This document shows, piece after piece, positions 1 to 64,000 of a stretch of 64,000 bases of DNA. The DNA comes from Aliarcobacter lanthieri. GTDB taxonomy: Bacteria > Campylobacterota > Campylobacteria > Campylobacterales > Arcobacteraceae. Location of the stretch: contig NZ_CP053839.1 of the NCBI RefSeq assembly GCF_013201625.1, positions 868,001 through 932,000 on the forward strand, written 5' to 3'. The notes under the pieces are model-generated. The model saw only the letters and a list, made by a program, of their open reading frames with translations. It ran no database searches and was not told the DNA's origin. Positions within the stretch are counted from its first letter, which is position 1; the number at the start of each line of letters is the position of its first letter. A program made the position numbers and the translations under genes.

Positions 1-266
1 CTAATTAAAAGGGAAATTATTATTAAACTTTTAATATTGTTTTTTGTTAAATTATAATTTTTATTTATTATAAAATATGCAAATGATATTGATATTGCAG
101 AAATTAAAGAACCTATTGCATTAATCATTAGTGAAAGCATAAATGTACCAATACAACCAAATTTTGGATCACACTTTCCAAAAATAAAAAACAAAATAGC
201 ATAATACAGAGATATTGGAATTAAAATTGTAAAAAAACAAAGAAAGAAGACTTTTATAAAATTCAT
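1..266 (-). CDS. Small integral membrane protein, 3' end beyond window
   Basis: An open frame starts at the ATG at 266 behind a GGAG ribosome site (plus-strand ctcc at 273-276). It has no stop before the window edge, giving at least 88 residues. It begins MNFIKVFFLCFFTILIPISL. I see two or three hydrophobic segments (about residues 3-30, 40-67, and one starting near 81). A short polar loop carries two cysteines (motif GKCDPKFGC, about residues 30-38), and an NK/NN-rich loop follows the second helix. It lies downstream of guaA on the same strand, separated by a structured 130-base spacer. I do not recognise the family. The gene is cut by the window, not necessarily truncated in the genome. Confidence 0.6.
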   Translation of the reverse strand, partial: MNFIKVFFLCFFTILIPISLYYAILFFIFGKCDPKFGCIGTFMLSLMINAIGSLISAISISFAYFIINKNYNLTKNNIKSLIIISLLI

Positions 267-275
267 TAAATTCTC

Positions 276-402
276 CAATAGAGCTTTAGATTTTTGTTTT
301 AGGCGAAGAGTTTAAAAATTAGCAAGGAAGTTTACTTTTTGTAAACGACTGAAGCTAATTTTTATAAAACGATGAAGTATCAAGCAAAAAGATAATGCTC
401 TA
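276..402. ncRNA. Highly foldable intergenic segment, possible structured RNA
   Basis: The spacer between guaA and the next gene folds as nested stems. The outermost is AATAGAGC (276-283) with GCTCTATT (395-402). Inside it TTA-GA-TTTTTG faces CAAAAA-GA-TAA, which would stack tandem G.A pairs. A perfect 10-base-pair stem AAAAATTAGC/GCTAATTTTT follows. The apical hairpin is GTTTAC-TTTTT-GTAAAC. Purine-rich internal loops (GGCGAAGAG, AAGGAA, CGATGAAG, as read on plus) separate the stems. The strand transcribed is unclear. It could be a standalone RNA, a 3' element of guaA, or a leader of the membrane-protein gene. I matched it to no known family. Confidence 0.4.
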
Positions 403-404
403 TT

Positions 405-1940
405 TTATTCCCACTCAATAGTTGCTGGCGGTTTTGATGAAATATCATAAACTACTCTATTGATTCCATCAACTTCATTTATTATTCTTCTTGAAATAGT
501 TTCAAGTATATCATGCGGAATATGTGCAAAAGTTGCTGTCATACCATCTGTTGCATCTACTATTCTTACACAAACTGTATTATCATAAGTTCTATTGTCT
601 CCCATAACACCAACAGATTTTACATTTAGTAAAACTGTAAATGCTTGCCAAGTTTTTTCATAGTAACCAGTTGAATGTAAAACATCTAGTAATATAACAT
701 CAGCACGTCTTAGTAAATCTAAATCAGGTTTATTTACATCTCCCATAACTCTTATAGCAAGTCCAGGACCAGGGAATGGATGTCTGTTTATCATATTTCT
801 TGGAAGTCCAAGCTCAAGACCAAGTTCTCTAACTTCATCTTTAAAAATCTCTCTTAAAGGTTCAACAAGTTCAAATTTCATCCAATCTGGAAGCCCACCA
901 ACATTGTGGTGAGATTTTATAGTCTTACTTGGACCTTTAACTGAAACAGATTCTATAACGTCTGTATATAAAGTTCCTTGTGCTAAGAACTCAACTCCAG
1001 AGTGCTTTTTAGCTTCTTTATCAAATACTTCAATAAATGTTTCTCCAATAATTTTTCTTTTTCTTTCAGGATCAGTAACACCTGTAAGTTTTGTTAAAAA
1101 TTGCTCACTTGCATCAACTGTTATTAAATCTATTCCTCTTGATTTGAAGATAGTTTCAACTTGTTCTCTTTCATTTGCTCTTAAAAGACCATTATCAACA
1201 AATACTGGAATTACTTGATTTCCAATAGCTTCAAATAAAAGTGTTGCTACAACAGAACTATCAACTCCACCTGAAACAGCACATAAAACTTTTTTATTTC
1301 CAACTTTATCTTGGATTTGTTTTATTTGCTCTTTTGCAAAACTTCCCATATTCCAAGTACTTTCGCAACCACAAATATATTTTGCAAAGTTTTTTAGAAG
1401 TTTGCTTCCTTCTTCAGAGTGATAAACTTCTGGATGAAACTGGAAAGCATAAATATTTCTATTTGTATCTGCTATTGCTGCATAAGGAGAGTTTTCACTT
1501 GTTGCTATTTTTTCAAAACCTTGTGGAATTGATTCAACTCTATCTCCATGACTCATCCAAACTGTTTGCCCATTTGGAGTATCTTTAAATATTGGATTTT
1601 CTCCAACAAAATCTAATTTAGCTTTTCCATATTCGTGGCTTGATGCTGGAACTACACTTCCTCCAAAATGTTGAGCAATTAGTTGCATACCATAACAAAT
1701 TCCTAAAATAGGTAAACCTAAATCAAAAATTGTAGTATCAGGATGATAAGAATCAACAGCATAAACTGAAGCTGGACCACCTGAAAGGATAATTCCTTTT
1801 GGAGTTCTTGCCATAATTTCACCAATTGGCTCACTATAAGGAACAATTTCAGAGTAAACTCCACTTTCTCTTAGCTTCCTAGCAATAATTTGTGTGTATT
1901 GACTACCGAAATCTAACACTACTATTGGTACATGTTTCAT
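405..1940 (-). CDS. guaA: GMP synthase (glutamine-hydrolysing)
   Basis: GMP synthase aminates XMP to GMP with glutamine and ATP, the last step of guanine nucleotide synthesis, in the cytosol. The 511-residue protein has the normal full length. The N-terminal class I glutamine amidotransferase shows the nucleophile in GICYGMQ (Cys near 82) and the His/Glu of [10 protein letters not shown] (near 167-171). The ATP-pyrophosphatase domain carries the P-loop SGGVDSS (near 224-230). The C-terminal dimerisation domain ends in PPATIEWE, the usual guaA end. The start at 1940 has a GAAAGG site about 10 bases upstream. It is downstream of nadB on the same strand with a 57-base gap, so co-transcription is possible. 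Confidence 0.97.
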
Positions 1941-1997
1941 ATAAATTTAACCTTTCTTTTACACTTTTTAATCGTGTATTTTATCTAAAAACTCTTT

Positions 1998-3446
1998 TTA
2001 ATCTTCTTTTATAAAATGTGCACCTAATGATTTTTCTCTTTTTATTGCAGATTTTAAAACCTCTTTTGCACATAAAAGTCTTAAATATACAAGTCTACCA
2101 ATATCTTTTTTCAAGAATTCTTCAATTTGCTCTAAGCCTTGTTTTAACTCAGATTTTTCTCTTACAATTCCAGCACAATTCCACATGATTTTTCTTAAAC
2201 CATCTTTGATTTCTTTATCAATTTCAGTAGTTCTTGTATAATTTAGAATTTCTTTATCAAAATTTTTTATATCTATTTTAAAGTTTTCTTTTAAAGAATT
2301 TTCAACTGCTAGTTTTGAAAAAACCAATCCTTCTAATAGAGAATTTGAAGCTAATCTATTTGCTCCATGAACTCCAGTACAAGCAACTTCACCTATTGCA
2401 TAAAGATTTTTAAAGCCTTTTATTAAGCCATTTTGTTCTGTTTGTATTCCTCCCATAGCATAATGGAAAGCTGGACTTATTGGAACTTTTTCAAAAGGTA
2501 AGTCATATCCTAAATCTTTTATATTTTCATATATATTGGGGAATCTTTGTTTAAATGCTCTTTTTTCAAATTTTTCAAATGATAAATATACTTTTAAACC
2601 TGTTTTTTTATGATAATCAAATATTGAACGACTTACTATATCTCGTGGTGCTAGTTCTCCATCTTTATGATAATTAAATAGAAATCTTTTATTATTTTCA
2701 TCAACTATAAAAGCACCTTCTCCTCTTAAAGCTTCACTTAAAAGAGGTTTTCGTGCAAATGTTGTACCTTTTAAAACTGTTGGATGAAACTGTGTCATCT
2801 CCATATCTTTTAATGGAAGATTTTTTAAGACAGCTAATCCTTGCATTTCTCCTGCATTTGCAGTTGAATTTGTATGGTATTTATAAATTGAACCAAACCC
2901 ACCACTTGCTATTATAGTATTATGTGCAAATAATACTTTTTGTTCATTTTTTATAAAGTATTGAACTCCATAACAAATATCATCTTTTATTAATAAATCA
3001 CAAGCTACAGCAGAAGTTATAATTTCATGAGGACAGTGTTCAAGTAAGAAAAGATGTATCTCTCTTCCTGTTGCATCTCCACAAGCATGTAAAATTCTAT
3101 TTCTACTATGAGCAGCTTCTTTTGTATATGCTAAAGAACCATCTGTATTTAAATCAAATTTCATTCCAGCATTTATAAGCTCTTTTATTGCTGGTATTGA
3201 TGCACTACTTAGAAGTTCAACTGCATTTTTATCATTGTAATTTGCACCAGCTTCAAGTGTATCTTTTATGTGCATAGGAATATCACTTTCATCAACAGCA
3301 CTAGCTATTCCACCTTGAGCCCAAAATGTATTTGAATTCCAAGTTGACATTTTACAAAGAATTAAAACTCTTTTATCTTTTGGGATTAATCGTGCAGCAT
3401 TTAAACCAGCAATTCCTGCTCCAATAATTATATAATCATAAATCAT
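1998..3446 (-). CDS. nadB: L-aspartate oxidase
   Basis: NadB oxidises L-aspartate to iminoaspartate with FAD, the first step of de novo NAD synthesis. The 482-residue protein starts with the dinucleotide-binding motif GAGIAGLNAA (residues 8-17) and has the flavoprotein signatures NTFWAQGGIA, HACGDATGREI, a second glycine-rich segment ASGGFGSIYKYHTNSTANAG, the FHPT active-site region, and the C-terminal GEVACTGVHGANRLASNSLLEG block. The helical C-terminal domain typical of NadB and succinate dehydrogenase flavoproteins is complete. Its ATG overlaps the stop of the upstream lipoprotein gene (ATGA at 3443-3446), so the two are probably translationally coupled. No nadA is seen nearby. Confidence 0.95.
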   Translation of the reverse strand: MIYDYIIIGAGIAGLNAARLIPKDKRVLILCKMSTWNSNTFWAQGGIASAVDESDIPMHIKDTLEAGANYNDKNAVELLSSASIPAIKELINAGMKFDLNTDGSLAYTKEAAHSRNRILHACGDATGREIHLFLLEHCPHEIITSAVACDLLIKDDICYGVQYFIKNEQKVLFAHNTIIASGGFGSIYKYHTNSTANAGEMQGLAVLKNLPLKDMEMTQFHPTVLKGTTFARKPLLSEALRGEGAFIVDENNKRFLFNYHKDGELAPRDIVSRSIFDYHKKTGLKVYLSFEKFEKRAFKQRFPNIYENIKDLGYDLPFEKVPISPAFHYAMGGIQTEQNGLIKGFKNLYAIGEVACTGVHGANRLASNSLLEGLVFSKLAVENSLKENFKIDIKNFDKEILNYTRTTEIDKEIKDGLRKIMWNCAGIVREKSELKQGLEQIEEFLKKDIGRLVYLRLLCAKEVLKSAIKREKSLGAHFIKED

Positions 3447-3574
3447 TGTTGTTTTGTTTCTTGTTTATCATTTGGAGAATAAACTGGATCAGCTTTATAA
3501 CCACAACCACTAAAACTAAATAAAACTCCTGCTATAATTAGCGAATGAAAAAAATTAATGAAATACTTACTCAT
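3443..3574 (-). CDS. 43-residue lipoprotein (LptM/YifL-like)
   Basis: A short frame begins at the ATG at 3574 (MSKYFINFFHS...) and ends with a TGA overlapping the nadB start. It has a hydrophobic stretch (residues 12-22) and a lipobox FSGC with the lipidated cysteine at residue 24. The mature part begins CGYKADPVYSPN. The C-G-Y-K-A/x-D-P pattern after the lipobox is that of the LptM/YifL family of tiny outer-membrane lipoproteins, which assist LptD maturation in enterobacteria. Here that role is only an analogy. The first 30 bases overlap the start of the divergent gene at 3545. The overlap with nadB (ATGA) and the good lipobox support a real gene. Confidence 0.75.
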   Translation of the reverse strand: MSKYFINFFHSLIIAGVLFSFSGCGYKADPVYSPNDKQETKQQ

Positions 3575-3964
3575 ATCCAGAATACTCCTAGTTTTGATAA
3601 AATTAACACCTTTTTAGAAATAAAAAGATTTGTAAATATACTACCTTTAAAATTAAAAAGTGGAATAAAATTTGCATATGTAAAAAATGATACACTTATT
3701 TTTGTATTAACTCATCAGGTATTTAAAGTAGAATTTGAATATGCAAAAAGAGATATCTTATCACTTTTAAAATCTTCAAATTTGAATAATATTACTCAGA
3801 TATCATTTTTTGTATCAAATAGTGTAGAAAGAACAAAAAAAAGTGTTAATGAAAGTAGTGAAAAATATGATGAAAGAGCTTTTGGAATATTTGAAAATAA
3901 AGCTTTAGATGAAAAACTTTTTAAAAAATTTGAAGATATAAGAATTATTATAAAAGAGTCTTAA
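3545..3964 (+). CDS. DUF721 / DciA-like protein
   Basis: This 139-residue cytosolic protein has the look of the short DUF721 proteins of Campylobacterota, related to DciA, the DnaB helicase operator. An N-terminal helical stretch is followed by a compact segment in which hydrophobic strands alternate (KFAYVKNDTLIFVLTHQVFKVEF, given here as KFAYVKNDTL then IFVLTHQVFKVEF) and a helix of the type KRDILSLLK. The C-terminal part is charged. The start overlaps the divergent lipoprotein gene by 30 bases; a later start is possible but none has a better ribosome site. The 3' end overlaps the convergent metallopeptidase gene by 17 bases. The family assignment rests on overall pattern, not a catalytic motif. 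Confidence 0.6.
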   Translation: MKKINEILTHIQNTPSFDKINTFLEIKRFVNILPLKLKSGIKFAYVKNDTLIFVLTHQVFKVEFEYAKRDILSLLKSSNLNNITQISFFVSNSVERTKKSVNESSEKYDERAFGIFENKALDEKLFKKFEDIRIIIKES

Positions 3965-4541
3965 ATATCTTTTCTATCTCTTTGTAATTTGGAGAATATT
4001 TTTCTACTAAATTCCAAAAATCTCTAGAATGATTTTTATGTTTTATATGCGCTAACTCATGAACGACTATATATTCAGCTATAAAAAGTGGATACTTCAT
4101 AAGTAAAATATTAAAATTTAATTCATTTTTATAATTACAAGAACCCCAAGTTCGTTTATTTTTTCTGTAAGATATTTTTGTAGGATATAGTTGCATAATA
4201 TTTGAATACTTTTCAACTAAGCTAGGAATATGTTTTTGTATCTCATTTTTATAGAAAATATCAAGATTCTTTATATTGAAATTGTCTATTTTTTCTTTTT
4301 TACCAAACAATAAAAATTCATCTTCACTTAAGGATTTTTCTTTTACTTTTTGTAGATTTTCTTCTAACCATTTTTTTCTATTTTGTACTAGGATTTTTGC
4401 ATCATTTAAAGTAAAATATCTATTTGCTTTAATTTGTATAAGATTTTGTTTTAAAATTCTTAAATAACAGTGCTTAATATTATTTCTATTTTCTAGTTCG
4501 ACTTTTACTATAGTGTTATTTATCTCTATTTCAAAATCCAT
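3948..4541 (-). CDS. YgjP-like (DUF45) metallopeptidase
   Basis: The 197-residue protein carries a zinc-metallopeptidase signature YIVVHELAHIKHKNHSRDFW (residues about 158-177), that is HExxH with a third histidine eleven residues on and the F-W typical of the DUF45/YgjP family. Upstream, RKNKRTWGSCNYKNELNFN is the conserved R-x-x-WGSC block of the same family. The N-terminal half is a beta-rich region of unknown role. Cytosolic; substrate unknown, though family members are found as stand-alone proteins or next to restriction systems. The ATG at 4541 is preceded by AAAGG seven bases upstream. The gene converges on and overlaps the DciA-like gene. Confidence 0.85.
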   Translation of the reverse strand: MDFEIEINNTIVKVELENRNNIKHCYLRILKQNLIQIKANRYFTLNDAKILVQNRKKWLEENLQKVKEKSLSEDEFLLFGKKEKIDNFNIKNLDIFYKNEIQKHIPSLVEKYSNIMQLYPTKISYRKNKRTWGSCNYKNELNFNILLMKYPLFIAEYIVVHELAHIKHKNHSRDFWNLVEKYSPNYKEIEKIFKTLL

Positions 4542-4622
4542 TCAAAACCTTTAAGTAAAAATTCGATAAAATCCAATGATTATACCACAAGTGTAATGAT
4601 AATTTAATTGAGGAAAACTATT

Positions 4623-5789
4623 ATGAAAATTGCAAATAGAATGGAGAAATTATCTCCTTCACTTACTTTGTCAATAACAGCTTTAGCAAATGAGTTAAAA
4701 GCACAAGGTAAAGATATCTTAAGTTTTAGTGCAGGTGAACCTGATTTTGATACGCCACAAGTTGTAAAAGATGCAGCTATTAAGGCAATAAATGAAGGAA
4801 AAACAAAATATACCGCTGTTGAAGGTATAAAACCTACTAAACAAGCAATTATTAATAAGTTAAAAAAAGACCACAATTTAGATTATAAGTTAGAAGGGAT
4901 TGTTATAAGTAATGGGGCAAAGCATTCACTTTTTAATCTTTGTCAAGCTTTAATTGATGATGGTGATGAGGTTATTATACCATCTCCTTATTGGGTTACT
5001 TATCCAGAATTAGTTATATATTCAGGTGGTAAACCTATTTTTATAGAAACAGATGAATCAACTGAATTTAAAATAACGGCTGATCAATTAAAAGCTGCAA
5101 TTACACCAAAAACAAAAATTTTAATGCTAAATTCTCCATCAAATCCAACTGGTTCAATTTACTCAAAAGAAGAATTATTAGAGATTGGTGAAGTTTTAAA
5201 AGGTACTAATATCATAATTTTATCTGATGAAATGTATGAAAAACTAATTTATAAAGGTAAAAAATTCACAGCAACAGCTCAAGTTAGTGAAGATATGTAC
5301 AATAGAACTGTAACAATAAATGGATTAAGTAAATCTGTAGCTATGACAGGATGGAGATTTGGTTATGTCGCTTGTCCTGATCCAAAACTTGCAAAGGCTA
5401 TGTCAAAACTTCAAGGACAAGCTACTTCAAATATTAACTCTATAACTCAATATGCGGCAATACCAGCTTTAGAAGGTGATGCAGATAAAGATATTGAGAT
5501 GATGAGAGTTGAATTTGAAAAAAGAAAAGATTATGCAGTAAAAGCTATAAATGATATAAAAAATCTATCTTGTTATGATCCTGATGGTGCTTTTTATCTA
5601 TTTATCAATATTAAAAAATTTAGTAATGACTCTATGAAGTTTTGTGCTGATTTGATGGAACAAACTGGAGTTGCACTTGTGCCTGGACTTGCTTTTGGTA
5701 TGGAAGGATATGTAAGATTATCTTTTGCTACATCTATGGAAGCAATAGTTGATGGAATCAATAGAATTAAAGAGTTTGTAGAAAAATAA
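4623..5789 (+). CDS. aspC: Aspartate/aromatic aminotransferase (class I, PLP)
   Basis: This is a 388-residue type I aminotransferase of the subgroup Ib aspartate type. Visible motifs include SFSAGEPDFDTP near residue 36, the SPYWVTYPE region, NSPSNPTG near 174, the DEMYE block, and the PLP lysine in NGLSKSVAMTGWRFGY (near residue 235). Likely reaction: aspartate plus 2-oxoglutarate to oxaloacetate plus glutamate. An in-frame TTG exists at 4608, but the ATG at 4623 is preferred because GAGGA (4610-4614) sits 8 bases upstream of it and overlaps the TTG. It stands alone between a divergent peptidase and the signalling genes. The symbol is by family; a related amino-donor specificity is possible. 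Confidence 0.88.
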   Translation: MKIANRMEKLSPSLTLSITALANELKAQGKDILSFSAGEPDFDTPQVVKDAAIKAINEGKTKYTAVEGIKPTKQAIINKLKKDHNLDYKLEGIVISNGAKHSLFNLCQALIDDGDEVIIPSPYWVTYPELVIYSGGKPIFIETDESTEFKITADQLKAAITPKTKILMLNSPSNPTGSIYSKEELLEIGEVLKGTNIIILSDEMYEKLIYKGKKFTATAQVSEDMYNRTVTINGLSKSVAMTGWRFGYVACPDPKLAKAMSKLQGQATSNINSITQYAAIPALEGDADKDIEMMRVEFEKRKDYAVKAINDIKNLSCYDPDGAFYLFINIKKFSNDSMKFCADLMEQTGVALVPGLAFGMEGYVRLSFATSMEAIVDGINRIKEFVEK

Positions 5790-5807
5790 TTTAAAACTAT
5801 AGCCTTG

Positions 5808-5833
5808 TTTTGTTATAATATAATATAACAAAA
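5808..5833. promoter_or_regulatory. Inverted repeat over two overlapping -10 boxes
   Basis: A perfect 10-base dyad TTTTGTTATA/TATAACAAAA with a 6-base loop lies just upstream of the HD-GYP gene. It contains two overlapping TATAAT boxes (5814-5819 and 5819-5824). Its position fits a repressor operator at the promoter; it could also act as a weak terminator for the aminotransferase gene. Confidence 0.4.
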
Positions 5834-5846
5834 TAAGGAAAGTTTT

Positions 5847-8174
5847 ATGAATTGTATTAAAGTATTAGGAAGTAGTGGAAGTAAATCAAAAAATAGTGGA
5901 ACTACTTCATTTCAAATCTCTAAACATATAGTTATTGATGCTGGAAATATAATCAACTCATTAGAAAAAAACTCATTTCAAATAAATCATATTTTTTTAA
6001 CTCATTCTCATTTAGATCATATTTCTGATATTCCTTTTATGTTAGATAATTATTTCGAAGATAGAGTTACTCCTCTTACAATATATGGTTCAGCTAAAAC
6101 TTTGGAAGTTTTAAAAAATAGTATATTTAATAATCAAATTTGGCCAGATTTTTCAAATATAAAACTATTAAATAGTAATCAAAATAGCCTTATTTTTAAA
6201 GAGATAAAAGAAGATGAAGAAATTATTATTGATAAACATACAATTAAGCCAATTAATGCAAACCATATAGATGGTGCTTTTGGATTTATTGTTACAAGGG
6301 CTAAAAAAAGCTATTTAATAAGTGGAGATACTTTTATCAATGATAATATAGTTGAGTACCTAAATAATGATTTAAGTATAAAAGCACTTTTTATTGAATG
6401 TTCTTTTCCAAATAGATTACAAAAATTATCAGATATTAGCAGACATTTAACACCAAATAGTTTAAATAGCACTCTTATAAATTTGAAAAGAGATGATATT
6501 CAAATATATTTATATCACTTAAAATATGAATACATTACAGAGATAAAAGAGCAAATCCAAGAGTTAGGTATTTTAAAAAATGGTGGTAAAGTTTTAGAAG
6601 ATGGGGATATAGTAGATATAAATAGTTTAAAAGTTACTTCTACTATTCAGGATATTGAAATATTTGATAGATTTATGGATATAAATTTAAAACTAGCAAG
6701 TGAACAAGATAAAGAGCAATTATATGAGATGATTTTAACTTTGATTAGAGATCTTACAAAAAGTGATGCAGGAACACTATATTTAATAAGTGAAGATAAA
6801 AAATATCTTGATTTTAAAGTAGTTCAAAATAATAGTCTAAATGTCTTTTTAGGAACAAAAGAACAAAAAATATCTTGGAACTCTCTACCTTTATATTTAG
6901 AAAATGGTAAACAAAATAGAGAAATGGTTGCTGTTGTTAGTGCTTTGGATAATAAGATAATAAATATTCAAGATGTTTACAACTCAACAGAGTATAATTT
7001 TGAAGGTACAAAAAAGTTTGATAACACTACAAACTACTGTTCAAAATCTATGTTGGTTATTCCTTTAGTAAATCATGAAAATGATGTAATAGGTGTAATT
7101 CAATTAATAAATAAAAATATAAAAGAGAAAAATAGCTTTTTCACTTCTGATGACGAAAAAATCTTAAAAGCTTTATCTTTTCAAGCAGCAATGGCTTTAA
7201 CAAATACAAGATTGATTGCTAGTTTGGAAGAGTTTTTAGAAGCATTTGTAAGTGCTATTGCAAATGCTATTGATGCAAAATCAAGACATACTTCTACTCA
7301 TATTACAAAGATGTCAAAGTTAGCTCCATTAATTGCAAAATCAATAAGTGCTGATGATACAATATATAAAAATACTGTTTATTCAAAAAATGATTTAAAA
7401 GAGATAGAACTAGCTGCCAAGCTTCATGATGTTGGAAAAATCTCTATTCCTGAATGGGTAATTGACAAATCAACAAAACTTCAAAAATTACTAGATGGTT
7501 TTGAATTAATTAAATTAAGAGTTGAAGTAATAAAAAGAGATTTAAAAATAGAGTTCTTAGAAGACAAAATAAGTAAAGAAGAGTATCAAACTAAACTAAA
7601 GGCTATTGAAGATGATTTAGATTTTATAAATACATCAAATAAAGGTGGAGAGTTTATGAGTGATGAAAGTATAAAAAGAGTTGAAAAATTATCTTCATAT
7701 ATCTATATTTTAAACAATCAAGAAGAAAAACTTTTAAATGCAGATGAGATATATAACTTATCTATTAGAAAAGGAACTTTAACTTTAGAAGAGAAAGATA
7801 TTATGAACTCTCATGCAAAACTATCTTATGATATGTTAAGTGCTTTGCCTTTTCCTAAAAAATACTCAAATATTACACACATAGCTATAAATCACCATGA
7901 AAAATTAAATGGAAAAGGTTATCCAAGAGGTTTAAGTTCAGAAGATTTGGTATTAGAAGATAGGATTCTAATCTTAGCAGATATTTTTGAAGCATTAACT
8001 TCTATTGATAGACCATATAAAGGAATAAAAAAATTAAGTGAAGTATTTAAAATATTAGATTTTATGGTAAAAGATGGTGAAATAGATGGGGATTTACTAG
8101 AGTTCTTTAAAAATAGTAATGCTTTAAAAGAGTATTGTAAAACAGAACTTTTACAAGAGCAGTTAGATGTTTAA
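5847..8174 (+). CDS. Metallo-beta-lactamase (cAMP PDE II-like)/GAF/HD-GYP fusion
   Basis: This 775-residue cytosolic protein joins three modules. Residues 1-235: a metallo-beta-lactamase fold of the class II cyclic-nucleotide phosphodiesterase type, with the metal motif THSHLDHISD near 52-61 and later SGDTF and YLYHLKYEY elements. Residues about 275-460: a GAF domain. Residues about 465-770: an HD-GYP c-di-GMP phosphodiesterase with LHDVGKI (near 526), NSHAKLS, NHHEKLNGKGYP (near 680) and a DIFEALTS...RPYKG block, so the metal ligands look intact. About 95 helical, charged residues are inserted between the HD motif and the helix leading to HHE, making that spacing far longer than usual. AAGGAA precedes the ATG. 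The gene overlaps the next by 8 bases, implying coupling to a cyclase. Confidence 0.88.
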   Translation: MNCIKVLGSSGSKSKNSGTTSFQISKHIVIDAGNIINSLEKNSFQINHIFLTHSHLDHISDIPFMLDNYFEDRVTPLTIYGSAKTLEVLKNSIFNNQIWPDFSNIKLLNSNQNSLIFKEIKEDEEIIIDKHTIKPINANHIDGAFGFIVTRAKKSYLISGDTFINDNIVEYLNNDLSIKALFIECSFPNRLQKLSDISRHLTPNSLNSTLINLKRDDIQIYLYHLKYEYITEIKEQIQELGILKNGGKVLEDGDIVDINSLKVTSTIQDIEIFDRFMDINLKLASEQDKEQLYEMILTLIRDLTKSDAGTLYLISEDKKYLDFKVVQNNSLNVFLGTKEQKISWNSLPLYLENGKQNREMVAVVSALDNKIINIQDVYNSTEYNFEGTKKFDNTTNYCSKSMLVIPLVNHENDVIGVIQLINKNIKEKNSFFTSDDEKILKALSFQAAMALTNTRLIASLEEFLEAFVSAIANAIDAKSRHTSTHITKMSKLAPLIAKSISADDTIYKNTVYSKNDLKEIELAAKLHDVGKISIPEWVIDKSTKLQKLLDGFELIKLRVEVIKRDLKIEFLEDKISKEEYQTKLKAIEDDLDFINTSNKGGEFMSDESIKRVEKLSSYIYILNNQEEKLLNADEIYNLSIRKGTLTLEEKDIMNSHAKLSYDMLSALPFPKKYSNITHIAINHHEKLNGKGYPRGLSSEDLVLEDRILILADIFEALTSIDRPYKGIKKLSEVFKILDFMVKDGEIDGDLLEFFKNSNALKEYCKTELLQEQLDV

Positions 8175-10326
8175 AATAAATTTTATAAAATTCTTTATTT
8201 ACTCTTCTTTATCTCTTTTTGTATCAGTTTTCTTAACTTTTATATATATTTTTTTTCCAAATTTACTGGACTCTTTTGATAATAGGATAAGAGATTCATA
8301 CTTTTTATTTAGAGGAGAGATACCTACTAGCCAAAATGTAGTAATAATAGATATAGATGAAGCTTCTATAAAAGCTTTTGGTCAATGGCCTTGGAGTAGA
8401 GATAAATTATCAAAGATTATAGAAAATCTAACTTTATCAAATATTTCTGTTGTTGGAATGGATATTGTTTTTGCAGAAGAGGATAGAACTTCCCCAATAA
8501 AAATAGCTAAAAAACTAAATATTAATGCTACTTTAGAAGATTATGATTTAGAGTTTTCAAAAACTATAGAAAATTCACCTGTTATTTTAGGATATAGTTT
8601 TGATTTATTAAATAATAGTAGTAAACAAGAGCCATCAATTCCAGCAGTTTTTGTTGAAAAGAATAGACAAAATGATGAAAATTTTATAATAGAAGCAAAG
8701 GGTACCGTTTTAAATCTTCCAATCTTACAAAATAGTGCATATTCAAGTGGCTTTTTTAATATTATTCCAGATGAGAGTGGAGTTATACGAAGTGTGCCAC
8801 TTTTTATATCTTTTGATGATATTTTGTATCCATCTTTAGCCTTAGAGATGATTAGAGTTTTAAATGATACTCAAAGAGTTTTTATAAATTATGATGAAAA
8901 TGGTGTTTCTAATATAGTTCTAGATGATATTGTAATACCAACAGATAGATTTGGAAGAATGTTTATAAACTATCGTGGGGCTGAGAAGAGTTTTAAATAT
9001 TTTAGTGCAAAAGATATATATGAAAATAACTTTAATATTGAAGATATAGAGAATAAAATAGCACTTTTTGGAACGAGCGCAGCTGGATTGTTTGATTTGA
9101 GAGCAACACCTTTTGAGTCTGTTTTTCCTGGTGTTGAGGTACATGCAAATATTATAGATAATATTTTGGAAGGTGATTTTATACATAAAGCTTCATATTT
9201 AGATGGTGTAAATATTGTTTTAATATTTTTATTATCTTTTCTTATTGTTATTTTTATAACCTATAGTCATTTTTATCTAAAACCTATTGTATTTTTTATA
9301 TTTATATTTTCTTTTTTAGTAGCAAGTTACAAGCTTCTTTTTAATTTTGGAGTTGCTATAAATATAGTATTTCCTTTTCTAGCCATAGTTTTTGGTGCTA
9401 TTTTATCTTTGATTTTTGACTATTTTTACAATATAAGAAGTGAAAAAGCTGTAAAAGCAAAGTTTGCTTCAAAAGTTTCAAAAAGTGTTATGGAAGATAT
9501 TTTAAAAAATAGTAATAAAGATGAGTTTAGTGCTAAAAATAAAGAAGTTACTATATTTTTTAGTGATATTAGAGGTTTTACAAATATTTCAGAACAACTT
9601 AATGCAAAAGATTTAATAAAGTTTTTAAATAGATATATGGAGCCTATGAGTGAGATTATTATTAAATATCAAGGAACAATAGATAAATTTATCGGAGATG
9701 CTATTATGGCATATTGGAATGCTCCAATAGATATAAAAAATCATGCTGATATGGCTCTAAAAGCTTCACTAGAACAACTAAAAGAATTAGAAAAACTAAA
9801 TCTTGAACTAAAAAAAGAGAATTTACCACAAATTGATATAGGAATAGGACTAAATACTGGAGAAGTAATTGTAGGTGAAATGGGAAGTAGTTTACGAAGT
9901 GATTATACTGTTATTGGAGACAGTATAAATTTAGGAAGTAGGGTTGAAAGTTTATGTAAATATTATGGTTCAAAGTTAAATATTACAAACTTTACAAAAG
10001 ATAAATTAAAAGAAGAATATACACTTAGGTTTTTAGATTTTGTAATGGTAAAAGGGAAAAATGAGCCAGTTGAAATTTGGCAAGTTTTAGGATATAAAGA
10101 TATAAATTATGATTTAAAAGATGAATTAGAACTTTATCATAGAGCTATAGATTTATATAAAAATTCAGATTTCGTAGAAGCTTTGGAAATTTTCAAAAAA
10201 TTAGAGAATATAAATAGTAAAATAAGTAAAAAAATATATAAAATATATATTCAAAGATGTGAAGAATTTATTAAAACTCCACCAAAAAACTTTGATGGAG
10301 TTTATGAACATAGTACAAAATCTTAA
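8167..10326 (+). CDS. CHASE2-domain class III adenylate cyclase
   Basis: This 719-residue inner-membrane protein starts with a membrane helix (about 7-30), then a periplasmic CHASE2 sensor (about 35-330: DSYFLFRGE, VVIIDIDEASIKAFGQWPW, FPGVEVHANIIDNIL). Two or three membrane helices follow (about 345-420), then a class III cyclase domain (about 455-630). The cyclase has metal aspartates in FFSDIRGFTN, the adenine-selecting lysine in DKFIGDAIMAYW, and YTVIGDSINLGSRVE with the transition-state Asn and Arg. This predicts cAMP synthesis. The C-terminus is a short TPR-like helical tail. The start lies inside the preceding gene and lacks its own strong ribosome site, so it is probably coupled to the MBL/HD-GYP gene. 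Confidence 0.9.
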   Translation: MFKINFIKFFIYSSLSLFVSVFLTFIYIFFPNLLDSFDNRIRDSYFLFRGEIPTSQNVVIIDIDEASIKAFGQWPWSRDKLSKIIENLTLSNISVVGMDIVFAEEDRTSPIKIAKKLNINATLEDYDLEFSKTIENSPVILGYSFDLLNNSSKQEPSIPAVFVEKNRQNDENFIIEAKGTVLNLPILQNSAYSSGFFNIIPDESGVIRSVPLFISFDDILYPSLALEMIRVLNDTQRVFINYDENGVSNIVLDDIVIPTDRFGRMFINYRGAEKSFKYFSAKDIYENNFNIEDIENKIALFGTSAAGLFDLRATPFESVFPGVEVHANIIDNILEGDFIHKASYLDGVNIVLIFLLSFLIVIFITYSHFYLKPIVFFIFIFSFLVASYKLLFNFGVAINIVFPFLAIVFGAILSLIFDYFYNIRSEKAVKAKFASKVSKSVMEDILKNSNKDEFSAKNKEVTIFFSDIRGFTNISEQLNAKDLIKFLNRYMEPMSEIIIKYQGTIDKFIGDAIMAYWNAPIDIKNHADMALKASLEQLKELEKLNLELKKENLPQIDIGIGLNTGEVIVGEMGSSLRSDYTVIGDSINLGSRVESLCKYYGSKLNITNFTKDKLKEEYTLRFLDFVMVKGKNEPVEIWQVLGYKDINYDLKDELELYHRAIDLYKNSDFVEALEIFKKLENINSKISKKIYKIYIQRCEEFIKTPPKNFDGVYEHSTKS

Positions 10327-10330
10327 AAAA

Positions 10331-11644
10331 TTAAAATGAGTAGTAAATATTTGATTTTACTACATATTTATCATATTCATAAATATTTTGATTTGATTGG
10401 TTATTTATATATCTAAAATTTGCTCCAATAGATAAGTTTTTATTTATAGAGTGAAGAATTCCTAAGTCATAAATTATCTTATCATTTTGTCTTTTGTCTT
10501 TATAGAGAAGTGGCTCATTCTCTTTATAAATATCTTTGTATAGTTCAATACCATTTATTAAAATAGTATTTTTTGTAAGTGGATACATATTATCATATTT
10601 TAGACTTATGAAGTCCTTATCTACATTATAGTGTTTTCCATCATCTTTATCATCTGTTCCAAAATTTAAGCTAAAGCTATTCATACCAAAATTTTGTGTA
10701 AGTAATACAAGTGTATTTTGTAACTCATAGTAAGTAGAATCTCTAAATTCATACTGATTTTGTTTAAAATCTTTTTTTATAATTTTTATTTTTGATTTAT
10801 ATAATAAATTTGCATCAATTTGATAATCAAAAGATGGAGTTAAAATATAATTACTTAAATATGAGCTATTATCCAACCAAACATAGTTATAATCAAAAGC
10901 TAAAGATAATTTTGATTTTTGTGAATAATATGAAAGTGCTGTTCCAAAAACTACTAAACTTAAATCATTGTATTTTTCATGATTATATTTTTGCATATAA
11001 CCAGAAAACTTATTGTTTAATGTTAAATTATCTTTTATTTTATAAGTGTGATTTAAAGATAAAATATATTCACTAACCTGATCACTTTTTTTATCTTCAA
11101 TACTTAAAGGGATATTCCCCCAATATACAAGATCATCATTTGAATTATTATTTACATTAGAATCAAACCCATATCCAAAGCTTAAAGTTGTTTTTATAAA
11201 GTTTTTCTGAGATTTGTTATTAAGTGAATTTAGAGTTAATTCTATATTTTTTTTAACATTTTCAGGTAAAGTTGGCTCTTTTAAAACTTCTTCATATAAA
11301 ATTCTTGCTTCTTCATATTGTTTTAGTTGAAAATATGTTTGAGCAAGTTCTAGTTTTATTCTATTATTCTTTGGGTTTTCTTTTAGCATATTTTTATATA
11401 AAGATAAAGCTTCTGAAAATTTACCTATTTCATAAGCACTTCTTGCAAGTATAAAAGTTGTATCAGATGAAAGCTTATTTTCTTTTGTATATTGTTGAAG
11501 TAATATATAACTATCTTGAAATAGCCTATTTTGATAACTTTCAATAGCTTTTTGGAAATGTTCATTTGAATAATTTTCATTTGCTAAAAGAATATTACTT
11601 AAGATAAAAAGATAAGGGAGTTTTTTTAATAATTTATTTTTCAT
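10331..11644 (-). CDS. TPR plus outer-membrane barrel, Slam/DUF560-like (type XI secretion)
   Basis: This 437-residue exported protein has a signal peptide (about 1-21, ending LLA), TPR repeats at about 25-140 (such as ALSLYKNMLKENPKN and EARILYEEVLKE), and from about 150 a beta-barrel of alternating amphipathic strands ending in SNIYYSF with a terminal Phe. The barrel opens with TTLSFGYGFDSNVNNNSN, the G-Y-x-D-S-N-x-N-N signature of DUF560 surface lipoprotein assembly modulators. N-terminal TPRs plus such a barrel is the Slam/T11SS architecture. It follows by 14 bases a gene whose product ends in a TbpB-like domain, the usual cargo signal for these exporters. The assignment is from architecture and motif only; another TPR-porin is the alternative. 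Confidence 0.65.
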   Translation of the reverse strand: MKNKLLKKLPYLFILSNILLANENYSNEHFQKAIESYQNRLFQDSYILLQQYTKENKLSSDTTFILARSAYEIGKFSEALSLYKNMLKENPKNNRIKLELAQTYFQLKQYEEARILYEEVLKEPTLPENVKKNIELTLNSLNNKSQKNFIKTTLSFGYGFDSNVNNNSNDDLVYWGNIPLSIEDKKSDQVSEYILSLNHTYKIKDNLTLNNKFSGYMQKYNHEKYNDLSLVVFGTALSYYSQKSKLSLAFDYNYVWLDNSSYLSNYILTPSFDYQIDANLLYKSKIKIIKKDFKQNQYEFRDSTYYELQNTLVLLTQNFGMNSFSLNFGTDDKDDGKHYNVDKDFISLKYDNMYPLTKNTILINGIELYKDIYKENEPLLYKDKRQNDKIIYDLGILHSINKNLSIGANFRYINNQSNQNIYEYDKYVVKSNIYYSF

Positions 11645-11658
11645 ATTTTTTCTTATTA

Positions 11659-12927
11659 TTACTTTGATGCATCAAATGAACTATTGATTATATTGCCATT
11701 ATCATCTATATCTATTGTTCCTAATACTTTATTCATTTCACTTCCATAGAAGTTCCCATTTACAATAGCACTAATACCACCAGAATAACCATATCCATCA
11801 CCAGTAGTACTAAAACCATATGGTGTTACTTCTCCTCCAAAATTAGCTGTATATTGACCAATATTAAAATTCCCTTCTATGCTACTAATTCCTCCTCCTA
11901 TAGATAAATTAAAACTTATATTACCTGTTGTATTTAATCCATATACTCCTCCACTAAAATTTAAATTAGTAATATCACTATTTTCTATTAATCCTTGAAT
12001 ATAATTTGAATCTGTCATTATAGAATTTGGATCAATTGGATTTGGATCAATTGGATTTGGATCAATTGGATTTGGATCAATTGGATTTGGATCAATTGGA
12101 TTTGGATCAATTGGATTTGGATCAATTGGATTTGGATCAACTCTAATATCATTAATTTTATTTTGTAACACTTTATTTGTTTTTGCATTATTCTTTTCAT
12201 CATTTAATGCTAATAAATTTGTATCCCAATCTCCCCAAGAGTTTTGGTCATCAAAATGCTCTTGAATATCTGTTTGTTCATTTAAAGCTAAAGGTGAACT
12301 TGGATTATTATTAAAATTATCAAGATTTATTTTATTTGGATTATTAGTATTTAACTTTTCTTCTATCTCATCTAAGATATTATTTTGAAGTGTTTGAGCA
12401 TTACTTGGCTGTTGATTATCAAAAACATTTGTATATTTTCCTGCTAAAACATCAACTAAAATACCATTTGAGAATACTGTTATAGCACCTTGTGTACATA
12501 TGATTCTATTTTCATCACCATAAAATTCTGTACCTCTAATTCCAATAGTTGCATTTTTTGTTTTTAATTTAAATTTTGTAGGATTTACTTTTCCAATTTG
12601 CCCAGTTATAGTATGAAAAGCACCTTTTGGAATACTAAATTCAGTTTTTGCACCATCTTTATCAGCATCTGAATAATAATAATCATCTATTTTTAAAATA
12701 GACTCTTTTCCTATAGTTACAATAGTATTATCAATAAAAGTTATTTTAACTTTTGAGTTGACTTTTGCCTCTATAATATCTTTATTTTTTATAATATCTC
12801 CAAAATTTAATTTAATAGAGTTATTATCTCTTTTTACAAAAGCTTCACCTTCTAATAAAGTAATATTTCCTATATTTGCAAATAGTATATTAGAAAATAA
12901 AAATAAAACAATAAATAATTTTTTCAT
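11659..12927 (-). CDS. FecR-domain protein with DPNPI repeats and TbpB-like C-terminal barrel
   Basis: This is a 422-residue exported protein. The ATG at 12927 is chosen over an upstream frame extension because AGGAAA lies just before it and the sequence then begins with a signal peptide MKKLFIVLFLFSNILFAN without a lipobox. Residues about 20-165 form a FecR domain (GDIIKNKDIIEA, TFIDNTIVTIG, ATIGIRGTEFYG). A polar linker carries eight DPNPI/DPNSI units (about 262-302). The C-terminal 110 residues are Gly- and Asn-rich with alternating strands and a segment INNGNFYG-like, actually IVNGNFYGSEMNKVLGTIDI, which resembles the GxFYGxxxxxxGG-F pattern of TbpB-type barrels. Probably a periplasmic or secreted cargo of the downstream barrel protein. 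Confidence 0.7.
   Translation of the reverse strand: MKKLFIVLFLFSNILFANIGNITLLEGEAFVKRDNNSIKLNFGDIIKNKDIIEAKVNSKVKITFIDNTIVTIGKESILKIDDYYYSDADKDGAKTEFSIPKGAFHTITGQIGKVNPTKFKLKTKNATIGIRGTEFYGDENRIICTQGAITVFSNGILVDVLAGKYTNVFDNQQPSNAQTLQNNILDEIEEKLNTNNPNKINLDNFNNNPSSPLALNEQTDIQEHFDDQNSWGDWDTNLLALNDEKNNAKTNKVLQNKINDIRVDPNPIDPNPIDPNPIDPNPIDPNPIDPNPIDPNPIDPNSIMTDSNYIQGLIENSDITNLNFSGGVYGLNTTGNISFNLSIGGGISSIEGNFNIGQYTANFGGEVTPYGFSTTGDGYGYSGGISAIVNGNFYGSEMNKVLGTIDIDDNGNIINSSFDASK
12024..12140. repeat. 15-bp tandem repeat encoding (DPNPI)n
   Basis: About eight direct copies of the 15-base unit ATTTGGATCAATTGG run without mismatch apart from the ends. On the minus strand they encode eight DPNP/S-I units in the linker of the FecR-domain protein. 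The unit length is a multiple of three, so copy-number change would alter linker length but keep the frame. This is a coding minisatellite, not a CRISPR (no spacers). Confidence 0.95.
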
Positions 12928-13078
12928 AATTTTCCTAGCGGTATTTTTATGGAAAAATAACATAACTATGCTTCTTTTTAGATAAATGTATAAAAATTTA
13001 TTTACTTTCTATTAATTAAATTTTAGATAAAATCGCCCCAAACTTAAATAGTTTAAATTTAAATATTAGGGGTGTTTA

Positions 13079-14248
13079 TTGAGTATAGGTCCTATTACAC
13101 TAACAAATGATGTTGTTGCTCTAACAGGTGTTCAGTTATCTACTTATGTTGTTATTGCTGCAATAATTTTAGTTTTATTTACAACATTAAAAGAATCAAA
13201 CCATAATGATGTTTTTCCAATATCTGTTACAAATGAGTTAAAAGGTTTAGGTATTTTAACTGTTGTTTTTGCACACTTTGCATATATGAAAGTTACAAAT
13301 AGTGAGTTTTTATTCCCACTTTCAATTATTGCTGGTGTTGGAGTTGATTTATTTTTATTTATGTCTGGATTTGGGCTAACAGTTGGTATGTTAAAAAGAC
13401 CAATGAAAGCTATTGATTTTTATAAAAAAAGAGTTATAAAAATATTTATTCCTTTCTGGATAGCTTTAATTATTATGTTTATTGCTGATGCTATTTTTAT
13501 GGATAAAACTTATTCTATTGGATATGTAATAAAATCAATGCTTGGTTTTTTCCCTACTGCTGATGGATTTGGTGATGTAAACTCTCCATTTTGGTATATT
13601 ACTTGGATGATAATGTTTTATCTTTTATATCCATTATTCTTTTTCAAAGATAGACCATGGTTAACAGCACTTATATTAGCTGTTATTGCAACAATTATTG
13701 GTACATTTAATATTTTTGATTTAGGAAGTAATTGGTTACATAGACTTCATACAGTAGCATTTTCTATGGGTATTGTTGCGGCTTGGCTTTTACAAGTAAA
13801 AGAAGGACAAGAGAATAAATTTGTAAATTTTGTAAAAAACTTTAGAGATAACTCAATTGATATGAGATATATCATTATGGCAATTATGTTTGTAATAGTA
13901 TTTTATGTATCACAAAGAACAGGTGCAAACTCTTGGCCAGCTCTAAAATCAATTTTAGGACAAGGTTTCTTTGTAGAACAAATAATGTCAATAGTTATAA
14001 TGATGGCATTTATTGTTATATTTGTACTTAAAAAAGTTGATAGTAAATTCTTAACAATGTATGGTGTTTATTCTTATGAAGTATATTTGATTCACTGGCC
14101 ACTTATGGCAAAATATGATATCTTCTTTGTATATTTACCTGCTTGGGCTGCAGTTCTTGCTTGGTTAGTAACATTTATATTAGTAAGTATGTTATTACAA
14201 AGACTTGTAACACCAGTTAGTAAATTTGTAGATAAAATTGCAAAATAA
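13079..14248 (+). CDS. Acyltransferase family 3 membrane protein
   Basis: This 389-residue protein has about ten membrane helices and the acyltransferase-3 pattern: an early VFAHFAYM segment with the conserved histidine (about residue 63), a following GVDLFLFMSGFGL motif, a KKRVIKIFIPFWIA region (R/K-x-x-x-x-P), and late VYSYEVYLIHWPL. Such proteins O-acylate surface glycans, peptidoglycan or lipids. The start is a TTG at 13079, chosen because AGGGG (about 13068-13072) lies six bases upstream. A TAAAAT-like -10 lies at about 13028. A terminator hairpin follows directly. Its convergent neighbours encode a second O-acylation pair (SGNH-like and MBOAT), but shared substrate is only inference. 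Confidence 0.85.
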   Translation: MSIGPITLTNDVVALTGVQLSTYVVIAAIILVLFTTLKESNHNDVFPISVTNELKGLGILTVVFAHFAYMKVTNSEFLFPLSIIAGVGVDLFLFMSGFGLTVGMLKRPMKAIDFYKKRVIKIFIPFWIALIIMFIADAIFMDKTYSIGYVIKSMLGFFPTADGFGDVNSPFWYITWMIMFYLLYPLFFFKDRPWLTALILAVIATIIGTFNIFDLGSNWLHRLHTVAFSMGIVAAWLLQVKEGQENKFVNFVKNFRDNSIDMRYIIMAIMFVIVFYVSQRTGANSWPALKSILGQGFFVEQIMSIVIMMAFIVIFVLKKVDSKFLTMYGVYSYEVYLIHWPLMAKYDIFFVYLPAWAAVLAWLVTFILVSMLLQRLVTPVSKFVDKIAK

Positions 14249-14270
14249 AATTAGGGCTTTGCCCTAATTT
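14248..14270. terminator. Bidirectional terminator hairpin
   Basis: AAATTAGGGC, loop TTT, GCCCTAATTT, flanked by A-rich and T-rich runs. It lies between convergent genes and overlaps the end of the acyltransferase-3 gene. Confidence 0.85.
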
Positions 14271-15255
14271 ATTCTATAAATATTCCAAAATCTTCTGGAA
14301 TATCTATATCAAAATCTTCAAAAATCTTTGCAAAATATAAGCTTCCAAATTCTTGTTTAATATGAGATGAATCTATAAAATTATCATCATCTTCTGTTAT
14401 ACTATTATCTGTCATAAAATCCCAATAAGGGAATATTTGTGCTATTTCATTTTTCCATTTATCAAAGATATCAAGTTTATTTTCTTCTTCTATAAGTTTT
14501 AATTGAGAAGTATGAATCGCTGTAGTAAATACTTTTAGTTTTACATTATATTGATTACATAATTCAACCATTTTTTTGTAATAATCAAAGTTTTTTTCTC
14601 CTAAAACGTGAAAATCTTTATATACTTTTTTATAGTAATTTAGAGTTCCTTTCCACATATGTTCTTTATTATTGTTTTTTATAACTTTTTCTTGATGATA
14701 TAAAGTTATAGCACCATTTTCATAAAATAAATTTCTATCATTATTTGGAATAACATATTTTAGATATTTGAATACAGGTACTTCTAAATAGTGTTTTACT
14801 TGGTAAAAAAAGTTAAATCCATGGTCAAAAATATCTTTATTAAAATCGCTTCCATTTTCTTTTAAATCATCATTAAAAGTATAAAAATTTAGTCCAATAA
14901 TAACATTATGTATAGGTAAATTTTCTAAAGAATGTTTTAAAAAATAGTATTGCTCTTCTAAAGTTGCAAATTGTAAACCTAAATTATATACTTTGTCTTG
15001 AGTATATTTTTCTATATCTTTTGGATTTAAATAGTGAACTCTACTTCCACCTAAAAGAATTGTATTTGGTTTTAATTCATTCAATTCTACATATTTTTGT
15101 GTTCTATATGCTAAGGCTGTATCTTTTCTTAAACCTATATCAAATTTATTATTTATTCCCACTGGATCAATTATGTATCTGATAAATAAGCCAATTGAAA
15201 ATAGAATAAAAGTAAATAAAATTGTTAAAAATATAAATCTTTGATGTTTTTTCAT
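14269..15255 (-). CDS. Membrane-anchored SGNH/AlgJ-like partner of MBOAT
   Basis: The 328-residue protein has one N-terminal membrane helix (about 8-28) and an extracytoplasmic domain. NTILLGGSRVHYLNP (about 65-79) looks like the G-S/D-S-R block found in SGNH-like proteins that accompany MBOAT acyltransferases, and VIIGLNFYTFND resembles the second conserved strand. The late SSHI segment (DDNFIDSSHIKQEFG, about 291-305) could supply the catalytic Asp/Ser-His. Likely role: moving an acyl group onto a glycan in the periplasm with the upstream MBOAT. The MBOAT gene ends 8 bases before this start, so the two form an operon. The exact family was not verified, and the catalytic serine is uncertain. 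Confidence 0.65.
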   Translation of the reverse strand: MKKHQRFIFLTILFTFILFSIGLFIRYIIDPVGINNKFDIGLRKDTALAYRTQKYVELNELKPNTILLGGSRVHYLNPKDIEKYTQDKVYNLGLQFATLEEQYYFLKHSLENLPIHNVIIGLNFYTFNDDLKENGSDFNKDIFDHGFNFFYQVKHYLEVPVFKYLKYVIPNNDRNLFYENGAITLYHQEKVIKNNNKEHMWKGTLNYYKKVYKDFHVLGEKNFDYYKKMVELCNQYNVKLKVFTTAIHTSQLKLIEEENKLDIFDKWKNEIAQIFPYWDFMTDNSITEDDDNFIDSSHIKQEFGSLYFAKIFEDFDIDIPEDFGIFIE

Positions 15256-15263
15256 CTTTAGCC

Positions 15264-16646
15264 TTAAAATTGAAAATATAAAAATTCTTTTGCACTTGAA
15301 AAAGTAAAAAGAGAAGCAGATATTAGAATTGCTGTATATAAAGTATATTTTAAATTTGGTTTAAAATTTTCTGCAATTTGTGCACTATTTTTAAATCCTA
15401 AAGCTAAAATAAGCCCTAAAAGTATATAGAAACCTTGAAATGTTACATCGATATGATAGAGTTCACTAAATTTTAAATTTGTAAAATCAAAGAGAGTTTT
15501 TGTTACATACCAAGCATCATTAAAATCTTTTGCTACAAATAGAGTTCTTGTAACTATAAGTCCTACAAACATTAAAAACCAAGCTACATAGAAATTCATC
15601 TGTAAATTTGCTTTTTTCATCATATGTGCAAAAACTACAAAAAGACCATTTAATAATCCCCAAACTATAAAAGTCCAGCCAGCTCCATGCCAAAATCCAG
15701 ATACAAAAAATGTAATCATAATATTTAAGTAGATAATCCAAATTACATTTTTATTCCCACCTAAACTTTTATATATATAATCTCCTAAAAATCTACTCAA
15801 AGTTATATGCCATCTTCTCCAGTAATCAGCAAAATTTCTTGCTTTATATGGGCTATTGAAGTTTTTTGGTAAGTCAATATTAAACATTTTTGCAATTCCT
15901 ATTGCCATATCAGCATATCCAGAAAGGTCAAAATAGTATGATAGAACATAAGAAGTTGAAGCATACCAAGCTTCTATCATTGTTAGTTTTTGAGCATTAT
16001 CAAAACCATATTGTGCATAATCTGTAAGAGGATCTCCAATTAAAGTTTTTTTTGCTAATCCTATTGCAAATATAAAAAGTCCTAAAGATATGTTTTCCCA
16101 TTTTATATAACTTCGCCATTTTAGAGCAAATTGAGGCATCATCTCTTTATGATGAACTATTGGTCCCATTAAAAGTTGTGGAAAAAATGTAATAAAAAGT
16201 GAGTAATTTAAAAAACTAAACTCTTTTACTTCACCTCTATAATTATCAACTAAAAATGCAATTTGTTGAAAAGTAAAGTAACTAATTGCTAAAGGTAATG
16301 CTAAATGAAGTAAAGGAACATCTTTATTAAAAGCCCAGTTAAAATTTACTATAAAGAAATCAGCGTATTTAAAATATCCTAAAAGAGCAACATTACCTAT
16401 TATTCCAAAAGTTAGCATAGATTTATTGGATTTTCTACCTAAAGATTTTCCTACATAAAAATTGAAAATCATACTTCCTAATATTAAAGGAAGATAAATA
16501 GGATTCCACCATGAGTAGAAAAATAAACTTGCAAATACAAGTATTGTTTTACTTAAAGTTATTAATTTTAGAGAATTTAAATAAAAATATAAAATTAAAG
16601 TTAATGGTAAAAATATCAATAAAAATTCATATGAATTAAAAAGCAC
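15264..16646 (-). CDS. MBOAT O-acyltransferase (AlgI/DltB-like)
   Basis: The 460-residue polytopic protein opens with MLFNSYEFLLIFLPLTLILY, the usual AlgI/PatA-type start. Central motifs are FADYWRRWHITLSRFLGDYIY (broken here: FADYWRRWHITL then SRFLGDYIYKSLGG, about 268-292) and SGFWHGAGWTFIVWGLLNG with the catalytic histidine (about 317-335). About ten membrane helices are visible. MBOAT proteins of this group transfer acetyl groups to polysaccharides. The next gene, 8 bases downstream, encodes a probable SGNH-like partner. No polysaccharide synthesis genes are adjacent, so the acceptor is unknown. Confidence 0.92.
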   Translation of the reverse strand: MLFNSYEFLLIFLPLTLILYFYLNSLKLITLSKTILVFASLFFYSWWNPIYLPLILGSMIFNFYVGKSLGRKSNKSMLTFGIIGNVALLGYFKYADFFIVNFNWAFNKDVPLLHLALPLAISYFTFQQIAFLVDNYRGEVKEFSFLNYSLFITFFPQLLMGPIVHHKEMMPQFALKWRSYIKWENISLGLFIFAIGLAKKTLIGDPLTDYAQYGFDNAQKLTMIEAWYASTSYVLSYYFDLSGYADMAIGIAKMFNIDLPKNFNSPYKARNFADYWRRWHITLSRFLGDYIYKSLGGNKNVIWIIYLNIMITFFVSGFWHGAGWTFIVWGLLNGLFVVFAHMMKKANLQMNFYVAWFLMFVGLIVTRTLFVAKDFNDAWYVTKTLFDFTNLKFSELYHIDVTFQGFYILLGLILALGFKNSAQIAENFKPNLKYTLYTAILISASLFTFSSAKEFLYFQF

Positions 16647-16722
16647 TGCTAAACCTTTTTTAAATGTGAAAAAATCGTGGAAATTTATATAATAATCGTG
16701 TAATGATTGTAAAAAAATTGTG

Positions 16723-16728
16723 TATAAT
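16723..16728 (+). promoter_or_regulatory. -10 box implying a leaderless mRNA
   Basis: TATAAT with a preceding TG (TGTATAAT) ends 7 bases before the ATG at 16736. Transcription would start at or next to the start codon. No Shine-Dalgarno sequence lies in the gap (TCGCCTT). Confidence 0.55.
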
Positions 16729-16735
16729 TCGCCTT

Positions 16736-17644
16736 ATGAATGAAATAGAGTTAAAAAATATAATTTTAGATAATTTAAAAAATAAAAATCAAGAGATAAA
16801 AAGAGTTTTTCATGGAAGAGGGAATTTTTATAAAGATTTTTCTTATCTAACAGTTGATAGTTTAAATGATACTCTTTTTGCCATTTTTTTTGAAAGTAGT
16901 CAAAAAGAGAATAGTCTTATCTTAATTTTAGAAGATATCGCAAATACTTGTAATTTTTCAAATTTTGTAGTACAAAGAAGATATAAAGATGATGATTTTT
17001 ATGAAGTGATTTTTGGTGAAGTTCCAGATAACTTTATTGCTATTGAAAATGGTTTAAAATATAACATAAATTTCAAAAATAGAAATATTGGATTATTCTT
17101 TGATATGAAAAGAGGAAGAGAGTATATAAAATCTATATCAAAAGGTAAAAGTGTATTAAATCTTTTTTCATATACTTGTGCTTTTAGTGTTTCAGCAATA
17201 TATGGTGATGCTTTAAAAGTTGTAAATGTAGATATGTCAAAACCAAGTTTAAGTATAGGAAGAGAAAATCATAGAATAAACAATCTTGATACAAAAATAG
17301 TAAAGTTTTTACCATATAATATACTAAAATCTATATCAACAATAAAAAAAGATGCTCCTTTTGATATAGTAATTATTGATCCACCATCTTTTCAAAAAAA
17401 CTCTTTTGTAGCTTCAAAAGATTATGAAAAGATTATAAAAAAACTAGATTTACTTACAAAAGAAGGTTCTATTGTACTTGCTTGTTTAAATGATCCATTT
17501 TTGAGTAGTGATTTTTTAATAGATATATTTAAAAAATATGCTACAAATTTTGAGTTTTTAGAAAAATTAGACAACTCTTTAGAATTTGTAACAAATAATG
17601 AGGAAAATTCTTTAAAAAATTTAATTTTTTTAAAAAAATATTGA
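16736..17644 (+). CDS. Class I SAM-dependent methyltransferase (RlmI/RlmK-like)
   Basis: The protein (302 residues from the ATG at 16736) has a short N-terminal beta region and a Rossmann methyltransferase core: GKSVLNLFSYTCAFSVSA is motif I in the form used by RlmI/RlmK C-terminal domains, VVNVDMSKPSLSIGRENH is the acidic strand 2, and DIVIIDPPSFQKNS is the catalytic DPPSF motif. This predicts methylation of a base in rRNA. An upstream in-frame ATG at 16703 is rejected because a TATAAT box at 16723 would then lie inside the gene. It has no PUA domain, unlike E. coli RlmI. Its stop codon abuts the promoter of the antiporter gene. Confidence 0.82.
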   Translation: MNEIELKNIILDNLKNKNQEIKRVFHGRGNFYKDFSYLTVDSLNDTLFAIFFESSQKENSLILILEDIANTCNFSNFVVQRRYKDDDFYEVIFGEVPDNFIAIENGLKYNINFKNRNIGLFFDMKRGREYIKSISKGKSVLNLFSYTCAFSVSAIYGDALKVVNVDMSKPSLSIGRENHRINNLDTKIVKFLPYNILKSISTIKKDAPFDIVIIDPPSFQKNSFVASKDYEKIIKKLDLLTKEGSIVLACLNDPFLSSDFLIDIFKKYATNFEFLEKLDNSLEFVTNNEENSLKNLIFLKKY

Positions 17645-17650
17645 TATAAT
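17645..17650 (+). promoter_or_regulatory. -10 box of the antiporter gene
   Basis: TATAAT immediately after the methyltransferase stop codon, 27 bases before the ATG at 17677. Confidence 0.6.
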
Positions 17651-17676
17651 CCCACAATCTTATATAAAGAATTATC

Positions 17677-19302
17677 ATGGACCACTTCTTAATGACTCTG
17701 TTTTTAGCTATTTTTTTAGCTACAGTTTTAAATATTATATTAAAAAGATTCGGGATATCTCAAATTATTGGGTATATTTTAACTGGAATTATTTTATCTT
17801 ATGGTTTTCATTTTAAGGGTGCAAATATGGACTCTCTTGATACGATATCAGAGTTTGGTATTGTATTTTTGATGTTTACTATTGGACTTGAAATAAGTAT
17901 TGATAAAATAAAAAAGATGAAAGAAATATTACTTTTAAATGGTTTCTTACAAGTAGCAATAAGTGCAATTTTAATATTTGTAGTAGCATATTTTGTTTTT
18001 CATTTAAGTACAGAAGTATCTTTAATAGTTTCATTGGCTTTTTCATTATCATCAACAGCTATTGTTTTACCATATTTAAAACAGTCCAAAGATATTTATA
18101 CACCATATGGTGAAAGAAGTACAGCAATATTGATTTTTCAAGATTTAGCAGTAATACCAATCTTACTTTTAATATCATTTTTAACAAATGATACTTTATC
18201 AATTTCAGAAGTTTTATTAAAAACGGCTATTAGTGCAGCTGTAATCTTATTTTTTATGTTTATTTTTGGTAAAAAAATCATTACTTGGTTACTTAGATTT
18301 TCAGCAGATACTAGATTAGAAGAGCTTTTTATAGGTGCAGTTTTATCAATAGTTATAGGGGCATCTCTTTTAGCTGAATATTTAGGATTTACATATTCAT
18401 TAGGAGCTTTTTTAGCTGGAATGATAATAGCTGATACAAAATTTAAAATAAAAGTTGAATCAGATATTGTAAATTTAAAAGATTTACTTTTAGGAACATT
18501 CTTTTTTACAGTTGGAGTAAAGATAGATATAATATATTTTTTACAAAATATACATATTGTAATAGGGCTATTTCTACTTGTAATGCTATTAAAAGCACTA
18601 GCTGTATATATAATTATAAGAAGAAAATCAGATAAAAATACAGCTATTAAAACTGCTATTGCTCTATGTCAAGTAGGAGAGTTCTCATTTGCTATTTTTA
18701 CTTTAGCTTCAAATCAAGGAGTAATGCCATATGAAACAGCAAACTTTTTAGTATTGATTTCTGTAATGTCAATGATTCTTACACCATTTTTCTTAAATAA
18801 TATATATAAAATATCTGGTGCATTAGCAACAGATTTATATGAATCAGATAATATTGAACCTATAGAAGCTAGAAATCATATTATAGTTTGTGGGTTTTCT
18901 ATTTTAGGAAGAGTTGTAGCAAAAGATTTAGAAGATAGAAATATGAATTTTGTGATTGTTTCAAATGATTTACGACAAGTACAATTAGCTACAAAACTTG
19001 GATATAGAGCTTATTTTGGTAATTTAGAAAAAGAGTCAGTTTTAGAAGCTTTGAGAGTTGAAAAAACTTCTAGTATTATTATGACTATAAATGAAACATA
19101 TGATAAAATACTTATTTGTGATGCTTTATTAAAATATTATCCAGATGCAAATATTATTTTAAAATATGAATCTTTAGATGAAAAACATTTATTGGCGGAT
19201 TTAAAAATAAAAAAATTTGTACATGCCTATGCTGAGATAGGAAAATTATTAGTTGAAGAAGCTACAAATAGTTGTGATATAAAACATTATAAATATGATT
19301 GA
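17677..19302 (+). CDS. CPA2 cation:proton antiporter with TrkA-N domain (Kef-type)
   Basis: The 541-residue protein has about twelve membrane helices (residues 1-380) of the monovalent cation:proton antiporter-2 family, with typical segments ISEFGIVFLMFTIGLEIS, ALSSTAIVLPYL-like (FSLSSTAIVLPYLK), AILIFQDLAVIPILLL and GAFLAGMIIADT. A C-terminal TrkA-N/RCK domain (about 395-535) begins HIIVCGFSILGRVVAKDL, with a G-x-G-less but recognisable nucleotide-binding turn. Likely role: K+ or Na+ efflux in exchange for protons, gated by nucleotide. No KefF/KefG partner is seen. A gap of only 19 bases separates the next gene. Confidence 0.9.
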   Translation: MDHFLMTLFLAIFLATVLNIILKRFGISQIIGYILTGIILSYGFHFKGANMDSLDTISEFGIVFLMFTIGLEISIDKIKKMKEILLLNGFLQVAISAILIFVVAYFVFHLSTEVSLIVSLAFSLSSTAIVLPYLKQSKDIYTPYGERSTAILIFQDLAVIPILLLISFLTNDTLSISEVLLKTAISAAVILFFMFIFGKKIITWLLRFSADTRLEELFIGAVLSIVIGASLLAEYLGFTYSLGAFLAGMIIADTKFKIKVESDIVNLKDLLLGTFFFTVGVKIDIIYFLQNIHIVIGLFLLVMLLKALAVYIIIRRKSDKNTAIKTAIALCQVGEFSFAIFTLASNQGVMPYETANFLVLISVMSMILTPFFLNNIYKISGALATDLYESDNIEPIEARNHIIVCGFSILGRVVAKDLEDRNMNFVIVSNDLRQVQLATKLGYRAYFGNLEKESVLEALRVEKTSSIIMTINETYDKILICDALLKYYPDANIILKYESLDEKHLLADLKIKKFVHAYAEIGKLLVEEATNSCDIKHYKYD

Positions 19303-19321
19303 AAAGGCTTTATATTAAACT

Positions 19322-20041
19322 ATGAAAAAGATATTTTTACTATTTCTACCAGTTATATTTTTATATGCAAATAGTATAGAAAAAGAAGTTATAAGTTCAG
19401 ATACTATTGTAATAACACCAACTAAATCAAAAGACCCATTTGAATTTATTCCTAAAGGATATGTCTTATATGATAAATTAGTAGGTGACTTAAATAAAGA
19501 TGGTTTGGAAGATATTGTCCTTATAATAAAAGGAACAGATGAAAATAATATGATAGAAGTTGATCATGTTGGAGTAGTTGATAGAAATAGAAGAGGGATT
19601 ATTATTGCTTTAAATAAAAAAGATTATTATGAAGTTGTTATAAGTAATTATGATTGTTTTTCTTCTGAAAATGAAGATGGAGGAGTATATTTCCCTCCAG
19701 ATTTATGTATATATATTGACAAAGGAAATTTATTTATAGATTATGGACATGGTAGATATGGTTATTGGAGCTATATATTTAGATATAAAAATTCTAATTT
19801 TGAATTAATAGGTTATGATAGTAGCAACAATAATGGACCAATTGTAAATGAGATTACAAGTGTAAATTTTTTAACTAGAAAGTTAAAATCCTTAAAAAAT
19901 ATAAATAAAGATGAAGATAAATATGCTGAAGAAATATTTAAAGAGAGTTGGAAAAATATTAAAAAAGAAAGGCTTAAAAAATTATCAGAAATTACAGATT
20001 TTGATAGCCTCATAGTAAATTTATATACTATTGTTGAATAA
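19322..20041 (+). CDS. Exported protein of unknown function
   Basis: The 239-residue protein starts with a signal peptide (MKKIFLLFLPVIFLYANS, cleavage near 17). Residues about 54-66 read VGDLNKDGLEDIV, an FG-GAP/VCBS-like, calcium-loop-like D-x-N-x-D-G-x-x-D motif that also occurs in many exported proteins of unknown role. A conserved-looking central region has two cysteines (YDCFSS and PDLCIY) that could form a disulfide and a YGHGRYGYWSYIFRYKN strand pair. The C-terminus is Lys/Glu-rich. It follows the antiporter by 19 bases and could be co-transcribed. I do not recognise the family. Confidence 0.75.
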   Translation: MKKIFLLFLPVIFLYANSIEKEVISSDTIVITPTKSKDPFEFIPKGYVLYDKLVGDLNKDGLEDIVLIIKGTDENNMIEVDHVGVVDRNRRGIIIALNKKDYYEVVISNYDCFSSENEDGGVYFPPDLCIYIDKGNLFIDYGHGRYGYWSYIFRYKNSNFELIGYDSSNNNGPIVNEITSVNFLTRKLKSLKNINKDEDKYAEEIFKESWKNIKKERLKKLSEITDFDSLIVNLYTIVE

Positions 20042-20192
20042 ATAATATATAACTTCATAAAATTTTTATATTTTGTAAACAGTCGATGAAATAGAGTGCT
20101 TATATAGAAATAAGAACTCCTTATTGGCTCTTGTAAATAAACATTAAGACAAGCTTTGTTATTTTAGAACTCACTTTATGAAAAGGAGAACT
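20042..20192 (+). promoter_or_regulatory. Leader of the BCCT gene with small hairpins
   Basis: This 151-base spacer holds a hairpin AATAAG-AACTC-CTTATT (20109-20125) enclosed by AGAG/CTCT, a short ACAA-GCT-TTGT hairpin near 20149, and the AGGAG ribosome site. I see no clear TATAAT box. It may be an untranslated leader with regulatory structure, but no known riboswitch pattern is evident. Confidence 0.3.
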
Positions 20193-22178
20193 ATGAAATC
20201 AACAGTTTTAAAACCTGTTTTTATACCTGCTGTCGTCTTTATTACATTATTAGTTGTATTTACTTTTATCAATCCTAGCTTATCCAAGGATATTTTTAGT
20301 ACCACCAAAAGCTTTATAGCTGATAAATTTGGTTGGCTTTATATGTTAAGTGTTGCTATTTTTACTATTTTTGCTCTTTTTTTAGCTTTTTCACCTTTTG
20401 GTAAATTTAAATTAGGTCCTGATCAATCAAAACCTTCTTATTCTGATTTCTCTTGGTTTTCTATGCTTTTTTCTGCTGGAATGGGTATTGGAATAATGTT
20501 CTGGGGAGTTGCTGAACCTATTGTTCATTATGCAAATCCACCCGTTGGGGAACAAAGTATTCAATCTGCCAAAGATGCTATGGGAATAGTATTTTTTCAC
20601 TGGGGTTTAAATGCTTGGGCAATATATGCAATAGTTGGTTTGGTTCTAGCATATTTTTCATTTAGGCATGGTCTTCCTTTAACTATTCGTTCTGCACTTT
20701 ATCCATTAATTGGGGATAAAATATATGGAAAAATAGGTCATAGTGTTGATACTATTGCAGTTTTAGGTACAATATTTGGTGTTGCTACAACTTTAGGATT
20801 TGGAGTTTTACAAATAAATTCTGGATTAAACTATGTTTTTGGTATAGAAGTTGGGATAAATACTCAAATTATTTTAATTGTTCTTATTTGTGCAATAGCT
20901 TTAGCTTCAGTTGTATCTGGACTTGATAGTGGAATAAAGAAATTATCAATTTTAAATGTATATTTAGCTGGATTTTTACTTTTATTTGTATTTATTGCTG
21001 GACCAACATTTTATCTTTTAAATGCGTTTGTTCAAAATATTGGAACATATTTATCTGAAGTTGTACAAAAAACTTTTAATTTATATACATATGAAGAAAA
21101 AGCATCTTGGATGAGTTCTTGGACACTTTTTTATTGGGCTTGGTGGATATCTTGGGCGCCATTTGTAGGAATGTTTATAGCTAGAGTTTCAAGAGGAAGA
21201 ACAATAAGAGAGTTTATTGTAGGAGTTTTATTTTTACCAGCTGGATTTACTTTTTTATGGATGACTGTTTTTGGAAATAGTGCTTTATATTCTATTTTAA
21301 ATGAAGGATATAGTACTTTAGTAACAGCTGTTTCAAGTGATGTTTCTATAGCACTTTTTAAATTCTTAGAGCATTATCCTTTCTCAACGATAACATCAAT
21401 TTTTGCAATAGTTTTAGTAGCAATATTTTTTGTTACATCTTCAGATAGTGGGTCACTTGTAGTTGATACAATATCTAGTGGAGGAAAAATAAATAATCCA
21501 GTTTGGCAAAGAGTATTTTGGGCAATTTCACAAGGAGTTGTAGCTATTGCTATGCTTGTTGCTGGTGGGCTTGAAGCTTTACAATCAGCTGCTATTGTAG
21601 TTGCTTTACCTTTTGCTTTAGTAATGCTAATTGCTTGTTGGGGAGTTTATAAAGCATTGCATTTAGAACTTATTAGGAGTGAAAGCTTAAAACATCATAT
21701 GAATGCTGGAAGGCATGGAAAAATAAGTGGAACATGGAGTTCAAGGCTTAGTAGAATTATAGAATTCCCAAAGGTTTCTGAAACAAGAAGATTTATAAAT
21801 GAAGATGTAATAGAAGCTATGAATACAGTTGAAACAGAACTAGAAAAACACTCTTGGATAGTTGAAGTTTCAAATGATAAAGAAAAAGCTATTTCAAGAT
21901 TAAGAGTTGAACACTCAAATGACTTTGATTTTATATATGAAGTTCGAGCAAGAAATTATGATACTCCTAGTTATGCTTATCCAGAAAGTGTAAATCCTAC
22001 AAAAGAACAGAAAAAATATGCAAGAGCAGAAGTATTCTTACAAGATGGAAATAAGGCTTATGATATTTATGGATATGATGTAGATGCTATAATTACAGAT
22101 ATTATAGATCAATTTGAAAAACATAGACACTTTTTAAATAACACTTCAAGTTTAAATCCTGTTGTGCCTGTGGATTAA
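20193..22178 (+). CDS. BCCT-family betaine/choline transporter (BetT-like)
   Basis: The start is the ATG at 20193, with AGGAG six bases upstream; an ATG at 20178 lies upstream of that ribosome site and is rejected. The 661-residue protein has about twelve membrane helices. It carries the BCCT signatures SAGMGIGIMFWGVAEP (about 97-112) and WAWWISWAPFVGMFIARVSR (about 316-335), the latter with the Trp-rich substrate site. About 150 C-terminal cytosolic residues (YEVRARNYDTPSYAYPE region) resemble the regulatory tail of BetT. Role: uptake of choline or glycine betaine for osmoprotection, driven by ions. No bet or gbu genes are adjacent. Ends in a bidirectional terminator. Confidence 0.9.
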   Translation: MKSTVLKPVFIPAVVFITLLVVFTFINPSLSKDIFSTTKSFIADKFGWLYMLSVAIFTIFALFLAFSPFGKFKLGPDQSKPSYSDFSWFSMLFSAGMGIGIMFWGVAEPIVHYANPPVGEQSIQSAKDAMGIVFFHWGLNAWAIYAIVGLVLAYFSFRHGLPLTIRSALYPLIGDKIYGKIGHSVDTIAVLGTIFGVATTLGFGVLQINSGLNYVFGIEVGINTQIILIVLICAIALASVVSGLDSGIKKLSILNVYLAGFLLLFVFIAGPTFYLLNAFVQNIGTYLSEVVQKTFNLYTYEEKASWMSSWTLFYWAWWISWAPFVGMFIARVSRGRTIREFIVGVLFLPAGFTFLWMTVFGNSALYSILNEGYSTLVTAVSSDVSIALFKFLEHYPFSTITSIFAIVLVAIFFVTSSDSGSLVVDTISSGGKINNPVWQRVFWAISQGVVAIAMLVAGGLEALQSAAIVVALPFALVMLIACWGVYKALHLELIRSESLKHHMNAGRHGKISGTWSSRLSRIIEFPKVSETRRFINEDVIEAMNTVETELEKHSWIVEVSNDKEKAISRLRVEHSNDFDFIYEVRARNYDTPSYAYPESVNPTKEQKKYARAEVFLQDGNKAYDIYGYDVDAIITDIIDQFEKHRHFLNNTSSLNPVVPVD

Positions 22179-22200
22179 AAGAGAGTTAACTCTCTTTTAA
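22175..22200. terminator. Bidirectional terminator, perfect 26-base palindrome
   Basis: Each arm is TTAAAAGAGAGTT or its complement. The palindrome includes the stop codons of both convergent genes (22176-22178 on plus, 22197-22199 on minus). Confidence 0.88.
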
Positions 22201-23078
22201 ATATCTATTCCAAAGTAGTGTTTTACTAAATATCCAATCAAAAATGAGATAATAGCAACACCAAAAGTAATTGCTGACATTTGTAAAACTCTTTTTGTAA
22301 AACTCAAATCTTTTGCAACACTTATATAAAAGTTGTATAAAACTATTGCTAAAAAAGCACAAATAAACATTAAAATAATTGATTCCATAATTGAGTCAAA
22401 TATAAAAAATGGTGCTACTAAAATAGCTGTTGTCAAAATATATGAAACACCAGTATAAAGTGAATAAGTCAAAGGTTTTATAAGTTCATTTGGATTTTCT
22501 TTTGCTTCAAGATATGCTGATCCTGCCATCGATAAAGAAGCTGCTATACCCATAATAAGTCCAGTAAGTCCAACAACAATACTTCTATCAAAAGCAAGTG
22601 CTATACCACTTAATGTTCCTGTTAATTCAACTAAAGCATCATTCATTCCTAAAACTATTGCTCCTGCATAAACAAGTTTTTTATCATGTAACATATCAAT
22701 GAGTGCAAATTCATGTTCTGTTTCTTGTTGATAAATTATTTTTGATTCAGGATATATTTCAAAAAGTTCTTTGTAAAATTCTTCTGCTCCGGCTTCTCTT
22801 TTTTCTAAAAATTTTAGAGTAAATGAAGTTCCAAGTATTTTTACTAAAAATATATAAAATAAAATAATCAAAGATTGAGGTTTTAATTGTCTTTTTGTGA
22901 TATTTACCCAGAAATCATAGTGAGTTTTTTCTTCTTTTGCTATTTTTTCAAATACCTTTTTGTTTTTTTCATCTTTTTGCTGAAGAGCTAAAGCTTTGTA
23001 TATTGTATAGTCATTTATCTCATTTTGTTGTTGTCGTAATGCTTTTTTTAACTTGACTTTATCTGATAAAATATCCAT
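22197..23078 (-). CDS. Ferritin-like/VIT1 (CCC1) iron transporter, MbfA type
   Basis: The 293-residue protein begins with a ferritin-like helical domain (about 5-135) carrying Glu and E-x-x-H motifs (NEINDYTIYKAL, KEEKTHYDFW, QQETEHEFALIDML) that would bind a di-iron centre. A VIT1/CCC1 membrane domain follows (about 136-293), with GMNDALVELTGTLSGIALAF and GIAASLSMAGSAYLEAKEN, the conserved helices of that family. This is the architecture of MbfA, a membrane-bound ferritin that exports iron or manganese. An extra hydrophobic segment near 67-87 is visible. It lies beside the Fec uptake genes, so import and export are adjacent. A GGAAA ribosome site lies about 8 bases upstream. Confidence 0.88.
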   Translation of the reverse strand: MDILSDKVKLKKALRQQQNEINDYTIYKALALQQKDEKNKKVFEKIAKEEKTHYDFWVNITKRQLKPQSLIILFYIFLVKILGTSFTLKFLEKREAGAEEFYKELFEIYPESKIIYQQETEHEFALIDMLHDKKLVYAGAIVLGMNDALVELTGTLSGIALAFDRSIVVGLTGLIMGIAASLSMAGSAYLEAKENPNELIKPLTYSLYTGVSYILTTAILVAPFFIFDSIMESIILMFICAFLAIVLYNFYISVAKDLSFTKRVLQMSAITFGVAIISFLIGYLVKHYFGIDI

Positions 23079-23246
23079 AATATTTCCTTTTAAGTTTGGT
23101 TTTAAATTTTACTACAAAAAATCTTTACTTATAACTTTAAAAGATACTTTATTGTTTCAAAAGATGGAATTGTTTTATGAATGTATAGTAATTAAAAATT
23201 ATATATTATAAAGTAAAATTAAAATAAGAGTTATATTGTTTTTTAA

Positions 23247-23279
23247 GATATAAAGAGAGAAGCTTCTCTTTATATATCT
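23247..23279 (-). terminator. Terminator hairpin of the receptor gene
   Basis: ATATAAAGAGA and TCTCTTTATAT arms enclose an AGAAGCT core, with a two-base bulge, just after the receptor stop codon. T-rich sequence lies on either side. Confidence 0.7.
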
Positions 23280-23282
23280 GTA

Positions 23283-25646
23283 TTAAAACTCCATTTTCAT
23301 AGAAAAAGCAACTGCTCTTGGGTCACCAATCATATTATTTCTTGTCCAATAAACTTTATCAGTTAAATTTTGTACATTTAGATTAAATGTTGTTGGATAT
23401 TTATCTAACTTTGTTTTATATCTAAATCCAGCATCATATAAAGTATAACTTGGAATTACATCTATATTTGTTCTATCTCCATAGCTCTTACCTGTATAAT
23501 ATGCTCCAGCAGATATTGATAAACCTTTTATTTGAGATATATTATATTCTGCATATAATTTTGCCATTTTAGAAGCTGAATTGATTGGTTTTTTACCTTC
23601 TAATGATTTATCATCAACTTTTTCTAAACTTAAATCCATTAAAGTTCCACCTGCAATAATTGTCAAATCATTTGTAATTTTTCCAGTTACTCCAAGTTCA
23701 ATTCCTTGATGTATTTCTTCTCCATCTTGAGTTAAAGTTAATTTTGGAGTTGTATCTTTTTCATATTCATTTGCTCTTTCTATTCGAAATATTGAACCAT
23801 TTAGTAGAATATTTTCATTTAATTTATATTTTGCTCCAATCTCATATTGTTTACTTTTATATGGATTTAAAATTTCACCTTCATTTTTGTAATAACTTCC
23901 AACAATTGTTCCCTCTTCTAAACTCTCTATATATGTAGCATAAGTTGTTAAATTTTCAAAAGGTTTATAAATTAAAGATAAAGTTGGAGTCAATTTTGAC
24001 TCATCATATTTTTTATTATTAGAATAAGTCTTACTTATAACTGTTGCATAATTTCCTCCAACCAAAGCACTCCATTGCTCATTAAAAGTTATATCATCTC
24101 CAATTAAAATATTTTTATATTCAGATTTAGTAGAAGGTTTTAATGATTTTGTTCCTATTGTACCAAAAGTACTCCAATCAGGCTCTGATAAATTTTTCAT
24201 ATTATTTAAAGAGATATTTCCATCAAATCTATAAAAAAATCCTTCATCTTCTCTTTTTAGATGTTTTCTTGTATTCATAGAATAACCTAAAGTTAAATTA
24301 TGATTTATATTTAAAGTATCAAAATTTGAATCTAAATATATATTTCCTCCATAATTTTCTGTTTCTTGCCAAGCTCCTTTCCAAATATAAGTATCCCAAC
24401 TCGATAGGCTAGATATAACAGTTTTATCTACAATACTAGCATTAATATCACTTCCTCTTGATTTTGTTTTTTCATACATTAAATTAGTTCTTAAAGTAAA
24501 AGTATCATTAATATTCCATTTTGTATTATTTTCTACTTTATTTAATTTTAATTCATCTTGTATCCAATCAGGACTAAAACTTTTATTTTTATCTATAGCT
24601 TTACGGTCTGATACACTTCTAAAATAAAAATTTCCACCTTTTTCTAAAGAATTTTTATAAGAATATTTTATATCAGTATAAAAATTATCTGTTGGTTTCC
24701 AATCAAATACTAAGCTAATTGCTTTTTGTTCAGTATCAGTTTTAGAAGGTAGTTTTCCATTTTGATATAAAGCATTTACTCTATATCCAAAAGTATTATT
24801 TTCATCAAATTGTCCACCTAAATCTAAGTGAGTATAGTATGATTCATTTCCATAACTTCCAATAGTAATATTTCTTAAATCTTCTGTTGTTGGCTTTTTA
24901 GTTATATAGTTTATTGCTCCTCCTACTCTTCCTCCACCATATAAGAACCCAGTTGCACCATTTATAATTTCTACTCTTTCTATATCTTGCATCATTGGTA
25001 CACTTGCCCATTTAGTTGCATATGAAATACCATTAATAATTGGATTATTTACTTCAAATCCACGAATAGTTACCCATTGTGCATCTCCTAATCCAGTAAG
25101 AGATTGTCCTGTTTCTTGAGTAGTTGGATTCATTTTAAATATTTGATTCATATCTTTTGCTTGAACATTTTCTATAAGTTCTTGAGGTATTACACTCATA
25201 GAGTAAGGTGTATCTTGTAAACTTCTTTTACCCCAAAGCCCAACACCTGTTATATTATCAGTTAAATATCCAGCTTCAGCACTTCCACTTTTAAAAGAAT
25301 TTCCAGAAACTGAAACTTCATCTAGTATATAAGTTCCATTTATTACTTTTACAGAAGATAATTTTTTTATAACTATAGTGTTATTTTGTATAGTTGCTTC
25401 TATGTCTGTGCCTTCAAATATTAATCTTAAAGCTTCTTCTAGATTATCAATATTTTCTATTGTATTTGTAGTTATACCTTTTAAAATATTTTTATCTACT
25501 ATAAAAGGTACTTTAGAAATCTCTGATATCTTTTCAATAGCCTTTACTGCATCATTTGTATTTACTGTAAAAGAAGCAGAATATAGATTTGTAGCTAAAA
25601 GTAGTGCCAAACTAGGTGCTATTAATGATTTCTTTAATAGTCGCAT
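23283..25646 (-). CDS. TonB-dependent siderophore receptor with STN signalling domain
   Basis: The 787-residue outer-membrane receptor has a signal peptide (about 1-23). A secretin/TonB N-terminal (STN) domain spans about 25-103. The plug is at about 130-250 (LQDTPYSMSVIPQ, VTIRGFEVNNPIINGI, RVEIINGATGFLYGGGRVGG) and the 22-strand barrel ends YWTRNNM...VAFSMKMEF with terminal Phe. The STN domain marks transducing receptors that signal to FecR. Substrate is unknown: the plug class is that of ferric-siderophore receptors, and fecA-like control does not prove citrate. CGAGGAG lies eight bases before the ATG. It is 108 bases downstream of fecR, with room for a FecI-dependent promoter. Confidence 0.93.
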   Translation of the reverse strand: MRLLKKSLIAPSLALLLATNLYSASFTVNTNDAVKAIEKISEISKVPFIVDKNILKGITTNTIENIDNLEEALRLIFEGTDIEATIQNNTIVIKKLSSVKVINGTYILDEVSVSGNSFKSGSAEAGYLTDNITGVGLWGKRSLQDTPYSMSVIPQELIENVQAKDMNQIFKMNPTTQETGQSLTGLGDAQWVTIRGFEVNNPIINGISYATKWASVPMMQDIERVEIINGATGFLYGGGRVGGAINYITKKPTTEDLRNITIGSYGNESYYTHLDLGGQFDENNTFGYRVNALYQNGKLPSKTDTEQKAISLVFDWKPTDNFYTDIKYSYKNSLEKGGNFYFRSVSDRKAIDKNKSFSPDWIQDELKLNKVENNTKWNINDTFTLRTNLMYEKTKSRGSDINASIVDKTVISSLSSWDTYIWKGAWQETENYGGNIYLDSNFDTLNINHNLTLGYSMNTRKHLKREDEGFFYRFDGNISLNNMKNLSEPDWSTFGTIGTKSLKPSTKSEYKNILIGDDITFNEQWSALVGGNYATVISKTYSNNKKYDESKLTPTLSLIYKPFENLTTYATYIESLEEGTIVGSYYKNEGEILNPYKSKQYEIGAKYKLNENILLNGSIFRIERANEYEKDTTPKLTLTQDGEEIHQGIELGVTGKITNDLTIIAGGTLMDLSLEKVDDKSLEGKKPINSASKMAKLYAEYNISQIKGLSISAGAYYTGKSYGDRTNIDVIPSYTLYDAGFRYKTKLDKYPTTFNLNVQNLTDKVYWTRNNMIGDPRAVAFSMKMEF

Positions 25647-25754
25647 TTTTTCTCCTCGTTTTTTCTAAGTTTAATTGTGAGAATTACTCTCTACTAAAAG
25701 AAGACGAAAAAGTTTACTATCTCTGACATTAAATTTTGAAATTTGTTAAATATA

Positions 25755-26597
25755 TTATTTTATAACAATAGTATTGTTTTCTTTAACAACTTTAATAGGG
25801 TGTATTACAGGTAAAACTTTTAGAAAATCATCAAAATGTTTTACATCAAAAGTTCCACTTATTTGATATCTTTTTGCTCTTTCTTTTTCAAAAGTTATTT
25901 GTAAATCTAGATATTTTGAAAATTCATAGAAAACATCATTTAGATTTGTTTGATTAAAACTTACTTTTCCTTCACTCCATTGTAACATCTGATTTATATT
26001 CTCATATTTTTGACTTATTTTATTTGTATTTTGGTCAAATTTTAGAGATTGTCCTTTTGTAACAAGGGCTAATTGTATATCATATCCTTCAGCTCTTAAA
26101 ACTTTTACACTCCCCTCTAAAACATTTACTTGAAGTTCATTTTGATTATTTACAACTTCAAATTTTGTACCTACAACTTCAATATTTATTTTATTTGTAT
26201 GTATTATAAAAGGTTGTTCTTTATTTGAAGTTACATCAAATATTGCTTTTCCATTTGATAAATCAACAACTCTTTTACTTTTATAATATTTTACTTCTAT
26301 AGATGTATTTGAATCTAATGATATCTTAGAGTTATCAGGAAGTATGATGTTATTTTGTATTTTAGTTAAAGTTTGGTATTTTTGAGAATAGTTTGGAAAC
26401 TCTATAAAAATTGATACATATAATGCTACTAAAATACATGCAGCTGCTAGTGGTGAAAATACTTTTAAAAATCTTTTTCTTTTATTTATTTTTAGTCTAT
26501 TTTGTTTTACTTCATTTTTTAGTTCATCTAAAAAATCTTTTGGTAAAGCTTTGATTTGATTTATTAATTCTTCATCTTGGATACTTCTGTTTGACAT
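25755..26597 (-). CDS. FecR-type anti-sigma / sigma regulator
   Basis: The 280-residue protein has a cytosolic N-terminus (about 1-44, DUF4880-like, EELINQIKALPKDFLDEL), one membrane helix (about 46-66, FSPLAAACILVALYVSIFI), and a periplasmic FecR domain (about 85-185) containing VEVVGTKFEVVNN and NVLEGSVKV. The C-terminal 80 residues (LNDVFYEFSKYLDLQITFE...) look like the STN-like DUF4974 fold that contacts the receptor. It would control the ECF sigma factor encoded just upstream. Its ATG overlaps the sigma gene stop by one base, so the two are coupled. It differs from the FecR-domain protein at 11.7-12.9 kb, which has a signal peptide and no membrane anchor. Confidence 0.9.
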   Translation of the reverse strand: MSNRSIQDEELINQIKALPKDFLDELKNEVKQNRLKINKRKRFLKVFSPLAAACILVALYVSIFIEFPNYSQKYQTLTKIQNNIILPDNSKISLDSNTSIEVKYYKSKRVVDLSNGKAIFDVTSNKEQPFIIHTNKINIEVVGTKFEVVNNQNELQVNVLEGSVKVLRAEGYDIQLALVTKGQSLKFDQNTNKISQKYENINQMLQWSEGKVSFNQTNLNDVFYEFSKYLDLQITFEKERAKRYQISGTFDVKHFDDFLKVLPVIHPIKVVKENNTIVIK

Positions 26598-27070
26598 TAG
26601 TATTCCTCTTTTCTTTTTAGTTTTTCTTTTAATTCAATCTTTGCTCTTGATATATGTTTTTCTACTGCTTGAACTGAGATACCCATAGTTTCTGCTATTT
26701 CTTCTTTTGTATAGTCTTCTAAAGCATAAAGGACGAAAGCTTCTTTCATCTTTGGTGGAAGCTTTTTTAACTCATTCATCAATATTTTTTGGTTATCTTG
26801 TTCTATTACTAAATCTTCAGGTGTTAAAGCAGGGGTAATTATATAGTTTTCATTAAATTCAATTTCTGATAAGTCTTTATTCTTTCTTGCCATATCTATA
26901 ATAACATTTTTAGCTACTTTGTATAATAAAGCTCTAGAATTTTCTATTTTTTGAGTATTTTGCATAGCTATTGCTTTTGTATAAGTTTCTTGTAAAATAT
27001 CTTGTGCATAATCTTTATTTGATATTTTATTTTTTATGTAAAGATGTAGTTCCTTATAGTGTTCTAACAT
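26597..27070 (-). CDS. FecI-like ECF sigma factor
   Basis: This 157-residue protein has the sigma-70 region 2 (KDYAQDILQETYTKAIAM, RALLYKVAKNVIIDMAR) and region 4 (LKKLPPKMKEAFVLYALEDY, EEIAETMGISVQAVEKHISR) with the linker of FecI-type iron-starvation sigma factors. It should direct RNA polymerase to the receptor promoter once FecR relays the occupied-receptor signal. GAAGG lies 5 bases before the ATG. It follows the glucan synthase gene by 24 bases, with a hairpin between. I see no obvious Fur box in the short gap. Confidence 0.92.
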   Translation of the reverse strand: MLEHYKELHLYIKNKISNKDYAQDILQETYTKAIAMQNTQKIENSRALLYKVAKNVIIDMARKNKDLSEIEFNENYIITPALTPEDLVIEQDNQKILMNELKKLPPKMKEAFVLYALEDYTKEEIAETMGISVQAVEKHISRAKIELKEKLKRKEEY

Positions 27071-27084
27071 AAGCCTTCTTTTGT

Positions 27085-27106
27085 CAGAAATCTTTTAAGA
27101 TTTCTG
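27085..27106 (-). terminator. Hairpin between glucan synthase and sigma genes
   Basis: CAGAAATCTT, loop TT, AAGATTTCTG overlaps the glucan synthase stop codon. On minus it is not followed by a T run, so read-through into fecI is plausible. On plus it is followed by a T run. Confidence 0.5.
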
Positions 27107-29620
27107 ATTTTTTATTGAATATAACTCTAAAATTCTCATAATGATTGCTGAAATATAAGGAATAGTTTGTATAAATATAGTTGCAGCAAAAACATAAATT
27201 TCTATAATCCCAGTATTATTTGTATATATTAAAGATACAAATGCTGTTGTAAGTAAAATTGCTAAAATCATCTCATATTTAATAGGACTTGATCCTTTTT
27301 TAGCTTTTCCACCTTTTTGTGTTCTTTTAAATGGTAACCCATCTTTTATAAACCCATCAAATACGGCTTTAAATATTATTAATTGTAAACTCATAGAAGC
27401 AATAGAACTTAAGAAAATATCTTTAAACCGTGCTTTTACTTTTGTTCTATATAAGATAAATGTATGTAGAATATTTACTATAAATGCTGTAATTATAGGA
27501 ATAGTCAATGGAATAGTAGGTATTGTAACTCCTACAAAAATTATAACTGGAACCCAGATTATATTCATAATTGCCATAATTGGTCCCATAGCATCACTTA
27601 ACCAGAAAAACCAACCAGCAACAAATTTGTTTTTTTGAGCAGGAGTTAGTTTTTTTGAACTAGGTTTAAATTCTCTCCAGTGTTTTTTAAGAATTTGTAT
27701 AGCTCCATAAGCCCATCTATGTCTTTGTGTTTTAAAAGCTTCAACTGTATCAGGAAGTAATCCATAACCATATCTTCTATTTGTATAGTGAGCTATATAT
27801 CCAGCTTCAAAAAGTCTAAGACCTAGTTCACTATCTTCAACTATTGTATCAGTTCCCCAACCTCCAACTTCCATCATGGCATTAAGTCTTACCATAACCA
27901 TTGTACCATGGACAACTATCGCATTTTCTTCATTTCTATCAACCATACCAATATCAAAGAAACCTGCATATTCAGCGTTCATAGCAGCTTTTATCACACT
28001 TTCATCACCATCTCTATGATCTTGTGGTGCTTGAACAATAGCAACTTTTGGATCATCAAAAAGTGGAACTAAATCAATAAGCCATGAAGGTTCTATCTTG
28101 TAATCAGCATCAATTACAGCTACAATCTCAGCATTTTTATCTGTATATTCTAAAGCAGTATTTAAAGCTCCTGCTTTAAATCCTGTACAAGTAATATCTA
28201 GATATTTGAATTTTTCTCCTAATCTTGCACATAATTCTTTTATTGGAGCTTTATAATAATCTTCTGGAGTATTATTTATGATAACTAAAACTTCATAGTT
28301 TGGATATGTTAGTTTTGAAAGACTTTCCAGAGTTTCAGCTAAAACATGTGGCTCTTCTTTGTATGCTGGAACATGTATAGATACTAAAGGTGCATTTTGT
28401 GATTTTAAATCCAATGGTATAAGTCTTGAGGGAGGAACACCAAGAGAACTTCTAAATAGTTCATTTGCTTTTGCTAAAGTTATAATTACAAGAGGAATCA
28501 TCAAAAATGTTCCCATACCCCACATAACCCACATACCAAAATTCATATAATTTACAAATGGATAAATGGCAGCCATAACTATACCAAATGCCATACCTTG
28601 TGCAGCAATAGCATAGGCAAAAGCATGGCTAATATTTACTCTTTGATTTTTTAGTCCAAAAATAGTTAATAATGCTCCAATCATAATAGCAGCAATCATT
28701 TGATATAACCAATATTGATTTAACTCAACTTCACCAGCTAATTGGAATTTTAATGCACGATTAGTAGTAAATATTCCCCAATATTGACCTACATTTCCTT
28801 CATCATAACCTTTCCATGGTTGGTCAAATGCTTCGATAATATTATAATGCCAAGCTTTTTCATGTGCAAGGTTTACAAACCCACGAATAGCTTGTGCTTG
28901 ATTTTTTATACTTGGAACAGCACTATTATTATTGTATCCATGACTTGGCCAACCAGTTTCCCCAATAACTATTTTTCTATTTGGAAATAATTGTTCAACA
29001 ATAGTATATTTTTCAACTATAAATTCATTATATCTATCTATTGGAACTTTTTCCCAATAAGGTAAAATGTGAATAGTTAAAAAATCAACATGAGAAGCCA
29101 ATTCAGGATGTTTTTCCCATTGATCCCAAGTCTCTGCCGTTGTTATAGGTTTTTGTGTTAAACTTTTCATAAAATCTATATAAGCATATAATTCTAAAGG
29201 TTCTATATCTTTTCTTAAAAGTACCTCGTTTCCTACTATTACAGAATCTATTCTATTTGGATACTCTTGTAAAATTTGTAGTGCTCTTTGTATTTCAAGA
29301 TTATTTTCTTGAAAATCTTTTCCTATCCAAAGCCCTAAATCAATTGGTAGGTTTGAATCTTTACTAGATTCTAAAATTTTATAAGCTTCTAAAGTTCCAT
29401 AAGTTCTTAATTTATTTGTAAAATTTGCTAGCATATTTACATCATAATTAATCTGTTCGCTAGATAATAGTTTTTTATCATACCCTTCAAAAGGTGAGTA
29501 AGATAAAGATTCAATCTTTTCAAATGAGCTTTCATTTAGTGTTACTAAATTGTCTCTTGACAACCAAAAAAAGACTTGAAAAAGTCCAGCCATTATAAGA
29601 CCTAAGATAATATATCTCAA
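27095..29620 (-). CDS. GH17-GT2 fusion, membrane beta-glucan synthase (NdvB/NdvC-like)
   Basis: The start taken is a TTG at 29620 with AAGGA seven bases upstream (841 residues); an ATG at 29659 would add 13 residues but has no ribosome site. After one membrane helix comes a glycoside hydrolase 17 domain (about 40-310) with acid/base and nucleophile glutamates in VIVGNEVLL and IVIGETGWPSHG. Four helices lead to a family 2 glycosyltransferase (about 420-690) with HVPAYKEE, DADYKIEP, EDSELGLRL and QRHRWAYG, followed by more helices. This pairing is known for enzymes making or remodelling beta-1,3 glucans, including cyclic periplasmic ones. Product unknown. Confidence 0.88.
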   Translation of the reverse strand: MRYIILGLIMAGLFQVFFWLSRDNLVTLNESSFEKIESLSYSPFEGYDKKLLSSEQINYDVNMLANFTNKLRTYGTLEAYKILESSKDSNLPIDLGLWIGKDFQENNLEIQRALQILQEYPNRIDSVIVGNEVLLRKDIEPLELYAYIDFMKSLTQKPITTAETWDQWEKHPELASHVDFLTIHILPYWEKVPIDRYNEFIVEKYTIVEQLFPNRKIVIGETGWPSHGYNNNSAVPSIKNQAQAIRGFVNLAHEKAWHYNIIEAFDQPWKGYDEGNVGQYWGIFTTNRALKFQLAGEVELNQYWLYQMIAAIMIGALLTIFGLKNQRVNISHAFAYAIAAQGMAFGIVMAAIYPFVNYMNFGMWVMWGMGTFLMIPLVIITLAKANELFRSSLGVPPSRLIPLDLKSQNAPLVSIHVPAYKEEPHVLAETLESLSKLTYPNYEVLVIINNTPEDYYKAPIKELCARLGEKFKYLDITCTGFKAGALNTALEYTDKNAEIVAVIDADYKIEPSWLIDLVPLFDDPKVAIVQAPQDHRDGDESVIKAAMNAEYAGFFDIGMVDRNEENAIVVHGTMVMVRLNAMMEVGGWGTDTIVEDSELGLRLFEAGYIAHYTNRRYGYGLLPDTVEAFKTQRHRWAYGAIQILKKHWREFKPSSKKLTPAQKNKFVAGWFFWLSDAMGPIMAIMNIIWVPVIIFVGVTIPTIPLTIPIITAFIVNILHTFILYRTKVKARFKDIFLSSIASMSLQLIIFKAVFDGFIKDGLPFKRTQKGGKAKKGSSPIKYEMILAILLTTAFVSLIYTNNTGIIEIYVFAATIFIQTIPYISAIIMRILELYSIKNQKS

Positions 29621-29705
29621 AAAAAATCCTTCTACAAAATATGATGGGAATATTAACATTATTTTGTTACAATAAAACTTATTAGAATTTTAATAAGGAT
29701 TTATT

Positions 29706-30107
29706 TTGAATTTTATTTTTTTAGCATTTTTAACTTCTTTAGTTGCAACTTTAGGGAGTTTATTTTTTTCAGAAATTATGCATTTTGTACCTTGTAGTTT
29801 GTGTTGGTATCAAAGAATTTTTATGTATCCTTTAGTTTTTATTTTTTTAATAAACCTTTTATATCCTGATAAAAATGTGTTTAAATATAGTTTTCCTCTA
29901 GTATTTATTGGTATTACAATAGCAATTTATCATAATCTACTTGTTGTTGGAATAATTCCTGAAACATTATCTCCATGTGTGAGTGGAGTTCCTTGTAGTG
30001 TCGATTATCTAAATTATTTTGGATTTATAACTATTCCATTATTATCTTTTGTTGCATTTTTTATAATCTTTATTCTTTTAGTTGCCTATAAAAAAAGGGT
30101 TTCTTAA
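29706..30107 (+). CDS. DsbB/BdbC-family disulfide oxidase
   Basis: The 133-residue membrane protein has four helices and two cysteine pairs: CSLC in the first loop (FVPCSLCWYQRI, about 29-40) and SPCVSGVPC in the second (about 88-96). That is the DsbB pattern: electrons go from a DsbA-like protein to quinone. The length fits the short BdbC/DsbB group. The start is a TTG at 29706 with AAGGA seven bases upstream. It lies directly ahead of a DsbA-like gene (57-base gap) and two more genes of the same run. Confidence 0.9.
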   Translation: MNFIFLAFLTSLVATLGSLFFSEIMHFVPCSLCWYQRIFMYPLVFIFLINLLYPDKNVFKYSFPLVFIGITIAIYHNLLVVGIIPETLSPCVSGVPCSVDYLNYFGFITIPLLSFVAFFIIFILLVAYKKRVS

Positions 30108-30163
30108 TCGTTTGTTATCTTTTTTTCGTTAGAGTTTCGGAAAAATTTGAAAAGGAAATTTGA

Positions 30164-30817
30164 ATGCAAAATAAAAAATTGGTCTTTGGTTCTTTGTTAG
30201 CTATTATAGTGCTTTTTGTAGGGTTTACATTTTTTTATCAAAATGAGCAAAAAAGTGAGCAAATAGCAACTACTGGTGATATAAATGAAGTACTTTTAAG
30301 AGATTACTCTTTTAAAATGGGAGATAATGCAAAAAATATAAGTGTTGTTGAATTTTTAGATCCAGAGTGTGAGTCTTGTGCTATTTATAGTCAAGTAGTA
30401 AAAAAACTTTATAGAGAATACTATAAAGATATTCAAATTGTTGTAAAATATTTGGATAACCATAAAAATTCAAGATTAACTATACAAATGCTTGAAGCTG
30501 CAAGAGTTCAAGGAAAATATGAAGATGTTTTAAATATGATGTTTGAAAAGCATCCATTATGGGCTTCTCATTATTCAAGTGTAGATAAACCAGAACTATT
30601 ATGGCAATTTTTAAAAGAGATACCATCTTTAGATATTGAAAAACTAAAAGAAGATATGAAAAATCCTAAAATTGATGAAATTATAGCTCAAGATAGAAAA
30701 GATGCAGAATCTTTGGGTGTTAGAGGAACACCTACACTTTATGTAAATGGAGTTTTATTAGAAAAATTATCTGATAAAGCACTTTTTGATTTAGTTGAAA
30801 AAGAGATTTATAAATAA
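30164..30817 (+). CDS. DsbA-family (BdbD-like) thiol oxidoreductase
   Basis: The 217-residue protein is anchored by one N-terminal helix (about 5-24). A thioredoxin fold follows with the active site EFLDPECESCAIYSQ (CxxC as CESC, about residue 69-72), the helical insertion typical of DsbA proteins, and the cis-proline loop RGTPTLYVNG near 187-196. It likely oxidises periplasmic protein thiols, recharged by the DsbB-like protein encoded just upstream. AAAGGAA precedes the ATG. The stop overlaps the next start by one base. Confidence 0.9.
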   Translation: MQNKKLVFGSLLAIIVLFVGFTFFYQNEQKSEQIATTGDINEVLLRDYSFKMGDNAKNISVVEFLDPECESCAIYSQVVKKLYREYYKDIQIVVKYLDNHKNSRLTIQMLEAARVQGKYEDVLNMMFEKHPLWASHYSSVDKPELLWQFLKEIPSLDIEKLKEDMKNPKIDEIIAQDRKDAESLGVRGTPTLYVNGVLLEKLSDKALFDLVEKEIYK

Positions 30818-31107
30818 TGGAAGTTATAGCTACTTTAATATTAACTGCTATTTTAATTATTTTATTTATATATTTTAATAGCAAGAATATAGTAAGAAAA
30901 ACTCAATCTAAATTAAATATAATCAATCAATATAAAAATGCTCTTTTAAAAGTTTTAGAAGAGCATAAAGATGATAAAGATTTACAAACAAAAAATAAAA
31001 TTGAGTTTTTAAAAAAAGTTAATCAAGAATTATCTATGAATATATTTTTTGAAAGACATGAAGTACATATTGTTTTAGAAGAATTATCAAAAATGGAGTA
31101 TAAATGA
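30817..31107 (+). CDS. Small membrane-anchored protein of unknown function
   Basis: The 96-residue protein has one N-terminal hydrophobic helix (about 3-21) and a highly charged helical tail that may form a coiled coil (KNALLKVLEEHKDDKDLQ). It starts one base inside the DsbA-like stop (TAATG) and its end overlaps the TlpA-like gene by four bases (ATGA), so it is translated as part of this thiol operon. It has no cysteines. I do not recognise the family. Confidence 0.75.
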   Translation: MEVIATLILTAILIILFIYFNSKNIVRKTQSKLNIINQYKNALLKVLEEHKDDKDLQTKNKIEFLKKVNQELSMNIFFERHEVHIVLEELSKMEYK

Positions 31108-31673
31108 AAAAAGTAATTATTAGTGCTTTAGCTATTTTATCACTTTTATTTATTGGTTGTGATAGTAGCTCTAGTATAGATTCAAAAGCATTAGCAAAAA
31201 AGAAAATTGAAGAAGATAATAAAGAGTTTATATCTCAATCTTTTGTTTTATTAACAACAGATGAAAAATTTATTAGTTTTAAAAGTACGGAAAGTGGATT
31301 GGATTTTGATGAGTTTAAAGGAAATAAAGCTGTAATAATAGATGTTTTTGCAACTTGGTGTCCTCCTTGTATAGAATCTATTCCTAAACTTAGAGAAATA
31401 AAAGAGAAATATAAAGATGATTTAGAAATTGTTTCTGTTTTATTTCAAGATGAAAAAACAGTTGAAGAGATAAAAGAATTTATAAAAGAGTATCAAATAA
31501 ATTATCCTATTACTATGGGTGAAGAAAATGATAAACTTGCACAAGAGTTAAATGTAAGAAAAATTCCAGAAATGTTTTTATTTTCAAAAGATGGAAAATT
31601 TATACATAAATTTATAGGTAATGCTCCAAAAGAAGAACTTGAAAAATATATAAAATTTGCTATTGAGAACTAA
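31104..31673 (+). CDS. TlpA/ResA-like thioredoxin lipoprotein
   Basis: The 189-residue protein has a lipoprotein signal (LSLLFIGC, lipid-modified Cys at residue 19) and a thioredoxin-like domain with FATWCPPCIESIPKL (about 83-97) and the cis-proline loop VRKIPEMFLF. TlpA/ResA proteins reduce periplasmic disulfides, often for cytochrome c maturation. It is the last of four overlapping genes for thiol chemistry, so an oxidising (DsbB/DsbA) and a reducing partner may be co-expressed. Not a CcmG sensu stricto; the electron source (a CcdA/DsbD) is not in the window. Confidence 0.88.
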   Translation: MKKVIISALAILSLLFIGCDSSSSIDSKALAKKKIEEDNKEFISQSFVLLTTDEKFISFKSTESGLDFDEFKGNKAVIIDVFATWCPPCIESIPKLREIKEKYKDDLEIVSVLFQDEKTVEEIKEFIKEYQINYPITMGEENDKLAQELNVRKIPEMFLFSKDGKFIHKFIGNAPKEELEKYIKFAIEN

Positions 31674-31687
31674 TTTTAGTTCTCAAT
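31662..31687 (+). terminator. Terminator-like hairpin after the thiol operon
   Basis: ATTGAGAACTAA, loop TT, TTAGTTCTCAAT. It includes the TAA of the preceding gene and is followed by an A run rather than a T run. Confidence 0.55.
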
Positions 31688-31821
31688 AAAAAATCTCCCA
31701 GTAAAAAATCTATTAAATTATAAAATTTAGTTATTTTATTAATTAAAGTATATTATGGCATAATCTTCAAAAATTATTTTTATGTTACAAAATACGTAAT
31801 ATAAGATGAAATGACTATATA

Positions 31822-32400
31822 ATGAGATGTGTTCTAGGTATAATAACTGATGGTAAAAAAATATTATTGTTGAGAAAAAATAATCCAGATTGGCAAAGAG
31901 GATTATATAATGGTATTGGTGGAAAAATAGATATAGATTCAACTCCTATTGATACTATAATTAAAATTTCTAAAGAAGAAATTGGATTAGATATTTTAAA
32001 TTGGAATGAATTAGAAACTATCATTCTAGATAATGGAATAGAATTAACATATTTATTATCACTTGTAGATGAAGAACAGATAAAAAAAGCTAAAAGTTTA
32101 ACTGATGAAAGATTAGAAATCTTTAATATAGATAAACTACCAAGAAATATAATAAAAGATTTTAAAGAACAATTAAATAAAGTATTTTTTAAAGTTGAAG
32201 AAAAGAATAATAAAATTAAGAAAATATTTATATCTACATTAGTTATTGTACTTTTTCTAGTATCATCTTTAATGGTAATAGGGAAAGTTACAAAAGGAAA
32301 TTTTTTATATTATCTAACAAAAGAGAAAGCTGAAGAAGATATGGATAAAAAGATTCAATTTAAAAAAGGTTTTACAGAACGTATTTTTGGAACAATGTAA
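31822..32400 (+). CDS. Nudix-fold protein with degenerate Nudix box and C-terminal membrane helix
   Basis: The 192-residue protein has an N-terminal Nudix-like domain (about 1-125): strand MRCVLGIITDGKKILLLRK, then NGIGGKIDIDS. The expected box G-x5-E-x7-R-E-U-x-E-E-x-G reads G-KIDID-S-TPIDTII-K-I-S-K-E-E-I-G, so the first Glu and the R-E pair are replaced but the E-E-x-G remains. Residues about 133-154 are a membrane helix (IFISTLVIVLFLVSSLMVI), followed by a charged tail of about 35 residues. No ribosome site precedes the ATG, and a TATAAT overlaps it, so the start is uncertain. Activity may be lost or altered. Confidence 0.65.
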   Translation: MRCVLGIITDGKKILLLRKNNPDWQRGLYNGIGGKIDIDSTPIDTIIKISKEEIGLDILNWNELETIILDNGIELTYLLSLVDEEQIKKAKSLTDERLEIFNIDKLPRNIIKDFKEQLNKVFFKVEEKNNKIKKIFISTLVIVLFLVSSLMVIGKVTKGNFLYYLTKEKAEEDMDKKIQFKKGFTERIFGTM

Positions 32401-33030
32401 TTATAATATATCTCTTAATTCTTCTAAACTATTTATAAAATATTTTGCTTTTGAAAAATCTTGTGATACTGTAAATTCATTTTTTACAACAATGCAATCT
32501 ATATTTGCATTAAAAGCTGATGTTAATCCTCTTTGTGAATCTTCAACTACAAAACATTCATAATCTTTTGCAACAAATTTTTCTAAGCCTTTTAAATATG
32601 GTTCTGGATTTGGTTTTGCTTTAGTATAATCTTCTACACAAAGAACAAAATCCATAAAATCAACTATTCCTCTATTATTATGAATTAACTCAAAATCAAC
32701 TCTTCTTGAAGTTGTAACTATTGCCATTTGATATTTTTTTGATAAATCTTTTAAAATATTTTTTACATTTGGTATTGATATATCTTTTGTTTGTAAAAAC
32801 TCTTGATAAAAACTATCTCTTAACCTTCTATGTTTTTCTATAATACTTGCATCAATATTGTGAAGTTGTGCTAATTCAAAAGCACTTCCACCCTTTATCA
32901 TAATATTTTGATAAAAATCCATTTCAAGATTTAAACCTAAAAGAGCAAGAGCTTTTTTATTTGCTTCAAAGTACCATTTTTCTGTTTCTACTAAAACACC
33001 ATCATTATCAAAAAGTATATATTTTTTCAT
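32401..33030 (-). CDS. HAD-superfamily phosphatase (beta-phosphoglucomutase/Gph-like)
   Basis: The 209-residue cytosolic protein is a HAD hydrolase of subfamily IA. Motif I is ILFDNDGVLVETE (catalytic Asp at 8 and 10), motif II IVTTSRR, motif III the Lys in KAKPNPEPYLKGL and motif IV VVEDSQRGLTSAF. The helical cap is inserted after motif I (about 17-80). Such proteins dephosphorylate small sugar phosphates or similar; the substrate cannot be told. The start codon is the ATG at 33030. It converges on the Nudix gene with no intervening base and lies downstream of the sRNA candidate. Confidence 0.85.
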   Translation of the reverse strand: MKKYILFDNDGVLVETEKWYFEANKKALALLGLNLEMDFYQNIMIKGGSAFELAQLHNIDASIIEKHRRLRDSFYQEFLQTKDISIPNVKNILKDLSKKYQMAIVTTSRRVDFELIHNNRGIVDFMDFVLCVEDYTKAKPNPEPYLKGLEKFVAKDYECFVVEDSQRGLTSAFNANIDCIVVKNEFTVSQDFSKAKYFINSLEELRDIL

Positions 33031-33054
33031 TGAATTTCCATAAATTTTAGGTAT

Positions 33055-33127
33055 AAAAAAAGGAAGCTTCCAAGAGCTTCCTTTCTTTATTATAGGAGGA
33101 GAAAAAAAGTTAAATATATTAACTTAT
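33055..33127 (-). ncRNA. Candidate small RNA with CUCCUCCU anti-Shine-Dalgarno stretch
   Basis: On minus, TATAAT (33139-33134) would place a start near 33127. The predicted RNA of about 73 bases has a 5' hairpin AAGTTAA-TATAT-TTAACTT (33125-33107), then a single-stranded C/U stretch with CUCCUCCU (33101-33094). It ends in a strong terminator AAAGGAAGCT-CTTGGA-AGCTTCCTTT followed by T residues (33084-33055). It lies between LOG (upstream) and the HAD gene (downstream), both on minus. An alternative is that the hairpin just ends the LOG operon. The C/U stretch resembles the targeting loop of H. pylori RepG in general character only. Confidence 0.5.
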
Positions 33128-33203
33128 GAAAGAATTATAATCTTATCTAATTAACCCTTCCTAAATAAAATATTAATAAAAAGTAAATACGATAAAATAT
33201 ATC

Positions 33204-33767
33204 TTATTTTTCCCATTTAGCCTTTGGAGCTTTATAATTTAAAATCTTTTCTAATAAATCATCTATATTATCACTAACTATTAACATATCAACATGTTCT
33301 TGTTTTATAAATCCTTCAGTTGCACAATTTTGTAAAAATTCTAATAATTTATCATAGTAACCATTTATATTATAAAATGCACATGGTTTTGTATGGTAAC
33401 CAATTTGTGCTGATGATATTACATCAAATATTTCATCAAATGTTCCATATCCACCTGGAAGAGCTATAAAGCCATCGCTTAATTCTTCCATTTTTGCTTT
33501 TCTTTGATTTATTGTTTCAACTTTATAGATAGTTGATAATTTTTCATTTTCTAACTCTTTTGATGCTAAATCAAAAGTTATGACTCCAATAACTTGATTA
33601 TTTAGTCTTAAAGATTCATTTGAAATTATTCCCATAATTCCTTGTTTACTTCCACCATAAACAATATTAATATTATTCTTGGCTAGTTTTCTTGCAAGGT
33701 TTATAGCTTCTTCTTCATAGATATCGCTATTTCCAAATGCAGAACCACAATAAATTGCTAAATTCAT
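33204..33767 (-). CDS. LOG-family nucleotide phosphoribohydrolase
   Basis: The 187-residue cytosolic protein has the LOG-family signature PGGYGTFDEIF (about 104-114) and an N-terminal YCGSAFGNS block (about 6-14). The expected second glycine-rich motif appears as YGGSKQGIMG (37-46). LOG proteins cleave the N-glycosidic bond of nucleoside 5'-monophosphates, originally described for cytokinin activation; bacterial roles are often in nucleotide turnover. The start overlaps the RND gene stop by one base, so it is the last gene of the mla operon. No functional link to lipid transport is evident. Confidence 0.9.
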   Translation of the reverse strand: MNLAIYCGSAFGNSDIYEEEAINLARKLAKNNINIVYGGSKQGIMGIISNESLRLNNQVIGVITFDLASKELENEKLSTIYKVETINQRKAKMEELSDGFIALPGGYGTFDEIFDVISSAQIGYHTKPCAFYNINGYYDKLLEFLQNCATEGFIKQEHVDMLIVSDNIDDLLEKILNYKAPKAKWEK

Positions 33768-36250
33768 TATTTTTTCTCCTTTTTAGTATATGGTTTTAAC
33801 ATTAATAACATCTTTGGTAAAAGTAGTAAATCAGCTATTAAAACGCTTATCATTACAACTCCTGTTAAAAGTCCAAAGTATATTGTAGGAATAAGATTTG
33901 AAAGCATTAAAATCGAAAAACCTATTACTATAACAATTGTTGTATAGTACATAGCATGTCCTATCCCTTCATGAGCTCTTTTTATTGCATTCATATAATT
34001 GTGATCAAATTTATATTCAACTTCAAATCTATGAATAAAATGTATAGTATCGTCAACAGCAATTCCTAAAGCAATTGCTGCAATTGTAATAGTCATAATA
34101 TCAAGTGGAATTCCAAGCCAACCCATAATTCCAAAAACTAAAGATATTGGTATTAAATTTGAAACTATTGCTATAAAAACAACTTTTGATGATCTAAATA
34201 TTAAAAAGAACATAATTGATAAAACAAGTAATGAGGCTCCAAAAGTAGATGCTTGTGATTCAAAAAGAGATTGTAGCATATTGTTGTATAACACCATAAG
34301 ATTTGATAATCTATATGTTGTATCTTTATTTGTAATAATCTCTTGTAAATCATGATCTATTTTTTTTAATAAATCATCTCTTCTTAAATTTGGGTTTGAA
34401 TCTATAACTCTCATTGTAATTCTTGCTTCATTTGCATCTATATTTACATAAGGAGATAAGATTAGTTGTTTATATTCTTCTGGAAGTTGATTATAAATTA
34501 AAGCTAGAGTTATACCATCTAAATCTTGATTGTGATTAAGAGTTTTACCTATTTTTAGTAATGTTGCTAAAGATTGTACTTTTCCTATTTCTGGGATTGT
34601 TTCTAAATAGTCATGAATAGCCATAATAGTTTGCATTTTATCTTGTGAGAACCAATATTGTTTATCATCTTTTGATAAAACAAATTCATTTTCAAAGTCA
34701 TCAAAATCGTCGTTTTCTTTAGTTACTGTAATTTGTTTTATTTCATCATCTTTAAATTTTATAATAACGTCAAGAGGAGTAGTTCCTCCTAGATTTTCAT
34801 CTATTACTATCATCCCTTGATAAATTTCTGTTGATTTTTTAAAGTAATTTATAAAACTATTTTCAACAAAAAGTTTTGAAGCTCCAAATACAGAAAAAAT
34901 AACTGTTATAACACTTACAACTATTATAGTTTTTCCATTGTTTTCAACTATTTTTGAACATTTATTTATAAATGAGAATTTTCTATCAGATTTATCAAAT
35001 TCATCTTTTTTTCCAATTAGTATTAAAATAATTGGAAATAAAATAAATGAAATAATTAAAGATATAATTATTCCTAAGCTCATCATAAGCCCAAGATTTA
35101 TGACTGGTTCAATGTTTGATAAGACCAGAGAACCAAATCCTACAACAGTTGTTATAATAGCTAAAAAACAAGGCATTAACTTTGATAAAACAGTGTTTAT
35201 TACAAGTTTATATTGATTTGCTTTTTTATACTTAAAAAATAGCTCTCTATATCTTTCTATTAAGTGAATAACTATTGACATAGTAATTATTAATTGAAGT
35301 GCTACAAAGTTTGAAGATATTACAGTAACTTCCCAATCAAAAAAACCTAAAACTCCTCCAGTTGATATAATAGAGATAAAACATATTAAAATTGGAATAA
35401 ATACCCATCTTATTCTTCTAAAAATATACCAAAGAATAAAAATAAAGATAATGATAAGACTTAAACCATAAATCAATAAATCATTTTTTACAAAACCTAT
35501 AGCATCAGAAGCTATCATATTTACTCCACCAAGGAAAATATTAGCTTCATCTTCATAATTTTTTATAATTTCTCTTATCTCTTCAATATTTTTTTTATCA
35601 CTGTATCTTAATATATCTCTATATTTTTTAAATTCAATGATAGTTTTTTCAAGCTCTTTTTCTTCAATTTTAGTAATACTTCCATTTTTTTGTTTTTCTA
35701 AAAGAGTATTTCTTTTATCCAAAAAATCAAAATATTCAGTATTCTCTTTTAAATTTAAAATAATAGCTGTTGTTTTAAAATCATCACTTACAAGTGCATT
35801 CTTATATAATGGAGAAGTTAAAAATTCATTTCTTACAAGTTCTTTATCGAAATCTCCTGTTTGCATATTATCTACACCTGCAACTAAATCTGAAATAGGG
35901 CGAATTGGAGATTGTAAAAGAGGGACAGTTAAGATTGAATCAACTTTTGTTATATTTTCAACTTTAGAAAAATCATCTGATATATTTTTAATTACTTCTA
36001 AAGATTTTTCACTTAAAAGATACTCTTTTGGAGAAAAAGTTACTATTAAAAAATTTGAATTTTCATATTTTTTATAAACTTCTCTAAAAAACTTTAAATC
36101 TTCGTCATCTTCAAGTAATAATGTTTCTGCACTTGCATCTATTTGTACTTTTGTAGAATAGTATCCTAAAGTACAAATAAATGAAGCTACTAGTAGTAAA
36201 ACTAAAAAAGGATACCTAAAAATAAAGGTATCATATATTTTTTTAACCAT
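33767..36250 (-). CDS. RND-superfamily (MMPL-type) lipid exporter
   Basis: The 827-residue inner-membrane protein has two repeats, each with a membrane helix, a large periplasmic loop and a five-helix bundle (helices near 14-34, 260-410, 445-465, 670-800). The second bundle shows the usual AIALGIAVDDTIHFIHRFE motif (about 728-746). It belongs to the RND/MMPL group that includes HpnN and the Campylobacter Cj1373-type proteins. It likely moves phospholipid or a related hydrophobic compound with the MlaC-like and MlaA-like proteins encoded just upstream (5-base and 4-base gaps). No MlaFED transporter is present here. Confidence 0.88.
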   Translation of the reverse strand: MVKKIYDTFIFRYPFLVLLLVASFICTLGYYSTKVQIDASAETLLLEDDEDLKFFREVYKKYENSNFLIVTFSPKEYLLSEKSLEVIKNISDDFSKVENITKVDSILTVPLLQSPIRPISDLVAGVDNMQTGDFDKELVRNEFLTSPLYKNALVSDDFKTTAIILNLKENTEYFDFLDKRNTLLEKQKNGSITKIEEKELEKTIIEFKKYRDILRYSDKKNIEEIREIIKNYEDEANIFLGGVNMIASDAIGFVKNDLLIYGLSLIIIFIFILWYIFRRIRWVFIPILICFISIISTGGVLGFFDWEVTVISSNFVALQLIITMSIVIHLIERYRELFFKYKKANQYKLVINTVLSKLMPCFLAIITTVVGFGSLVLSNIEPVINLGLMMSLGIIISLIISFILFPIILILIGKKDEFDKSDRKFSFINKCSKIVENNGKTIIVVSVITVIFSVFGASKLFVENSFINYFKKSTEIYQGMIVIDENLGGTTPLDVIIKFKDDEIKQITVTKENDDFDDFENEFVLSKDDKQYWFSQDKMQTIMAIHDYLETIPEIGKVQSLATLLKIGKTLNHNQDLDGITLALIYNQLPEEYKQLILSPYVNIDANEARITMRVIDSNPNLRRDDLLKKIDHDLQEIITNKDTTYRLSNLMVLYNNMLQSLFESQASTFGASLLVLSIMFFLIFRSSKVVFIAIVSNLIPISLVFGIMGWLGIPLDIMTITIAAIALGIAVDDTIHFIHRFEVEYKFDHNYMNAIKRAHEGIGHAMYYTTIVIVIGFSILMLSNLIPTIYFGLLTGVVMISVLIADLLLLPKMLLMLKPYTKKEKK

Positions 36251-36255
36251 ATCTA

Positions 36256-36834
36256 TTATTGATTTTTAAACTGTTCGAACATATCATTAAAAGATTTCTC
36301 TTTTAATAATCCTGCAAACTGTTGCCTATATGTTTGAATAATACTTACACCAACTAAATCAATATCATAGATATACCATTCTCCATTTTTTTTATAGAAA
36401 TTATAATTTACATCATAATTTCCTTCTTTTCCTAAAAGTTGAGTTTTTAATTGAAGACGAGTTTTATTATAAGGCTCTAAAGACAATATTTTTACTTGTT
36501 GATCATTATAAAGTTCTAATTTTTCACTATAAGATTTTTTTAATTTATCTTCAAAAACTTCTACAAATTCATCTTGTTGAACTTCATTTATACTTTCCCA
36601 AGCATCTTTACCTAAAGCTATTTTTGCCATAAGTTCAAAATCAAAAGCATCATCAACTATATTTATAATCTCTTTTTTCTTTTCTTCAAAGTTTATATCT
36701 TTATTTTTTAATACCACTAAAACACTATTTATTCTTTTTGTCATCTCTTCTTCTATTTCATCTTCTTTTAAAGCAAAAGCATTTGATGCAATAATAGCAA
36801 TTAGAAATGTAATTTTAAAAAAATACCTTCTCAT
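36256..36834 (-). CDS. MlaC-like periplasmic phospholipid carrier
   Basis: The 192-residue exported protein has a signal peptide (about 1-22, ending SNAFA) and matches MlaC/Ttg2D: early helices (KRINSVLVVLKNK), the IVDDAFDFELMAKIALGKDAWESI block, and a beta-rich second half ending NYNFYKKNGEWYIYDIDLVGVSIIQTYRQQFAGLL, the most conserved MlaC stretch (given here in part: KKNGEWYIYDIDLVGVSII). It would ferry phospholipid across the periplasm between the MlaA-like and RND partners. Gap of five bases to the RND gene. Confidence 0.93.
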   Translation of the reverse strand: MRRYFFKITFLIAIIASNAFALKEDEIEEEMTKRINSVLVVLKNKDINFEEKKKEIINIVDDAFDFELMAKIALGKDAWESINEVQQDEFVEVFEDKLKKSYSEKLELYNDQQVKILSLEPYNKTRLQLKTQLLGKEGNYDVNYNFYKKNGEWYIYDIDLVGVSIIQTYRQQFAGLLKEKSFNDMFEQFKNQ

Positions 36835-36838
36835 AATT

Positions 36839-37582
36839 CTACTCCTCTATCTCTTTAGTTCTTTTTTGCTTATAAATATCTCTTAAATATGGATATAAAT
36901 CTAAAGCATCTTTTTTGATTGTTTCATAAAAATCTGGATGGAAAGAGTATTCATTTACTTTATATAAACTATCAATCGCAAATTCTTGGAGACTATTTTG
37001 TGGAATTTTGTAATCAAAAGTATTATGTCCTAATTGGCTAGTAGGTAATACAATTAAATCTCCAGTTAATCCAACCATATCTCTTAAATTAGAAGGTCCT
37101 AATAATGGTAGAACTACTGGAAAGCCATCTCCAATTCCCCATTTCCCTAATGTTTGTCCAAAATCTGCTCTATGAAGCTTCATACCAATAACATCTGTAG
37201 CAGGATCCATAAAACCAGCAATCCCCCAAATAGTATTTATAAAAAATCTTCCAACTTCCTCAGAAGCATTTTGAAACTTAAATTGTAAAATATTATTTAA
37301 AAATCTTACAGGAAACATTAAGTTTGTAAAAAAATTATTTATTCCTGTTCTTGCTGTTTTGGGCATAACTGTTGCGTAACCTTTTGAAACAGGAGCCAAT
37401 ACATAAGAATAAAATCCATCATTAAATGATGTCATAGCTCTATTATAAGCACTTAATGGATCAAAAACTTCTTCAGTTTTTGAAGAAAATTCTGAATCAA
37501 AATCATCAAAAGAGTCATTCTCTTGAGGCTCATTTGCAAAACATAACAGTGCAAAAAACATTATAAAAATTAGTTTTTTCAT
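36839..37582 (-). CDS. mlaA: MlaA/VacJ-family outer-membrane protein
   Basis: The 247-residue protein starts with a signal peptide (MKKLIFIMFFALLCFANE) without a clear lipobox (the Cys at 14 is followed by FANE). The VacJ/MlaA core is clear: DPLSAYNRAMTSFNDGFYSY, INNFFTNLMFPVRFLNNILQ, ADFGQTLGKWGIGDGFPVVLPLLGPSNLRD (split: FGQTLGKWGIGDG, VLPLLGPSNLRD) and YYx-type ends. MlaA removes mislocalised phospholipids from the outer leaflet. It is the first of three overlapping-style genes (mlaA, mlaC, RND), an order like Cj1371-Cj1373. A divergent promoter region separates it from yebC. Confidence 0.93.
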   Translation of the reverse strand: MKKLIFIMFFALLCFANEPQENDSFDDFDSEFSSKTEEVFDPLSAYNRAMTSFNDGFYSYVLAPVSKGYATVMPKTARTGINNFFTNLMFPVRFLNNILQFKFQNASEEVGRFFINTIWGIAGFMDPATDVIGMKLHRADFGQTLGKWGIGDGFPVVLPLLGPSNLRDMVGLTGDLIVLPTSQLGHNTFDYKIPQNSLQEFAIDSLYKVNEYSFHPDFYETIKKDALDLYPYLRDIYKQKRTKEIEE

Positions 37583-37686
37583 ACTACATCCTTTAAAACA
37601 AAGCGATATTATATAGAAATTTAATAGAATATAACTTTAATAATATTTTTATACTTCCATTTAGTGATAAATAATTTTAAAAAAGA

Positions 37687-37692
37687 TATAAT
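37687..37692 (+). promoter_or_regulatory. -10 box upstream of yebC
   Basis: TATAAT 39 bases before the yebC ATG; GGAG precedes the start. The shared 149-base region must also contain the mlaA promoter. Confidence 0.5.
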
Positions 37693-37731
37693 AATATTAG
37701 ATTTTAAAAAAATATAAATTTGGAGTAATTT

Positions 37732-38442
37732 ATGGGTAGAGCCTTTGAATATAGAAAAGCAGCTAAAATGAAAAGATGGGGAAATATGTCAAGAATATTC
37801 CCTAAATTAGCAAGAGCAATAGAAGTAGCAGCAAAATCAGGAGTTCCAGATCCAGAAATGAATTCAGCTTTAAGAACAGCTATTTTAAATGCAAAAGCTG
37901 AAAATATGCCAAAAGCAAATATTGATGCGGCTATAAAAAGAGCAACAGGTAAAGATGCGGCAAACTTTAGTGAAGTAAACTTTGAAGGAAAAGGTCCTCA
38001 TGGAGTTTTGATTTTTGTTGAAACAGCAACAGATAATAATACAAGAACAGTAGCAAATATAAAAATGTATTTTAATAAAACTAGTGGACAAGTAGTACCA
38101 ACTGGCTCTTTAGAATTTTTCTTTGATAGAAAAGCTATTTTTGAGTTTAATAAACCAGAAAATTATGAACTTGAAGAGTTAGAACTAGAACTTATTGATG
38201 CTGGGCTTGAAGAACTTGAGGAAGAAGAAGGTTTATGTTTAGCTTATGCAAATTATACTGATTTTGGAAATATGAATAGTAAATTTGAAGAGTTAGGAAT
38301 AGCTTTGACAAAAGCTGAATTAAAAAGAATTCCAAATAATCCACAAGAATTTACAGAAGAACAACAAGAAGATATAGGAAAATTAATAGAAAAGCTTGAA
38401 GATGATGATGATGTTCAAGCTGTTTATACAAATATAGCTTAA
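37732..38442 (+). CDS. YebC/PmpR-family regulator
   Basis: The 236-residue cytosolic protein begins [20 protein letters not shown], a Campylobacterota variant of the YebC start (MAGHSKWANIKHRK in others). [17 protein letters not shown] is the conserved helix (about 59-75), and the C-terminal domain ends in [14 protein letters not shown], the usual VxxVYxN end. YebC proteins bind DNA and act as transcription regulators; some help ribosomes pass proline runs. The full length matches the family. It precedes by 20 bases the GTPase/OmpA run, with which it could be co-transcribed. Confidence 0.93.
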
Positions 38443-38462
38443 AGCTTATTAGGAGATATAAT

Positions 38463-39038
38463 ATGAATGATAATCAAAAAAATTTAACTGAGACAAGTGA
38501 ACTTGGAAATGTAGATCAAATAAGAGAAATTTTATTTGGTTCGCAAACAAGAGAACTAAATAAAAGATTTGAAAAGTTAGAAAGTGATATTAAAAGATCT
38601 TTTGATGAATTAAAATCAAAAATTGAACAAAGTCAAAAAGATTTTAATAATAGATTAGAAAATGAGATAGAACTTATATCTAAAAAAATTAAGAATTTAA
38701 CTATTCAACAACAAGAAGAACTTTCTGATATTAAAGAAAATGAGTTAAAACAAGAAAAAAGAATTCAAAATAGTATTGATTTATTAAATGAAGAACTAAG
38801 TTCTAAACATGAACAATTATATAAAGAGCAATTAGATAATAAAAATAGTTTAATTGATGATATGAATCTATTAAAACTTGAATTATTTGAGTTCTTAGAG
38901 TTGAAATTGTCTGAAATGAACACTATTAAACTTTCAAGAGATGATGCAGCAGAAATTATGCTAGAAGCTGCTATGAGAATAAAAGGTAATAGTGTAGAAA
39001 AGCAATTAAATTTAGTTACAGACGAAAATAAAGATTAA
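38463..39038 (+). CDS. Coiled-coil protein of the GTPase/OmpA operon
   Basis: The 191-residue cytosolic protein is nearly all charged helix. VDQIREILFGSQTRELNKRF (about 18-37) is followed by a long heptad-like coiled coil (38-150) and a C-terminal helix rich in Asp/Glu (DDAAEIMLEAAMRIKG). The I-x-E-I-L-F-G-S-x-x-x-x-L-x-x-R pattern recurs in altered form at the N-terminus of the next protein (LKALLLKEELETLQKI), suggesting a shared docking helix. AGGAG lies 7 bases before the ATG. It is 11 bases upstream of the OmpA-domain gene. Family not identified. Confidence 0.75.
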   Translation: MNDNQKNLTETSELGNVDQIREILFGSQTRELNKRFEKLESDIKRSFDELKSKIEQSQKDFNNRLENEIELISKKIKNLTIQQQEELSDIKENELKQEKRIQNSIDLLNEELSSKHEQLYKEQLDNKNSLIDDMNLLKLELFEFLELKLSEMNTIKLSRDDAAEIMLEAAMRIKGNSVEKQLNLVTDENKD

Positions 39039-39049
39039 GATGTATTTTA

Positions 39050-40819
39050 ATGGATGATCTAAATAAACTTAAAGCTCTTCTTTTAAAAGAAGAACTAGAA
39101 ACATTACAAAAGATTAATATTCAAATACAAGATTTGAATTATGAAGTAAATAATCAAGATATTATAGTAGAAAAGATCTCTCCATTAATTTCACAAATTT
39201 TAGAAAAAAATTATACAAGTGATAAAAATTTATTAGATAAGGCTCTTTCACCATTAGTAGAATCTCTTATTGATAGAAATTTTGAACAATCAAAAGATAA
39301 AGTTGTAAGTCAGATGGCTCCTATTATTACAACTGCTATTGGTAAAAGTATAAAATCTCATAAAAATGAAGTTGTTGATACTTTATATCCAGTTGTAGGT
39401 AATATGATAAGTAAATATGTATCAAAAACTTTTGAAGAGATGATAGAATCTATAAATTATCAAGTAAAACAAGCTCTTACTTTTAAATCAATAACAAGAA
39501 AAATCAAAGCTAAATTTCAAGGTGTTAGTGAAGCAGAACTTTTATTAAAAGATAGTGCTATTGCAAATATAAAAGCAGTTTTTTTCATACATAAAGAAAC
39601 AGGTATAGTTTTAGCAAATGTTCAAAGAGATGAAAATAAGATAAATGAGCCTGAAATGGTAGCCTCTATGCTTACAGCTATTAGAAGTTTTATAAATGAT
39701 TGGGTTGATAAAAATGATAAACATCATGAAGTGAATACAATAGAATATGGTGGAAGCAAAATAGTTTTAGAAACAACTGGTCATAGTTATTTAGCAGTTA
39801 TTGTAGATGGTGTTGTATCAAAAGAAACAATAAAAACTATACAAAATATTTTAGGAAAATTAGTATCAAAATATGGAAATAAAATAAGAGATTTTGATGG
39901 TAATTTATCTAACTTACCTATTAACAAATTTGAAGATATTATTAAAACTTTAATAAACAATAATACCAATATTAAAAAAGAAAAAGAGAGTATTCATCCT
40001 CTTTTATATATTGTACCAATTTTATTTTTTTCTTGGATTGGATATTTAATTTATAATTCTATAATTGATAGTAACATTGAAAAAAAAGCAAATGAAATTT
40101 TATATAAAAATCCAGAATTAACTATTTATAGGTTAGAAGCTAATGTCAAGAATAGGGATATTTTTATAAATGGAGTTGTTCCTAACTCTTTTTATAAAGA
40201 TATTGCATATAATTCTTTGAAAAACTTAGAAAATATAAGTAATTTAGAAAATAATATTCAAGTTATCGATTATATAAACAATCCAAAAGATATTTATGAT
40301 AAAATAACATATTTAAGAATGGCATTAAATCAAAAAGATGGAAATAAAATAGAGTACACATATGATTATCCAACTCTTAAAGTTACAGGTTCTGTTATTA
40401 GTAAAAATGAAAAAAAGTATGTTGAAAGTCAATTCGCATTGGTAGAAGGCTTAGAAAAACTAGAGTTTGATATAAAAATAGTACCACCAGAGATTACTGA
40501 TGTGATACATTTTGATTTGAATTCAGCTGAAATTTTACCAAATCAAGAGTATAAACTTATAAATATAATTAATTTATTACATAAATTAGATGATGATTTA
40601 GTTTTAGAAGTTTATGGATTTAGAGATTATACAGGTTCAGTTGCAAGAAATGAAATTTTAGTTAATCAACGAGCCACAAATGTTATGAAATACTTAAAAG
40701 TAAAAGGGAATGTATCTCAAAAATTAGTTAATTTAGGTCGTAATGAAATTCCTGAAGGTATAGAAGAAGAGTATTTTGAACAAGGGCGAAGAGTTATTTT
40801 TAAATGGAAAGAAAAATAA
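39050..40819 (+). CDS. Roadblock-like/TM/BON-like/OmpA envelope protein
   Basis: The 589-residue protein has, in order: a short helix (3-27); four degenerate 23-residue repeats with a central Pro (SPLIS, SPLVE, APIIT, YPVVG; about 43-130); a compact alpha/beta domain (about 165-285: AVFFIHKETGIVLANV, MVASMLTAIRSFIND, HSYLAVIVDG) that looks like a roadblock/longin fold; one membrane helix (about 318-337); two BON-like repeats (about 345-460); and an OmpA C-terminal domain (about 468-589) with YGFRDYTGS, VNQRATNVMKYL and the end GRRVIFKW. Topology predicts the roadblock part in the cytosol and OmpA on peptidoglycan. The next gene, ten bases on, encodes a Rab-like GTPase. The roadblock call is by appearance. 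Confidence 0.72.
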   Translation: MDDLNKLKALLLKEELETLQKINIQIQDLNYEVNNQDIIVEKISPLISQILEKNYTSDKNLLDKALSPLVESLIDRNFEQSKDKVVSQMAPIITTAIGKSIKSHKNEVVDTLYPVVGNMISKYVSKTFEEMIESINYQVKQALTFKSITRKIKAKFQGVSEAELLLKDSAIANIKAVFFIHKETGIVLANVQRDENKINEPEMVASMLTAIRSFINDWVDKNDKHHEVNTIEYGGSKIVLETTGHSYLAVIVDGVVSKETIKTIQNILGKLVSKYGNKIRDFDGNLSNLPINKFEDIIKTLINNNTNIKKEKESIHPLLYIVPILFFSWIGYLIYNSIIDSNIEKKANEILYKNPELTIYRLEANVKNRDIFINGVVPNSFYKDIAYNSLKNLENISNLENNIQVIDYINNPKDIYDKITYLRMALNQKDGNKIEYTYDYPTLKVTGSVISKNEKKYVESQFALVEGLEKLEFDIKIVPPEITDVIHFDLNSAEILPNQEYKLINIINLLHKLDDDLVLEVYGFRDYTGSVARNEILVNQRATNVMKYLKVKGNVSQKLVNLGRNEIPEGIEEEYFEQGRRVIFKWKEK

Positions 40820-40828
40820 AGGTTTTTT

Positions 40829-41344
40829 ATGTTTAGTTATAAAATAGTTTTAGTTGGAGATTATGCTACAGGTAAAACAAGTTTAATTAGAAGATATATT
40901 GATAATAGCTTTAGTGATGAGTACAAAAGTAGTATTGGTGTAAGTATCTCTAAAAAAGAGCTAAATTCTATTATTGATAATGTAGAACATAAATCAATGA
41001 TGATGATTTGGGATATTGAAGGAAAAACAGATTTTCAACCAATATTTGCACATCATCTTATGGGGTCAAAAGCCTTTATAATCGTTGCAGACTTAACAAG
41101 AAAAGAGAGTATTGAATCAATAAAAGAGCATATTATAGTTTGTCAGAAAAGTGTTGCAAATGCTCCTATCTTTATTGCTTTAAATAAAAGTGATTTACCT
41201 TATGATGAGATAGATATTAATAATTTAAAAGCATTGTCTTCAAATATTATAGATATTTTTAAAACTTCAGCAAAAGATGAAACTTGTGTAAGAGATATAT
41301 TTGAACTTTTAAATTTAACTATTATAAAAAGTATGGTGAAGTAA
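40829..41344 (+). CDS. Rab/Ras-like small GTPase
   Basis: The 171-residue cytosolic protein has the GTPase set: P-loop GDYATGKTS (8-16), switch I YKSSIGVSIS (where the usual TIG is SIG), WDIEGKTDF as switch II (D-x-x-G-K, so the Gln that activates water in Ras/Rab is Lys), NKSD (about 120-123) and TSAKDE near 148. Length and order fit Rab/Arf-like bacterial proteins (MglA relatives). The Gln-to-Lys change predicts slow hydrolysis without a partner. It lies between a roadblock-like membrane protein (10-base gap) and a PAS-GGDEF gene (one-base overlap), so all may act together. It has no lipidation motif. Confidence 0.9.
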   Translation: MFSYKIVLVGDYATGKTSLIRRYIDNSFSDEYKSSIGVSISKKELNSIIDNVEHKSMMMIWDIEGKTDFQPIFAHHLMGSKAFIIVADLTRKESIESIKEHIIVCQKSVANAPIFIALNKSDLPYDEIDINNLKALSSNIIDIFKTSAKDETCVRDIFELLNLTIIKSMVK

Positions 41345-42546
41345 TGAAAGATTTGATTTTACCAATAGTATGTAGTAAATATAATATTTCTTATATTATT
41401 TTTGATAAAGATTTAAAAATTGTTGATTTTGCAAAAAATATGCAAGATTTTGTTGAAATTGATCTAAAAATAGAGAATAACTCTGATATTAGAGATTTCT
41501 TTTGGGAATTTGTAGGATTTGAAGATTCTTTAGATGAATTATATTTATCAAAAAAAGAGTATTTACTTATTCCAATGATTTTTAGAAATAATATATATTA
41601 TGATGTAAATATAGAAATTTGTTTTATTAAAGGTCAAAAATATTTTATTGCAATGTATACAAAGCAACAAAAAAATTCAATTGAATATTTTCAAACTATT
41701 CAAAAAATCAATGAAACAAATTTTAAAAACTATATAGAAAATAAAACAAATAATAAAATCAATGAAAAGTTAATTAGTTTTCATATTGATAAAGATGGAA
41801 TTATTAAAAAAGCAAATAGTGCTTGTACTTGTTTTTTAGGTTTAGAAGAAAAGGATCTCATTGGTAAACACTTTTCTTTATACTTTTTTTCAAGAAATAA
41901 AAAAATAGAGTTAAATAATCATAGTAATATTCTAAGAGCTGAAAGTAAAGATGGTATTGAAGTGTTTTTTCATGCTGAATCTATAAGTATAAATAATGAT
42001 GTATCATCAGATAAGATTATAGTTTGTCAAGATATAACATATTTGAAGAAAATAGAGATTGAACTTGAATATGCTGTAAATCATGATAGTTTAACTGGAC
42101 TACCAAATAGATTATATTTAATTAAAAAGATAGAAGAAAATATAGAAAAGTCAAAAAATAATAAACTTTTTTTTGCTTTATGTTTTATTGATTTAAATAA
42201 GTTTAAAGCAGTAAATGATAATTATGGTCATCATGTTGGTGATATGCTATTAAAACATGTAGGGGAAGTTTTAAAACACATTGTAAGAGAAGAAGATACA
42301 GTTTCACGACTAGGTGGAGATGAATTTGTCGTATTATTAGATAGTTTAGAATCTATAGATTACTTAGAAAAAACGGTTTTAAGAATTAAAGAAGTTTCTA
42401 AAAAAATGCCATTTCATTATAATGAAGATATAGTTATTGAGCTATCATTTAGTTTTGGAATTAGTATTTATCCAAGAGATGGTAAGGATGCTAAAACACT
42501 AATTGATAGTGCTGATAAAGAGATGTACTTAAATAAAATTAGGTAG
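41344..42546 (+). CDS. PAS-GGDEF diguanylate cyclase
   Basis: The 400-residue protein lacks membrane helices. Residues about 5-110 form an N-terminal region that may be a divergent PAS domain, about 140-235 a PAS domain (SFHIDKDGIIKKANSACTCF, GLEEKDLIGKHF), and about 240-400 a GGDEF domain: HDSLTGLPNRLYLI, FIDLNKFKAVNDNYGHHVGD and RLGGDEFVVLL. REED, five residues upstream of GGDEF, matches the RxxD inhibitory site. It should make c-di-GMP in response to a PAS signal. The ATG overlaps the GTPase stop (TAATG), implying coupling. It may be an output or a controller of the GTPase module. Confidence 0.93.
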   Translation: MKDLILPIVCSKYNISYIIFDKDLKIVDFAKNMQDFVEIDLKIENNSDIRDFFWEFVGFEDSLDELYLSKKEYLLIPMIFRNNIYYDVNIEICFIKGQKYFIAMYTKQQKNSIEYFQTIQKINETNFKNYIENKTNNKINEKLISFHIDKDGIIKKANSACTCFLGLEEKDLIGKHFSLYFFSRNKKIELNNHSNILRAESKDGIEVFFHAESISINNDVSSDKIIVCQDITYLKKIEIELEYAVNHDSLTGLPNRLYLIKKIEENIEKSKNNKLFFALCFIDLNKFKAVNDNYGHHVGDMLLKHVGEVLKHIVREEDTVSRLGGDEFVVLLDSLESIDYLEKTVLRIKEVSKKMPFHYNEDIVIELSFSFGISIYPRDGKDAKTLIDSADKEMYLNKIR

Positions 42547-42563
42547 ATAAAAATCTATCTAAT

Positions 42564-43327
42564 TTACTTTTGAGAGTTTATTTTTTCAATAGTTTTTCTT
42601 ATATCTTCGACTCTTTTAGATGAACTTGGATGTGTTGAAAAAAAGTCACTACCACTTTGTTTCCCTTCACTCATATTTTGCCAAAATTTTACAGCTTCAT
42701 ATATATTGTACCCAGCTTTATGCATTAAATAAATTCCTATTTCATCAGCTTCAGTTTCTTGCATTCTTCCATAAGGTAACATAACTCCTAAATTTGTTCC
42801 TACACCCCATATGCTTGATTAAAAGCATTTTGATATTGAGGTGCGGATGCTCCTAAAACAACATTTCCAACCATTCCAATACCTTGTTGCATCATATTTT
42901 GGCTTACTCTTTCAGCTCCATGTCGTGCAAGTGCATGTGCAATTTCATGAGATATCACAGTTGCTAATTGATCATCATTTTTAGCATATTTTAAAATTCC
43001 AGTATAGACTACAACTTTTCCACCTGGTAGACAAAAAGCATTTGCTTGTTTATCATCTACTAAATTAAATTCCCATTTAAAATCGCTTCTTTGAGCTACT
43101 TGAGCTATTCTTTGTCCTATAATTTTAACTCTTTGAGCTTCTTTTGTATTATGTACAATTTTTGCATTAGTTAAAGCTTCCTTATAAGATTTTTCACCTA
43201 AAGCCATCTCTTCATGAGATGACATAAATATCATTTGTGAACGATTTGTATATGGAGTTTTATGGGTACAAGCTGAAAATATAAAAGCTGTTAAAACTAT
43301 GAGAAAAGTATTTTTTATTATAGTCAT
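42564..43327 (-). pseudogene. M48 peptidase lipoprotein gene broken by a one-base frameshift
   Basis: From the ATG at 43327 (AAAGGA upstream) a lipoprotein signal MTIIKNTFLIVLTAFIFSAC leads to an M48 protease with zinc motif ISHEIAHALARHG (about residue 110). The frame then stops at a TAG (42800-42802) after NAFNQAYGV. The sequence continues in another frame as GTNLGVMLPYGRMQETEADEIGIYL, supplying the third zinc ligand (ETEAD) and the conserved end. Adding one G to the run CCCC (plus 42805-42808) restores one open frame of about 254 residues. It could be a pseudogene, a sequencing error, or a switchable gene, though a run of four is short. Confidence 0.85.
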
Positions 43328-43403
43328 TGTAATCCTTTTATAAATTTGATTATTCAAATTCTAACAAAATCTATATATAAAAAAGTATAAAGTAAAGTTG
43401 TTT

Positions 43404-43575
43404 TGTACAAAAAATGTACATTGATATTCTTTATCTTTCATTTTTGTTTTAAAGTTTACTTTGAAAGTAATTAATATTTATATCATAGAGCAAATAATAA
43501 GTTATAAATTCAAAAAATAGTGTAACTTTTATTTACAAAAAATAAATTTGTACATATATAAACAATAATTGTACA
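43404..43575. promoter_or_regulatory. Four TGTACA boxes upstream of acnB
   Basis: TGTACA occurs at 43404-43409, 43415-43420, 43549-43554 and 43570-43575. The first two are 11 bases apart, the last two 21 apart, near whole helical turns. Each is a perfect palindrome, often TTGTACA. The last pair lies at about -60 and -39 from a start predicted by the 43597 box, as expected for an activator or repressor. The rest of this 279-base spacer is featureless AT-rich sequence. Confidence 0.5.
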
Positions 43576-43596
43576 TATTTATTTAAAGCTTTGTGA

Positions 43597-43602
43597 TATA
43601 AT
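43597..43602 (+). promoter_or_regulatory. -10 box of acnB
   Basis: TATAAT 34 bases before the acnB ATG, with TTTGTG-type extended sequence (TTTGTGATATAAT). AGGAG precedes the start codon. Confidence 0.65.
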
Positions 43603-43636
43603 TTAGCCAAATTCTTAAAATTTAATAGGAGATAAT

Positions 43637-46213
43637 ATGAGTTTATTAGAAGAATATAAATCACATGAGAAAGAGAGAGCTTCACAAGGTGGATTACCTC
43701 CATTAGCTTTGACAGCTCAACAAACTGCTGATTTAGTAGAGTTATTAAAATCAAGTAAAGTTGAAGATGCAGAATATGCGTTAAATCTATTTAAAAACAA
43801 AATTAACCCAGGTGTTGATGATGCTGCATATGTTAAAGCTGCATTTTTAAATGATGTTGTTCAAGGTAAAGTGGCATGTTCTGTGATTTCAAAAGTTGAA
43901 GCTATTGAAATTTTAGGAACTATGATGGGTGGATATAACGTACCACCATTAGTTGAAGCTTTAAAAATTTCTGAAGTTGCAGATGCAGCAGCAGAGCAAT
44001 TAAAAAATACAATATTAGTTTATAATTCATTTAATGATGTTAAATCTTTAATGGATGCTGGAAATGCAAAAGCTAAAGAAGTTATTGAATCTTGGGCAAA
44101 TGCTGAGTGGTTTACAAATAAACCAGCTTTAGAAGAAGAGATTACTTTAACTGTATATAAAATTCCTGGTGAAACAAATACTGATGATTTATCTCCTGCT
44201 ACTGTTGCATTTACAAGAGCTGATATCCCTTTACATGCAACTGCAATGTTACAATCAAGAATGGAAAAACCTTTAGAAAAAATGGTTGAGTTAAAACAAA
44301 AAGGTCATCCATTAGCTTATGTTGGTGATGTTGTTGGAACTGGAAGTTCAAGAAAATCTGGTATTAACTCTGTTCAATGGCATATGGGAAGAGATATTCC
44401 AGGTGTTCCAAATAAAAGAACAGGTGGAGTTGTAATAGGTTCAATTATTGCACCAATTTTCTTTAATACAGCAGAAGATTCTGGATGTTTACCAATTCAA
44501 GCAAATGTTGATGCTATTGATACTGGTGATGTAATTGTATTAAAACCATATGCTGGTGTTATTGAGAAAGATGGAAAAGTTGTTTCTGAATTTAAACTTG
44601 CACCAAATACTTTAACAGATGAGATGAGAGCAGGTGGAAGAATTCCATTAATTATTGGAAAAGGTTTAACTGCAAAAGCTAGAGAAGCTATAGGATTAGG
44701 TGCTTCAACTATATTTATTGCTCCTGAACAACCTGTAAATAATGGAAAAGGTTATACTCAAGCTCAAAAAATGGTTGGAAGAGCTTGTGGTGTTGAAGGT
44801 GTAAAACCTGGTATGTATGTTGAGCCAATTGCTACAACTGTAGGAAGTCAAGATACAACAGGTCCTATGACAAGAGATGAGATAAAAGAACTAGCAGCTC
44901 TGTCTTTTGGAGCTGATATGGTTATGCAATCATTCTGCCATACTGCTGCTTATCCAAAACCAGCAGATATTAAATTAAGACATACTTTACCAGATTTCAT
45001 TAACTCAAGAGGTGGAGTTACACTTAAGCCAGGTGATGGTGTTATTCACTCATGGTTAAATAGACTATGCTTACCTGATACTGTAGGAACTGGTGGTGAT
45101 TCACATACAAGATTCCCAATTGGTATTTCATTCCCAGCTGGATCAGGATTAATCGCATTTGCAGGTGTTACAGGTATGATGCCTTTAACGATGCCAGAAT
45201 CAGTTTTAGTTAAATTCTCTGGAACAATGCAACCAGGAATTACATTAAGAGATTTAGTAAATGCTATTCCATATTATGCAATTAAACAAGGACTTTTAAC
45301 TGTTCCTAAGAAAAATAAGAAAAATATTTTTGCTGGAACAATCGTTGAAATTCAAGGTTTACCAGACTTAAAAGTTGAACAAGCATTCGAATTATCTGAT
45401 GCTTCAGCTGAAAGAAGTGCTGCTGCTTGTTCTGTTCAATTAAATAAAGAACCAATCATTGAATACTTATCTTCAAATATTGCTTTAATTGAAAAAATGA
45501 TTGAAGAAGGTTATGAAGATGCTAAAACTCTTCAAAGAAGAGCGGATAAAATGAAAGAGTGGATTAAAAATCCTCAATTATTAGAGCCAGATGCTGATGC
45601 TGAGTATTTAGCAACAATAGAAATTAACCTTGATGATATTAAAGAGCCAATTTTAGCTTGTCCAAATGATCCAGATGATGTTGCTACATTAAGTGAAATT
45701 TTAGCTGATGATAACAGACCAAAAAATATTGATGAAGTATTTGTTGGATCTTGTATGACAAATATCGGTCTATTTAGAGCTTTAGGAGAAGTATTAAAAG
45801 GTGAAGGTGTTGCTAAAGCAAAACTATGGGTTGCTCCTCCAACTAAAATGGATGAAGCACAATTAACACAAGAAGGATATTATTCTACATTTGCAGCAGC
45901 AGGTGCTAGAATAGAAATACCAGGGTGTTCATTATGTATGGGGAACCAAGCTCAAGTTAGTGAAGGTTCAACAGTATTTAGTACAAGTACAAGAAACTTT
46001 GATAATAGACTTGGTAAAAATTCTAAAGTTTATTTAGGTTCTGCTGAAGTTGCTGCTGTTGCTGCACTTTTAGGAAGATTACCATCAGTTGCAGAGTATT
46101 TAGATATTGTTGCTAAAAAAATCAATGAAAGTAATAAAGATGGAGTTTATAAATACTTAAATTTCCACCAAGTAAGTGCTGAAGATTTATCTATACTTTT
46201 AACTTCAAGATAA
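43637..46213 (+). CDS. acnB: Aconitate hydratase B
   Basis: The 858-residue enzyme interconverts citrate and isocitrate via cis-aconitate in the TCA cycle, using a [4Fe-4S] cluster. The AcnB-specific HEAT-like N-terminus ([21 protein letters not shown]) precedes the swivel domain ([24 protein letters not shown]). The cluster cysteines sit in [11 protein letters not shown] and [14 protein letters not shown]. The order (swivel before core) and length are those of AcnB. It may also act on 2-methylisocitrate, as in other AcnB enzymes. The upstream region has paired TGTACA boxes, and a hairpin terminator follows, so it is a single-gene unit. Confidence 0.97.
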
Positions 46214-46221
46214 TAAAATAG

Positions 46222-46249
46222 TTTGTAAGAAGATAAAACTTCTTACAAA
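46222..46249 (+). terminator. acnB terminator
   Basis: TTTGTAAGAAG, loop ATAAAA, CTTCTTACAAA, eight bases after the acnB stop codon. Confidence 0.75.
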
Positions 46250-46316
46250 TTATCTCCTTAAAAAACAAAATAAGCTATAACTTGTTAATATACCTTTTTT
46301 AAAATAAAGGATATTT

Positions 46317-46763
46317 TTGGAAAAACTATATTACAGTTATGAAATGTTTAAAGAAGATACTCAAAATCTAGTAAATTTATGTAGAGATTTTGAAGCTGAT
46401 ACTTTTTTGAGTATTGCAAGAGGTGGTTTAACTCTTTCTCATTTAATGGCTCAAGCACTTAATCAAAGAAATTTATATATAATAAATTCTGTTTCATATG
46501 ATAGAAAAACTCAAAAAGATACACATGACCTTTTTAATATTCCAAATTTAGATGGTGCAAAAAAGGTATTAATTATAGATGATATTGTAGATAGTGGAAA
46601 AACTATGAAACTAATTGTAGAACTTTTAGAAAAGATGTATCCAAATATTGAATTCAAGTTAGCAACTTTATTCTATAAAAATACTGCTTTAGTAAAACCT
46701 GATTTTTATATCAAAAAAGCAGATTGTTGGATTGAATTTTTTTGGGAAGTTGATATTAAATAA
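46317..46763 (+). CDS. Phosphoribosyltransferase (hypoxanthine/xanthine type)
   Basis: The 148-residue cytosolic protein has the PRPP-binding motif VLIIDDIVDSGKT (about 83-95) and an N-terminal SIARGGLTLSHLMAQAL (33-49), the dipeptide-bearing loop of type I phosphoribosyltransferases of the Gpt/Hpt group. The C-terminal tryptophan (CWIEFFWE) is typical of the purine-binding hood. It likely salvages xanthine, guanine or hypoxanthine. The start is a TTG at 46317 with AAGGA about six bases upstream. The next gene begins 11 bases on. Confidence 0.85.
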   Translation: MEKLYYSYEMFKEDTQNLVNLCRDFEADTFLSIARGGLTLSHLMAQALNQRNLYIINSVSYDRKTQKDTHDLFNIPNLDGAKKVLIIDDIVDSGKTMKLIVELLEKMYPNIEFKLATLFYKNTALVKPDFYIKKADCWIEFFWEVDIK

Positions 46764-46774
46764 AGGAGTTTAAA

Positions 46775-47164
46775 ATGGTAATGGATAGAAAAGCAAGAAG
46801 TTTTTTAGTATTTGCTAGTTTATTATTAGCAAGTGCAGTAGCTTTAGGAGCTTTTGGTGCTCATGGATTGAAATCTATATTAGATGAAAATATGCTAAAG
46901 GTTTATAATACTGGAGTTACATATCAGTTTTATAATACTTTTGGATTGTTTATAGCAACATTTTTATATATGTTACGACCATATGCAAGAAAGATTTTAT
47001 TATCAATGTATTTAATTACTATTGGAGCATTGATTTTTAGTATATCTTTATATCTTTTAACAACTTTAAATATTCCAGTACTTGGAGCAATTACACCTAT
47101 TGGTGGAACATTATTAATAATTGGGTATTTAACTTTAGCTTATGGTATATTAAAATCAGAATAA
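46775..47164 (+). CDS. DUF423 small membrane protein (YgdD-like)
   Basis: The 129-residue protein has four membrane helices and the DUF423 pattern: ASAVALGAFGAHGLK near the N-terminus, YNTGVTYQFYNTFGLFIA (about 44-61), and LGAITPIGGTLLIIGYLTLAYG at the end (in parts: AITPIGGTLLIIGYL). Role unknown. AGGAG lies six bases before the ATG at 46775; the second ATG two codons on is a less well placed start. It lies in a plus-strand run with the phosphoribosyltransferase, YajQ and a Nudix gene. Confidence 0.85.
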   Translation: MVMDRKARSFLVFASLLLASAVALGAFGAHGLKSILDENMLKVYNTGVTYQFYNTFGLFIATFLYMLRPYARKILLSMYLITIGALIFSISLYLLTTLNIPVLGAITPIGGTLLIIGYLTLAYGILKSE

Positions 47165-47194
47165 GTAATTCAAATAAGTATATAAGGATAAAAA

Positions 47195-47695
47195 ATGGCA
47201 GTAAAAGAACACTCATTAGATATTTCAGCAAAACTTGATATGCAAGAGATGAAAAATGCAGTTATTCAAGCACAAAAAGAGATAGATAATAGATATGATT
47301 TTAAAGGTATTAGTAAGGAAATGGATTTAAATATTGGAGCTAAAAGTCTTACTTTGGTCTCTTCAAGTGATAATAAAATAGATGCTATGCTTGATATTAT
47401 GATTTCAAAGATGAATAAAAGAGGAATCTCAATAAATTCACTTGAAGAGCTAAAAAAAGAAGATAGCAGTGGTGGAAATAGAAAATATATTTATAAAATT
47501 ATTGATAGCATTGAAAAAGATGAAGCAAAAAGAATTCAAACAGAGATAAAAAACTTAAAATTGAAAGTAACAGCAGTAAATCAAGGTGATACTATAAGAG
47601 TAACTAGTAAAAATATAGATGATTTGCAAATAGTTATGAAACACTTAAGAAGTCTTGATTTAAAAGCTCCTCTTGTATTTGATAATTTCAAATAG
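47195..47695 (+). CDS. YajQ-family nucleotide-binding protein
   Basis: The 166-residue cytosolic protein begins MAVKEHSLDISAKLDMQEMK and follows the YajQ pattern, with DKID-like (NKIDAMLDIMISKMNKRGI) and VTAVNQGDTIRVTSKNIDDL segments. YajQ proteins have two ferredoxin-like domains; some bind c-di-GMP. Since the window has several c-di-GMP enzymes, an effector role is possible but unproved. AAGGA lies six bases upstream of the ATG. The next ORF starts 7 bases after its end. Confidence 0.93.
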   Translation: MAVKEHSLDISAKLDMQEMKNAVIQAQKEIDNRYDFKGISKEMDLNIGAKSLTLVSSSDNKIDAMLDIMISKMNKRGISINSLEELKKEDSSGGNRKYIYKIIDSIEKDEAKRIQTEIKNLKLKVTAVNQGDTIRVTSKNIDDLQIVMKHLRSLDLKAPLVFDNFK

Positions 47696-47702
47696 GGAAT
47701 AT

Positions 47703-48284
47703 ATGATAAATAATATAGAAAATTTGAAAATTGAGTCATTAAAAGAGACAAAGTATATAAAACCATTAAGTGTTGAGTTTGTTTTAAATGGTGTTAAAAA
47801 AACTTGGGAAGTTGTAAGAAGCCATGATAGTGTTTCTATTTTGTTGTATCATAAAGAAAAGGATTCTTTTTTACTTGTAAAACAATTTAGAATGCCTGTA
47901 TATCTTAATGATAGTAAAATTAAATACACTTATGAACTTTGTGCTGGACTTATTGATAAAGATAAAACTATTGAAGAAATTGCAATTGAAGAAATTGATG
48001 AAGAGTGTGGATATGAAGTAGATTTAAATTCTATTCAAAAAATCACATCTTTTTTTACAAATGTAGGAATAAGTGGAGCAAAGCAACATCTATTTTTTAC
48101 AACTATTAGTGAAAAACAAAAGATTCATAATGGTGGTGGAGTAAATGATGAACAAATAGAGTTGTTTTTTCTTCCAACTTCGCAATGTGATGAGTTTATT
48201 TTTGATGAGAGTAAAGCAAAAACACCAGGGTTGATTTTTAGTATTTATTGGTTTATAAAAAATAGAAATAACTTAGGTTTTTAG
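47703..48284 (+). CDS. Nudix hydrolase (NUDT14-like, UDP-sugar or ADP-sugar diphosphatase)
   Basis: The ATG at 47703, eight bases after AGGGA, is preferred to a TTG at 47673 inside yajQ. The 193-residue protein has strands KKTWEVVRSHDSVSILLY, then ELCAGLIDKDKTIEEIAIEE leading to IDEECGYEV. Relative to the Nudix box the first Glu (K here) and Arg (E here) differ, as also seen in NUDT14-type enzymes. TNVGISGAKQHLFFT and KTPGLIFSIYWF match that group. Likely reaction: hydrolysis of a nucleoside-diphosphate sugar to sugar-1-phosphate and a nucleotide. The stop abuts the next start with no spacer. Confidence 0.82.
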   Translation: MINNIENLKIESLKETKYIKPLSVEFVLNGVKKTWEVVRSHDSVSILLYHKEKDSFLLVKQFRMPVYLNDSKIKYTYELCAGLIDKDKTIEEIAIEEIDEECGYEVDLNSIQKITSFFTNVGISGAKQHLFFTTISEKQKIHNGGGVNDEQIELFFLPTSQCDEFIFDESKAKTPGLIFSIYWFIKNRNNLGF

Positions 48285-48719
48285 ATGAGACTTTTAATTA
48301 TATTTACTTTGTTAATCTTAAATCTATTTGGTGATGATGATCTTATTACTAAAGATGATTTAGATATCAATAACTCATTTATTACAAAATATGAGTATGG
48401 AAAAATGTTATATATGAATCCACGAGGAATAGGCTGTAATAATTGTCATGGAGATGATGCAAGAGGCAAAAAAATTGTAGATTTTAGACATACTCAAAAT
48501 GATGAAGAGTATATCTGTTCTTTAGTTGCTCCTGATATTAAGTATATAGAATATAATAGTTTTTCAAAAAAAGTAAATTCTAAGAAGAATGAGAATTTAA
48601 AGTTTGAAAAAGATCAAGTTTGTGATAAATTAATATATAAAGCAAATGTTATGCCTACATATTTTATGGTTGAAGAAGAAATAGAAGCTATTTATTATTA
48701 TATTCAAAATATGAGATAA
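48285..48719 (+). CDS. Periplasmic monohaem c-type cytochrome
   Basis: The 144-residue exported protein has a short signal (MRLLIIFTLLILNLFGDDD) and one haem-attachment motif CNNCH (in RGIGCNNCHGDDARGKK, about 50-66), with a plausible distal Met in NVMPTYFMVEEE near 124-135. Two more cysteines (YICSLV, DQVCDK) could form a disulfide. The start is directly after the previous stop. The resemblance is to short class I cytochromes of unknown partner. A terminator hairpin shared with pldA follows. Confidence 0.88.
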   Translation: MRLLIIFTLLILNLFGDDDLITKDDLDINNSFITKYEYGKMLYMNPRGIGCNNCHGDDARGKKIVDFRHTQNDEEYICSLVAPDIKYIEYNSFSKKVNSKKNENLKFEKDQVCDKLIYKANVMPTYFMVEEEIEAIYYYIQNMR

Positions 48720-48741
48720 AAAGGTTTTAATCTTTTTATCT
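48714..48741. terminator. Bidirectional terminator hairpin
   Basis: AGATAAAAAG and CTTTTTATCT arms with an 8-base loop lie between the convergent cytochrome and phospholipase genes, overlapping both ends. Confidence 0.75.
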
Positions 48742-49722
48742 TGAAAATACTAGACCAATTCCAACATTTGTAATTTCTCTATCATAATCTATTAAGCTAG
48801 AACCATACCCATGGAAAACTTGAAAGAGTCCATATGTGTTTTTTGAAGCTACAAATTCAGGTAATGGGAAACTCCAATTAAATTCTACAGCTCCTTTATT
48901 TGAGCTATTTAATCTTAGATTGTCTCTTAAAAGTAATTCAAAAGTATGTTTTTTATAAGCATATAATAGACTTAAATCACCATAACCATAATATTTATAA
49001 AAGTCTTCATTGTCATCATTTTTTGAACTTTCTGGAATTCTATACCATACTCTTGGTACTACAAATAAATTATCAAATTGGAAGAATCCTTGCATATATA
49101 TCCTATTTACTGAACGAGATTCTTCACCATCTTTACCATTAGAAAAATGCATAAGTGATACTTTAGATAATTTTAAATGTTCATTATTATGTGGAATTTG
49201 TACAAATAATTCTGGTTCATAGTTAGTTTCTCTAAATGGAGCAGAGTCTTTTGCTGTTTGCCAAAAAGATTTTTGTGTATAAGCTAAACTTAAAGTTTCA
49301 CCAAATCCAAAAAAATTATATGATATAGGTTTTTCAAAACTTAATTGAAATACAGTTTCAAAACTATCTCTTCCATCAATATCATTAAAAGTATAAGTAG
49401 CAGGTAAAAAGTAGTTCTTTTTATATGGATAGATACCAAAATTTTTAGTAACTAATTGTTCTAAATTTTCATTTGTTTCTTTATCTTCAGATTTTATAAT
49501 ATTTTCAACAAAAATTTCTTTTTTAAAATTTTCTAAATGATTAGCTTCATTTACTATATTTTGTTCTAAAGATTGATCTATATTTTTATTAGCAATTTTT
49601 TTATAGATGAGCATTGCAGCTTTATAATCTTTTGCATTTTCTAGATCTTGAGCTTGTTTTAAAAGCTCCAAATTATCCGCATAACAAATAGTAAAAATTA
49701 TGGTAAAAATTAGTTTTTTCAT
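48736..49722 (-). CDS. pldA: Outer-membrane phospholipase A with N-terminal helical extension
   Basis: The 328-residue exported protein has a signal peptide (about 1-15), then about 70 residues of TPR-like helices (LEQNIVNEANHLENFK region) before the OMPLA barrel (about 90-328). Active-site features: YTQKSFWQTAKD (Q-x-S-x-x-x-W) and LMHFSNGKDGEESRSVNRIY, where HFSNG supplies the catalytic His-Ser and SRSVNRI the conserved strand with the Asn. Strands continue to the end VGIGLVFSR. OMPLA hydrolyses phospholipids in the outer leaflet. The helical extension is not in E. coli PldA. The mla genes at 33.8-37.6 kb serve a related task. Confidence 0.9.
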   Translation of the reverse strand: MKKLIFTIIFTICYADNLELLKQAQDLENAKDYKAAMLIYKKIANKNIDQSLEQNIVNEANHLENFKKEIFVENIIKSEDKETNENLEQLVTKNFGIYPYKKNYFLPATYTFNDIDGRDSFETVFQLSFEKPISYNFFGFGETLSLAYTQKSFWQTAKDSAPFRETNYEPELFVQIPHNNEHLKLSKVSLMHFSNGKDGEESRSVNRIYMQGFFQFDNLFVVPRVWYRIPESSKNDDNEDFYKYYGYGDLSLLYAYKKHTFELLLRDNLRLNSSNKGAVEFNWSFPLPEFVASKNTYGLFQVFHGYGSSLIDYDREITNVGIGLVFSR

Positions 49723-49791
49723 ATTTCTTCTTAAAGTTTTTTTAGATTTTACTTAAAATTTGGTTTATACTTTATAAAAGAGATTAAATGA

Positions 49792-49797
49792 TATAAT
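49792..49797 (+). promoter_or_regulatory. -10 box of the rpe-trpF operon
   Basis: TATAAT 29 bases before the rpe ATG. Confidence 0.55.
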
Positions 49798-49826
49798 CAC
49801 CAAAATTTAGAAAAAAAAGGTTATAA

Positions 49827-50468
49827 ATGCTTGTCGCTCCATCAATTTTATCGGCTGATTTTGGTAATTTAGCAAGAGATATAAAAGCTATTTGTGATGC
49901 TGGTTGTGATTTAGTTCATGTTGATGTTATGGATGGGCATTATGTGCCAAATTTAACTATTGGACCAGTTGTAGTAGAATCAGTTTCAAAAGTTGCAACT
50001 AAACCACTTGATATTCATTTGATGGTTGAGAATAACAATTTTTTTGTAGATTTATTTGCTCCTTTGAAACCAAAATATTTATCTTTTCATATTGAAAGTG
50101 AAAAACATCCTCATAGACTTATACAAAAGATAAGAAGTCTAGGAATAAGTCCAGCAATAACTTTAAACCCTCATACCAGAGTTGAGGATATAGAGTACTT
50201 AATTGAAGATTTAGATATGGTTTTACTAATGTCAGTTAATCCAGGTTTTGGTGGACAAAAATTTATTCCAACAGTGCTTGAAAAAGCAAAAAAATTAAAA
50301 GAATTAATTAATAAAAGAAATCCAAATTGTTTAATAGAAGTTGATGGCGGAGTAAGTGATAAAAATATTCATGAGTTAAAAAATGCTGGAGTTGATATAG
50401 TTGTTGCAGGTAGCTATGTTTTTGGAAGTGATAACTATGAAAAAGCTATAAAGAGTCTTAAAGTATGA
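49827..50468 (+). CDS. rpe: Ribulose-phosphate 3-epimerase
   Basis: The 213-residue TIM-barrel enzyme interconverts ribulose-5-phosphate and xylulose-5-phosphate. Signatures are VAPSILSADFGNL, LVHVDVMDGHYVPNLTIGP, HLMVEN, MSVNPGFGGQKFIP and EVDGGV with the catalytic aspartates. Length is normal. It is the first of three genes that overlap (rpe-trpF by four bases, trpF-exonuclease by 14). Confidence 0.97.
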   Translation: MLVAPSILSADFGNLARDIKAICDAGCDLVHVDVMDGHYVPNLTIGPVVVESVSKVATKPLDIHLMVENNNFFVDLFAPLKPKYLSFHIESEKHPHRLIQKIRSLGISPAITLNPHTRVEDIEYLIEDLDMVLLMSVNPGFGGQKFIPTVLEKAKKLKELINKRNPNCLIEVDGGVSDKNIHELKNAGVDIVVAGSYVFGSDNYEKAIKSLKV

Positions 50469-51058
50469 GAGTTAAAATTTGTGGAATTACAAATTTAAAT
50501 GATGCTATTGATGCGGTAGATGCAGGTGCAAATGCTTTAGGTTTTGTATTTTATAAACCATCTCCAAGATATGTAGAACCTTCTGAAGTATTAAAAATAG
50601 TAGATAAAATACCACCATTTGTGCAAACTGTAGGACTTTTTGTAAATGAAAGTGTAGAATTTATAAATAAAGTTTGTGAATCTTCAAAAATGCAATTAGC
50701 TCAAATTATAGATGATGATAATTTATTAGATTACTCAAAATTAAAAGTGAAATATATAAAAGTTATAAGAGTAAAATCGAATATAGATTTAGAAAATCTA
50801 AAAAATGATTATTATTTAGTTGATACTTTTGTAGATGGTTTTGGTGGAAAAGGTCAAAGACTTTGTTTAGATTTTTTTAAAAATTTAGATTGTTCTAAGT
50901 TTATTCTTGCAGGTGGATTAAATAGTGAAAACTTGAGAGAATTAGATAATTATGGTTTTTTTGGAGTTGATGTAAGTAGTGCAGTAGAAAAGGAAAAAGG
51001 TAAAAAAGATAAACAAAAAATGATAAACTTTGTAAAAGTAGCTTATGAAATCTCCTAA
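50465..51058 (+). CDS. trpF: Phosphoribosylanthranilate isomerase
   Basis: The 197-residue TIM-barrel enzyme catalyses the Amadori isomerisation of N-(5-phosphoribosyl)anthranilate in tryptophan synthesis. It shows VKICGITNLNDA (catalytic Cys 5), GANALGFVFYKPSPRYV, QTVGLFVNE and FILAGGLNSENL, then VDVSSAVE with the phosphate-binding end. It overlaps rpe (ATGA). The next tryptophan gene in the window, trpC, is 8.4 kb away in a different operon, so the pathway is dispersed. Confidence 0.96.
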   Translation: MRVKICGITNLNDAIDAVDAGANALGFVFYKPSPRYVEPSEVLKIVDKIPPFVQTVGLFVNESVEFINKVCESSKMQLAQIIDDDNLLDYSKLKVKYIKVIRVKSNIDLENLKNDYYLVDTFVDGFGGKGQRLCLDFFKNLDCSKFILAGGLNSENLRELDNYGFFGVDVSSAVEKEKGKKDKQKMINFVKVAYEIS

Positions 51059-51857
51059 AAAGAAATATGTTCTTAAACCTTCAAAACCAACATTCTTGGA
51101 TATTACAAGAAGATTAAAAAAAGAACCAATACAATATGAAGAGTTTTTGAAACTTTTAGAAAATTCAAATGATAGATTTTATGAAAATAGTGAGTTAGAA
51201 TTTGAATTATTACTTATTAATGGCTTTCCTCTTGATATAAAAGATGAATTTGTATTTTTGAAAACTACACAAACTTCTATAACTGAACAAACTTTTTGTT
51301 TCGTAGATATTGAAACAAATGGAGGAACTCCTAAAAAAGGATTTCAGATAATTGAACTTGGAGCAGTAAAATATAAAAATGGAAAGATTCTAGATAAATT
51401 TAACTCTTTAGTTTTTGCAAAAGAGATTCCTCCTTATGTTCAAGAAGTTACTAAAATAACACCTTTAATGCTTGAAAATGCCCCAAGAATTGAAAAAGTT
51501 TTAAAAGAGTTTAAAGAGTTCTTAGGTGATGATGTTTTTGTAGCTCATGATATAAAATTTGACTATACTTTTATATCTGATAGTTTTGAAAAATATAGTT
51601 TAGGTAAACTTTTAAATAGAAAAATTTGTACTATTGATTTATCTAAAAGAAGTATAAAATCTGAAAAATATGGTTTAAGTACTTTAAAAGAACTTTTACA
51701 AATAGATGTAGAAAATCATCATAGAGCATATTTTGATGCTCTTACAACAAAAATAATTTTTGAGAAATGTTTAGAAAATATAGATTTAGATAATATAAAA
51801 AGTGTAGAAGATCTAATAAAATTTTCAAAAAGTGATAATATAATAAAAAATAGATAA
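51045..51857 (+). CDS. DnaQ-like 3'-5' exonuclease
   Basis: The 270-residue cytosolic protein has an N-terminal helical region (1-80) and an exonuclease domain of the DnaQ/DEDDh type: CFVDIETNGGTPKKGFQIIE (ExoI, D-x-E, about 86-105), VAHDIKFDYTF (ExoII) and HHRAYFDALTT (ExoIII with His and Asp). It may be a DNA polymerase III epsilon-like proofreading or repair nuclease; a separate stand-alone exonuclease lies at 61.4 kb. The start overlaps trpF by 14 bases. Confidence 0.9.
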   Translation: MKSPKKKYVLKPSKPTFLDITRRLKKEPIQYEEFLKLLENSNDRFYENSELEFELLLINGFPLDIKDEFVFLKTTQTSITEQTFCFVDIETNGGTPKKGFQIIELGAVKYKNGKILDKFNSLVFAKEIPPYVQEVTKITPLMLENAPRIEKVLKEFKEFLGDDVFVAHDIKFDYTFISDSFEKYSLGKLLNRKICTIDLSKRSIKSEKYGLSTLKELLQIDVENHHRAYFDALTTKIIFEKCLENIDLDNIKSVEDLIKFSKSDNIIKNR

Positions 51858-51886
51858 ACTAAAAACTATATTTTAGAACTTATAAA

Positions 51887-51910
51887 TAAGAAAGGAATAT
51901 TCCTTTCTTA
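51887..51910. terminator. Bidirectional terminator, perfect palindrome
   Basis: Arms TAAGAAAGGAAT and ATTCCTTTCTTA, 24 bases in all, between the convergent exonuclease and chemoreceptor genes. Confidence 0.85.
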
Positions 51911-51916
51911 TGCTAC

Positions 51917-53923
51917 TTAAAAGTTTTCCCACTCATCGTCTGTAGTATTGTCTTGTATTAATGTAGATGTTGATTTAATATTTGTTCCTTCTTTTTGCTC
52001 TTTATTTGATTTTCCAGATATTTCATCATAATTATTTATATTTTTTGTATCTCTTGCTTTAATTTCATTTTTACCAATAAAATCTTTTGAATCAGCTTCT
52101 TTTACTACATCTTTAGCTATGTTATCTGTTTCCATAGCAATATCATGAGTTTGAGAAGAGATCATAGCATTTTGTTGAGTTTGTCTATCTAATTGATTTA
52201 CAGCATCATTAATTTGTTCTATTCCAGAAAGTTGTTCTTTACTTGACATTTCAATATCAGAAATAAGATTTGTTGTTTGAGTTATTGAATCATTTAAACC
52301 TTTATAACCTTCAATCATTGTAGTAGCAATATTTTTACCTTCATTAGCTTTTATTGTTGCTTTTTCAACTATATCTTTTATCTCTTTAGCTGCTTCTGCA
52401 CTTCTTGCTGCTAGATTTCTTACTTCTTGTGCTACAACTGCGAAACCTTTTCCTGCTTCTCCTGCTGTTGCTGCTTCCACTGCTGCATTTAAACTTAATA
52501 TATTTGTTTGGAATGCTATATTATCTATTACACTTATTGCTTCATTTACTAGATTTACTTGACTATTTATTTCATCCATTGCTAATGTTGTTTTATTTGC
52601 TAACTCTTCTCCTTGTTGAGCAGAGTTTCTAACATTAGATGAAAGTTTAGACATTTGAGCAATACTTTCAGTATTATTTCTTATATTACTTGTTATCTCT
52701 TCAAGTGCAGCAGCTGTTTCTTCTAAAGAAGCTGCTGCTTCATTTGAACTAATATTTAATTTATCAACATTTTCTAAAAGAATTTTAGAACTTCTATCTA
52801 AATTTAATCCATTTGATTTATTTTCTCTTAACATTTGAGTGATTGAATCTCCAAGATTATTTACCCCATTTGCAAGTTTAAGTAAATGTTCTTTTAAACC
52901 CTTTTGATCTATTTTATTTAAATAGTTATAGCTTGAGTATTGTTCTAAAACATTTAATATATTATCAATATTTGTTTCTAAAATACTTCCCATATTATTT
53001 ATTACATTTTTTAGTTGCATTAAAGCTGGATTTTCAACATTTAAATTTAATCTTTGACATAAATCTCCTTGTTCGAATTCACTTAAAACTGATATTGTTT
53101 CATCTATTAGTTTTCTATCTTCATCAACTCCAGTTTTTGTTTTTGTAATATTTTTATTTACAACTTTTGCCATTTCACCAAATTCATCTTCTGAAGAGTC
53201 TTCTAAAAGATTGCTATCATTTGATTCTCTATTTAAATAAGCAAAGAATCCTAATAAACCTTCTTTAAAGTTATTGATTTTACTTGTCATATCTGAAATT
53301 ATCAAATAAGATAATATAAGAAGTATTAGGAATGATATAACAATTGTTATAATAGTTGTAAATATTGTAGTATTATAATCGTTATGTGCTTGTTCATTTA
53401 CTAGTGCAGCAACTTCTAATTGATACTCCATAAGTTTAGATACTCTACTATCAATAGGATCTAAATCTTCATACAAATTATTTATAATGATTGAATCTAT
53501 TTTTTCTAAATCTTTATTCTCACAAGCTTTTCCAATATCATTTACAACATTATCTGCTATAAATAGACTATTCTTTATCTCTTTTACTAAAGCTTCTTCC
53601 TTTTTATCTAAGTTAGTTGCTAAATAACCATTCCAATTTTTATCTATAAGAATTTTTGCATCTTTTATATTTGTAGAACATTGTTCAAATGTTATTTTTT
53701 TATTACTTAGTTTAATTGCAGTATCAACAACATTTACCGCATAAGCTTCTGCAATATTTTTTAATTGTACTAAAGGTACTAATCTATCATTATAAACGTT
53801 AGTTAATCCTTGATTTGTTTTATCTAATTCTATTAAGCTGTTAATACCTAAAAATAAAACTATTACTAGTGAGAATAAAGATAAAACAATGAGCTTTGTT
53901 CTAATTTTTAAATTTTTAATCAT
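51917..53923 (-). CDS. Methyl-accepting chemotaxis protein with C-terminal tether pentapeptide
   Basis: The 668-residue chemoreceptor has a membrane helix (about 12-31), a periplasmic four-helix bundle of the 4HB_MCP type (about 32-185), and a second helix (about 190-210). A cytosolic region of about 150 residues without a clear HAMP is followed by the signalling domain (about 340-600). The hairpin tip has [19 protein letters not shown] and the adjacent [15 protein letters not shown]. The last residues read DDEWENF, fitting the x-W-x-x-F tether for CheR/CheB. The ligand is unknown. No che genes are adjacent. Confidence 0.93.
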
Positions 53924-54086
53924 TTTGTATTTCCTTCAAGTGGATTAGTAGGTATCTGTTATTATATACTCTATTTTATTAAATATAAAAATTATAGGAA
54001 GAATTTATAGGTAAATTTGTAACATTTATTTGTATTGATATTATTTGAAAAGTAAAATATTTTTTACAAAATATATTTTATTATAA

Positions 54087-54114
54087 GATAATAGAGTGTT
54101 TATACTCTATTATC
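54087..54114 (-). terminator. oor operon terminator
   Basis: Arms GATAATAGAGT and ACTCTATTATC with a 6-base loop, overlapping the oorC stop codon. The rest of the spacer to the chemoreceptor (53924-54086) is AT-rich with no further structure seen. Confidence 0.75.
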
Positions 54115-54663
54115 TGCTTCTTTTGCATACTTATAACCTAAATCATAAGCTTTATTATTTATATCATGAAGTTTTTCAGGGATTTTAGAAAGCATAGTTT
54201 TTCTTAAAACTTCTTTTGGAATACTTTCTCCTGTAAAATAGTTTGCTATTGCTAATGCTAAAATTGATTGTGTAATTACATTACCAACTTCTTCTTTTGC
54301 AATAGTAATGATAGGAATTTCTATAATATTCCATCTTTTTTTATCTTCTTCATTTGGACGAACTAAATTTGGTTCTATTACTATAGTTGCACCATTTTTT
54401 ACACCATTTTTAAATAAATCAAAAGATATTTGTGCAACAGAAAGCATAAAGTCTATTTCCCCATCATTTGCATAAGGATAAATAATTTCTTCATCTTGAA
54501 GTGTTATGTCAACAACTGTTGGCCCACCACGTACTTGTGAAGTATATGTTGCAGTTTTAAGTCCAAATCCACCATTATTTATCTTAGCTGCAGCAAAGAT
54601 TTCTCCTGCAAGTAAAACTCCTTGTCCTCCAACTCCTGTAAATCTCATTAAAGTTCTTGTCAT
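54100..54663 (-). CDS. oorC: 2-oxoglutarate:acceptor oxidoreductase, gamma subunit
   Basis: The 187-residue gamma subunit has RFTGVGGQGVLLAGEIFAAA near the N-terminus (about 7-26) and YTSQVRGGPTVVDITL (about 40-55). OorDABC oxidises 2-oxoglutarate to succinyl-CoA with ferredoxin or flavodoxin, replacing 2-oxoglutarate dehydrogenase in the TCA cycle, as in Campylobacter and Helicobacter. It is the last of four genes in the order D-A-B-C, with short gaps (2, 1 and 10 bases). Confidence 0.95.
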   Translation of the reverse strand: MTRTLMRFTGVGGQGVLLAGEIFAAAKINNGGFGLKTATYTSQVRGGPTVVDITLQDEEIIYPYANDGEIDFMLSVAQISFDLFKNGVKNGATIVIEPNLVRPNEEDKKRWNIIEIPIITIAKEEVGNVITQSILALAIANYFTGESIPKEVLRKTMLSKIPEKLHDINNKAYDLGYKYAKEADNRV

Positions 54664-54673
54664 AACATTATCC

Positions 54674-55507
54674 TTATAGTTTTACCATAGTTTTTGTTCT
54701 TTGAGCCTCTTTTACTTTCTCATAGGCTTCACAATATTCTAAGGCTTCAGTATCTTGTTTTAGAACTCCTGTTGGGAATTTACCAACTTTTTGATCTTCT
54801 TCTAACATATCAAATTTTGTTTTTGCTAGTGATATTGAATCAATCCACTCTAAATTTGCCATAGCACTTGCCATTTTATTTTTTCTACCTAAATTAACAT
54901 GACAATTTGAAAATACTTCAACAAAAGAGAAACCTTTATGTTCCATAGCTTTTACTAAAGTTCTTTCTAGTTTTTTTGGATCTATCATAGTTTCTCTTGC
55001 TACAAAACTAGCTCCAGCAGCTTCAACTAATTTACAAGCATCAAAAGTTGGATCTATATTTCCTTTATTCATAGTTACTGTCCACATACCTTTAGGAGTT
55101 GTTGGACTTGTTTGAGAATTTGTAAGACCATAAATAAAGTTATTTATAACTAAATATGTTAAATCAATATTCCTTCTACTTGCATGGATAGTATGGTTTC
55201 CACCAATAGCTAAACCATCTCCATCTCCACCAACAACAATTACTTTTTTATCTGGATTTGCTAATTTTATTCCAGTTGCATAAGCTAAAGTTCTTCCATG
55301 TGTTGTATGAACAGTATTACAGTTGATATATGAACTAAATCTTCCAGAGCAACCAATTCCAGAAACAACACAAACATCATCCATATTCCAACCAAGTTTA
55401 TCAATAGCTCTAATTAGGGATTTTAGAATAACTCCATCCCCACAGCCCCAACACCATAAAGTTGGCATTTTATCAGTTCTTAAATATTCATCATAATTAA
55501 ACGCCAT
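54674..55507 (-). CDS. oorB: 2-oxoglutarate:acceptor oxidoreductase, beta (TPP) subunit
   Basis: The 277-residue beta subunit binds thiamine diphosphate and an FeS cluster. WCWGCGDGVILKS and GIGCSGRFSSYINC supply cluster cysteines, VVGGDGDGLAIGGNHTIH (about 90-107) is the TPP-binding GDG...N motif, and NNFIYGLTNSQTSPTT is the family signature. It lies one base from oorA and 10 bases from oorC. Ribosome sites are short but present (GGAAT). Confidence 0.96.
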   Translation of the reverse strand: MAFNYDEYLRTDKMPTLWCWGCGDGVILKSLIRAIDKLGWNMDDVCVVSGIGCSGRFSSYINCNTVHTTHGRTLAYATGIKLANPDKKVIVVGGDGDGLAIGGNHTIHASRRNIDLTYLVINNFIYGLTNSQTSPTTPKGMWTVTMNKGNIDPTFDACKLVEAAGASFVARETMIDPKKLERTLVKAMEHKGFSFVEVFSNCHVNLGRKNKMASAMANLEWIDSISLAKTKFDMLEEDQKVGKFPTGVLKQDTEALEYCEAYEKVKEAQRTKTMVKL

Positions 55508-55508
55508 A

Positions 55509-56639
55509 TTACATTCCTTTTACTTTTTCAATAATCTCTAGTGGAGATAGAGGTCTTCCATTCGCTTTTAAAAGTGTATCAAATTCTCTTCTTCCAGAAA
55601 CTCTTTGTATCTCTTGAGTATATTGACCCATATTAAGTTCAGCCACTAAAACTTTTTCAAATTTATTTACAAGTTCATCTAACCTTTTTGCTGGGCTTGG
55701 CCAAATTGTTTTTGGTCTAAACATACCAACTTTTATACCATCTCTTCTAAGTCTATTTATAGCCTCTTTTACTGCTAAAGAAACAGAACCATAAGCAATA
55801 ATCATAATATCTGCATCATCTAACATATATTCTTCATTCGATTCTACTTCATCAAGATGTGCTTCTACTTTTTTAAATAGTCTTTTCATTAATGCATCAC
55901 ACATTGCTCCATCTTCAGTTGGATGTCCTGTTGGTCCATGATGAAGTCCTGTAAAGTGATATCTATACCCTTCAAACATAGGATTTAAAATTGCTGGTTC
56001 ATCTTCTCCAACACCATAAGGTTTATAGTCCTTTTTATCACCATCAAATCTTTTTCTAAAAACTATATTTTTTTGTATTTCTTCTAAATCTGGAATCGTA
56101 GCTTTTCCTGCCATATGCCCTATAGTTTCATCAAGTAGTACAAAAACAGGTTGCATAAATCTATCTGCTAAGTTAAAAGCTCTTGCAACTTCAGTATAAC
56201 ATTCAGATAAATTACCAGGAACTAATGTAATAGATTTTACATCTCCATGAGTTGGATTTTTTGCTTGTAAAATATCTCCTTGAGCAACTCTTGTTGGAAG
56301 TCCAGTTGACGGACCACCTCTCATTACATTTACGATTACAAGTGGAACTTCTGCTATATATCCTAGTCCTAAGTTCTCAGCTTTAAGTGATATTCCAGGT
56401 CCAGAACTTGCTGTCATAGCTCTTTTTCCAGACATTGATGCACCTAATGCTGTACAAATTCCAGATATTTCATCTTCCATTTGTATAGATACTCCACCAT
56501 TTGCTGGTAAAGCTGATGATAACTCATGCATTATCTCACTTGATGGAGTAATAGGATACCCACCAAAAAATTCACATTTTGAGTCTACAGCAGCTAATGC
56601 TGCTAACTCATTTCCAGTTGATATTAGCTCTCTTGACAT
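55509..56639 (-). CDS. oorA: 2-oxoglutarate:acceptor oxidoreductase, alpha subunit
   Basis: The 376-residue alpha subunit begins MSRELISTGNELAALAAVDS and has the family motifs FFGGYPITPSSEIMHEL, QMEDEISGICTALGAS, MTASSGPGISLKAENLG and VNVMRGGPSTGLPT. The C-terminal domain (about 260-376) has FRPKTIWPSPAKRL. It forms the pyrimidine and CoA part of the enzyme together with OorB. Substrate assignment to 2-oxoglutarate rests on the gene order and on the separate small ferredoxin-like subunit; a related 2-oxoacid oxidoreductase is less likely. Confidence 0.95.
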   Translation of the reverse strand: MSRELISTGNELAALAAVDSKCEFFGGYPITPSSEIMHELSSALPANGGVSIQMEDEISGICTALGASMSGKRAMTASSGPGISLKAENLGLGYIAEVPLVIVNVMRGGPSTGLPTRVAQGDILQAKNPTHGDVKSITLVPGNLSECYTEVARAFNLADRFMQPVFVLLDETIGHMAGKATIPDLEEIQKNIVFRKRFDGDKKDYKPYGVGEDEPAILNPMFEGYRYHFTGLHHGPTGHPTEDGAMCDALMKRLFKKVEAHLDEVESNEEYMLDDADIMIIAYGSVSLAVKEAINRLRRDGIKVGMFRPKTIWPSPAKRLDELVNKFEKVLVAELNMGQYTQEIQRVSGRREFDTLLKANGRPLSPLEIIEKVKGM

Positions 56640-56641
56640 TA

Positions 56642-56971
56642 TTAAACCTTTTTATCTTCATCTAAAATTTTATAACTATTATTTATTATTTTTTCTTGTC
56701 TTTCTTTTGCTTCAGAAGATAATTTTGCAAATTTAAACTCTTTTTTATCTGATACAAAAATTGCAAAATCTGGGCAAGATAATTCACAATCATTGCAGCC
56801 AATACATGCTTCTGGATGAACAACAGTTGCCATAGAACCAAGTGTTGAGTGAATATCTTGTCGCATTCCTAAAACTCCAGCAGGGCAAACAGATACACAT
56901 CTATCACAGGCCTTACATCTACTTTCATCTACCCATACAGGGATATTTAAAGGAGCTTCAATATTTGACAT
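56642..56971 (-). CDS. oorD: 2-oxoglutarate:acceptor oxidoreductase, delta (ferredoxin-like) subunit
   Basis: The 109-residue protein has two [4Fe-4S] motifs: CKACDRCVSVCP (about 19-30) and CIGCNDCELSCP (about 56-67). It carries electrons from OorB to the ferredoxin or flavodoxin acceptor. It is the first gene of the oor operon, and the 141-base upstream region shared with the divergent methyltransferase gene must hold the promoter. Confidence 0.95.
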   Translation of the reverse strand: MSNIEAPLNIPVWVDESRCKACDRCVSVCPAGVLGMRQDIHSTLGSMATVVHPEACIGCNDCELSCPDFAIFVSDKKEFKFAKLSSEAKERQEKIINNSYKILDEDKKV

Positions 56972-57080
56972 AATTTTCCTTATTTAAAATATAATTAAAT
57001 TTTATAAAATATATAATTTAGCGTGTATGATACTATAACTTTCCTTATTTTACTAAAAGATAATATTTAAATATTTTAGA

Positions 57081-57086
57081 TATAAT
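57081..57086 (+). promoter_or_regulatory. -10 box of the methyltransferase gene
   Basis: TATAAT 26 bases before the TTG start at 57113. Confidence 0.55.
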
Positions 57087-57112
57087 CTAAAGATTTTAAA
57101 AAAGGAATATTT

Positions 57113-57829
57113 TTGGTTTTATATCAGCCTAAAAATGGATATTGTTATAATAGTGATACACACTTTCTATTTAATTTTATATGTAAATGCTTAGAAAAAT
57201 ATAAAAATATAAAAGGTGATGTTTTAGATATTGGTAGTGGAAGTGGTATATTAGGACTTTTGTTGGCTAAAAAGTATGAAAAATTAAATTTGAATCAATC
57301 TGAAATTCAAAGTAGTTTTCAATTTTTTTCACAACAAAATGCAAAGACAAATAAAATCAATGCAATTTTACATAAAGGTTCTTTTTTAGATTTAGATTTT
57401 TCTAAGAAGTTTGATTTTTGTGTATCAAATCCTCCTTTTTACCATGAAAATGTAATAAAGAGTGAAAATTTATCACTAAAAATTGCAAGATATAATACTT
57501 CTATGCCATTGAGAGAGTTCATAAAAAAAAGTTCATGTATATTAAAAAATAATGGAAAACTATTTTTTTGTTATGATAGCAAGCAGTTAAATGATATTAT
57601 TTTATTTTTAAATGAGTTTAATTTCAATTTAGAATCTTTACAATTTGTTCACCCAAAATCAATAAAAGAGGCTAGTTTAGTTTTAGTTTATGCAAAAAAG
57701 AATTCAAAATCATTATTGAAGGTTATGAATCCATTGATAGTATTTGATGATAACTCAAACTTTACAAAACAAGTTGAAGATATTTATAAAGAACTAGGAA
57801 CACATAGTATAAAGGTAGAATTTGAGTGA
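57113..57829 (+). CDS. TrmN6-like SAM methyltransferase
   Basis: The 238-residue cytosolic protein has an N-terminal segment VLYQPKNGYCYNSDTHFLF (2-20), like the Q-P-x-x-G-x-R/Y-x-x-x-D start of tRNA1(Val) adenine-37 N6-methyltransferases. Motif I is GDVLDIGSGSGILGLLLAKK, and FDFCVSNPPFYH gives the NPPF catalytic motif of N6-adenine methyltransferases. The start is a TTG at 57113 with AAAGGAAT upstream. The end overlaps the next gene by 8 bases. Confidence 0.82.
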   Translation: MVLYQPKNGYCYNSDTHFLFNFICKCLEKYKNIKGDVLDIGSGSGILGLLLAKKYEKLNLNQSEIQSSFQFFSQQNAKTNKINAILHKGSFLDLDFSKKFDFCVSNPPFYHENVIKSENLSLKIARYNTSMPLREFIKKSSCILKNNGKLFFCYDSKQLNDIILFLNEFNFNLESLQFVHPKSIKEASLVLVYAKKNSKSLLKVMNPLIVFDDNSNFTKQVEDIYKELGTHSIKVEFE

Positions 57830-58205
57830 TTTAATAAAAAAAGATGGATATAATTTTGCTTTTAAACCATCTGTTTGTAATATTTGCCAAGGGAATTGTT
57901 GTATTGGAGATAGTGGTTATATTTGGATAAATAAAAATGAGATTGAAAATTTATCAAACTACTTTAAACTAGGTATTGAAGAATTAAAAGAAAAATATCT
58001 TTTTAAAGTAGGGTATAAATATAGTATAAAAGAGGTAAAATTAGGTAAAAATAGTTTTGCTTGTTGTTTTTTTGATTTAAATAAAAAACAGTGTTCTATT
58101 TATGAATATAGACCTACCCAATGTAGGACTTTTCCATTTTGGGACTATTTTAAAAATAATATTGAAGAGGTATATAAAGAGTGCCCAGCTATAAGAAATA
58201 TTTAA
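57822..58205 (+). CDS. YkgJ-family cysteine-cluster protein
   Basis: The 127-residue cytosolic protein has a cysteine array typical of YkgJ: SVCNICQGNCCIGDSGYIW (18-36), FACCFFDLNKKQCSIYEYRP (about 79-98), TQCRTFPFW and YKECPAI. Such proteins bind zinc or iron; function unknown. The start is a TTG overlapping the previous gene by 8 bases, and its 3' end overlaps the next gene by 25 bases, so the four genes from 57113 to 60276 form one tightly packed run. Confidence 0.85.
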   Translation: MSDLIKKDGYNFAFKPSVCNICQGNCCIGDSGYIWINKNEIENLSNYFKLGIEELKEKYLFKVGYKYSIKEVKLGKNSFACCFFDLNKKQCSIYEYRPTQCRTFPFWDYFKNNIEEVYKECPAIRNI

Positions 58206-59485
58206 TAGCCTTTTTTATAATAGGTTTTCTTGCTTCTTGCAGTTTAAAAGAACAATCTATCGTAGAGAAAGATGATAAACAAAGAGATTTTACAAAGGTA
58301 GAATCAAAACCATTTGAGTTAGAAGATTATTATATCATGTATGCTTTAGAAATGGAAAATATTAGAATGTATGAAGCAGCAAAAGATATATATCTTAAAC
58401 TATTTGAAAATACAAATAAATATGAGTATTTAGTACAACATATTACTATTGCAACACAGTTTCAAGACTATGAAGCAGTAAAACAAAGTATAGAGAAATA
58501 TTTTATACCAAATATAAAAGAAGAAGAAATTTTAATAAGACTTTATAGTTTTTCTTTATTAAAATTAGAAGATTTTGACAAAGCTTTAGAGAATGCTTTA
58601 AAATTAACTAATCTTTATAAAAATAGTATAAATTATGAACTTTTAGGTGCTGTTTATGCTTCAAAAGGAGAATTTGAGCAATCATATTTAACATTGCAAA
58701 AAGCATTAAAATATCAAGTTTCTGATACTATAATGCAAACTATTACAAATTTAGAATTTTTTAATTTAGAAAAAAAAGAAGAAGCTATTAAAAGTTTAAA
58801 AGCGTATCTTCCAAAAAGTGATTATAACTTTAATTTATCTTTACAATTACTAGCTTTTTATGATACTTTAGGACAAAAAGAAGAGATAAAAAATCTTTTA
58901 AAAGATATGTTTTTATACTATAAACATAGTGAAGATGAAATGCAATTAAATAAAACTATCCGTTTTATGTTTCAAAACTTCGAATTTGAAGAGTTAATAT
59001 TGTTTTTAGAACAAAATAGTATAGAAGATGATCTACTTTTAGAACTTTATAAAAGAACAAATCAACCTAAAAAGGCTTATTCTCTTTTAAATAAGTTATA
59101 TCAACATAGTTCTAATTCTGAATATTTAGGGCAACAAGCTATTATAGAGTTTGAATTATCAGAAGATAAGAAAAATTCATTAAAAAGTGTAATAGAAAAA
59201 TTTAATATGACTTTGGAAACTTCAACAAATCCTATTTACCAAAATTATTTAGCATATTTGCTAATTGATTATGATATTGATGTAAAAAAAGGTTTAGTTT
59301 TAGTAAAAAAAGCATTAGAACAAGATCCAACTAATATTGCTTTTATAGATACTTTAGCTTGGGGTGAATATAAAAATAAGAATTGTAAAGAAGCTTTTAA
59401 AAATATGAAACGTATAGTTGATGAAATAGGTTTAGAAGATGAAGAAATAAAACTTCATTGGGAAAAAATAAAGGAGTGTAAATAG
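58181..59485 (+). CDS. TPR-repeat lipoprotein
   Basis: The 434-residue exported protein has a lipoprotein signal (YLIAFFIIGFLASC, lipid Cys at residue 20). The rest is a chain of TPR-like helices (for example YEAAKDIYLKLFENTNKYEY, EFEQSYLTLQKALKY, KEAFKNMKRIVDEIG), with the late YLAYLLIDYDIDVKKGLVLV common in envelope TPR proteins. It probably scaffolds proteins in the periplasm. The start is a GTG at 58181 inside the preceding gene. trpC starts at its last base. Confidence 0.85.
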   Translation: MPSYKKYLIAFFIIGFLASCSLKEQSIVEKDDKQRDFTKVESKPFELEDYYIMYALEMENIRMYEAAKDIYLKLFENTNKYEYLVQHITIATQFQDYEAVKQSIEKYFIPNIKEEEILIRLYSFSLLKLEDFDKALENALKLTNLYKNSINYELLGAVYASKGEFEQSYLTLQKALKYQVSDTIMQTITNLEFFNLEKKEEAIKSLKAYLPKSDYNFNLSLQLLAFYDTLGQKEEIKNLLKDMFLYYKHSEDEMQLNKTIRFMFQNFEFEELILFLEQNSIEDDLLLELYKRTNQPKKAYSLLNKLYQHSSNSEYLGQQAIIEFELSEDKKNSLKSVIEKFNMTLETSTNPIYQNYLAYLLIDYDIDVKKGLVLVKKALEQDPTNIAFIDTLAWGEYKNKNCKEAFKNMKRIVDEIGLEDEEIKLHWEKIKECK

Positions 59486-60276
59486 TGATTTTAGAAAAAA
59501 TTATAAATAAAACAAAAGAAGATTTAGAACTTAGAAAAAAGAGTATTTCATTAGAAGAACTTGAAAATATAATTAAAGAAAATAGTTATAAAACAAAAGA
59601 TACTAAAAGTTTTTTAAAGTCTTCAAAAAATGAACCTATTAGAATAATATCTGAAGTTAAAAAAGCAAGTCCAAGTAAAGGTGTGATAAAAGATGATTTT
59701 AATCCTTTAGAAATAGCAAAAGAGTACAACGATAATGGTGCAAATGCAATTTCTGTATTGACTGAACCTCACTTTTTTCAAGGAAATTTGCAATATTTAA
59801 AAGAGATTAAAAATATTACAAACATTCCACTTTTAAGAAAAGATTTTATAATTGATAAGTACCAAATAGCTGAAGCTTTAATATATGGAGCAGATTTTAT
59901 ATTACTTATAGCAAAAGCTTTAAATCAAGATGAATTAAACTATTTATATAAGTATTCTAGAAGTTTAGATTTAGAAGTTTTAGTTGAAATTCATGATTTA
60001 GAAGATTTAGAAAAATCATTAAAATGTGGAGCAGAGATCATAGGAATAAATCATAGAAATCTTAAAACTTTTGAGATGGATATGACTTTATGTGATAAGT
60101 TAATTCCTCTTATTCCAAAAGATAAAATAGTTGTTGCAGAATCTGGAGTTAGTGATATAGAAGTAATAAAAAGACTTCATAAAGTTGGAGCAGATGCTTT
60201 TTTGATTGGAGAACATTTTATGAGAGTTCCTTCAATCAAAGATGAACTTAGAAGTTTTAAAAACGCATTGAAATAA
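59485..60276 (+). CDS. trpC: Indole-3-glycerol-phosphate synthase
   Basis: The 263-residue TIM barrel closes the indole ring of tryptophan synthesis. It shows IISEVKKASPSKGVI (catalytic Lys, about 53-67), NGANAISVLTEPHFFQG, LLRKDFIIDKYQIAEA (about 111-126), EIIGINHRNLKTFEMD and VAESGVSDIEVI. Length is normal and there is no fused TrpF domain; trpF is separate at 50.5 kb. The GTG start overlaps the TPR gene by one base. A loose hairpin (CCTAGAATT/GAATTCTAGG) spans its end and that of the convergent LysR gene. Confidence 0.96.
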   Translation: MILEKIINKTKEDLELRKKSISLEELENIIKENSYKTKDTKSFLKSSKNEPIRIISEVKKASPSKGVIKDDFNPLEIAKEYNDNGANAISVLTEPHFFQGNLQYLKEIKNITNIPLLRKDFIIDKYQIAEALIYGADFILLIAKALNQDELNYLYKYSRSLDLEVLVEIHDLEDLEKSLKCGAEIIGINHRNLKTFEMDMTLCDKLIPLIPKDKIVVAESGVSDIEVIKRLHKVGADAFLIGEHFMRVPSIKDELRSFKNALK

Positions 60277-60285
60277 ATAAAAATC

Positions 60286-61113
60286 CTAGAATTTAAATTC
60301 TTCTAAATATTTTTGAATTCTAGGAGTATAGTTTTTTCTACATACCATAAAAGTAGGGATATCTACTATACTTTTAGGTATTTTAGTAACCTTTAAATCT
60401 TTTGTATAATTTAGTTTTTCTACTATACTAAATGGTAAAATACTTTTACCCATACCAGCTTTTATACAACCTAAGATGGTTTCATAATTTCCAAATTCTA
60501 AATGCTTAAAATCTTCATTTAAAAAATCTTTTATATAGTTTTTTCCAAATTCATTATAAGAACAACCATTCTTAAACGATAAAAAAGTATTTGGACATAT
60601 TTTATCTTTTGGTTCAACTAAAACTATATTTTCATCTATTTTATTTAAAATAATTATCTCATCAGTTTTTGGTTCTCCACTAATAAAAGCAATATCAACT
60701 TTATATTCTAATATATTTTTTATAGTTTCTTTAGTTGTATTTGTTATAAGTTCTAAACTCATATTTGGAAAATCTTTATTTAATTGTAATAAAAATGAGA
60801 TTAATCTTGTACTTGCATTTGATTCTGTTGAACCAATAATTAAATGCTCTTGTTGTTTAATATTTTTCATTTCATAGTTAATAAGTTCTATTTTTTTTAC
60901 AATTTCTAGTGCATGAGAATATAGTTTTTCTCCTTCGTTTGTCAAAATTACACCTTTTGGAACTCTGTGAAATAAATAGATTCCTATTGATTTTTCAAGT
61001 TGTTTTATCCTTGAAGTTACATTTGATTGAGCAAAACCTAGATTTATAGCGGCCTTTGATATACTTTTTTCATTTGCAACTTCAACAAAAACTTTTAATA
61101 AATTTGAATCCAT
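60286..61113 (-). CDS. LysR-family transcription regulator
   Basis: The start is taken at 61113 (MDSNLLKVFVEVANEKSISK) with AAGGA eight bases upstream; a start at 61140 would add nine residues. The 275-residue protein has an N-terminal winged helix (SKAAINLGFAQSNVTSRIKQ, about 20-39; LFHRVPKGVILTNEGE) and a periplasmic-binding-like effector domain (about 90-275). It is divergent from a tautomerase gene. A T-N11-A dyad (ATCATT-TTT-AATGAT, 61161-61175) lies in the 91-base gap, so it probably controls the tautomerase and itself. The effector is unknown. Confidence 0.9.
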   Translation of the reverse strand: MDSNLLKVFVEVANEKSISKAAINLGFAQSNVTSRIKQLEKSIGIYLFHRVPKGVILTNEGEKLYSHALEIVKKIELINYEMKNIKQQEHLIIGSTESNASTRLISFLLQLNKDFPNMSLELITNTTKETIKNILEYKVDIAFISGEPKTDEIIILNKIDENIVLVEPKDKICPNTFLSFKNGCSYNEFGKNYIKDFLNEDFKHLEFGNYETILGCIKAGMGKSILPFSIVEKLNYTKDLKVTKIPKSIVDIPTFMVCRKNYTPRIQKYLEEFKF

Positions 61114-61150
61114 ATCATTTTTCCTTATATCACTAATCATAATTTTATAT

Positions 61151-61180
61151 TTGACTTAACATCATTTTTAATGATATTAT
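61151..61180 (+). promoter_or_regulatory. Promoter with LysR-type T-N11-A site
   Basis: TTGACT (61151-61156) and TATTAT (61175-61180), 18 bases apart, form a promoter for the tautomerase gene. The dyad ATCATT-TTT-AATGAT (61161-61175) between them contains T-N11-A (62 and 74), the LysR-family signature. Confidence 0.55.
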
Positions 61181-61204
61181 AACTAAAATTAAAAAGGAAA
61201 TAAA

Positions 61205-61420
61205 ATGCCAGTTATAAATGTAAAAATGACAAAAGAAGATGGAGGAGCTACTATAGAACAGAAGGAGGAATTATCTAAAGGTATAACTGAACTTTTTAGT
61301 AAAATTTTTAATCGTTCAGCTTCAAATGCAGTTGTATTAATAGAAGAATTTAATACAGATAATTACTATATTGGTGGAAAATCTATCACTAAAATAAGAG
61401 AAGAACAAAAATTAAAATGA
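61205..61420 (+). CDS. 4-Oxalocrotonate tautomerase family protein
   Basis: The 71-residue protein has Pro right after the initiator Met (MPVINVKMTKEDGG), the catalytic N-terminal proline of this family once Met is removed. FNTDNYYIGGKSITK (about 49-63) is the usual C-terminal block with the aromatic and glycine residues. The substrate is unknown; family members act as keto-enol tautomerases. AAGGAAAT precedes the ATG. It overlaps the next gene by four bases. Likely under the divergent LysR regulator. Confidence 0.9.
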   Translation: MPVINVKMTKEDGGATIEQKEELSKGITELFSKIFNRSASNAVVLIEEFNTDNYYIGGKSITKIREEQKLK

Positions 61421-61929
61421 TAATTTTAGATTTTGAAACGAATACTCAAAATATTGGTGATATTTTTGAAGTTGCAGCAGTAAGGATAGATGAGAATTTT
61501 AATATTTTAGACAAGTTTCATAGATATTATCTTTCAAGATATCCATTAAATATATACTCTTACGCTGTTCATAGATTAACCCCAGAACTTATATTAGATT
61601 ATAGAAAAGATAAAAATTATAGTTCATATTTTGCACAGGATTTGGATTTTGAAGATTTTTGTAAAAATAGTAATATTCTAATAGCACATAATATTGATTT
61701 TGAGTTAAGACATATTGATAAAAGAGTAAAATTTGATAAACATATTTGTACTATGAAAGAAAATAAACATATAGTAAAAGTTTATGATAAAATAGGAAGA
61801 CTTAAAAATCCAAAGTTAGATGAAGTTTGTAGATATTATGGAATAGAATTTGATCCTTCAAAATATCACAGTGCAACTTATGATGTGACAAAAACTTATG
61901 AAATATTAAAGAAAATGAGATTTTTTTAA
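61417..61929 (+). CDS. Stand-alone 3'-5' exonuclease (DEDDh type)
   Basis: The 170-residue protein is a compact DnaQ-like nuclease: IILDFETNTQNIG (ExoI, about 2-14), LIAHNIDFELRHID (ExoII, about 89-102), and YHSATYDVTKTYEIL (ExoIII, about 150-164), with His and Asp in place. It overlaps the tautomerase gene (ATGA). It converges on a diguanylate cyclase gene with a four-base overlap. Whether it degrades DNA or RNA cannot be told. Confidence 0.87.
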   Translation: MIILDFETNTQNIGDIFEVAAVRIDENFNILDKFHRYYLSRYPLNIYSYAVHRLTPELILDYRKDKNYSSYFAQDLDFEDFCKNSNILIAHNIDFELRHIDKRVKFDKHICTMKENKHIVKVYDKIGRLKNPKLDEVCRYYGIEFDPSKYHSATYDVTKTYEILKKMRFF

Positions 61930-63041
61930 ATCTCAATTCCATTATCTAATAAAATTTTATTTCTACCACTTTGTTTTGCTCTATAAAGTAAAGAATCAGC
62001 TTTTTGAACAGTATTTTCATAAGTTGGATATTTATTTCGTATAGCTACTCCAGCTGAAAATGTAAGTTTTATTTTTTTATCTTTATAGATAAAGCTATTT
62101 TCTGTAACAACACTTTTAATCCTTTTTAAAAACATTAAAAGTTCTCTATCAAGATTAAAATGAACAACTGCTATAAATTCTTCACCACCATAACGCCCAA
62201 CTAAATCATGATCTCTTATACTTTTATCTAAAATTTTTCCAAATGTGGAAAGTACTACATCGCCACCTTCATGTCCATAAGTATCATTTATATTTTTAAA
62301 ATGGTCAATATCGAAAAATACTACAGCATATTGAGTTTGTAATCTACTATATGAACTTTCAATTTTAGTAACTTCTTCATTAAAAGCTTTTCTTGTAAGA
62401 ATTTGAGTTAAAAAATCTTTTCTGTTTTCTGCTTTTGTTCTACTTAGTTCATTTTCTAAACTATTAATCTTTTCTTCTAACTCTTCTATTTTAGATTTTC
62501 CACTTTCAAGTTTATTTGTTACATTAGTCATCTCTTGTTCTATAGAAGTAGCAGCTAAAACTAATTCATTTTGTAATTTTTCTAGAACTCCAACTCCACC
62601 ATTTCTTAAATCTATAGCTTGGATTTTTTCTTTTATATTTAAAACCTTTTTAGTTCCATTACCACTACTAAAAATAGCTTCATTGAAATATTCTTCCATA
62701 AGTAAAACAAGTTTTGATATATCTTCTGTTTTTTGAATAACAAGTTTTTTATCTTTTTCAAATCGTTGTATAATTAATTTTTCAATTTTAATTTGAATAT
62801 TTTTTTCAAAAATAAGATTTGGATTGTTTTTTAATTCATCAAATAAAATATCTATATTATTATCATTGTCTTGGCTAATTGATGGAGTAATAGATTGTTT
62901 TAAAATATCAACTATAACTTCTACATTATGAGGATGAACTCTTTTTAGTAAAAGCTGTATAATTTTTTCTAAAGAATCAATCTTATTTTCAATAGCTTCA
63001 TTATATTCTATATCATTTAATTGGCTTAAAAAATTTTTCAT
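61926..63041 (-). CDS. GGDEF-domain diguanylate cyclase
   Basis: The 371-residue cytosolic protein has an N-terminal helical region (about 1-150) of unknown role and a coiled coil (about 150-205, LESGKSKIEELEEKINSLEN). The GGDEF domain (about 205-365) contains FLTQILTRKAFNEEV, FFDIDHFKNINDTYGHEGGD and GRYGGEEFIAVV. RDHD five residues before GGEEF fits the RxxD inhibitory site. It should be active in c-di-GMP synthesis. GGTAAAAAT precedes the ATG with a weak ribosome site. Confidence 0.9.
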   Translation of the reverse strand: MKNFLSQLNDIEYNEAIENKIDSLEKIIQLLLKRVHPHNVEVIVDILKQSITPSISQDNDNNIDILFDELKNNPNLIFEKNIQIKIEKLIIQRFEKDKKLVIQKTEDISKLVLLMEEYFNEAIFSSGNGTKKVLNIKEKIQAIDLRNGGVGVLEKLQNELVLAATSIEQEMTNVTNKLESGKSKIEELEEKINSLENELSRTKAENRKDFLTQILTRKAFNEEVTKIESSYSRLQTQYAVVFFDIDHFKNINDTYGHEGGDVVLSTFGKILDKSIRDHDLVGRYGGEEFIAVVHFNLDRELLMFLKRIKSVVTENSFIYKDKKIKLTFSAGVAIRNKYPTYENTVQKADSLLYRAKQSGRNKILLDNGIEI

Positions 63042-63149
63042 ATATTTTTACCTTAAAACTAAAAGTTATTTAAATCTTAGGCTGGATTTAGGCTAAGATT
63101 TAAATTATATCTAAAAAATAAGAATTAATATAATTTTATATTAAATTTT

Positions 63150-63605
63150 TTATAGAACTTTATCTATTTGAGTATCAGAAGTATTCTTTTCTTTTTCTTC
63201 TTTTTTTATTTTAGGAGTAGTATTTTTAATAGTATTTTCTTCTGATCTTTTTACTAAACTATTTCCTTCAAAAATTCCTTTTGCTTCTATTACAAACTCT
63301 TCTGATATTACTGAACCAGTTACTTTTCCATCAGGTTTTATATCTACTCTATCTGCATTTATAGAACCTTCTGCTAAACCTTGAACTATAACTCTTAAAG
63401 CTATAATTTCACCTTTTATCTTTCCTTCTTTTCCTATATTTATCTCTTGTTCAGATACAATATTACCTTCAAAATATCCATCTATATATAAGTTACAAGA
63501 TAATTTGATATCACCTCTTATTTCAGTTCCTGCAGTGATAATTGTAGTTGAGGAGTCGGATCTTGTATTTTGATGTGATTGATTGCTGTTACTAAAGATT
63601 CCCAT
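63150..63605 (-). CDS. Bactofilin (CcmA-like)
   Basis: The 151-residue cytosolic protein has the central bactofilin beta-helix (about 22-115: TIITAGTEIRGDIKLSCNLY, GNIVSEQEINIGKEGKIKGE, DRVDIKPDGKVTGSV), with short polar ends and a Lys/Glu-rich tail. Bactofilins polymerise and in Helicobacter shape the cell with M23 peptidases. The start lies 88 bases inside the upstream M23 gene, as known for the csd1-ccmA pair. AAAAGGAA lies about 12 bases upstream of the ATG. Confidence 0.92.
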   Translation of the reverse strand: MGIFSNSNQSHQNTRSDSSTTIITAGTEIRGDIKLSCNLYIDGYFEGNIVSEQEINIGKEGKIKGEIIALRVIVQGLAEGSINADRVDIKPDGKVTGSVISEEFVIEAKGIFEGNSLVKRSEENTIKNTTPKIKKEEKEKNTSDTQIDKVL

Positions 63606-64000
63606 GATATTTCTGTTTCCTTTTCAAAAATTTCTGTATAATTTGTTAAATCCCATTTTACAAAAGTAAGAGGATTAAGTGATTTGGATAAAAAACGTAC
63701 CTCATAGTGTAGATGAGGACCACTACTCATACCAGTATTCCCAGAGTATGCTATTAGATCACCTTTTTTAACAAAAGATCCTGATTTTACTACAGTTTTA
63801 TTTAAATGAGCATAATATGATTTAAATCCATAAATATGCTGTATAGTGATTAAATTTCCATTAAATTTATCAAATGCAGCATTTTCTACTATTCCATCTG
63901 CTGTAGCAAATACAGGTGTTCCTATTGGTGCTCTTAAATCAATTCCTAAATGTAATGCTTTTTTATTTAAAATAGGATGGTGTCTATATCCAAAATAGCT
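63518..64000 (-). CDS. M23 (LytM) peptidase, Csd1/Csd2-like, 5' end beyond window
   Basis: The frame is open from the window edge to the stop at 63518, giving about 160 C-terminal residues. The LytM core is clear: GYRHHPILNKKALHLGIDLR (H-x-x-x-D zinc site), GTPVFATADGIVE, YYAHLNKTVV, GDLIAYSGNTGMSSGPHLHYEV (HLHYE zinc site; shown in part). The last 65 residues extend past the core. It should cleave peptidoglycan peptides. It overlaps the bactofilin gene by 88 bases. The N-terminal part, probably with a membrane helix, is outside the window. Confidence 0.92.
   Translation of the reverse strand, partial: SYFGYRHHPILNKKALHLGIDLRAPIGTPVFATADGIVENAAFDKFNGNLITIQHIYGFKSYYAHLNKTVVKSGSFVKKGDLIAYSGNTGMSSGPHLHYEVRFLSKSLNPLTFVKWDLTNYTEIFEKETEISWESLVTAINHIKIQDPTPQLQLSLQELK

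Follow-up and report, generated by a model that had tools for sequence, protein, structure and literature searches.

A candidate cAMP-to-c-di-GMP converter in Aliarcobacter lanthieri: a phosphodiesterase-type MBL-GAF-HD-GYP fusion gene overlapping a CHASE2 cyclase gene

INTRODUCTION

Few enzymes are known to link cAMP with c-di-GMP, and cAMP signaling has been little studied in the phylum Campylobacterota. The window, a stretch of 64,000 nucleotides from the Aliarcobacter lanthieri genome, contains two adjacent genes that together could supply the steps of making, reading, acting on, and erasing such a signal. The initial annotation of this DNA had proposed that a cyclase makes cAMP and that its partner, a fusion of a metallo-beta-lactamase (MBL) domain, a GAF domain, and an HD-GYP domain, may degrade cAMP, may sense it, and acts on c-di-GMP, so that the pair could convert one messenger signal into the other. 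The question is how far the sequences of these proteins, and their distribution among relatives, are consistent with that proposal.

RESULTS

A fusion gene overlaps a class III cyclase gene

The features of the gene pair are as follows.

5847..8174, + strand: MBL-GAF-HD-GYP fusion gene, 775 amino acids (open reading frame and domain matches)
5847..6650, + strand: MBL domain of the class II cAMP phosphodiesterase type, residues 1 to 268, with HSHLDH at 53 to 58, H140, D161, and H224
6711..7199, + strand: GAF domain of the cyclic-nucleotide-binding type, residues 289 to 451 (Pfam and profile comparison)
7110..7157, + strand: NKFDE motif of the fusion GAF, N422, K423, F432, D436, and E437 (alignment)
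7227..8171, + strand: HD-GYP domain, residues 461 to 775, its HD half set apart from its GYP half by an insert of ∼100 amino acids; residues 633 to 749 match HD_5
8167..8174, + strand: overlap of the fusion gene with the cyclase gene, 8 bases
8167..10326, + strand: CHASE2 class III adenylate cyclase gene, 719 amino acids
8230..9246, + strand: CHASE2 sensor domain of the cyclase, residues 22 to 360 (Pfam)
9535..10068, + strand: class III cyclase catalytic domain, residues 457 to 634, with adenine-type Lys and Thr

The annotated combination of an HxHxDH MBL domain of the class II type, a GAF domain, and an intact HD-GYP domain in one protein was borne out by Pfam matches (PDEase_II, 52 bits against a cut-off of 23.7; GAF, 46.8 bits; HD_5, 112.9 bits) and by the HSHLDH, HD, HHE, and GYP residues. 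The 8-base overlap held as well, the two open reading frames running from 5847 to 8174 and from 8167 to 10326 on the + strand. The cyclase matched CHASE2 at 200.3 bits and Guanylate_cyc at 85.8 bits, and no second class III cyclase was found in the 2.28-Mb genome. The catalytic residues of the cyclase (two metal Asp, Lys, Thr, Asn, and Arg) are intact, and they are kept in all 58 relatives' rows having a residue, out of 59 rows aligned. In class III cyclases, Lys and Thr select adenine; the adenine-selecting Lys named in the annotation is indeed present, in the motif DKFIGD.

The fusion and cyclase genes abut, in either order, among relatives, and on this basis they probably form one operon. 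Gene spacing was tight in both orders, with gaps of −14 to +4 in all 14 MBL-first pairs having the cyclase downstream and mostly +2 in the 20 pairs having it upstream. Immediately before the fusion gene, at 5808 to 5833, lies a perfect palindrome with 10-base arms and a 6-base spacer, which may have arisen by chance in AT-rich DNA. It was dropped as a candidate operator because, by eye, it was not seen upstream of nine relatives' genes and because shuffled sequence matched it often (27 of 100 window shuffles with up to 3 mismatches).

The MBL domain resembles class II cyclic nucleotide phosphodiesterases

PDEase_II was the best MBL-type Pfam model for the fusion, scoring 55.7 bits with the MBL domain alone, and it matched all 32 MBL members given (E ≤ 0.001). 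A profile built from these 32 of the 91 MBL rows, picked for spread (alignment A2), was compared with solved structures. The best match was 3′,5′-cyclic-nucleotide phosphodiesterase 1 (PDB 4ojv; 3e-16), the yeast enzyme PDE1, compared to 3.6e-9 for RNase Z. The MBL domain aligns over most of its length, and the alignment spans HPHLDH and HVFNDLIWPD of 4ojv, corresponding to HSHLDH and SIFNNQIWPD in the window (that is, HxHLDH and N..IWPD). However, the solved chain of 369 residues is covered at 107 to 309 only, and that chain has no GAF or HD-GYP part. The metal ligands were nearly invariant among relatives: the first His was kept in 90 of 91 rows, His140 in 91 of 91, and Asp161 and the last His (His224) in 90 of 91 each.

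An NCBIfam RNase Z model also matched 32 of 32 MBL members; in the window, matches to the NCBIfam RNase Z models were far below their cut-offs, and by those models the MBL domain is therefore not an RNase Z. The anti-Pycsar protein Apyc1 was matched weakly by 2 of the 32 members. Predicting the MBL structure from one sequence gave a low-quality model (mean pLDDT, 43). By the sequence comparisons, the MBL domain falls within the class II cAMP phosphodiesterases, and cAMP would be its substrate.

The GAF domain is of the cyclic-nucleotide-binding type

A profile of 24 GAF domains, taken (alignments A1 and A3) from 24 of the 49 MBL-first fusions and picked for spread, matched PDE5, CyaB2, and PDE2 best, all ahead of the GAF domain of PmGH. 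The NKFDE motif, which marks cyclic-nucleotide-binding GAF domains in the cited parts of two papers (PMC11977230, PMC4411481), is intact in the window and in 31 of the 49 MBL-first fusions whose genome has the cyclase; 6 of those 49 carry the variant NKYDE. The MBL-last fusions, though cyclase linked, have NHFDM or a similar sequence in 7 of 7 aligned rows, and none of the 7 has an intact NKFDE.

The contacts to cAMP described for the GAFb domain of CyaB2 include Arg291 (to N1 of cAMP), Thr293, Ile308, Asp356, and Asn359 (PMC4411481, in the part cited). In the MBL-first rows, the Asp356 position was kept in 50 of 50, the Thr293 position was T in 44 of the 46 having a residue, and the Ile308 position was V or I in 45 of 46. 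The Asn359 position was mostly Thr, and the Arg291 position was Gly or Ala in all 46 rows having a residue. Taken as a sequence-based assignment, the GAF ligand is likely a cyclic nucleotide, and a preference for cAMP over cGMP is suggested because of the neighboring cyclase.

The rest of the genome was also considered for cAMP receptors. An Arg-Ser phosphate cradle is described for CRP and Bd1971 in the cited part of one paper (PMC6717892); by eye, none of the five cNMP_binding domains of the window's genome has such a CRP cradle. The only other Pfam GAF domain of the genome is in a GGDEF protein, lacks the NKFDE motif, and scores ∼2 bits with the fusion GAF profile. The fusion GAF is therefore the best candidate for a cAMP receptor in this genome.

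The HD-GYP domain belongs to one of two MBL-linked lineages

The HD-GYP signature is well kept among relatives, with HH and the GYP Tyr in 73 of 73 rows each and HD in 48 of the 48 rows having a residue (25 of the 73 rows are gapped at the first HD His). In a tree made by a quick method from 79 of the 80 HD-GYP hits, a lineage with the ∼100-amino-acid insert, to which the window's domain belongs, separated from a short lineage, with a support of 99 for this main split. The insert lineage also holds HD-GYPs from Gemmatimonadetes, Vibrio, Aeromonas, Cupriavidus, and Leptospira records, none of which matched over the MBL part, and the short lineage includes another, unlinked HD-GYP of the window's genome (placement support, 87 to 92). 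Several inner branches were weak. MBL-linked members occurred in both lineages, as did unlinked HD-GYPs, and MBL domains have therefore probably joined HD-GYPs on more than one occasion.

The genome encodes 20 GGDEF and 9 EAL domains, so c-di-GMP is in use; a PilZ effector domain was not found in it. The putative substrate of the HD-GYP domain is c-di-GMP; among solved structures, its profile matches both V-cGAP3 and PmGH. Two further GGDEF domains are found in the window, at 42079 to 42537 (+ strand) and 61956 to 62417 (− strand).

The MBL domain accompanies the cyclase across the phylum

Mapping of the MBL domain and the cyclase covered 397 genomes from this phylum. There were 95 MBL matches at E ≤ 2.3e-24, in 91 of the 397 genomes, and of the 76 genomes carrying a class III cyclase (E below 1e-15), 74 also had the MBL. 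As for the two exceptions, in one (G367) the contig stops just past the cyclase, and the other (G209) has a separate GAF-HD-GYP. The window-type GAF-HD-GYP occurred in 50 of the 397 genomes, 48 of which have the cyclase. When 87 MBL genomes were sorted by whether a GAF-HD-GYP lay next to the MBL or in fusion with it and by whether the genome had a cyclase, 68 had both, 2 had the GAF-HD-GYP only, 5 had the cyclase only, and 12 had neither. All of these counts ignore shared ancestry. The sorting covers 91 MBL rows, without three weak cyclase hits (G057, G110, and G270) and without one MBL (L082, in G233) that was lost to the overlap filter yet is counted in the 74 of 76. Separately, 89 MBL regions were collected; the window's own genome was excluded from this set, as were the MBL fragments of G355, G168, and G388. 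Independent contrasts of GAF-HD-GYP against cyclase on a tree of 90 of the 91 rows gave just four pairs on well-supported branches, too few for a test; the trend went the expected way, with median p values of 0.5 and 0.25.

The module is assembled in several ways. Among the 45 frames of full-fusion size, a cyclase was nearby in 36 (largest gap, 2.7 kb) and on the same strand in 35; at these 35 loci it was downstream in 14 and upstream in 21. The arrangements found were MBL-GAF-HD-GYP followed by the cyclase (the window type), the cyclase followed by MBL-GAF-HD-GYP, the cyclase followed by GAF-HD-GYP-MBL, three separate genes for the cyclase, the GAF-HD-GYP, and the MBL (L090, L109, L112, L115, and L116), and the cyclase adjoined by the MBL alone (L051 and L117). 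Tandem stand-alone MBL genes near parts of the module were seen in two genomes (L095, at 7498 to 9038, and L106).

Losses were also found. In one genome (G168, locus L133), which gave no hit for a class III cyclase, the fusion has an in-frame loss of MBL residues 137 to 221, including the zinc ligands H140 and D161, next to an intact GAF-HD-GYP of 59% identity. This deletion fits an MBL domain that acts on the cyclase product. Two observations point the other way: another genome (G323) kept the whole fusion and has no class III cyclase, and a lone MBL occurs in the 12 genomes where no class III cyclase was detected (for example, at L062, L064, and L071). The lone MBL genes weigh against an MBL role confined to cAMP. 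The natural variants, with separate genes, a reversed fusion, or the broken MBL of G168, are ready controls. Outside the phylum, one scan of genome contigs gave a single related locus, a GAF-HD-GYP without an MBL. Among plasmid records, 308 matched, none of them over 80% of the fusion, and the MBL domain alone was unmatched.

The gene pair lies in a wider cluster

Two genes on the opposite strand follow the cyclase.

10331..11644, − strand: TPR plus SlipAM-type barrel protein, 437 amino acids, part of the wider cluster
11659..12963, − strand: FecR-domain protein, 434 amino acids, part of the wider cluster

A FecR gene was within 6 kb of the cyclase at 49 of 58 cyclase loci, and the barrel gene was at 33 of 58. 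In the window's FecR protein, a string of PNPID repeats links the FecR part to the C-terminal part. Beyond it lie genes that, named by sequence appearance, presumably encode an acyltransferase-like membrane protein (13079 to 14248, + strand), a companion (14269 to 15255, − strand), and a membrane O-acyltransferase-like protein (15264 to 16646, − strand).

DISCUSSION

The CHASE2 domain, with probable input from the neighboring FecR and TPR/barrel proteins, would control the cyclase, which would make cAMP. Binding of cAMP to the fusion GAF would then switch on the HD-GYP domain, leading to the breakdown of c-di-GMP, and hydrolysis of cAMP by the class II phosphodiesterase domain of the fusion would end the signal. 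That the gene pair is such a self-resetting converter of cAMP into c-di-GMP signals is the reading we favor, with modest confidence. The domains, the intact catalytic residues, the gene linkage, and the assembly in several arrangements are observed; cAMP as the ligand of the GAF and the substrate of the MBL, c-di-GMP as the substrate of the HD-GYP, and activation as the sign of control are the parts we infer. The conversion proposed in the initial annotation is supported in part: its domain calls stand, and its links are backed by class II phosphodiesterase membership, GAF type, co-occurrence with the cyclase, and the precedent of Tlr0485 as reviewed (PMC8846402). The missing counterpart of the CyaB2 Arg291 contact and the 12 genomes with a lone MBL and no detected class III cyclase weigh against it. 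A broader proposal, which we put forward tentatively as possible rather than probable, is that cAMP is a private messenger here. A single CHASE2 cyclase would make it, a single GAF domain would read it, and the protein with that GAF would also erase it; the removal of c-di-GMP would be its main or only output. Reader, effector, and eraser would then be one polypeptide, assembled on two or more occasions out of distinct HD-GYP lineages.

Other explanations are based on the same domains. The GAF may regulate the MBL phosphodiesterase, in a cAMP feedback like that of mammalian PDE2 and PDE5, with the HD-GYP otherwise controlled or acting alongside and no conversion taking place. The GAF profile is indeed nearest to GAF domains that control cyclic nucleotide phosphodiesterases, and in the MBL-first fusions the MBL adjoins the GAF. 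However, the GAF stays on the HD-GYP protein when the MBL is encoded apart, the MBL-last fusions place the HD-GYP between the GAF and the MBL, and the sole relative outside the phylum in the contig scan has GAF and HD-GYP without an MBL; this explanation is unlikely. The link between the MBL and the cyclase could also be indirect, the MBL being a phosphohydrolase, nuclease-like or of another kind, that acts not on cAMP but on, for example, an RNA, another cyclic nucleotide, or a product of the HD-GYP. The presence of the MBL in nearly all cyclase genomes, its place beside the cyclase even where no GAF-HD-GYP is alongside, its internal deletion in G168, and a match to PDE1 that beats the match to RNase Z all speak against a non-cAMP enzyme, which we regard as rather improbable in spite of the stand-alone MBL genes in the 12 genomes, the RNase Z model matching every member (with the window far under its cut-off), and the weak Apyc1 matches.

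Two further alternatives concern the HD-GYP. Its profile has its best solved match in V-cGAP3 (4e-32), named a 3′3′-cGAMP phosphodiesterase, ahead of PmGH (5e-25), so the substrate could be 3′3′-cGAMP or another cyclic dinucleotide instead of c-di-GMP. This is very improbable: a SMODS cyclase domain was not found in the window's genome, compared to 20 GGDEF domains, and the insert-type clade that holds the window's domain also includes HD-GYPs of Vibrio, Cupriavidus, and Aeromonas. Finally, cAMP might inhibit the HD-GYP, in which case the circuit would raise c-di-GMP upon firing of the cyclase, and relief from the inhibition would come from the MBL of the fusion. Although the sequence does not reveal the sign, the review marks each of its listed cAMP-responsive examples (Tlr0485, Lcd1, and Bd1971) as activated (PMC8846402, in the part cited), and inhibition is very improbable.

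Parts of this converter have published counterparts. In the cited part of a 2022 paper, Campylobacterota cyclases are CHASE2 proteins, mostly clustered with genes for a phosphodiesterase able to hydrolyze cAMP, FecR, and TPR, and a single pathway is suggested; CRP-like proteins of the phylum often lack an accompanying cyclase (PMC9239204). The same four gene types are adjacent in the window, whose FecR and TPR genes fit that cluster. However, the second gene is called there a phosphodiesterase able to hydrolyze cAMP, section 9 of that paper names no HD-GYP part, and neither "GAF" nor "lactamase" came up when the words of its main text were searched (PMC9239204). The closest likeness in architecture, going by a review's description, is Tlr0485, a GAF-HD-GYP protein whose hydrolysis of c-di-GMP is activated by cAMP; like the fusion it has a GAF linked to an HD-GYP with cAMP as the activator, but no cAMP phosphodiesterase in the same chain is described for it in the review (PMC8846402). 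In Leptospira Lcd1, a GAF-GGDEF protein in the same review, a GAF also reads cAMP and controls c-di-GMP (PMC8846402), but Lcd1 makes c-di-GMP whereas the fusion HD-GYP would degrade it. Bd1971 of Bdellovibrio differs further, combining a cNMP-binding domain of the CRP type as sensor with an EAL enzyme, and a cAMP phosphodiesterase domain is not among its parts as described in the portion cited (PMC6717892). A cAMP-activated GAF-HD-GYP (Tlr0485), Bd1971, Lcd1, and the cluster of cyclase, phosphodiesterase, FecR, and TPR genes are already published. No description of an MBL-GAF-HD-GYP fusion was recognized in the open-licence literature searched, which was covered mostly as titles and the starts of abstracts. 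What appears to be new is the joining of a putative cAMP phosphodiesterase to a c-di-GMP phosphodiesterase that would read cAMP, assembled repeatedly and found near-constantly with a cyclase.

Follow-up and report, generated by a model that had tools for sequence, protein, structure and literature searches.

The locus lies in a window of 64,000 bases, which corresponds to bases 868001–932000 of the 2.28-Mb Aliarcobacter lanthieri genome; positions below are those of the window. Four co-directional open reading frames (ORFs) are located on the + strand at 38463–39038, 39050–40819, 40829–41344, and 41344–42546, and are denoted here as genes 1–4. Read from the sequence in gene order, their junctions comprise an 11-base gap, a 9-base gap, and the one-base overlap TAATG, and the four genes form one operon. 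The original prediction, made from the sequence alone, had reported this same-strand set, and the ORFs are present at the coordinates given; its first gap and its overlap also proved correct, whereas the second gap, put at 10 bases, measures 9. The identities it had assigned, namely a coiled-coil protein, a membrane protein with BON and OmpA parts, a Rab-like GTPase, and a GGDEF enzyme, hold by Pfam, hydropathy, and motifs. The operon starts 20 bases downstream of yebC. At its 3' side, direct reading of the sequence revealed a terminator-like hairpin (42545–42575, + strand) composed of TTAGGTAGAT AAAA ATCTATCTAA and followed by a T-rich stretch; a terminator pattern scan missed this hairpin, whose A+T content is too high for the pattern. 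A promoter scan returned 39 sites, compared with 39 in shuffled sequences, and since such sites are no commoner than in the shuffles, no promoter is claimed. Two neighbors on the - strand were also recorded. An M48 metalloprotease gene at 42564–43357 is split into two frames of 185 and 72 residues, reflecting either a pseudogene or a sequencing error, while relatives such as L019 carry a single intact gene for 253 residues. A divergent operon at 33767–37582, beside yebC and the Rab-like GTPase (Rup) genes, encodes proteins resembling MlaA/VacJ, MlaC, and an RND/MMPL-like exporter, a set indicative of envelope lipid transport. A VacJ-like gene adjoins yebC also in Aliarcobacter genomes that carry no Rup operon.

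Gene 1 (38463–39038, + strand), identified as an ORF with homologs in relatives, encodes a cytosolic protein of 191 residues with a coiled-coil-like sequence and no membrane helix. It contains a conserved N-terminal motif, NVDQIREILFGSQ, which is common to the Nostoc and rhizobial homologs, and a conserved C-terminal segment, LSRDDAAEIMLEAAMRIKG. Gene 2 (39050–40819, + strand) encodes an inner-membrane protein of 589 residues that, as delineated by its ORF, Pfam, and hydropathy, consists of cytosolic helices, a longin-like domain, a membrane helix, a BON domain, and an OmpA domain. The single hydrophobic helix spans residues 317–339 approximately (39998–40066, + strand; hydropathy maximum of 1.78 over 19 residues), and its N-terminal flank is rich in lysine. 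The periplasmic BON domain lies at residues 340–406 (40067–40267, + strand; Pfam PF04972, 27.7 bits versus a cut-off of 27), and the peptidoglycan-binding OmpA core occupies residues 488–558 (40511–40723, + strand; Pfam PF00691, 4.5e-7, above the cut-off). By motif alignment, the OmpA domain retains Asp526 and Arg541, the Asp/Arg pair that binds the peptidoglycan peptide in OmpA domains. The retained pair supports the earlier proposal that this part of the protein may grip the cell wall. Across phyla, the longin-like domain is the best-conserved part of gene 2, with 25–52% identity, versus 10–25% in the BON region. Such a pattern would be expected of a cytosolic domain that contacts a conserved partner and of a periplasmic part that is free to adapt. 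Two further observations concern the same protein. Its N-terminal half is nearer to the L003 protein (genome G013) and its C-terminal half is much nearer to the L019 protein (80–97% per block), which suggests recombination between the longin and periplasmic halves around residues 270–330. In the rhizobial proteins L026 and L027 (1021 aa), a periplasmic segment located between the membrane helix and the OmpA domain is present in several tandem copies.

Gene 3 (40829–41344, + strand) encodes a Rab-like GTPase of 171 residues (Pfam Ras, 6e-25), and the solved sequences nearest to it are all Rabs, with Rab23 first. All five G motifs are present, including GDYATGKT (G1), WDIEGK (G3), NKSD (G4), and TSAK (G5), and switch I contains Tyr32 and Lys33. 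Lys66 occupies the position of Gln61 in Ras, and thus the usual catalytic glutamine is replaced. The glutamine at this G3 position is missing in 26 of the 27 GTPases compared; the L003 protein, with WDIEGQ, is the only one with Gln after the G3 glycine. Judged by these motifs, gene 3 encodes a Rab-like GTPase that is intact but devoid of the usual catalytic Gln. Gene 4 (41344–42546, + strand) encodes a 400-residue PAS-PAS-GGDEF enzyme (Pfam GGDEF, 6.5e-41). The RLGGDEF sequence lies at residues 322–328 (GGDEF at 324–328), and the RxxD motif of the inhibitory site is located at 315–318. Gene 4 is predicted to be a diguanylate cyclase with an intact GGDEF signature, and it possesses no phosphodiesterase domain.

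Gene 2 has relatives in 13 of 60 near genomes and in 16 of 397 genomes sampled across the phylum, and homologs of the GTPase also occur on plasmids of Nostoc, Rhizobium, and Mesorhizobium. At every locus spanning the operon, genes 1–3 follow the same order with short gaps or overlaps, and a gene 1 homolog always comes first. An output gene follows them in 28 of the 29 spanning loci (duplicates of one genome counted once); these loci reach from Campylobacterota as far as a Nostoc and two plasmids of rhizobia. Only at L038 do genes 1–3 lack an adjacent output. The neighborhood is therefore conserved, as the original prediction required. The flanking genes vary between genera, indicating that the four genes are the unit, and the recurrence of this order across phyla amid unrelated flanks points to more than chance. 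Besides PAS-PAS-GGDEF proteins, the outputs include a GGDEF protein of shorter length; Nostoc has a PAS-histidine kinase at this place, and the rhizobia have a nucleotide cyclase. In five Campylobacterales metagenome-assembled genomes (L020–L024), four of them labelled Sulfurimonas, the operon is otherwise intact and the GGDEF motif of the output is degenerate (NGDSF, HADTF, FGDTF, and YADTF); these outputs may serve as sensors or receptors rather than enzymes. Since the GGDEF motif is lost in some outputs and others are of a different type, c-di-GMP is not the general output. A distinct arrangement is seen in an Aliarcobacter relative (L058, G009:C1:1907000-1913500), where the GTPase and the PAS-PAS-GGDEF gene are intact and side by side, the coiled-coil and OmpA genes are absent, and an A+T-rich gap of 246 bases separates the pair from yebC. 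This arrangement suggests that the GTPase–output pair can stand alone and that genes 1 and 2 act upstream of it.

A neighborhood of this kind was described by Wuichet and Sogaard-Andersen in 2014 as that of the Group 1 Rup proteins, in which a GTPase lacking the G3 Gln is accompanied by a coiled-coil protein, a protein with an unknown domain, a membrane helix, and an OmpA domain, and an output with GGDEF/EAL or histidine kinase domains (PMC4316618). According to that study, Group 1 Rup proteins are very similar to the eukaryotic Rab/Ran/Ras/Rho group, the taxa with Rup proteins include epsilon-Proteobacteria, no Rup protein had been characterized, and no interaction with MglB homologs was predicted (PMC4316618). 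The present operon contains a small, single-domain, non-MglA Ras/Rab-like GTPase devoid of the G3 Gln, a neighboring cytosolic coiled-coil protein, a protein that joins a further domain to an inner-membrane helix and OmpA, and an output enzyme with PAS folds at its N-terminal side. In addition, gene 2 is homologous to proteins from Nostoc and Mesorhizobium, two genera in which Group 1 members have been published. By gene content and order, the operon is a member of the Group 1 Rup type. It differs from the published description in that the domain is now placed, by prediction, in the longin/roadblock superfamily, and in that the output is a PAS-PAS-GGDEF protein with no phosphodiesterase. The original prediction had known of no characterized system of this make-up; this make-up was, however, already published in 2014, as that of an uncharacterized system (PMC4316618). 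Our literature search, which covered few subscription papers, found no experimental study of any Group 1 Rup member.

The cytosolic domain of gene 2 (residues 150–300 approximately; 39497–39949, + strand) was delineated by structure prediction, structural comparison, and conservation. An AlphaFold2 model was built for residues 90–300 from an input of eight sequences, consisting of gene 2 and seven homologs. The mean pLDDT is 66, with values of mostly 76–89 in the core and below 60 in the N-terminal helices. The predicted fold is β-β-α-β-β-β-α-α, preceded by a helix. All 50 of the 50 Foldseek matches listed from the PDB are longin/roadblock-superfamily chains (best E 7.7e-5), and they include SNARE longins, small subunits of AP and COPI, TRAPP, Ragulator, and MglB. 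In VIA-align 2 comparisons, the domain aligned with Sec22b (Z 13.9, 2.5 Å over 120 residues), VAMP7 (Z 13.1), Fuzzy in its Rab23 complex (Z 12.7), a Lokiarchaeal longin (Z 11.4), TRAPPIII-Ypt1 (Z 11.3), and MglB (3t12; Z 10.3, 2.7 Å over 106 residues). Longin/roadblock folds are also found in proteins that regulate no GTPase, which counts against reading a regulatory role from the fold. It is very improbable, in our estimation, that the domain is instead a PAS-fold relative that makes no contact with the GTPase and that the linkage of the four genes has some other cause. This reading draws on the relationship between longin and PAS folds (PMC3521125), on the core common to PAS, longin, and roadblock, and on the moderate confidence of the model; however, the top 50 structural matches are longin/roadblock chains and not PAS, although the two PAS folds ahead of the GGDEF domain of gene 4 do retrieve PAS chains in the same structure tools. 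Moreover, a GTPase platform would be expected to be linked invariantly to a Rab-like GTPase, as the domain is.

The alignments also bear on which branch of the superfamily the domain resembles. A published difference between the folds is that the longin has an extra C-terminal helix, which replaces the N-terminal one of the roadblock (PMC10933270). The alignments with longins extend through the last helix (model residue 211), whereas those listed with MglB and Asgard roadblock proteins end at about residues 188–192, and thus longin is the better name. At the sequence level, four of the 27 family members match Fuz_longin_1 weakly (E 0.024 at best, short of the cut-off). Searched against 16 whole genomes and three plasmids, the Fuz_longin_1 model gave four weak matches, two of them inside the gene 2 domain. 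These matches, although weak, agree with the fold comparison. Searches of PDB sequences with profiles of 8 and 27 member domains returned chance matches only and no longin. A roadblock identity by sequence was considered and rejected: the family PF03259 has no match in this genome at E ≤ 1, and a profile–profile comparison of the 27 domains with five roadblock proteins of the phylum failed, with a probability of 1.4%. PF03259 is matched by one of the 27 family members at E 0.064, below the cut-off, and occurs in just 5 of the 397 genomes sampled from the phylum. In a viral structure library, the best named matches were to longin/synaptobrevin proteins from giant viruses but did not reach E ≤ 0.001, and they are uninformative on the origin of the domain. 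The model thus predicts a longin/roadblock-superfamily fold, which the original prediction required, for residues 165–285, the segment that it had called roadblock-like. That description stands at the superfamily level but not for roadblock/MglB specifically, the domain being nearer to longins (Z 13.9 versus 10.3). Taken together, the domain left as unknown in 2014 is predicted to belong to the longin/roadblock superfamily and to lie nearer to longins than to MglB. Within a literature search that covered few subscription papers, no longin domain was described in bacterial Rup/OmpA proteins, and this model-based assignment for the Group 1 Rup domain appears to be new.

As dimers, longin and roadblock domains serve as binding platforms for small GTPases, for the most part in the role of exchange factors and in some cases in that of GTPase-activating proteins (PMC10933270; PMC3521125). 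Considering this precedent, we propose that the operon encodes a Rup-type signaling system in which the wall-anchored longin protein regulates the Rab-like GTPase, which in turn sets the output enzyme, and we assign this reading a probability of roughly 0.55. In this mechanism, the OmpA end of gene 2 would hold the protein to peptidoglycan, and the longin-like domain, probably dimeric, would form with the coiled-coil protein a platform that recruits the GTPase. The platform would alter the nucleotide state of the GTPase in the way that longin/roadblock dimers act on Rabs and MglA; exchange factor or scaffold is its most likely role. Once loaded, the GTPase would act on the PAS module at the N terminus of the output enzyme, in this case raising or lowering c-di-GMP. 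Wall tension, the distance to the outer membrane, or a ligand are candidate periplasmic inputs. The pairing of the GTPase with the GGDEF enzyme at L058, where genes 1 and 2 are absent, fits a direct GTPase–output pair, and the absence from this genome of an MglB/roadblock protein of its own (PF03259, E ≤ 1) counts in favor of the longin platform.

Some of the same features would suit a device for positioning, in which the anchored longin protein, together with the coiled coil, marks a fixed site such as a pole. The GTPase would bind and leave this landmark in cycles and so place the output locally, with no sensing of the envelope. An OmpA domain, a BON domain, and a coiled coil make a plausible fixed landmark, MglA/MglB provides a precedent for GTPase-driven polarity (PMC9481161), and the constancy of genes 1–3 beside varying outputs is expected of a generic placement device. 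The periplasmic parts, however, are highly variable between phyla and are tandemly repeated in rhizobia, which suits adaptation to an input equally as well as anchoring, and we regard positioning as possible but rather unlikely. An improbable alternative assigns the catalytic role to the output protein, which would supply the missing Gln to the GTPase in trans and leave the longin protein as a membrane anchor. The 2014 study puts this idea forward for a conserved N-terminal region of the output with an invariant Gln (PMC4316618). The lack of the G3 Gln in 26 of 27 GTPases is in line with it, as is Gln120 of gene 4, which follows the first PAS domain in the region indicated by that study. Gln120, however, lies in a helical or coiled linker, and in at least five operons that are otherwise intact (L011, L020, and L022–L024) the output has Lys or Arg in the aligned column, assumed here to be the published one. 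The aligned Gln is therefore not invariant, which weakens the in-trans proposal.

The regulation of the GTPase by the longin platform, our preferred reading, can be compared with known systems. As in MglA-MglB of Myxococcus, a small GTPase and a longin/roadblock-superfamily domain are encoded in one operon; in contrast, the GTPase is Rab-like here, and the domain is longin-like, membrane-anchored, fused to BON-OmpA, and without a roadblock match by sequence. The Actinomycetota conservons CvnA-D, an analogy drawn in the 2014 study, likewise combine a sensor, a roadblock protein, and a Ras-like GTPase in an operon (PMC4316618), but their GTPase is of the MglA type, their roadblock protein is separate, and their sensor resembles a histidine kinase. 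The combination of a Rab-like GTPase with a longin fold is shared with Fuzzy-Inturned, Mon1-Ccz1, and TRAPP. Entries for Fuzzy-Rab23 and TRAPP-Ypt1 are among the best structural matches, and Rab23 is the nearest solved GTPase sequence. The operon differs from these eukaryotic regulators in that it is bacterial and places a single longin on a transmembrane, peptidoglycan-binding protein. Furthermore, exchange of the Mon1-Ccz1/Fuzzy type depends on a GTPase whose switch I carries both a Tyr and a basic residue (PMC12383261). Switch I contains Tyr-Lys here and in the other sampled Aliarcobacter, and Tyr-Leu or Tyr-Ile in 13 of 13 sampled homologs outside the genus. The exact Mon1-Ccz1/Fuzzy mechanism is thus not general in the family, and a mode resembling TRAPP/Rab1 or a scaffold is as likely. 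That bacteria possess a genuine longin–Rab pair, in which a wall-anchored transmembrane longin drives a second-messenger output by loading or unloading a Rab-like GTPase, is a tentative and still somewhat doubtful extension of this reading.

The longin-like domain is invariably encoded beside Group 1 Rup GTPases and provides a concrete candidate for their regulator, which the 2014 study did not name. Its association with a Rup GTPase parallels the eukaryotic partnership between Rabs and longins, and the route proposed here would link the bacterial envelope to c-di-GMP by way of a small GTPase. If bacteria do possess a genuine longin–Rab pair, it would be the counterpart, for Rup GTPases, of roadblock–MglA, and it would bear on whether longins and Rabs were already partners before eukaryotes arose or whether eukaryotes acquired the partnership from bacteria.
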